Under the pieces are notes generated by a model that saw nothing but the letters and a program-made list of their open reading frames with translations, made no database searches and was not told where the DNA came from. Below, one piece after another: positions 1-21,599 of a stretch of DNA of 21,599 nucleotides (the first letter of the stretch is position 1; each line of letters starts with the position of its first letter). Source of the stretch: a virus; IMG/VR virus record IMGVR_UViG_3300031972_000921, positions 1 through 21,599 of that record, one strand, 5' to 3'. The position numbers and the translations under genes are program-made.

Positions 1-516
1 ATGGCTGATTCAGTACTTAGAGGTATGGGTATAAAAGGCGCTATAGTAGCCATGTTGAAAAACACAATAATGGAATTTAAAAAGCAATCTGATAAACCTT
101 CAAATAGAGCTGATTACGGTTATGTGTTAGTTGAAGCTTTCAATATATCACCACCTATTGGCAGTAAGGCTAGAAAAACATATTCAGCTTTACAAACCTA
201 TAAATTTAATAAAAAAGAAATGATGCAGATGGGGCTTGATATAGACAACCCTGCTATTGAAGCTAGTTCTAACTTAATATCTGCTGCAACTAACGTGCCT
301 ACTGATAGAGTATATTATAAAATACAAAGTACAAGAGAAGTGCTAAACAACGAACATGAAGCTTGGCAACGTATGGCGGTGGCTCTTGGTTGGAGAACTT
401 GGCAAGTAGGTATAGAAGATGATGAGCCTAGTAAAAAACCTAAACCAGATCCAAGGTTAAAGGAAAAAAATAAAGTTAGATCAAGACAGCTTACAAACCC
501 AAGAAAAATAAAATAA
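1..516 (+). CDS. C-terminal part of a large phage virion-type (polyvalent) protein, probably truncated by the window edge
   Basis: The frame is open from the first base, so the ATG at position 1 is probably internal and the true start lies outside the window. The 171 visible residues end in a Lys/Arg/Pro-rich tail. The stretch around residues 45-75 (NISPPIGSKARKTYSALQT), the NPAIEASSNLISAATNVPTDR segment at 83-103 and the WQRMAVALGWRTW segment near 122-134 resemble, from memory, the extreme C-terminus of very large virion-associated proteins of marine phages. No catalytic motif is visible. Its position ahead of lysis genes on the same strand fits a late structural role. Family membership is recalled, not searched; a separate small gene cannot be excluded. 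Confidence 0.55.
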   Translation: MADSVLRGMGIKGAIVAMLKNTIMEFKKQSDKPSNRADYGYVLVEAFNISPPIGSKARKTYSALQTYKFNKKEMMQMGLDIDNPAIEASSNLISAATNVPTDRVYYKIQSTREVLNNEHEAWQRMAVALGWRTWQVGIEDDEPSKKPKPDPRLKEKNKVRSRQLTNPRKIK

Positions 517-573
517 CTATTAAAAGTATAGCGAAAACAAGTGATTACTTAAACTATAACAACTTTACTACAG

Positions 574-1761
574 ATGAAACAAATTTTAACAATATTAGCA
601 TTATTTATAAGCTTTAATGCAATAGCTCAAGAAGAAAAGAAAAACTTTTTTAAAGAAGTTTATAAAGATTTTTTAAAGTACGGAACTTTTTATGCTGCCG
701 GTAACATAGGTAATGCAAAAGAAGAACAACCTAAATACTTCATACGTACAGATCCAGAAAACTTATACGCGATACCAGACGTTGTTGATCAAACTATATA
801 TCATCCATTTGATTATAGATACGGAATTGGTATTAGGAAGCTAGCTAGATTTGATTATGAAATAAAAGGTCAAAACTTTTATAATGGCAAAGAAAGTAAT
901 GTAGCATTATCAGCTCCTTCAGCTGCAGTGCAAGGTTTAGAATACATGTTACATTGGGAAAAACAAAGACACAACGGTGATGAGTTTAAAAATAAGAGAT
1001 TATTTATTAGACACACTGGTAATTATCATATTGCTAAATTTGAATCAAGAGAGTCTGGTAATGTAGGATTTGAGTATCAGTCTGGTGAATTAAGAGCCAG
1101 GTTACCTATTGGTAAGAAATTTAGTATATCTGCAGGTGCAATATATAGAACACATCAAAGACCTTATGGTTATAATCCTGTAGAAATATGGTTAAATGAA
1201 ACAGATGACAACGGTGGTATAGTTAACTATTGGTATGAATTAGGTTATGAGTATGGCTATGAAGATATATACTATCAAATGATAGACTGGGTAACAGGTG
1301 ATTATTATTATGATTGGTTTTGGAGAAACGAAGAAGGTGTTACAGTAGCGTATACAGATAGACAATTTAGAGATGATGTAATGCCTGGTTTATTAAATAG
1401 ATATAATCAAGAACGTTGGGCTGAGCTAGATCCTTTTGCTGAAGTTGCTCCTGTTGTCGGTTTTGATTTTTATCATTATAAAAATAATTTTTGGCTGCAT
1501 GCTTATGGTAGCTGGATATTACCTTATCACAAATATGTACAAGGTAATGAAGACTTTAGCTATTTACATAGAAATAGTTGGGGACTTGGAGGCCATAATA
1601 ATTTACTTGAAGGTGAACAGTGGTCTGATTACCAAGCAGGTTTAATGTTTGGTTGGAAAGTAAGTAAAGCTTTGGGTGTATTTGTAGAGGGTGAGTATAC
1701 CAAGTTTTGGGACAGTAAAATATATGGAACAAATTTTGGTATAAACTACACTTTTAGATAA
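574..1761 (+). CDS. Exported outer-membrane beta-barrel-like protein
   Basis: The 395-residue product starts with a clear signal peptide (Lys at 2, hydrophobic core 4-15, cleavage near FNAIAQ at 14-19), in the style common in Bacteroidetes. The mature part is rich in Tyr, Trp, Phe and Gly in alternating patterns and ends in GINYTFR, similar to the last strand of outer-membrane barrels. Together these suggest an envelope barrel rather than a virion part. A phage-encoded outer-membrane protein could mask a receptor, exclude superinfecting phage or alter permeability; this is inference. It follows a 57-bp gap and its stop overlaps the next start by one base (TAATG). An exported but non-barrel protein is the main alternative. 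Confidence 0.6.
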   Translation: MKQILTILALFISFNAIAQEEKKNFFKEVYKDFLKYGTFYAAGNIGNAKEEQPKYFIRTDPENLYAIPDVVDQTIYHPFDYRYGIGIRKLARFDYEIKGQNFYNGKESNVALSAPSAAVQGLEYMLHWEKQRHNGDEFKNKRLFIRHTGNYHIAKFESRESGNVGFEYQSGELRARLPIGKKFSISAGAIYRTHQRPYGYNPVEIWLNETDDNGGIVNYWYELGYEYGYEDIYYQMIDWVTGDYYYDWFWRNEEGVTVAYTDRQFRDDVMPGLLNRYNQERWAELDPFAEVAPVVGFDFYHYKNNFWLHAYGSWILPYHKYVQGNEDFSYLHRNSWGLGGHNNLLEGEQWSDYQAGLMFGWKVSKALGVFVEGEYTKFWDSKIYGTNFGINYTFR

Positions 1762-2063
1762 TGGAAGAACTATCAGAAAAATCACAAGTAAAGCTTGACA
1801 TAAAAACATTAATAGGTATAATAGTTAGTATTATATCTATAGCAGGTATATGGTTTGATCTAACAGCTAAAATAGGAGCTATAGACTCCACGCTTGTTAG
1901 GTTAGAATATAACCAAACACTAAACGATGAATTTAGAATTAAATGGCCAAGAGGTGAAATGGGTGCATTACCTGATGATGCTAAACAAGATTTAAGAATT
2001 GAATACCTACAGAAAGATGTAGACAAATTAATGTCAATAATTGAAGAATTAAAAGATAAATAA
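1761..2063 (+). CDS. Small membrane-anchored coiled-coil protein (copy 1 of a tandem pair)
   Basis: The 100-residue product has a short charged N-terminus, one transmembrane segment at about residues 16-33 (IGIIVSIISIAGIWF), then a charged helical tail with heptad-like spacing (residues about 45-100). It is paralogous to the next gene: both begin SE-x-x-x-V-x-(L/I)-D-(I/L)-K-T, then a Gly-rich membrane helix ending in WF, then a tail of acidic and basic residues. It sits inside the lysis side of the genome, upstream of an M15 peptidase. A helper role in lysis (holin, antiholin or inner spanin) is possible, but nothing in the sequence proves it. Confidence 0.65.
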   Translation: MEELSEKSQVKLDIKTLIGIIVSIISIAGIWFDLTAKIGAIDSTLVRLEYNQTLNDEFRIKWPRGEMGALPDDAKQDLRIEYLQKDVDKLMSIIEELKDK

Positions 2064-2064
2064 A

Positions 2065-2349
2065 ATGGCAAAACAAATATCAGAAGAAACTAAAGTTACA
2101 ATAGATTTAAAAACTATAGGTTTAGCTGGTGCAGGCATATTTAGCTTGGCAGCAATGTGGTTTACTTTACAAGCCGATATAGCTGAGGCGAAAGAGCTTC
2201 CCGCTCCAGTTATTGATAGAATAGAGTATGATCTGAAAGACGAGTTAATACGCCAAACAATTATGGATACTCAAGAAGATGTTGAGGCTATGAGAGATCA
2301 ATTAGATAAAATTGATGAAAGATTATATGAAATACAAAAAAATAAATAA
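2065..2349 (+). CDS. Small membrane-anchored coiled-coil protein (copy 2 of a tandem pair)
   Basis: The product is 94 residues with one transmembrane segment at about 17-34 (IGLAGAGIFSLAAMWF) and a long acidic/basic coiled-coil-like tail (about 50-94). It shares the N-terminal pattern and membrane helix of the preceding gene, one base after its stop, so the two arose by tandem duplication and then diverged in the tail. Its stop overlaps the start of the next gene by one base (TAATG). Topology suggests a cytoplasmic N-terminus and a periplasmic helical tail, as in inner spanin subunits, but a holin-accessory role is equally possible. Confidence 0.65.
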   Translation: MAKQISEETKVTIDLKTIGLAGAGIFSLAAMWFTLQADIAEAKELPAPVIDRIEYDLKDELIRQTIMDTQEDVEAMRDQLDKIDERLYEIQKNK

Positions 2350-2762
2350 TGAAAAACATTTTAATTTTAATTTTAATACCATTTATATCATTTGCACAAC
2401 AAGACGTTCCAGAAAAATATTGGATAGATGATTCAAATTTTGAAGATAAAATAAACAGTAACAATGCTTTTGGTGATGATGAAACAAAACCTATTGTTGT
2501 AGAGTTTTGGGCTAAATTTAATGAAGCTAATTGCTTTGCTGAGTGGGAAACAATAAAAAACGCTGTTTATTATAGAGTTGATATATCAAAAGCTCCTGAA
2601 GCAAAAAAGAAATACAGGGTTCGTATGGCACCCACGTTAATAATATTTAAAGACGGTATAAAAGAAACTGTTTTTAAAGCTGGTTTAGATTTAATGCTAC
2701 CAGCAGATTTAAACGATATTCAAGAAGCCATTAATGAAATTAATAATGCAAGTAAATTTTAA
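2349..2762 (+). CDS. Exported thioredoxin-fold protein lacking the CXXC active site
   Basis: The 137-residue product carries an N-terminal signal peptide (hydrophobic residues 4-16, SFAQQ cleavage region) and a thioredoxin-like core: PIVVEFWAKF at 48-57, a VDIS strand near 77-80, and the cis-proline motif MAPTLIIFKDG at 93-103. In active thioredoxins the FWA is followed by WCxxC; here the same place reads K-F-N-E-A-N-C-F, leaving a single Cys at 62 shifted by one residue. It should act in the periplasm, but not as a normal dithiol oxidoreductase; binding or scaffolding is more likely. It sits between membrane proteins and the endolysin candidate, so a role in the late envelope phase is plausible. 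Confidence 0.65.
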   Translation: MKNILILILIPFISFAQQDVPEKYWIDDSNFEDKINSNNAFGDDETKPIVVEFWAKFNEANCFAEWETIKNAVYYRVDISKAPEAKKKYRVRMAPTLIIFKDGIKETVFKAGLDLMLPADLNDIQEAINEINNASKF

Positions 2763-2765
2763 GAT

Positions 2766-2807
2766 ATGTGTGGAATACCTAACTGTCCGTTTTGTTGCGG
2801 ATGCTAA
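2766..2807 (+). CDS. Putative 13-residue Cys-rich micro-ORF
   Basis: An ATG three bases after the preceding stop opens a 13-codon frame encoding MCGIPNCPFCCGC, in which 5 of 13 residues are cysteine. It fills the gap between the thioredoxin-fold gene and the next small ORF, and the gap would otherwise be unusually long for this tightly packed strand. Two Cys pairs could bind one metal ion. Its size makes chance a serious alternative; only conservation in related phages would establish it as a gene. Confidence 0.35.
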   Translation: MCGIPNCPFCCGC

Positions 2808-2818
2808 ATAAATAAATT

Positions 2819-2962
2819 ATGTGGAAATTAACAAAACAATACTGGAAAGACGTATGGACTTTACTGTGGAGTAAAACTACAGTAGATGATATTATAATAG
2901 CTAAAGCAGCTAAAATAAAAGCTAAAGCTAGAGCTGTCAAAAAAGCAATTAAAAATGGATAA
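2819..2962 (+). CDS. Small amphipathic basic protein, unknown function
   Basis: The 47-residue frame starts at an ATG after an A/T-rich leader (aataaattATG) and overlaps the following peptidase gene by 8 bp, as real neighbours do here. The N-terminal half is Trp-rich (Trp at 2, 9, 13 and 17) and the C-terminal half is an Ala/Lys-rich amphipathic helix (AKAAKIKAKARAVKKA, residues 28-43). The pattern suggests membrane-surface or nucleic-acid contact. Its place directly before the endolysin candidate may mean a lysis accessory. I do not recognise a family. Confidence 0.6.
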   Translation: MWKLTKQYWKDVWTLLWSKTTVDDIIIAKAAKIKAKARAVKKAIKNG

Positions 2963-3416
2963 AATAAGTAAACATATAAGTTACAAAGAAGGTGTATATA
3001 GTATAACTGCTTTGAGACTTGGTTTAAAAAACGATCCTTCTGATGCTCATTTACAAAACATGAAGCTATTAGCAGAAAAAGTATTTGAACCTCTTAGAAT
3101 GCACGTAGGAGGTCCTATAAAGATAAATTCGTTTTATCGTGGACCTGAACTTAATGCTGCAATCGGTGGGTCAGCAAAATCACAACATTGTCACGGTCAA
3201 GCAATGGATATAGACGACACGTTTGGTCACATGAAAAATTGTGATATGTATAAGTTTATTAAAGAAAACTTAGAGTTTGATCAAATGATATGGGAGTTTG
3301 GTGATGATAGTAATCCAGCGTGGGTACACGTAAGCTATGTAAATCCAGGTGAAAACAGAAAAAGATGTTTAAAAGCTTATCATGAAAACGGTAAGACTAA
3401 ATACATGGTAATATGA
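2955..3416 (+). CDS. M15-family zinc peptidase, candidate endolysin
   Basis: The 153-residue product matches the Peptidase_M15_3 type of D-Ala-D-Ala-like metallopeptidase. Zinc ligands are visible as His78 and Asp85 in SQHCHGQAMDID (75-86) and His125 in WVHVSY (123-128), with Glu114 in WEFG as the likely catalytic base. The INSFYRGPELNAAIGG segment (57-72) is the usual substrate-side motif. Such enzymes cleave peptide cross-links of peptidoglycan; in phages they act as endolysins or in virion entry. There is no signal peptide, so release would need a holin, and a two-TM candidate lies about 850 bp downstream. The start overlaps the previous ORF by 8 bp, and the stop overlaps the lipoprotein gene by 4 bp (ATGA). 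Confidence 0.85.
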   Translation: MDKISKHISYKEGVYSITALRLGLKNDPSDAHLQNMKLLAEKVFEPLRMHVGGPIKINSFYRGPELNAAIGGSAKSQHCHGQAMDIDDTFGHMKNCDMYKFIKENLEFDQMIWEFGDDSNPAWVHVSYVNPGENRKRCLKAYHENGKTKYMVI

Positions 3417-3832
3417 CAGATAAAGAAAGAGACTTAGGTAGAGTAATATCAATAACAGTTTTACTAGCAATATTATTACTTGCTATGTTAGCTAGTTGTT
3501 CACCTTATTATTATCAAAGCAAAGGGCCTCAAGTAACTCACGTGTTAGCATTAACTGAAAACGGTGATACTTTAAAAATACCTATCAGAGATATAAGACC
3601 TAACGTAGTATATAACGTGGTTGGTTATGATTGGTATAGACCATACAACGGTTACTACACTAGATGGGATAAACCATATTATCATCCAGGTTTGTACAAC
3701 GTACATAAACCTTTGTATAGTGGTAATAGCAATTATAATAATAATAATACGCCAACTATTAATAGACCGCCAAATAGACCAGTTATAAACCCACCTAATC
3801 CAGCAAAAGATAATCCTAAAAAAAATAATTAA
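3413..3832 (+). CDS. Proline/asparagine-rich lipoprotein (possible outer spanin-like protein)
   Basis: The 139-residue product has a charged start (MTDKERDLGR), a hydrophobic segment at 11-27 and a lipobox L-A-S-C at 26-29, so Cys29 should be lipidated after cleavage by signal peptidase II. The mature protein is Tyr-rich in the middle (about 65-105) and ends in an Asn- and Pro-rich low-complexity tail (PTINRPPNRPVINPPNP). Its start overlaps the M15 peptidase stop (ATGA), which suggests coupled translation. A proline-rich lipoprotein placed right after an endolysin recalls Rz1-type outer spanins, but it is longer than Rz1 and no overlapping inner spanin is seen. A surface-exposed virion or host-envelope lipoprotein is the alternative. 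Confidence 0.6.
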   Translation: MTDKERDLGRVISITVLLAILLLAMLASCSPYYYQSKGPQVTHVLALTENGDTLKIPIRDIRPNVVYNVVGYDWYRPYNGYYTRWDKPYYHPGLYNVHKPLYSGNSNYNNNNTPTINRPPNRPVINPPNPAKDNPKKNN

Positions 3833-3834
3833 TT

Positions 3835-4092
3835 ATGCCAAAACCAGACGTAAGAAAAACTACTAAAGGTAAGAATAGAAACTTTAGAACTACTAAAGAA
3901 GGTGCTGGTATGACTAAAAAAGGAGTTGCAGCTTATAAACGTAAAAACCCTGGTAGTAAATTAAAAACAGCAGTAACAGGTAAAGTAAAGCCTGGTAGTA
4001 AAGCTGCTAAACGAAGAAAATCATTTTGCGCTAGATCAAAAGGTTGGACCGGTGAAAGAGGTAAAGCTGCTAGACGTAGATGGAAATGTTAA
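3835..4092 (+). CDS. Small very basic conserved viral protein
   Basis: The 85-residue product is about one third Lys/Arg, contains the segments TTKEGAGMTKKGVAAYKRKNPG (20-41) and KPGSKAAKRRKSFCARSKGW (52-71), and ends in Cys. I recall this arrangement in small proteins of phages and large DNA viruses, where it carries a DUF name, but I cannot confirm the number. The charge suggests binding to nucleic acid or to polyphosphate/anionic surfaces. It is the first of a run of tiny basic genes (3835-5564) on the lysis/virion strand, consistent with virion DNA condensation or packaging; no activity is established. Start: ATG with attATG leader, two bases after the previous stop. Confidence 0.75.
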   Translation: MPKPDVRKTTKGKNRNFRTTKEGAGMTKKGVAAYKRKNPGSKLKTAVTGKVKPGSKAAKRRKSFCARSKGWTGERGKAARRRWKC

Positions 4093-4096
4093 TATT

Positions 4097-4264
4097 ATGA
4101 AATCAAGAGGATTAGGAGACACTATACATAAATTCACTACTAAGACTGGCATTAAGACAGCTGTAGATAGAGTATCAAAAGGTTTAAATATACCATGTGG
4201 TTGTGAAGGTAGGCGTAAAGCTATGAATGCTTTATTTCCATATTCACGCGGTGGTAAAAAATAA
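4097..4264 (+). CDS. Small conserved phage protein with GLGDTI and CGC motifs
   Basis: The 55-residue product has the order GLGDTIHKFTTKTGIKTAVD (5-24), IPCGCEGRRKAMNALFPY (32-49) and a basic end. The combination of GLGDTI, a Cys-x-Cys followed by two Arg and a terminal FPY is one I recall from many phages, always as a protein of unknown function. A longer frame begins at 4052 inside the previous gene, but the ATG at 4097 gives a four-base spacing and starts directly at the conserved part, so it is chosen. The CGC could bind metal with a partner. It belongs to the basic small-gene run. Confidence 0.7.
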   Translation: MKSRGLGDTIHKFTTKTGIKTAVDRVSKGLNIPCGCEGRRKAMNALFPYSRGGKK

Positions 4265-4269
4265 ATATT

Positions 4270-4497
4270 ATGTGGGCATTATTTAAAGATAAAAACGAAA
4301 TTAATGAAAAAAATGTTATAGGATTTATGTCATTTATAGTAATGACATTATTTGCTGTAGCAGATTTAGCAACAAGTGTGATAGCTGAAAAAGATCTTAT
4401 TATTAATGAAGTAGTTTATAACTCATTTGTATGGGTTACACTAGGTTGCTTTGGTATTAGTTCAATCGAAAAAATTAAAGGAAATGGGAAAAATTAG
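4270..4497 (+). CDS. Two-TM holin-like membrane protein
   Basis: The 75-residue product has a charged start, a first membrane helix at about 16-37 (VIGFMSFIVMTLFAVADLATSV), a short loop with acidic residues and a second helix at about 48-65 (VVYNSFVWVTLGCFGISSI), then a basic tail. Size and topology fit small phage holins, which form lesions that let endolysin reach the cell wall. The M15 peptidase is on the same strand nearby. The 3' end overlaps the next tiny gene by 14 bp. Holin is inference from topology and place; any small membrane protein could look like this. Confidence 0.55.
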   Translation: MWALFKDKNEINEKNVIGFMSFIVMTLFAVADLATSVIAEKDLIINEVVYNSFVWVTLGCFGISSIEKIKGNGKN

Positions 4498-4624
4498 TCC
4501 AGCTTGTAAATCAGCTGCAAAAAGAAAATTTAAAGTATGGCCTAGCGCCTACGCTTCAGGATGGGGTGTAAGATGCACTAAAAAAGGCGGACCAGGTAAA
4601 ATGGGAAAAGGTGGTAAAAAATAA
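4484..4624 (+). CDS. Tiny basic protein with KFKVWPSAYASGWGVRC motif
   Basis: The 46-residue frame starts inside the end of the preceding gene (14-bp overlap). It contains SPACKSAAKRKFKVWPSAYA (5-24), then SGWGVRCTKKGGPGK. The K-F-x-V-(W/Y)-P-S-A-Y-A-x-x-W core is a motif I recall in small proteins of many marine phages and some large eukaryotic viruses; its function is unknown. Two Cys (8 and 31) and a Gly/Lys-rich tail are present. It is too short for ordinary length cut-offs, but the conserved core and tight packing make it a credible gene. Confidence 0.7.
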   Translation: MGKISPACKSAAKRKFKVWPSAYASGWGVRCTKKGGPGKMGKGGKK

Positions 4625-4628
4625 TTAT

Positions 4629-4718
4629 ATGCCTAAGTGCTGGAAAGGCTACAAAAGAAAAGCTGGCACTAAAAAATACTCTAAAGGTAGTTGTGTAAAA
4701 ATTAAAAAAAGAAGATAA
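4629..4718 (+). CDS. Tiny basic protein, CWKGYKR type
   Basis: The 29-residue frame (MPKCWKGYKRKAGTKKYSKG at the start, then SCVKIKKRR) begins four bases after the previous stop and overlaps the next start by one base (TAATG). The C-W-K-G-Y start and Y-S-K-G-S-C-V-K middle form a compact pattern that I recall from other marine phage and large-virus small proteins. Two Cys and 12 Lys/Arg in 29 residues suggest a nucleic-acid-binding or metal-binding mini-protein. Function unknown. Confidence 0.6.
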   Translation: MPKCWKGYKRKAGTKKYSKGSCVKIKKRR

Positions 4719-4822
4719 TGGGATATGCTAGTGCAGCTCAACGTAAAGCGGTTTGGGCATCAAAAAACGAAAAGAAAAAAGGTAAAAAAACCAAAAGAAA
4801 AACTAGAAGAAAAAAGAAGTAA
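4718..4822 (+). CDS. Tiny basic protein, GYASAAQRKAVWASKNE type
   Basis: The 34-residue frame overlaps its neighbours by one base at each end (TAATG on both sides). The first half, GYASAAQRKAVWASKNEK, matches a motif I recall from small phage proteins (S-x-A-Q-R-x-A-V-W/H-A-S); the second half is nearly all Lys and Arg. The protein should be strongly cationic and may bind DNA or RNA. Function unknown. Confidence 0.6.
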   Translation: MGYASAAQRKAVWASKNEKKKGKKTKRKTRRKKK

Positions 4823-5214
4823 TGGGATTTAAAATGAAATCTTTTCATCAGTTGTTAAGCTTGCATCCAAGTTCTAACAAACTAGATAATGTCGTTAAGC
4901 TTGTTGATATGCCTACTAACAAACATTGGGGTTATATTGATGAGAATAAAACTATATTTGTAAATAAAGATTTAAAACCTAAACAAATGCTTGAAACTAT
5001 AAAGCATGAAAAAGGACACAAAAGACAAATGAGTTTATTTGGTAAAGATCATGAACCTCAATTACAATTTAATAGTTTATACTACAAATGGAAAGCTAAC
5101 CCAGGCGGTAAAAGCTTAAAAATAGCTACTGATCAAATAAATACAAAGAGTAGAAAATTACCATGGGAACAAGATGCTAATAAAACTTTAAAATCAAAAA
5201 ATGAAAAATCATAA
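4822..5214 (+). CDS. Small HExxH putative metallopeptidase
   Basis: The 130-residue product contains an HExxH zinc-site motif, HEKGH, at 62-66 within ETIKHEKGHKRQM, and a downstream Glu116 in LPWEQDAN that could serve as third ligand, the arrangement of small gluzincin-like domains. The segment NKTIFVNKDLKPKQMLETIKHE resembles the strand and helix that lead into the motif in such proteins. No signal peptide is seen. The substrate is unknown; virion protein processing or a toxin-antitoxin-like role can be imagined, but neither is shown. It overlaps the previous gene by one base and the next by 14. The C-terminal half is basic like its neighbours. Confidence 0.6.
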   Translation: MGFKMKSFHQLLSLHPSSNKLDNVVKLVDMPTNKHWGYIDENKTIFVNKDLKPKQMLETIKHEKGHKRQMSLFGKDHEPQLQFNSLYYKWKANPGGKSLKIATDQINTKSRKLPWEQDANKTLKSKNEKS

Positions 5215-5323
5215 AATGTATTGTAAGGACGGATCTGTCCATGATGTAAGTAGTCTTAGAAAACATAAAGCACTTATGAAGAAAGGATGTGGTCATAAAA
5301 AACCTAAAAATGCCAAAAAGTAA
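5201..5323 (+). CDS. Tiny Cys/His-containing basic protein
   Basis: The 40-residue frame overlaps the preceding and following genes by 14 bp each. It reads YCKDGSVHDVSSLRKHKALM (7-26) followed by KKGCGHKKPK. Cys8, His14, Cys30 and His32 are suitably placed for a small zinc site, and the K-D-G-S-V-H and L-R-K-H-K-A-L-M elements recall tiny proteins in other marine phages. Its place inside the basic-protein run supports it as a gene. Function unknown. Confidence 0.6.
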   Translation: MKNHKMYCKDGSVHDVSSLRKHKALMKKGCGHKKPKNAKK

Positions 5324-5564
5324 AATTAAAGGTGGTGGAACAAAGAAAGTTTGTTTGCCATATAATAAATACAAAAGCATGAGCAAAGCTGAAAAGCAAA
5401 AAGTAATACGTGCTAAACGTAGTGCTGCAGCTCAAGGTAAATATAAAAGATCTAGTAAGTCTAATGTAAAAGGCGCTAGAAAAAAAGGAGCTACACTACG
5501 TGATTGGTTCCAAAAAGAAAAATGGGTTAATATAGCTAATGGTAAGCCTTGTGGCGCTAAGTAG
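5310..5564 (+). CDS. Small basic protein with C-terminal LRDWFxxEKWVNI domain (DUF5872-like)
   Basis: The 84-residue product begins MPKSKIKGGGTKKVCLPYNK and ends in GATLRDWFQKEKWVNIANGK-PCGAK. The end pattern (L-R-x-W-F-x-x-E-x-W-V-x-I...G-K-P-C) resembles a domain I recall as DUF5872, seen in phages and large DNA viruses; the DUF number is from memory. The middle is Lys/Ser/Ala-rich with a SAAAQGKYKRSSKSNVKGAR stretch. A GTG start at 5289 would add seven residues, but the ATG at 5310 begins at the expected MPK. It is the last + strand gene, and its stop overlaps the stop of the opposing glycosyltransferase by 8 bp. Confidence 0.7.
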   Translation: MPKSKIKGGGTKKVCLPYNKYKSMSKAEKQKVIRAKRSAAAQGKYKRSSKSNVKGARKKGATLRDWFQKEKWVNIANGKPCGAK

Positions 5565-6384
5565 TTTTAACCCTTGATTTGTAATATTTAGTTCTTTCAT
5601 TAGAGGCTGTTATTATCATTGGTAAGTTCTTTGCCCAGCCTGTATACTTAATACTTCTCTTTTTTAAATCACTTAATATATGCCAAGTAACTTGATTTGT
5701 TCTTGTTAACCAAGAAACAAATTGTTCTTCGAGATAAGTATCATGAGCACTTGCTGCCCTTAAATATATAGGTAAATGCCAGCTATGTGGATCGTGTGCG
5801 CTTATGTTTGATTTTTTAGATTTTTTATTATATCCAACTCTTTTAGCTGGTGTTGATTTTGTAAAGAAATCAAAGCCTATCAATGATAAGCTTTTATATG
5901 TTTTAACTTTTTCTATAAACCACAATATAGTTAGAAAACCACTTGATGGTCTAAGATCAGTACCTATAATATCTTTATCAAAAACTTTCATAGTATCAAT
6001 AATTTCTTTATCACTATACATTTCTTGATAACCATATTTTATTAAATGAGGACACATATGTTTTTCAATAACAAACTCTTTTAAATGAAAGTTACCTCTT
6101 GATCTATTTAGTAATATATGTGTATTTTCAAACTTACCACCAGGTTTAAAATGATCTTTCATTTTTCTAAATGCATGAGATCTAAACTGACCAGTAACCC
6201 ATACATCAACTCTTTCGCTTAGTGATTTTTCTTGTAATGATGTAGCTTCTAATGCTCTACCAAACTTAACAACTATATCGTGGCTTTCTATAAATTTAGC
6301 ATGTTCATGCTTCATTATTTCTACAGAATTACCAACAAATATAACTGATTTATCTTTTACTATTTTCCTAATATCTTTCTCCAT
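5557..6384 (-). CDS. GT29 sialyltransferase-like glycosyltransferase (candidate Kdo/ulosonic acid transferase)
   Basis: The 275-residue product shows the sialyl motifs of family GT29 in order. The L-motif is SVIFVGNSVEIM at 13-24 with D36 and FGRALEA at 41-47, the S-motif is RPSSGFLTILWF at 145-156 followed by SLIGFDFF at 167-174, and the motif VS is H-x4-E at His214-Glu219 (HDTYLEE). GT29 enzymes transfer a sugar from CMP-linked nine- or eight-carbon ulosonic acids; plant GT29 homologues have been linked to Kdo transfer. Genes for KdsA and KdsB, which lead to CMP-Kdo, lie a few genes upstream in the same operon, so CMP-Kdo is the most likely donor (inference). There is no signal peptide, so it should act in the cytoplasm on an LPS or glycan precursor. 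The start overlaps the upstream gene by 25 bp. Confidence 0.8.
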   Translation of the reverse strand: MEKDIRKIVKDKSVIFVGNSVEIMKHEHAKFIESHDIVVKFGRALEATSLQEKSLSERVDVWVTGQFRSHAFRKMKDHFKPGGKFENTHILLNRSRGNFHLKEFVIEKHMCPHLIKYGYQEMYSDKEIIDTMKVFDKDIIGTDLRPSSGFLTILWFIEKVKTYKSLSLIGFDFFTKSTPAKRVGYNKKSKKSNISAHDPHSWHLPIYLRAASAHDTYLEEQFVSWLTRTNQVTWHILSDLKKRSIKYTGWAKNLPMIITASNERTKYYKSRVKTT

Positions 6385-7010
6385 TCATTTGCAAATTCAC
6401 AATCTTTATACTCTTTAAACCAAGGTCCACCATTTGTAAAGTGTATACCCTTAGCGTTACTAGAACCATCTTGTTCTCCAACTAAATGATTCCATATTTT
6501 ATCAATCTCACTTATTTTGTTTTCAGCCCAAGCTAATTGGTGTAAATCCGCAGCGCTAGCATTGTCTAAATATTCTTTTGTTAAAATATCTTTTAACTTT
6601 TCATTATTAAAAACCATTAATGAACTCCAGTTTTTTCTTGGATACGCTTTATTTACAATGCCGTCCATTTTGGTAGATTTTGATTCATAATACTTATGCT
6701 TAACACAAGCTACTAAATCTCTATCGTTTAGTTGTTTAAAAATTTTAGCAACATCATCTCTAAATATAAAGTCATTATCACAAAACATAGACACACCTTT
6801 GTAGGCAGACATAAGTGGCACATAAAACCTAGTAAATGAAAACTCTGTTGATTCACCTTGTATATCTTTTCTACCATACACACCTTTGTTTATTAACTTA
6901 TGTTTATATAAAGGTATTACTTTAATGTTTTTGTTATATGCTTTAATCGAATTGTAGCATGCTTTAGTAGCGTCTGGGTATCTGCTATCATGCCCTATAA
7001 ATACTCTCAT
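6360..7010 (-). CDS. GT-A fold glycosyltransferase, GT8-like
   Basis: The 216-residue product begins with a Rossmann-like strand (MRVFIGHDSR) followed by a helix and strand pattern typical of GT-A enzymes. It carries a DxD metal/nucleotide-sugar motif at Asp78-Asp80 in FCDNDFIF, and near the C-terminus the GIHFTNGGPWF motif, which corresponds to the H-F-T-G-x-x-K-P-W region of family GT8. It should use a UDP- or other NDP-hexose donor. Size is close to the short end of the family. Its start overlaps kdsA by 4 bp and its end overlaps the GT29 gene by 25 bp, so the two transferases are probably made together and work on one surface glycan. Donor and acceptor are not predictable from sequence. 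Confidence 0.7.
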   Translation of the reverse strand: MRVFIGHDSRYPDATKACYNSIKAYNKNIKVIPLYKHKLINKGVYGRKDIQGESTEFSFTRFYVPLMSAYKGVSMFCDNDFIFRDDVAKIFKQLNDRDLVACVKHKYYESKSTKMDGIVNKAYPRKNWSSLMVFNNEKLKDILTKEYLDNASAADLHQLAWAENKISEIDKIWNHLVGEQDGSSNAKGIHFTNGGPWFKEYKDCEFANEWRKILGK

Positions 7011-7759
7011 ACTAATTGTTTTAATATTTCTTCAAATTTATCTAACTTAATCATATTAGACCCGTCACTCCATGCAGCGCTAGGATTTTCGTGTACTTCA
7101 AAAAAGTAACCATCAACGCCAACTGCTTTCGCAGCTTTTGCAATGTGTATAGCATAGCGTGGTTGACCAGCCGTTGTGCTACCTGAATTAGGTCTTTGTG
7201 TTGAGTGGGTGCAGTCCATTATAACTGGTACACCTAACTCTTTCATATCTACGATCTGTCTAAAATCTACAACAAGATCACCCATACCAAACATACTACC
7301 TCTTTCAGTTAGCATAATATTATTATTACCTGTACTTTTAACTTTATTAACAGCATGCACCATATTACTACCATTTATAAACTGTCCTTTTTTAATATTA
7401 ATATTTCTAAACGTATTACCTGCAGCAACTAATAAATCAGTTTGTCTACATAAATAAGCTGGTATTTGTATAATGTCTACAACGTCAGCTAACCTATCTG
7501 CTTGCCAAGGCTCATGTATATCTGTTGTAATTTTACAACTATCTAAATCTTTCAACTCAGCAAATATATCTATAGCTTTGTCTATACCAATACCTCGTTT
7601 AGAGTTTACAGACGTTCTATTAGCCTTGTCAAATGAAGCTTTGAAATAATAGTCAAAGCCATATTTGTCCGCTAGCTCTTGACATTTGTTAGATATTTCA
7701 TGAGCTTGTATTCTACCTTCTAGACTACACGGACCAGCTATTAATATCGGTTTTTTCAT
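7007..7759 (-). CDS. kdsA: 3-deoxy-D-manno-octulosonate 8-phosphate synthase (metal-dependent type)
   Basis: KdsA condenses phosphoenolpyruvate with arabinose-5-phosphate to Kdo-8-phosphate in the cytoplasm. The 250-residue TIM-barrel product shows the signature AGPCSLEG (8-15), FKASFDKANRTS near 39-50, DIHEPWQA, IQIPAYLCRQTDLL and NIKKGQF. Cys11 in GPC, His in CTHST, Glu in FFEVHENP and Asp in WSDGSN are the four metal ligands of the metal-dependent class (Cys11/His/Glu/Asp as in Aquifex), whereas E. coli has Asn in place of the Cys. The closely related DAHP synthase is less likely because of the KASFDKANR motif. Length is slightly below the usual 270-280. It overlaps both neighbours by 4 bp. 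Kdo-8-P phosphatase (KdsC) and arabinose-5-P isomerase (KdsD) are not in the window. Confidence 0.93.
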   Translation of the reverse strand: MKKPILIAGPCSLEGRIQAHEISNKCQELADKYGFDYYFKASFDKANRTSVNSKRGIGIDKAIDIFAELKDLDSCKITTDIHEPWQADRLADVVDIIQIPAYLCRQTDLLVAAGNTFRNINIKKGQFINGSNMVHAVNKVKSTGNNNIMLTERGSMFGMGDLVVDFRQIVDMKELGVPVIMDCTHSTQRPNSGSTTAGQPRYAIHIAKAAKAVGVDGYFFEVHENPSAAWSDGSNMIKLDKFEEILKQLV

Positions 7760-8382
7760 GGAGTAAAATTTATTATTATTTTATGTTTTGGTATATATTT
7801 TCTTAATAATTTTTTCCACTCACCTCTTGGCATTAACGTGCAGTGCATATTTTCACCGTCCATAAAATGCGCGTGTGAAGGGCTTTGTGGTATTGACATT
7901 ACTATTGCGCCACAAGTACACGTTAAATCAGCTATATCTCTTAACAATGCAGGCAGCTCTTCTAATGGCACGTGCTCTATAACATCATTAACAACTGTTA
8001 AATCAAATTTAATATCTGGTGGTCTCATATAATACTTAGGGTGAAAAGGATCGTACCTGTAAAAACCCTGTAAGTTTTCACCAAGAAACTGTGTAAGTGT
8101 CATGGCATCATATTTTTCAGGAACACGTTTACCTGGTTTAGTATATTTTTCACCGTTGTAAATAGCCATTTTATTATCCCAAACCATACCAGATCCACAA
8201 CCATAATCTAATAACATTGTGCCAGGGTTTTCATCAACCCACTTTTTAACAGGTTTTAGTACAGTTTTAAAACCTGCACCATTACCATAGTTACCTTTTT
8301 TTACTCTCCATTCGCCGTCTGGATATTTTATTTTATATTCAGCACCTTCGTGTAGTGCTTTGTATTTTTCTGCATATTTCAT
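7756..8382 (-). CDS. Class I SAM-dependent methyltransferase in the sugar cassette
   Basis: The 208-residue product contains the SAM-binding motif I LLDYGCGSGMVW (57-68), the motif II/IV region FDLTVVNDVIEHVP (126-139) and a following helix plus GAIVMSIPQSPSH strand, as in Methyltransf_11/23-type enzymes. The N-terminal 50 residues (YKALHEGAEYKIKYPDGEW) are unlike common families. It overlaps kdsA and kdsB by 4 bp (ATGA) on both sides, so methylation of Kdo or of a sugar in the same glycan is the natural guess. The acceptor is unknown. Confidence 0.75.
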   Translation of the reverse strand: MKYAEKYKALHEGAEYKIKYPDGEWRVKKGNYGNGAGFKTVLKPVKKWVDENPGTMLLDYGCGSGMVWDNKMAIYNGEKYTKPGKRVPEKYDAMTLTQFLGENLQGFYRYDPFHPKYYMRPPDIKFDLTVVNDVIEHVPLEELPALLRDIADLTCTCGAIVMSIPQSPSHAHFMDGENMHCTLMPRGEWKKLLRKYIPKHKIIINFTP

Positions 8383-9017
8383 TTTATATCATTATAAGTG
8401 TTAATTTCTACGCCATTATATGTAGTTTCAACTACATCAATATCGTATAAACCTAATATTTTGTTTTGTTCTAAGTTTTCTGATTTATATTTATCTTTCA
8501 TAGCTCTATATGCTTTTAACAAATAAGGTTTATAAGCATATATACCTAAGTGTCTATCACCATAACCTATGTCAGATCTTGTAAACCACATTGCTTTACC
8601 ATTTTGATGTATAACTTTAACATCATCTGATTTAGCGCCTTTAGTATATGCAGTTAAACATACTACATCTTTTTTGTTTAATGCTTTTATTATAGGTTTA
8701 ATTGTATCTAGATTTATATCAAGCATATCACCTTGTATGTTTAATACATAATCATATCCATTTACTAAATCTAATACAACTCGTTTAGATAATCTATGTG
8801 TACCGTTATCGGCTTTACCTGTTTGTATACACCATTTCATAGGAAACAGTTTAGCAATACGCTTGCTGTCTGTTGCTACAAATGTATCATATCCCATCAT
8901 ACGTACTTTATCAAACACAAGACGTATTAGAGGTTCATCATCGAACTTCATTAACATTTTGTGTTTGAGTCTAGTACTATTAAGTCTTGCTGGTATAACT
9001 ACCGCTATGTTTTTCAT
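8379..9017 (-). CDS. kdsB: CMP-Kdo synthetase (3-deoxy-manno-octulosonate cytidylyltransferase)
   Basis: KdsB activates Kdo with CTP to CMP-Kdo in the cytoplasm. The 212-residue product shows the nucleotidyltransferase signature VIPARLNSTRLKHK (7-20) with Arg10, Arg16 and Lys20, FVATDSKRI (46-54), NGTHR (71-75), the metal-site NIQGDM (93-98, Asp97) and the family-specific HLGIYAYK and SENLEQNKIL segments. The end, DVVETTYNGVEINTYND, matches the usual VE-x-x-x-x-G-V-x-x-x-x-D end. It is about 30-40 residues shorter than cellular KdsB, mainly in the middle. It sits two genes from kdsA in the same overlapping operon, which argues against a generic CMP-NeuAc synthetase. Confidence 0.9.
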   Translation of the reverse strand: MKNIAVVIPARLNSTRLKHKMLMKFDDEPLIRLVFDKVRMMGYDTFVATDSKRIAKLFPMKWCIQTGKADNGTHRLSKRVVLDLVNGYDYVLNIQGDMLDINLDTIKPIIKALNKKDVVCLTAYTKGAKSDDVKVIHQNGKAMWFTRSDIGYGDRHLGIYAYKPYLLKAYRAMKDKYKSENLEQNKILGLYDIDVVETTYNGVEINTYNDIK

Positions 9018-9358
9018 GTCTTAGTACCAGCTGTTCTTCTGATTATATCATCGTGATTAAACTCAGCCCAATATAATTCAAAAGCAACACCATCTTCAAT
9101 ACCTTCAAACTGATGTACCTTACCAGGTTTTACCATAGTAAAATCACCTGCTTCAAGTATTGTTTCATCAACAAGACCTTGATCTTCTTGCCATACCCTG
9201 ACAAGCATTTTACCGGATTCTACAAAAAATCCGTTCCATTTAAATCTATGCTCATGTTCAGAGCATTTAAATCCTTTATTAAATTCTATTCGGTGAAACT
9301 CCATGACACCATTTTTATGTATCATTTCTGTTTTACCCCATATTTTACCTGCTTTCAT
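9014..9358 (-). CDS. Single-domain cupin, sugar-isomerase-like
   Basis: The 114-residue product is a complete small cupin. Motif 1 is GFKCSEHEHRFKWNGFFVESG (29-49) with His35 and His37 as metal ligands, and motif 2 is AGDFTMVKPGKVHQFEG (70-86) with His82. The opening WGKTEMIHKNGVMEFHRI is reminiscent of short mannose-6-phosphate isomerase C-terminal-like cupins. Placement at the front of the KdsB/KdsA/glycosyltransferase genes, with a 4-bp overlap to kdsB, suggests action on a sugar or sugar phosphate; supply of a Kdo precursor is speculative. A regulatory cupin cannot be excluded. Confidence 0.7.
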   Translation of the reverse strand: MKAGKIWGKTEMIHKNGVMEFHRIEFNKGFKCSEHEHRFKWNGFFVESGKMLVRVWQEDQGLVDETILEAGDFTMVKPGKVHQFEGIEDGVAFELYWAEFNHDDIIRRTAGTKT

Positions 9359-9545
9359 TTACTATTTTTTGTAATTTTTCTTTATCACCAAACAATATTA
9401 AACAATCATAATCCTTTGTTTCAATATCCTCTATCTTTTCTACATTGTCAATAACCCATTTAGCGCAAAACGCCTTATTCAAATTAGGCATTAACGTTGC
9501 GTTTCTAATATTGTGAGGAGCTTCTACTATTGCTACTCTATTCAT
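9345..9545 (-). CDS. Small protein of unknown function
   Basis: The 66-residue product overlaps the cupin gene by 14 bp and the oxygenase gene by 4 bp, so it is translated in a coupled series. It reads as alternating strand and helix: RVAIVEAP, a basic/Asn-rich loop (NIRNATLMPNLNKA), a helix with a single Cys at 27, then YDCLILFGDKEKLQKIV. The strand-loop-strand layout resembles half of a Rossmann-like fold, too short for a full domain. I recognise no family. Confidence 0.55.
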   Translation of the reverse strand: MNRVAIVEAPHNIRNATLMPNLNKAFCAKWVIDNVEKIEDIETKDYDCLILFGDKEKLQKIVNESR

Positions 9546-10369
9546 TTTTTTAAATTATTAAAATACGTTTCTTTCCATCGTGTTCCGCCCATCCTAAATT
9601 TTCTAGGTACATCTCTTGTGCTATTACCTTTAGCATCATAATATAAATCTTCGGGCATCCAGTTATACCAACCATCTCTTTTCACACCTTTTTTAGTTAT
9701 CTGAAACTTTTTTAATGATTGATTTTGTTTGTTTGGAAAATGAATACTTATAGATATTCTAGGCGTAAGTGATTCGGCTTTATGGTATCTGTACTGTGGT
9801 ATGTACAATAAATCTCCAGCTTCTAAAACAAACTCATCAATAACCTTTCCAGGTTTTCTTTCAGGTGCAGAGTTATCATATATAGTCCATTTAACTTTAC
9901 CCTCTGTATGAAACAAAAAGTTTTCTGTACTATCGCAATGCGCTGGAAAACCAACAGCATCTTTTTTACTTGAGCAATATATATTAACTTGACCTCTTTC
10001 AAAATATCTTTCAAGCTCATCGCATATTTCAACAAAGTCTTGTTTAGTATATTCTGCCATTGAAAGAACAAATGTTTTACCAGACCTCCACAGGTCTAAT
10101 ACTTCTTTTTTCTTTAACATAGGTAATTTTAATTTACCTTTATTTACTTTATCTAAACACCACTTATTACCTTTACCATCATAATCTAGTATCTGTAAGT
10201 GGTTTAAATTTCTAGGGTAACCATTTAATAAATTAGTAAAATCATGCCATTTAAATAAATTTTTAAATGTATTTCTTCTAATAACTAAATGTTTTTTACC
10301 CCAATAGTTCAGCCAGAACCTCTTAGGATCGACTGGATCTAGTATTTGTTTTATTGTTATATTATCCAT
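9542..10369 (-). CDS. JmjC/cupin_4-type Fe(II)/2-oxoglutarate oxygenase
   Basis: The 275-residue product has the ribosomal-oxygenase/JmjC layout. FWLNYWGKKHLVIRR near 18-32 is the usual (F-W-x-x-Y-W-x-K-K) entry motif. The facial triad is His144-x-Asp146 in FPAHCDSTENFLF and His196 in IPQYRYHKAES, framed by VKWTIYD and ISISIHF strands. The core is therefore intact. Family members hydroxylate protein residues (ribosomal proteins, histones) or small molecules. Its C-terminal 65 residues (after about 210) are Lys/Arg/Trp-rich and not recognised. It overlaps nrdA by 8 bp. The substrate might be a host translation factor, a virion protein or a sugar; sequence does not decide. Confidence 0.75.
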   Translation of the reverse strand: MDNITIKQILDPVDPKRFWLNYWGKKHLVIRRNTFKNLFKWHDFTNLLNGYPRNLNHLQILDYDGKGNKWCLDKVNKGKLKLPMLKKKEVLDLWRSGKTFVLSMAEYTKQDFVEICDELERYFERGQVNIYCSSKKDAVGFPAHCDSTENFLFHTEGKVKWTIYDNSAPERKPGKVIDEFVLEAGDLLYIPQYRYHKAESLTPRISISIHFPNKQNQSLKKFQITKKGVKRDGWYNWMPEDLYYDAKGNSTRDVPRKFRMGGTRWKETYFNNLKK

Positions 10370-12083
10370 CGCAACTTAAACAGTTAGGGTCCATAGCTTG
10401 AGATGCAATATCACCTCTTAATACAGACTCGGTTCTCATATAATATAGAGTTTTAATACCTTTTTTCCAAGCTTCTAAATGTACTTTATTAATCCATTTA
10501 GGATCTGCTTGTGAAGGGAAAGCTAAATTCAAACTTACAGACTGATCTATATATTGCTGTCTGATACCAGCTTGATTAACTAACTCTAATTGATTTATTT
10601 CTTTAAAAGTTTTGTAAACTTCTTTTATAGGTACGTTGTGTTCTCCTATAGTAACGTTCTCTAATTGTTTGATACCTTGTATTGAACCTCCGTCTCTCAG
10701 TATTTGGTCCCATGTTTTTTTATTGTTTAATTTATGTTTTTCTAATTCTTTTATTAAAGTTGGATTTTTTCGGATGAAAGTTCCTTTTGCGCTTTGGTCT
10801 GTAAAGACGTTAGCAGCCCAAGGTTCAATACCCGGTGAAATATTACCAGCAAGCTTACTATTGCTAACAGTAGGAGCAATAGCACGTAAATGAGTATTAC
10901 GAAAACCAGTTCCAACACACCAAAGAGGTTCTCCATACTGCTCTGCCAAAGCCATACTAGCTCTTTCGCTTTCAATTTTAATTTGTGAAAATATTCTTCT
11001 TGTCTCATATTGTGCTAATAATCCTTCAAAAGGAAATCCTTTTTGTTGTAGATATGTATGCCAACCTAAAACACCTAAACCTAGTGCTCTACCTTTTTCT
11101 GCAGATCTTACAGCGTTTTCAAATCCTCTTCTATTTTTTGCTTTCTGTATAAACTCTTCTAATACACCGTCTAAAAACCATATGCTATCATATATTAAAT
11201 TAGAGTCTTTCCATTCGTGGTATTTAGCTAAGTTTAAACTAGATAAACAGCAAACGAAGCTATGGTTTTCATCCGTGTGTAATACTATCTCTGAACAAAT
11301 ATTTGTCATAAATACTTTCAGAGCATTATCTTTGTATGCAGCTGGGTTATTTTTATTAATATTACCCTTGTACATTATATAAGGTTCACCTGTTGCTTTA
11401 CGCTTTTGTAGCAATTTACCCCATTTACGTCTTGCAACTTTATCACCATCTCTAAGCTTACGCATAAACTTATCACCAATTATAGTACATTGATGTAGGT
11501 TTAATGATTGTCTATTAACATCACCTTTAGGCTCTCTTATTTCTAACCAGTCTTCCCAGTCTTTATGATCTATATTTAAGTTAACTGATGCAGCACCTCT
11601 TCTTACAGCTCCTTGGTTGGTAGCTAGTATTGTAGAGTCATATATTTTACAGAAAGGTACAACACCATCTGATGTACCATTCATTGTAATATTTGCACCA
11701 GAAGGTCTTATCATGTTTAGACCAATACCAACACCACCGCCATGCTTAGCTAGTAGCATCATTTCTAGGTTTTTAGTACCTATGTCGTAAATGCTATCAG
11801 CAACATCGATACCAAAGCAACTAATAGGCAAGCCACGGTCAGTACCAGTATTGCTAAGTACAGGTGACGCAAGACATAACCAACCTTTCCATATGTACGT
11901 AAAAAACGTCTCTTCCATTTCTGGTTTCTGTAGTCTTTGCGCAACCGTTCTAGCAACTCTTCTGTACGCTTCTCTTGGTGTTTCTCCATTATGTAAATAT
12001 CCTCCTGTTATTGTTTTTTTATATACATCGGCGTCTGCCCACTCTGGGTAGTCTTCGCCTTTTTTCCATCTATTGCTCCACAT
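10362..12083 (-). CDS. nrdA: Class I ribonucleotide reductase, alpha (catalytic) subunit
   Basis: The enzyme reduces ribonucleoside diphosphates to deoxy forms for phage DNA synthesis, together with NrdB. The 573-residue product is compact (cellular NrdA is about 760) and lacks the N-terminal ATP-cone, so dATP inhibition is probably lost. Catalytic residues remain: Cys89 in ISCFG, Asn260/Cys262/Glu264 in NICSE, Cys277-278 in VCCLSSLNL, the radical-path Tyr547-Tyr548 in KTLYYMRTES, and a C-terminal redox pair at 568 and 571 in NCLSCDG. GGGVGIGLNMIRPSGA (114-129) is the substrate-loop region. nrdB lies five bases upstream on the same strand. Confidence 0.95.
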   Translation of the reverse strand: MWSNRWKKGEDYPEWADADVYKKTITGGYLHNGETPREAYRRVARTVAQRLQKPEMEETFFTYIWKGWLCLASPVLSNTGTDRGLPISCFGIDVADSIYDIGTKNLEMMLLAKHGGGVGIGLNMIRPSGANITMNGTSDGVVPFCKIYDSTILATNQGAVRRGAASVNLNIDHKDWEDWLEIREPKGDVNRQSLNLHQCTIIGDKFMRKLRDGDKVARRKWGKLLQKRKATGEPYIMYKGNINKNNPAAYKDNALKVFMTNICSEIVLHTDENHSFVCCLSSLNLAKYHEWKDSNLIYDSIWFLDGVLEEFIQKAKNRRGFENAVRSAEKGRALGLGVLGWHTYLQQKGFPFEGLLAQYETRRIFSQIKIESERASMALAEQYGEPLWCVGTGFRNTHLRAIAPTVSNSKLAGNISPGIEPWAANVFTDQSAKGTFIRKNPTLIKELEKHKLNNKKTWDQILRDGGSIQGIKQLENVTIGEHNVPIKEVYKTFKEINQLELVNQAGIRQQYIDQSVSLNLAFPSQADPKWINKVHLEAWKKGIKTLYYMRTESVLRGDIASQAMDPNCLSCDG

Positions 12084-12088
12084 ATTAT

Positions 12089-13057
12089 TTACCAGATATT
12101 TTCGAAATCTTCTCCCTCATTTGCTTTACTGTAGTCTGTCGACCTAATAGCAAAAAAGTCAGTATGGGTATGACCACCAGTAAGATGATAAAACCAATCA
12201 AGCTCTTTTGCCGCTTCTTCGTCGTATTTAAATTCTTTTGAGAGCTCTTTGTATCCGAGCTCCACAAGTTTTTCATTTATTCTTTTCTTTATAAATTGTT
12301 TTAAATCATAAGATTTCATTCCTTCAATATCTCCTGCTTCAAACATCTTATCTATATATTTCATTTCAGCATCGTGCATAACTTGCGCGGCTTCTATTAT
12401 ATGTGGTTTACAAGACTCTTTTAAAAAGTCTTTTTCTTCACACATATGTCTGAATAATCTACAGCCCATGCGGCTATGTAATGATTCATCTCTTACACTC
12501 CATTTCATTTGTTGACCTACACCTTTTAACAAGTTTCTCATTTGAAAGCTATATAAAACTGCAAACGCAGAATATAAACTAACGCCTTCAGCAAATGCAC
12601 TAAACACAGCTAAAGACTTACCGATCTCTACAGGATCATTACCATCATAAGCCACTAGATTATCAAACCTCTCTGCTGTTGCTGGCTCATGTAAGAAAGC
12701 TTCAAAGTCCTCAAGACCTAAAGTTTCATTTAAGTAACTATATGCTACTGCGTGTATAGTTTCTTGTGAACCAAACATCATTGCCATTTGTTGTATCTCG
12801 TGTTTAGGAAACCATCCTACAACTTTTTGTGTCCAATAATCAGACACTGCACATTCTGTTTGAGCAAAGCCTAGTAGTATATTTCCTACTAGGTTTTTTT
12901 CTTCTTTTGTTAAATGTTCATTCCAGTCTTTTACATCACCTGACATAGGTATTTCTGTGTGTAACCAAAACGCTTGAGCTTGTTTCAACCAACCCTCAGT
13001 ATAATACTCTGGGTACTCAAAAGGTTTATACGCTATTCTGTTATCAAATAATCCCAT
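12089..13057 (-). CDS. nrdB: Class I ribonucleotide reductase, beta (radical) subunit
   Basis: The beta subunit houses the di-metal centre and tyrosyl radical that starts NrdA catalysis. In the 322-residue product the ligands are Glu68 (QTECAV), Glu99 and His102 (QETIH), Glu157 (AEGVSLY), Glu191 and His194 (RDESLH). The radical tyrosine is Tyr106 in HAVAYSYL, four residues after His102, as in canonical NrdB. The first ligand is Glu rather than the Asp of E. coli. The acidic/aromatic C-terminus (GEDFENIW) is the NrdA-docking tail. Length is normal. Co-directional with nrdA with a five-base spacer. Confidence 0.95.
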   Translation of the reverse strand: MGLFDNRIAYKPFEYPEYYTEGWLKQAQAFWLHTEIPMSGDVKDWNEHLTKEEKNLVGNILLGFAQTECAVSDYWTQKVVGWFPKHEIQQMAMMFGSQETIHAVAYSYLNETLGLEDFEAFLHEPATAERFDNLVAYDGNDPVEIGKSLAVFSAFAEGVSLYSAFAVLYSFQMRNLLKGVGQQMKWSVRDESLHSRMGCRLFRHMCEEKDFLKESCKPHIIEAAQVMHDAEMKYIDKMFEAGDIEGMKSYDLKQFIKKRINEKLVELGYKELSKEFKYDEEAAKELDWFYHLTGGHTHTDFFAIRSTDYSKANEGEDFENIW

Positions 13058-13058
13058 A

Positions 13059-13199
13059 TTAATATTGTAGTGTTAAACAAATGTCAAATATAAATACATA
13101 AAATACATGATCTATCTTATTGTTTTCTGCATCTGGATACGATCTATATCCAAATAAAAATCCTGTAAACAGGCCAAAACTTAATTCCCAACTTTTCAT
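13059..13199 (-). CDS. Tiny hydrophobic protein upstream of nrdB
   Basis: This 46-residue frame fills the space immediately upstream of nrdB (one-base gap) and starts one base after the next upstream gene's stop. It reads MKSWELSFGLFTGFLFGYRS then a polar loop (YPDAENNKIDH) then VFYVFIFDICLTLQY. Two hydrophobic stretches suggest a small membrane-associated protein. I recall similar phage mini-proteins with F-G-x-x-T-G-x-x-F-G-x-R but no function. Confidence 0.6.
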   Translation of the reverse strand: MKSWELSFGLFTGFLFGYRSYPDAENNKIDHVFYVFIFDICLTLQY

Positions 13200-13200
13200 A

Positions 13201-13338
13201 TTATCTTCCTTGTCCTCTATAAGCAGTACCATTATAGTACTTACCGTTTTTATTGTTAGTGTTTCTCTTTTTACCGTGAATGCCTGGTCTTTTCTTTTTA
13301 GGCTTCCAAGTGTACGAGCTTAATATTAATCGTCCCAT
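13201..13338 (-). CDS. Tiny basic protein with YRGQGR end
   Basis: The 45-residue frame has a Lys/Arg/Asn/Gly-rich body, KPKKKRPGIHGKKRNTNNKN at 12-31, and ends in YYNGTAYRGQGR. The R-x-G-(I/V)-H-x-K and terminal Y-R-G-Q-G-R recall short cationic proteins from other phages. It overlaps the upstream gene by 13 bp. It looks like a dispersed member of the same class as the basic-protein run at 3835-5564 but lies in the nucleotide-metabolism block. Function unknown. Confidence 0.6.
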   Translation of the reverse strand: MGRLILSSYTWKPKKKRPGIHGKKRNTNNKNGKYYNGTAYRGQGR

Positions 13339-13445
13339 GGTAAGTTATACTTTAAATATTGTTCTTTTAAGTGCTTCCATTTTAAATAACCTCTTTGTGT
13401 TACTGTCCATTTTATAAATGTATCAATTTTTCTCAAGCCATACAT
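13326..13445 (-). CDS. Tiny protein of unknown function with PWDD end
   Basis: The 39-residue frame begins MYGLRKIDTFIKWTVTQRGY and ends LKYNLPWDD. Aromatic and basic residues dominate the body and the tail is acidic. It starts eight bases after the nuclease stop, with AAGGAG about 12 bases upstream, and overlaps the next gene by 13 bp. There is no recognisable family. It is retained because it makes the strand continuously coding with plausible spacing. Confidence 0.5.
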   Translation of the reverse strand: MYGLRKIDTFIKWTVTQRGYLKWKHLKEQYLKYNLPWDD

Positions 13446-13453
13446 ACGTCTTG

Positions 13454-13909
13454 CTATCTCCTTGCTCCTTTGTTTTTCAAAATTAGCCTTACTGTTTCCT
13501 CGCATTCTTTTTGATTTTGTGGTTTATACAATATAACATTAGGTAAATGTTCTTTAACATATTTTTTAAACATCTTCCAACGTAAAGGAAAACTTTCGTT
13601 TGCTCTACCTTTACATTCAATAATAAATCCTTGACCCATAAAGTCTGGTGTATAAGATATGTTTAATATCTTTTTATGTCCACGATCTTTATAGTCACCT
13701 TTACCGTTAGCGCATCTTTCATAAGCCGATGTATCAAACTGGTACGCTGGAAATATTTCATAAGTATGTCCTTCATAAACAGCTTGTATTTTTGCTTTTT
13801 TAAGAGCTAAATGCATGTGTTTTTCTAGTCCTGATGCGAAAGTTATCCCGTCACAAGTAACTTTTCTACTTGTAACAGGTCCTTTCTTTCTTCTAATCTT
13901 TCTTCTCAT
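13454..13909 (-). CDS. DUF1064-like PD-(D/E)xK endonuclease
   Basis: The 151-residue product shows a type II-like nuclease core: GITFASGLEKHMHLALKKAK with Glu29, YTPDF with Asp89, and FIIECKG with Glu98-Cys-Lys100, giving E-(x)n-PD-(x)8-ExK. The layout resembles DUF1064/T7 endonuclease I-type phage resolvases and recycling nucleases. A longer frame starts at 13951, but it would overlap the upstream gene by 59 bp and adds a hydrophobic stretch, so the ATG at 13909 is chosen. The basic start (MRRKIRRKKGP) fits DNA binding. Roles in resolving recombination intermediates or branched replication DNA are plausible next to the recombination genes. Confidence 0.75.
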   Translation of the reverse strand: MRRKIRRKKGPVTSRKVTCDGITFASGLEKHMHLALKKAKIQAVYEGHTYEIFPAYQFDTSAYERCANGKGDYKDRGHKKILNISYTPDFMGQGFIIECKGRANESFPLRWKMFKKYVKEHLPNVILYKPQNQKECEETVRLILKNKGARR

Positions 13910-14117
13910 CTTCAATACATTTTTTAGCAGCTTCAATATACAATAAAGCATCCATTATCTCTTCTTGTACATCTGTTAAAAACATACACAAGCCTTTCTT
14001 GCCTGTTTCTATTTCGTTACACATTGTTTGGCCATATTTCTTTTGGCCAGTAATGCTACGATTATCCATCTTCCTTAGTACAGCCTGTACTATCTTATCT
14101 TTAGTTTTAATCTGCAT
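13893..14117 (-). CDS. Small MazG-like all-alpha NTP pyrophosphohydrolase
   Basis: The 74-residue product reads I-x-x-K-x-x-x-R-S-I-T-G-QKKYG-x-T-M then FLTDVQEEIMDALLYIEAAKK (residues about 47-67). The E-E-x-x-D-A-x-x-Y-I-E arrangement and preceding Q-K-K-Y-G are typical of short MazG/dNTP pyrophosphohydrolase-like phage proteins. A TTG at 14126 could extend it by three residues; ATG 14117 is preferred. It overlaps the GIY-YIG/MazG gene upstream and the nuclease downstream. By analogy with T4 dCTPase it could hydrolyse a canonical dNTP, here perhaps dCTP; substrate is inference. Confidence 0.65.
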   Translation of the reverse strand: MQIKTKDKIVQAVLRKMDNRSITGQKKYGQTMCNEIETGKKGLCMFLTDVQEEIMDALLYIEAAKKCIEDEKKD

Positions 14118-14895
14118 CTTTGACAAATGTTCCGTTAACCATTTTACCTGTACGTTTAGATATTACGTTATATGCTTCTGATATACACGTTTCTATGTTT
14201 ACATTATTTAAATGTGCTAAGTTAGTTAATACTACAACCATATCACCAATAGCATCTATAACTTCTGGCTTATCGTTTTCTAGTGTAGCTTTAGCTAGCT
14301 CACCCATTTCTTCTTGTAGTTTGATTAATTGAGTTTTAGTATCACCTTTATCGTATAGTCCTCTTTCATCAGCCCATTGTCTAATGTTTTCAAACATTTT
14401 TAAAGGTTTTTTACAGCATTTAACTACTGGTTTTTCAAACACATCATTGTTTTCGTAGAACCTAGCAAATGCTTTGTTATATACATAACTTCTATTATTA
14501 TTAAACATAGAAGTTTTAACGTTTTTCATTATCCAGTTTATTGTTTTAGGTGTTATATCTAACTTACCGTGATCAGTTTGCCAAGACATACCCATATTAT
14601 CAAACAATTGACCTTTTAATTTATCCACCGGAACTGGAAACGTTGTGGTCTGTTCAGTTATATTTATATTCATATTTGATTTTGGTTTAAGGTTTTTATA
14701 TGGTACCATATCTACCCGGTAGCCATATTCTCTTTGTAATTTTCTCTCTTTTGTTGATATATAATCAACATCAGTAGAGCTTTCTAGTATTTCATATTCA
14801 TCAGGGTTATAACCTTGCTGAACTGTGACCCGGTTATTAAGATCACAGGTAACACCAATTTTTTTACCTGGAATATGATAAATATAATATGTCAT
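14107..14895 (-). CDS. Fusion of GIY-YIG-like nuclease domain and MazG pyrophosphohydrolase domain
   Basis: The 262-residue product joins two recognisable parts. Residues 1-65 look like a GIY-YIG fold: YIY at 4-6, KIG at 12-14 followed by DLNNRV with Arg22, and Glu50 in TKERKLQ as the expected metal ligand. Residues about 165-262 form a MazG domain with EEMGE (195-199), then ExxD at Glu211-Asp214 and Asp218 (EVIDAIGD), i.e. EExxE-x11-ExxD. Residues 80-165 are not recognised. MazG enzymes cleave NTP to NMP and PPi; GIY-YIG domains cut DNA. It lies between the dCMP hydroxymethylase-like gene and another MazG-like gene, so dNTP-pool control linked to modified cytosine is possible. Confidence 0.7.
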   Translation of the reverse strand: MTYYIYHIPGKKIGVTCDLNNRVTVQQGYNPDEYEILESSTDVDYISTKERKLQREYGYRVDMVPYKNLKPKSNMNINITEQTTTFPVPVDKLKGQLFDNMGMSWQTDHGKLDITPKTINWIMKNVKTSMFNNNRSYVYNKAFARFYENNDVFEKPVVKCCKKPLKMFENIRQWADERGLYDKGDTKTQLIKLQEEMGELAKATLENDKPEVIDAIGDMVVVLTNLAHLNNVNIETCISEAYNVISKRTGKMVNGTFVKDAD

Positions 14896-15761
14896 AATTT
14901 ATCGTTATATATATGCATGTTATGTGCGTGATGGTAATACCATCCTGTGTCCATAGACAGTCTCTCTGCAACAAGTTTTTGTAACATACTAAAACAGTAT
15001 TGATCATTACAAAAGCCGTACCAGAGATCATTAGATCGCATATAAACAGACATATTTAGTTTATCATTAAGTATTGTAAATTGAACAGCATATGTACAAG
15101 GAGTATCAGACTCATATGTACCGTGTTCTTTACAATCGTATATACTTATAGCAGCGTGTCTTGTTTCTTTATGGTTTTTAAGCTTATTGACTACATAATC
15201 TATTTGATGATTACGTTGCCATTGCCAACCGTAATTACTTCTTACGTGACCATTTTCATCTGCCATTTTTTCCCATATAGGTGGAACCTTACCATATATA
15301 TCACCTAGCTTTTTAACACTAGGATCGCCAGATAAGTACCATTGCCATTCGGCTTCAGCATAATCAGGCTTCCAATTACGATCTTCGTTTGTTATATAAT
15401 TTTCTAATGGTTTTTCAATTGTAAAGCCACAATTAAATATAGCCTTTGTATTGTCAAAATCAACACCATTTCTTATTATATAATCCCACAAGTAATTGTA
15501 TGCGTGATATAATTGATATTCACTTATCTTCTCCCATATTCTAATTGGTCCATAAACATTAGGTGTTGATCCTAGTTTTTTACGATTAGGATATTTACCT
15601 TTTTCTATATCTATATACCAAATAGGCTCTCCCCATTTAGCTTGCCTTGGTGTTATACATATATCGTTTTCGTGACACCATAGTCTAGCTTTTTCTTCAT
15701 TATCAGTTCGGGTGTATTCACCCATACTGTATTTCTTATTCCCACGGAAGGCTGCTGTCAT
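14892..15761 (-). CDS. Thymidylate synthase-fold enzyme, probable dCMP hydroxymethylase
   Basis: The 289-residue product has the TS fold: a nucleophilic Cys222 (DTPCTYAVQF), Arg201 (TRHAAIS), Arg242-Ser243 and Asp245 (MRSNDLWYGF), and Tyr285 in HIYNDKL. In thymidylate synthases the residue eight positions after that Asp is Asn (E. coli Asn177), which selects dUMP. Here it is Asp253 (GFCND), the change found in T4 dCMP hydroxymethylase and known to switch TS to dCMP. So 5-hydroxymethylation or methylation of dCMP is more likely than dTMP synthesis. Neighbouring MazG-like genes fit that role. The start at 15761 overlaps the helicase gene by 26 bp; an internal ATG at 15725 is an alternative. Confidence 0.75.
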   Translation of the reverse strand: MTAAFRGNKKYSMGEYTRTDNEEKARLWCHENDICITPRQAKWGEPIWYIDIEKGKYPNRKKLGSTPNVYGPIRIWEKISEYQLYHAYNYLWDYIIRNGVDFDNTKAIFNCGFTIEKPLENYITNEDRNWKPDYAEAEWQWYLSGDPSVKKLGDIYGKVPPIWEKMADENGHVRSNYGWQWQRNHQIDYVVNKLKNHKETRHAAISIYDCKEHGTYESDTPCTYAVQFTILNDKLNMSVYMRSNDLWYGFCNDQYCFSMLQKLVAERLSMDTGWYYHHAHNMHIYNDKL

Positions 15762-17466
15762 CTTTGTTTTCGTCTAATACGTTAACTTGTGGCACAAATG
15801 ATCCTGATCTGCGCTCCCATGTAAAATGCGCCTCAGCGCCGTTTTCACCTAGGTTTTGAAACTTAACTTTAAGTACTTTTACTTTAGTAGTTTTGGCTTC
15901 ATAATCTCTATGTACTAATAAACCGTGATAACTAGCATCATACCATTCACCACCGCCTTTTATGTTATACATAGTTGGTTCTTCCATTCTACCGTCTTGG
16001 CCTTTATACATTTTAGTTGGATGTGCTACTATAAACGTTAAAACATCATACTTTTTACAGAACTGCTCAATCTTAGCTAAGTAGTCCATAGTATATCTAT
16101 TAACATCATCTGAAACTGCATTTGTATCTCTGACCTTATTATAAGGATCTATCACAAGGCATTTAATACCTTTACGTTTAACTAGCTCTGCACCTTTACG
16201 TAATACTGATTCTAAACTATATTTATCCATATCTATGAAATAATAGTTATCGTTAACGTGGTCAGAAACTTCTTTCCATTTACCACTACCAATATCACTA
16301 GGTGAAGGCATATCACCCCACGTTTTACGCATAAGTTTATGGGCATGTAAATAAATAGGCGCGTTTTCTGGACTAGCAAAAGCAGTCTTCCAACCGTACA
16401 TTTTATTATACCCTACAACCATTTGATCAACAAAATCAGACTTCCCACTACTAGGGATACCAGTAACAGTAATAAACTGTCCAGTATAAGTGCTGAATAC
16501 TTCGTCGAAATTTTTGAGCCCAACTTGGTAGCCAGGTTTAAAACCATTTTTAACAAAGTCTTTAAGATCATTTTCTACGTTTTTAAGTGTTGTAACATTT
16601 TCCAGCGGAACTTGTATTGCGCTGTGTATAGCATTAGCAAGCTCGTTGCTGCCATATTTTATTAAGTATTCGTTTGCGTCTTTACAATCATTAAAATCAA
16701 CTAAATAACAGTTTTCAGCACCAAGCCTACGTATAAACTCTTGTCTTAACATAGTACCAGGTTCATCAGCATCTACAGCTAGTATTATTTTTTCTTTATC
16801 TTCAAAATAATCTATACAGTTATCTAAGTAATCTAGGTTATTGTGATTTAACGTAGCACCATTTGGAACTGATATAACATTTCTTATACCAGCTTCATGT
16901 AATGATAATACATCTATTTCGCCTTCAACTATTACACAGGTTGTATGACCAACAATACTATTAATATTATAAAATACTTTTTCAGCACCTTTATATAATT
17001 TAAAGTTTTTAGCGCCGTCACGGTATTTAATATTTATTAGTTGGTTACCTATAAAATAATTGAACTTAATTGTGTTCTCAGTTTTACCAGTTTGAGGCAT
17101 AAACTCAGGACCTTCAGAAACATTTAATGCTTCTAAAGTATCCTGAGATATTCCTCTGGACTTAAACCATTCTATAACTTTACTACTGGGAGTTTCATGA
17201 GTCTTAGTTGAAAAACTAGGACGTACGTATTCACGTTCACTAGCTCCCTTACGTTTGTAAGTATGTAGTTGATAAGTTGTATTACAGTTGTGGCAAGTAC
17301 CGAGACCACGTTCCCAATCATAAGACGCGCATTTGGCCTTTTGATTTTTGGGTTTCCTGTCGTGGGAACACAGAGGACAAATCCCCTGTGTTTTACCTAC
17401 GTCAAGCTTGTATTGATTGAACTCATCAATCAAAAATCCATTGATCTCTTTATCTTCTACTTGCAT
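15736..17466 (-). CDS. T7 gp4-like DNA primase-helicase
   Basis: The enzyme should prime and unwind the replication fork. The 576-residue product has an N-terminal zinc site (Cys30, Cys33, Cys58, Cys61), a TOPRIM domain (VIVEGEIDVLSL at 178-189 and AVDADEPG at 230-237) and a RecA-like DnaB-family helicase with Walker A GIPSSGKS (336-343), Walker B CLVIDPYN (436-443) and IVAHPTK (479-485). The layout is that of T7 gp4 and mitochondrial Twinkle. No DNA polymerase is in the window; it may be outside. It is followed ten bases upstream by the SSB gene and overlaps the hydroxymethylase gene downstream. Confidence 0.92.
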   Translation of the reverse strand: MQVEDKEINGFLIDEFNQYKLDVGKTQGICPLCSHDRKPKNQKAKCASYDWERGLGTCHNCNTTYQLHTYKRKGASEREYVRPSFSTKTHETPSSKVIEWFKSRGISQDTLEALNVSEGPEFMPQTGKTENTIKFNYFIGNQLINIKYRDGAKNFKLYKGAEKVFYNINSIVGHTTCVIVEGEIDVLSLHEAGIRNVISVPNGATLNHNNLDYLDNCIDYFEDKEKIILAVDADEPGTMLRQEFIRRLGAENCYLVDFNDCKDANEYLIKYGSNELANAIHSAIQVPLENVTTLKNVENDLKDFVKNGFKPGYQVGLKNFDEVFSTYTGQFITVTGIPSSGKSDFVDQMVVGYNKMYGWKTAFASPENAPIYLHAHKLMRKTWGDMPSPSDIGSGKWKEVSDHVNDNYYFIDMDKYSLESVLRKGAELVKRKGIKCLVIDPYNKVRDTNAVSDDVNRYTMDYLAKIEQFCKKYDVLTFIVAHPTKMYKGQDGRMEEPTMYNIKGGGEWYDASYHGLLVHRDYEAKTTKVKVLKVKFQNLGENGAEAHFTWERRSGSFVPQVNVLDENKDDSSLPWE

Positions 17467-17475
17467 TTATAATAT

Positions 17476-17793
17476 TTAAAACGGTAAATCTTCTTTTACA
17501 TCTTGTACAGGTTGCTGCACACTTACAGAGCCATCAGCTTGTGGATTACTAACGGGTTCTGGGAACGCGCCGTTTGTCCAAACAACTCTGCAATTACCAA
17601 GGTAAGTTTTAGCTGCTTTAGCTTCTCTTTCTTCCTTGGTTTGATCTACTACAACTGGACCTTGATTTCCAAATTGATCAGGTTCATCGTTGATTGAGAT
17701 ACTAATTGGTAAGTATTTACCTTTCTTACCTGTGATAATTTTATCCTTAGGTATTTGTGAAAGATTAATACTGGTTTTAATAATTCCTGCCAT
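17476..17793 (-). CDS. Phage single-stranded DNA-binding protein
   Basis: The 105-residue product has a predicted beta-rich first 75 residues (INLSQIPKDKIITGKKGKYL, then VVVDQTKEERE, then GNCRVVWTNG) and a Gln/Pro/Ser-rich linker ending in DVKEDLPF, the acidic-hydrophobic tip used by SSBs to dock replication partners. Position between the exonuclease/ERF genes and the primase-helicase supports the role. The core is not the bacterial SSB type, so assignment rests on tail plus context. Confidence 0.7.
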   Translation of the reverse strand: MAGIIKTSINLSQIPKDKIITGKKGKYLPISISINDEPDQFGNQGPVVVDQTKEEREAKAAKTYLGNCRVVWTNGAFPEPVSNPQADGSVSVQQPVQDVKEDLPF

Positions 17794-17795
17794 AA

Positions 17796-17963
17796 TTAAT
17801 AAGCATTTAATTGGTTAAACATTCTAGACATCTGAGCTTTTGTAGCACCAGTGCCTCTTCTTAAATTGTCAACAGCTTTTACATGTGATTGATTAGTGTA
17901 AAAATTGTTAACGCTTGTTGTCATGCCTGTTACGTCGCATGTTCTTTTTCTAGTTCTTGCCAT
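17796..17963 (-). CDS. Small protein of unknown function in the recombination block
   Basis: The 55-residue frame fits between the SSB and exonuclease genes with two- and nine-base spacers. It begins MARTRKRTCDVTGMTTSVNN, has a central VKAVDNLRRGTGATKAQMSR helix and ends MFNQLNAY. The basic start and helical body suggest DNA association; the T-K-A-Q-M element looks like a small HTH-like helix. I do not recognise a named family. Confidence 0.65.
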   Translation of the reverse strand: MARTRKRTCDVTGMTTSVNNFYTNQSHVKAVDNLRRGTGATKAQMSRMFNQLNAY

Positions 17964-17972
17964 ATTATTATA

Positions 17973-18704
17973 TTAAAGTGTTTTACTTATGAAATATTGT
18001 TTTGGATTAAAATCCTTGGTTTTATAGAACAGCTCATAAGCATCTTCTGCTCTATTAACCTTGTCTTGCCCTGACGAATAAAATTCAGCAGAACAGTCAA
18101 ACACTCCTATTTGGTGTGTTGTTTTGTCGATAACTAAGAATATCATTTCGTAGCCAAATAATTGACTGTATATATATGCTTGTGCATCGTAATTATACCT
18201 AAATGCATTTGACCTAAATTTGTTTATATCTGCTGTAGTTTTCAAATCAACTATAACTTTATCATCATGATTAATAATGTCTGCTTTACCTTTCCAGGTA
18301 TATTTATTTAGTTTGGCAACACCCGGTACTTCGTAGTCAACGCTAGCACCTTGAATTAAATTTTTGCAAACTTCATTATTCATAATTTTTTCAGTCATAA
18401 GTTCAATATGATCAACTTCATGTTGTAATAAACATAATTCGCCTTCAGACATCTCTTTATACAATTTAGTATTTCTAGTTGATGATTGTATCACTTTATA
18501 CTTTTTCAGTTTATCTGGTTCAAGTATAGCTGTGTGAAAATAACCACCTACTAAAAATGCAGATGTTTGTTTTGACGGTTGGCCATAAGCTAATGGGTTT
18601 TTTAACAACACACCAATATCAGAAGTACTTAAAAAATTCCTACCAAAGTCTCCATAATAATCTTCATCGTTACGTAGCTTTTTTAGGATCTCCTCTTTTG
18701 TCAT
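17973..18704 (-). CDS. RecE/Cas4-like PD-(D/E)xK exonuclease
   Basis: The 243-residue product matches the exodeoxyribonuclease VIII C-terminal type (RecB-like nuclease). Motifs: LVGGYFHTAILEPD at 51-64 (the G-x-x-x-H motif), KGKADIINHDDKVIVDLKTT at 138-157 with Asp142, Asp153 and Lys155, and YDAQAYIYS at 172-180 (motif with Gln and Tyr). Such enzymes resect double-strand ends 5'-3' and pair with an annealing protein, here the adjacent ERF gene one base upstream. No ATPase domain is present. Confidence 0.85.
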   Translation of the reverse strand: MTKEEILKKLRNDEDYYGDFGRNFLSTSDIGVLLKNPLAYGQPSKQTSAFLVGGYFHTAILEPDKLKKYKVIQSSTRNTKLYKEMSEGELCLLQHEVDHIELMTEKIMNNEVCKNLIQGASVDYEVPGVAKLNKYTWKGKADIINHDDKVIVDLKTTADINKFRSNAFRYNYDAQAYIYSQLFGYEMIFLVIDKTTHQIGVFDCSAEFYSSGQDKVNRAEDAYELFYKTKDFNPKQYFISKTL

Positions 18705-18705
18705 A

Positions 18706-19215
18706 CTATAGTGTTAGTTGTTTTTCCAGTTCAGGAGTAAGTTTATATTTTTTCTTTATCGCATCTAACGTACCGCCAGATTTGATATACTTTTTAGCTG
18801 CATCCACATCGAAGTCAGACTTGTGATTGTTTGTAGCATCACTGTCTTGTGTGTCATCAATAAGGAACAAATTACCTAAAGCATATTTCTTACCATAAGA
18901 GGATGCGCTACCAAACTGTTGTGGAGTTTGCATACCCTTTTGCATTAAGTCTACTCCGACTATGGCTGATGTTGATAACATCATACCCTTTTCATCGTGT
19001 ATTGTAGCTGTTGATTTTAGTACTGGAACACCGTTAGATTCTGCGATTAACTTTTCGTTTACAGTAACGGTTACATTGTACTTTAGTAAGAAAGGCTTTA
19101 TTGATTCAAGTATATCTTCAGCACTACGAAAGTAATACTTACCGAAAGAATTAAATCTACTCTTTTTAGCCTTGAGCTCAGTTTGAATCTGAGCCAGTTT
19201 TTGTTGTAAAGTCAT
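18706..19215 (-). CDS. erf: ERF-family single-strand annealing recombinase
   Basis: The 169-residue product carries the ERF core: NSFGKYYFRSAEDILESIKP (22-41), a strand-rich middle, and QFGSASSYGKKYALGNLF (100-117) followed by DDTQDSD, the most conserved part of the family. ERF proteins anneal complementary ssDNA in phage recombination and genome circularisation. It sits directly before the RecE-like exonuclease and two genes before SSB, making a complete exonuclease/annealase module. It is the first gene after the longest gap on this strand, so a promoter for the replication block may lie just upstream (19216-19290). Confidence 0.88.
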   Translation of the reverse strand: MTLQQKLAQIQTELKAKKSRFNSFGKYYFRSAEDILESIKPFLLKYNVTVTVNEKLIAESNGVPVLKSTATIHDEKGMMLSTSAIVGVDLMQKGMQTPQQFGSASSYGKKYALGNLFLIDDTQDSDATNNHKSDFDVDAAKKYIKSGGTLDAIKKKYKLTPELEKQLTL

Positions 19216-19290
19216 ATTATAAAATTAAATTGTCTATATCTATAATTACATATTGGTGAACGCTATTTAATCAATTGTTCACTCTATAAC
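19216..19290 (-). promoter_or_regulatory. Main non-coding gap of the - strand block with an inverted repeat
   Basis: This 75-bp AT-rich spacer separates the sigma factor gene from the ERF gene. It contains a perfect 6-bp inverted repeat, GTGAAC at 19256-19261 and GTTCAC at 19277-19282, with a 15-base spacer. It could be an operator for the HTH protein or phage sigma, or a weak stem acting between transcripts. There is no U-tract typical of an intrinsic terminator, and I do not see a convincing TAnnTTTG Bacteroidetes -7 box. The promoter role is inferred from position only. Confidence 0.35.
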
Positions 19291-20061
19291 TTAAAGATAA
19301 TCAAGCACTTGTGTGTAATCTACATTATCAATAAGTTTTTGTACTGCTTGTTTTTTAACCTGTGAAACACGTACATATGCACTGCTGCCTTGTATACCTA
19401 GTTTACTAGCTATTGTCTTAGCATCATGCTTGTCACAGTCTAAACCATAGCTCATACGTAATACTTCGTACTCTTTATTGTTTAGATGTTTTTTAAGTAA
19501 GCCTTTTAAATATTGATTTAACATACCCACGTTATATGGCTCTGACTTATCAGGTATCTGAGCAGCCCAGTCTTCATTAAGGTCTGTTTTCTTTTCATCA
19601 ATACTTAAAAATATACTATTGAAAAACATTTCAACCATTTTCTTGTTGTGACCAAAGTTCTTACGTATTTCGTTTAGTTTATGCTCAGGTATTCTCATGT
19701 TACCACGATTAATATCTACAGCTCTACGTATTGCACCTTTGATACGTTTTGAGAAAAATGATTTTAATGTTTTTAATTGGTCTTCAGATTCTAACAACAA
19801 AGATCTGTCAAGCTTGCCAACAGCTAGTGTTAAACCAGCGCTACCTTCTTGTATCAAATCAAGTATAGTCATTACACCTGAGGCTTGTTGACTAGTTGAA
19901 AACTTTCTTGCAACGTTCTCTACTAGCGGTAAAAAACATGTTATCATTTGCTTATCATCATATATTGTGAAGTCATTATTTTGTACTTCAGGCAATTTGC
20001 TAACAAGTTCTTGAACCTCGTTTTTGTACCTTATATAATTATCTAAATTATATTTCTTCAT
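19291..20061 (-). CDS. Phage-encoded sigma-70 family RNA polymerase sigma factor
   Basis: The 256-residue product has region 2 at about 44-118 (LPLVENVARKF, ILDLIQEGSAGLTLAVGKLD, SFFSKRIKGAIRRAVD), a region 3 start (RIPEHKLNEIRKNF, 123-136) and region 4 at about 190-250 (NNKEYEVLRMSYGLD then TIASKLGIQGSSAYVRVSQV as the DNA-reading HTH). It lacks region 1.1 and is short like group 3 factors, but region 2 resembles RpoD. It would recruit host RNA polymerase to phage promoters, probably for middle or late genes. Its start overlaps the HTH gene by 14 bp. Confidence 0.88.
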   Translation of the reverse strand: MKKYNLDNYIRYKNEVQELVSKLPEVQNNDFTIYDDKQMITCFLPLVENVARKFSTSQQASGVMTILDLIQEGSAGLTLAVGKLDRSLLLESEDQLKTLKSFFSKRIKGAIRRAVDINRGNMRIPEHKLNEIRKNFGHNKKMVEMFFNSIFLSIDEKKTDLNEDWAAQIPDKSEPYNVGMLNQYLKGLLKKHLNNKEYEVLRMSYGLDCDKHDAKTIASKLGIQGSSAYVRVSQVKKQAVQKLIDNVDYTQVLDYL

Positions 20062-20653
20062 TTAGTATTTGTTTTTCTTGTTTTAAATCATCACACATAT
20101 GGCGATGTATTGTTCTTGTAGAGCAATTAAGTAAACCAGCAACACGACTGATAGTTATTTTTTTACCCATGTCGTTTAAATCCAACATAGTATCATATAT
20201 CATATCTTTGTCAATGCTAGATCTACCTATTAGTTGACCTACAATTTTTAATTTACCACTCAAGTCTAAACCTGAATAATCTTTAAACACTACTTTACGT
20301 AGCTTGTTTGACGGTGGGTCACCGCCTTGTTTTAATACATCTTCTATCATTTCATCTAGTAGTCGCTGTTTAATGAAGAAGGTTACAAAACCATTTTCTT
20401 TGTTAGCTATAAATTTAAAAACAGGTCTTAAATCTACATCTTCGTTAAGATAATATAATACAAGCATGTGCCATTTCAATGATTTGTATGTAGTTATTTT
20501 AGCCTTGCTATTAAACAAGTGATAACACTCATACGTACCATTTTCGTAGTATCTATATTGTTCAGTTTCAATAGTGGGCACATCATTAACAGGATCTTTC
20601 CTATATAATATGCGTCTATCATTTAACCATTTTATATTTCTATTCTGTGACAT
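20048..20653 (-). CDS. C-terminal HTH DNA-binding protein, probable regulator
   Basis: The 201-residue product has an unrecognised N-terminal 155 residues, with aromatic-rich strands (TEQYRYYENGTYECYHLFN) and helices, and a C-terminal HTH at about 162-190: KKITISRVAGLLNCSTRTIHRHM. The S-R-V-A-G-L-L-N-C-S-T-R-T-I-H-R-H pattern is typical of repressor or replication-origin HTHs. It is upstream of and overlaps the sigma gene, so it may regulate the same switch. Replication initiator is the alternative. Confidence 0.7.
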   Translation of the reverse strand: MSQNRNIKWLNDRRILYRKDPVNDVPTIETEQYRYYENGTYECYHLFNSKAKITTYKSLKWHMLVLYYLNEDVDLRPVFKFIANKENGFVTFFIKQRLLDEMIEDVLKQGGDPPSNKLRKVVFKDYSGLDLSGKLKIVGQLIGRSSIDKDMIYDTMLDLNDMGKKITISRVAGLLNCSTRTIHRHMCDDLKQEKQILNEEI

Positions 20654-20674
20654 TAGCCTATTACTAATTATATC

Positions 20675-21028
20675 TTATAACCTATTGTCATCATCGATTA
20701 TTTCGATTCTGACATTTTCCCATTTACCACCTGTAATTTCTTCATTGACTAAAAAGTCAATACGTGATAACCACCTGTGGTGCATTCTGTCTTGTACGGT
20801 CCATATACCGTCAAGATTACCGGCTCCAGTAACTTTGACTTTTACGCCAAACGTTAGACCTTTAGCCTCTAAATCTCTTGATACAGCTATCCACCTATGT
20901 TTTTGTGGATTACTAAGATCTATCTTTTTATTACTAGCCGTTATGTCAGGAGTGCTGTCCGTCTGCTCCGGTGTAGCATGATAAATCGTCGCTGTAACCA
21001 AAATTATCTTTAATGTATTTAGTATCAT
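20675..21028 (-). CDS. 3D-domain (double-psi beta-barrel) protein
   Basis: The 117-residue product matches the 3D (Asp-Asp-Asp) domain seen in MltA/RpfB-type wall enzymes: VTATIYHATPEQTDSTPDIT at 11-30, IAVSRDL with Asp52, GIWTVQDRM with Asp80, and SRIDFLV with Asp91. Members act on peptidoglycan or bind glycans. There is only a ten-residue hydrophobic start (MILNTLKIIL), too short for a normal signal peptide. The first 27 codons overlap the upstream gene in another frame (83 bp), yet the conserved domain begins at residue 11, so the overlap looks real. A lytic or virion-entry role is possible, although the gene sits among regulatory genes. Confidence 0.75.
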   Translation of the reverse strand: MILNTLKIILVTATIYHATPEQTDSTPDITASNKKIDLSNPQKHRWIAVSRDLEAKGLTFGVKVKVTGAGNLDGIWTVQDRMHHRWLSRIDFLVNEEITGGKWENVRIEIIDDDNRL

Positions 21029-21479
21029 ATAATGATTCTTTGTTATGCGCTATATGTTTTTTGTCATACACGTAGTATAACCAGTATGCGTGTATAGCAC
21101 AATCACGCTTGAACTGATCAGGCATAGCCTGTGGAGGTTGTTTAAACTTACCGTCTGGCATACCAACAGGATATTTAAATAATGGTAATCTACATTTAGT
21201 TATTGTAAGATGTTCTTTACCATATCTAGCTTTATACTCTTGGCCTAAACCTATCATATGATTGTATAACCATCTATAATGGTTTTTGTTTTGTCTACAC
21301 CATATGGTTGACGGATGGTTGTAATGTGCTTTTTTATAAGGTACATTATCTCCGTTGTTATAATGATGATGCGCAGTACAAAGCATCTGGGCTGATTCTA
21401 AGATCATTTTAACCACATGCTTATTGTATTGTATCTGTGCAGCTTTATAAGGATCTTTATGTAAATAAAATATATTCAT
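20946..21479 (-). CDS. Conserved phage protein of unknown function, MNIF type
   Basis: The 177-residue product starts MNIFYLHKDPYKAAQIQYNK and has HVVKMILESAQMLCTAHHHY (21-40), NHPSTIWCRQNKNHYRWLYNH and EYKARYGKEHLT. This is a pattern I recall in many phages (MNIF-x-L-D-x-D-P-x-x-A-A... D/N-K-H-V-V-K-M-I-x-E-x-A-Q-x-L). Several conserved His residues suggest metal or nucleic-acid binding. It is sometimes guessed to be a DNA-repair enzyme, but I see no basis for that. Its 3' end overlaps the 3D-domain gene by 83 bp and its start overlaps the preceding frame by 4 bp (ATGA). Confidence 0.7.
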   Translation of the reverse strand: MNIFYLHKDPYKAAQIQYNKHVVKMILESAQMLCTAHHHYNNGDNVPYKKAHYNHPSTIWCRQNKNHYRWLYNHMIGLGQEYKARYGKEHLTITKCRLPLFKYPVGMPDGKFKQPPQAMPDQFKRDCAIHAYWLYYVYDKKHIAHNKESLYDTKYIKDNFGYSDDLSCYTGADGQHS

Positions 21480-21599
21480 AAAGTTTCTCGTATCATAACA
21501 TCAGTTAGCTTATCGCATAGCTGATCATAATTTTTTTCCATAAAATTATACTCTTGCTTACCGTTAACGTCTACTGAGACTTTAAACAGTAAATAATTT
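21476..21599 (-). CDS. C-terminal end of a gene running off the window
   Basis: A frame is open from the window edge to a TGA that overlaps the next start (ATGA). The visible 40 residues read NYLLFKVSVDVNGKQEYNFM then EKNYDQLCDKLTDVMIRETL. The overlap pattern matches its neighbours, so it is a true gene end. Too little is visible to name it; an internal ATG would make a 21-residue peptide, which is less likely. Confidence 0.55.
   Translation of the reverse strand, partial: NYLLFKVSVDVNGKQEYNFMEKNYDQLCDKLTDVMIRETL

Follow-up and report, generated by a model that had tools for sequence, protein, structure and literature searches.

A gene cassette of a common marine phage group that probably makes Kdo and attaches it by a sialyltransferase-family enzyme

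Glycosyltransferase family GT29 is best known for sialic acid, and the CMP-Kdo users WaaA (GT30), WbbB (GT99) and KpsC (GT107) belong to families other than GT29. Use of Kdo by GT29 enzymes has nevertheless been proposed before. The Arabidopsis GT29 protein RCKT1/MGP2 is needed for Kdo in RG-II and was proposed, on the evidence of mutants, to be a CMP-Kdo transferase; it was hard to express, its acceptor was unavailable, and no enzyme assays were reported (PMC11288761). In E. coli K6, a GT29-GT107 fusion was assigned to a putative poly-Kdo capsule (PMC13171606). Furthermore, KdsA or KdsB was reported in ocean viruses (PMC10653327, PMC5332604), kdsA and kdsB being auxiliary genes that viruses of the surface ocean commonly carry (PMC10653327), and the accessible text of these two reports draws no link to a GT29 enzyme. 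A phage GT29 is present in UniProt under automatic annotation (A0A6J5NLG3), and a literature search found no description of a phage GT29 together with Kdo genes; what appears to be new in the locus described here is a phage GT29 beside Kdo genes.

The window, the whole stretch of DNA that was analysed, is a 21.6-kb viral record with genes for ribonucleotide reductase, a primase-helicase, ERF, a sigma-like protein and an M15 peptidase. Its minus-strand gene order is nrdB, nrdA, JmjC-type oxygenase, a 66-aa ORF, cupin, KdsB, methyltransferase, KdsA, a GT8-like protein (GT8L) and a GT29-like protein (GT29L) (Table 1). The six cassette ORFs from cupin to GT29L, all with ATG starts, were recovered with the same boundaries as in the initial annotation, and its description of KdsA, KdsB and the GT29-like gene as one overlapping operon was borne out: consecutive reading frames overlap by 4, 4, 4, 4 and 25 nt, the last overlap being that of GT8L and GT29L. 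Overlaps of 4-25 nt continue throughout the run starting at nrdA, and purifying selection acts on the cassette genes (dN/dS about 0.05-0.4).

Table 1. Cassette genes and adjoining upstream genes in the window.
Feature	Coordinates	Strand	Basis
GT29-like (sialyltransferase-fold) glycosyltransferase, 275 aa, proposed CMP-Kdo transferase	5557..6384	-	profile, AF2 model, Foldseek
GT8-like retaining-type GT-A glycosyltransferase, 216 aa	6360..7010	-	phrog_28018, DxD, Foldseek
KdsA, 3-deoxy-D-manno-octulosonate 8-phosphate synthase, 250 aa	7007..7759	-	TIGR01362, PDB, active-site motifs
SAM-dependent methyltransferase, 208 aa	7756..8382	-	PF13489 2.2e-7
KdsB-like CMP-Kdo synthetase (CTP_transf_3), 212 aa	8379..9017	-	PF02348 1.4e-22
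Small cupin, 114 aa	9014..9358	-	PF07883 1.1e-7
Small ORF, 66 aa	9345..9545	-	weak phrog_618 only; kept in close relatives
JmjC/RoxA-type 2-oxoglutarate oxygenase-like protein, 275 aa	9542..10369	-	PF08007 5.5e-16

Single-protein searches with the window GT29L found nothing in Pfam, PHROGs or NCBIfam and no meaningful PDB match. The profile of its group (A3, 46 sequences) matched only sialyltransferases in the PDB (ST3Gal1, ST6Gal1, ST8SiaIII and ST6GalNAc2; best E 6.5e-6), with no other PDB protein at E<1. PF00777 was matched by six of eight group members, two of them above the cut-off, and this cut-off was passed by the relatives in jumbo phage LR756500 and in phage DLP6 (30% identity to GT29L, E 6e-15). 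The AlphaFold (AF2) model of GT29L (pLDDT 85.4, pTM 0.87) matched the GT-A variant 2 fold of mammalian sialyltransferases in Foldseek, where ranks 1-30 were all GT29 (E down to 2.9e-7, TM about 0.40-0.52), rank 31 was the GT42 enzyme CstII, and subsequent matches were weak and mostly unrelated; the structural comparison thus came out in favour of the GT29 assignment made by the initial annotation. Because both the group profile and the model match GT29 structures, GT29L is, by sequence profile and predicted structure, a divergent GT29-fold enzyme. In the genome collection, its only close relative was on a phage-like contig in an alphaproteobacterial MAG, other bacterial matches being distant.

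Motifs L, S and VS are present in GT29L. Of 61 distinct homologues, 57 carry the ordered pattern GNS - PSxG - GFDFF - S[WH]H - HxxxxE, and it turned up in no shuffled version of the window protein out of 200,000; this second count rules out chance composition only, since the pattern was derived from these homologues. GNS, aligned with the motif L donor residues N147 and S148 of ST3Gal1 (ST3Gal1 numbering), is kept in 59 of the 61 sequences, and the motif VS H-x4-E with the catalytic base in 60, being missing in DLP6. The motif L Asn of ST3Gal1 (N170), which contacts the phosphate of CMP and is able to bond to the C8 hydroxyl of Neu5Ac (PMC6884586), aligns with Gly in the phage group and is retained as Asn in LR756500 and in locus L089. 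Human ST3Gal1 N170A keeps partial activity (PMC6884586), so this Asn is no absolute requirement. A near-invariant S-W-H without Tyr lies at the approximate place of motif III (H-Y). The Cys pair between motifs L and S is missing, the window protein having one Cys only; bacterial GT29 enzymes are also without it (PMC5811610), and the pair is therefore not defining for bacterial GT29. Of the earlier claim that all three GT29 motifs are present, the motifs and their order stand, with departures from the canonical sialylmotifs at the motif L Asn, the Cys pair and the motif III Tyr.

In comparison with CAZy GT29/PF00777 (ST3Gal1, ST6Gal1, ST8SiaIII, ST6GalNAc2), GT29L has in common the fold, the motif L-to-S profile match and the order of GNS, P-S-x-G, GF and H-x4-E, but differs in lacking the Cys pair and an evident membrane anchor, in having Gly for the motif L Asn and W-H rather than H-Y, and in the window member falling below Pfam detection. 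RCKT1/MGP2 shares the GT29 family and Kdo as the proposed donor; it is a plant Golgi enzyme acting on pectin, whereas phage GT29L is short, has no evident anchor and is linked to Kdo-synthesis genes. The E. coli K6 locus, putatively for a Kdo polymer, likewise encodes a bacterial GT29 domain, but this domain is fused to GT107 in a capsule protein, whereas phage GT29L is free-standing and paired with GT8L.

GT8L matched phrog_28018 in PHROGs (E 2.7e-49), and its best Foldseek matches were the GT8 structure 3tzt and LgtC (E 7e-9 to 8e-9); by its model it has a GT8 fold, with an invariant DxD (D78, D80) and an HxTxGxPW-type motif. No membrane segment is evident in the sequence of either GT8L or GT29L, and both look cytosolic. 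None of the GT8L neighbours in phages S-SCSM2R, Mosig and CcrColossus is recognisably GT29, and GT8L therefore has no need of GT29. In phages without GT29, DUF6716-like putative glycosyltransferases (weak matches) are encoded near GT8L (L130:13750-14547 and L095:6641-7471); they could possibly be a stand-in for GT29.

The window KdsA scored 325.8 bits against NCBIfam KDO8P_synth (TIGR01362; curated cut-off 314), its best PDB matches were Kdo8P synthases (3fs2, E 3e-72), and its active-site motifs are retained across phages; its identity, as judged from sequence, is certain. The family nearest to the KdsB protein in NCBIfam was KdsB, at 69-114 bits where the cut-offs start at 155 (69.2 bits against TIGR00466, cut-off 155.2), and the best PDB match was KdsB 2y6p (E 5e-18). 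The QGD, HLGIY and LEQ motifs are kept, and IDT is changed to INT and QGDE to QGDM group-wide, the former replacing by Asn, throughout the clade, the Asp of the C-terminal IDT motif, a metal ligand in KdsB. A role as CMP-Kdo synthetase can be assigned to this protein by family, with active-site caveats; the earlier naming of the gene as kdsB thus holds for the nearest family and is weakened by the scores below cut-offs and the substitutions near the active site.

At least 487 viral relatives of GT29L were found on marine viral contigs, and 84 loci were surveyed for gene neighbourhood. KdsA or KdsB lay near GT8L in 39 of these, the cupin lay next to GT8L without KdsA/KdsB in another 39, and six were too short to be assigned. 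The cupin and GT8L were within 26 bp of each other in 37 of the 39 loci lacking Kds genes, with a methyltransferase-like gene between them in the other two, and no KdsA was found elsewhere on the Kds-lacking contigs (up to 68 kb). On the GT29L tree the presence or absence of Kds genes required two changes, against 16.7 in shuffles, so the Kds block was gained or lost rarely. The constant core is cupin, GT8L and GT29L, with KdsA/KdsB optional. About half of the loci do without KdsA/KdsB, so what is conserved is cupin-GT8L-GT29L and not GT29+kdsA+kdsB; the linkage of GT29 to Kds genes anticipated by the initial annotation was seen in the 39 loci with KdsA or KdsB and in two unrelated phages.

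The cupin is the most conserved cassette gene (84-100% identity in most relatives, dN/dS about 0.05). It adjoins GT8L/GT29L in Kds-lacking loci and was also found near KdsA in divergent viral loci (L128-L132). The methyltransferase is variable, being replaced or missing in relatives, with other methyltransferases occupying the region. Genes inserted between cupin and GT8L in other members encode CxxCxxCC-like proteins and methyltransferases, and no nonulosonate enzymes were found among them. The cupin and the methyltransferase may be sugar modifiers. The JmjC/RoxA-type oxygenase is the first gene after nrdA, upstream of the cupin in loci with and without Kds genes, and separates the cassette from nrdA in nearly all relatives reaching that far; whether it is a cassette member is uncertain.

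GT29 and KdsA were also found together outside the window group. Contig L131, with a tail-sheath-like gene beside the cassette, has the order KdsA-cupin-GT29-GT8L (GT29 at 42% identity), and in jumbo phage LR756500 a stretch of 11 kb takes in, all on the same strand, GT29 together with KdsA, KdsB, a protein of the KpsC/S family and a SIS protein resembling KdsD. These are two unrelated phages with GT29 and KdsA, and it is chiefly this co-occurrence, in different gene orders, that supports a functional link. Other arrangements were KdsA with a SIS gene and MptE-like proteins on the flanks (L127), KdsA-cupin and GT8L with no GT29 found (L130), and, in phage DLP6, a methyltransferase-GT8L-GT29L trio with no KdsA match. 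Scans with the L131 and DLP6 GT29 proteins for close relatives found no further loci. In L131, KdsA (L131:8918-10312) has a fused C-terminal extension of about 200 aa with no convincing family match, and a 2349-aa repetitive, Thr/Ser/Tyr-rich reading frame with a TTG start is located at L131:809-7858.

An alternative donor pathway within the group was looked for and not found: among 19 phage records, both with and without Kds genes, there was no NeuB and no CMP-ulosonate synthetase besides KdsB, the only cytidylyltransferases being one each, at the cassette, in five Kds-positive records. WaaA (GT30; Glycos_transf_N, PF04413) was absent from nine records, five of them Kds-positive, the KpsC/S family (PF05159) from eight Kds-positive records, and a SIS (KdsD) gene from ten records of the group; the contigs in these donor and transferase searches may be incomplete, and the absences are not absolute. 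GT29L is therefore the sole CMP-sugar transferase candidate recognised, and both its GT29 fold and the lack of WaaA and KpsC/S in the Kds-positive records searched agree with the earlier view of an enzyme distinct from WaaA.

Beyond the gene content, order, folds and conservation established above, we consider it fairly probable that GT29L is a phage Kdo transferase that uses CMP-Kdo as donor and works on a surface glycan together with GT8L; its donor, acceptor and role are what we infer. KdsA, assigned by family, would convert phosphoenolpyruvate and host arabinose-5-phosphate to Kdo-8-phosphate, a host phosphatase would strip the phosphate, and KdsB, assigned by family with the caveats given above, would convert Kdo to CMP-Kdo, from which the GT29-fold enzyme would transfer Kdo with inversion. 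GT8L would add a nucleotide-diphosphate sugar adjacent to Kdo, so that the two transferases together probably make or cap a short Kdo-ended glycan. Phages lacking Kds genes would draw on the host CMP-Kdo pool, and those carrying them would raise the supply. The likeliest target would be the LPS core of the host, which is made on the cytoplasmic side, virion proteins also being possible; alteration of the LPS core during infection might prevent progeny or competing phages from binding. The GT29 and GT8 folds, the certain KdsA, the lack of NeuB, GT29 with KdsA in unrelated phages and the Asn to Gly change count for the use of Kdo. Counting against it are the absence of Kds genes from about half of the loci, DLP6 without KdsA, and the KdsB scores under cut-offs with the INT and QGDM changes. 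A wider scheme, in which a phage GT29 branch transfers Kdo, KdsA/KdsB are a swappable supply and the cupin performs an unrecognised ulosonate-pathway step, is distinctly unlikely; the extra step was considered because cupin and KdsA genes are neighbours in unrelated phages, whether GT29 is present or not.

Alternatively, GT29L might use another host CMP-ulosonic acid (sialic, pseudaminic or legionaminic), with KdsA/KdsB merely boosting general LPS synthesis, as the optional nature of the Kds genes and the use of CMP-Neu5Ac by animal GT29 enzymes (PMC6884586) would suggest. The lack of NeuB and of any non-Kds cytidylyltransferase in the 19 records, the pairing of GT29 with KdsA in two unrelated phages and the motif L Asn to Gly change in the group argue against this explanation, which we regard as rather unlikely. 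Virion proteins of the phage itself, instead of host LPS, could also be what the cassette glycosylates, though this is unlikely. The cytosolic appearance of GT8L and GT29L and the tail-sheath-like gene adjoining the L131 cassette are consistent with virion glycosylation, but the cassette of the window group follows nrdA/nrdB and heads towards lysis-type genes, not structural genes, and Kdo is typical of LPS and capsule and, to our knowledge, not of known virion glycans.

Modification of phage DNA or of a nucleotide by GT29L/GT8L is very improbable. The nrdA/nrdB genes and the JmjC-type oxygenase are directly upstream, and the GT8L of Pelagibacter phage Mosig is also near nrd genes; however, the DLP6 and CcrColossus relatives lie among other glycan genes, with no nrd in the stretch examined, and we know of no role for KdsA/KdsB in known DNA modification. 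If the preferred reading, Kdo transfer by GT29L, is true, a short phage GT29 without an apparent anchor, beside CMP-Kdo enzymes, would open the question of Kdo use by GT29 to a direct test. Viral kdsA/kdsB would also gain a concrete function, and a widespread marine-phage route to changed host surface sugars would be indicated.

No enrichment of TAnnTTTG, the Bacteroidota promoter element, was detected. The nearest relative of the window primase-helicase was that of Cellulophaga phage phi10:1 (42% identity), and A-rich sequence, with no clear Shine-Dalgarno, lies ahead of the start codons in the window. A secreted 395-aa protein of beta-rich appearance (574-1761), conserved across the group and with no Pfam or phage match, resembles a Bacteroidota outer-membrane barrel protein. 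A flavobacterial host is likely on account of these three features. In addition, the protein encoded at 2349-2762 is thioredoxin-like (PF00085 2.5e-7), and its N-terminus resembles a signal sequence.
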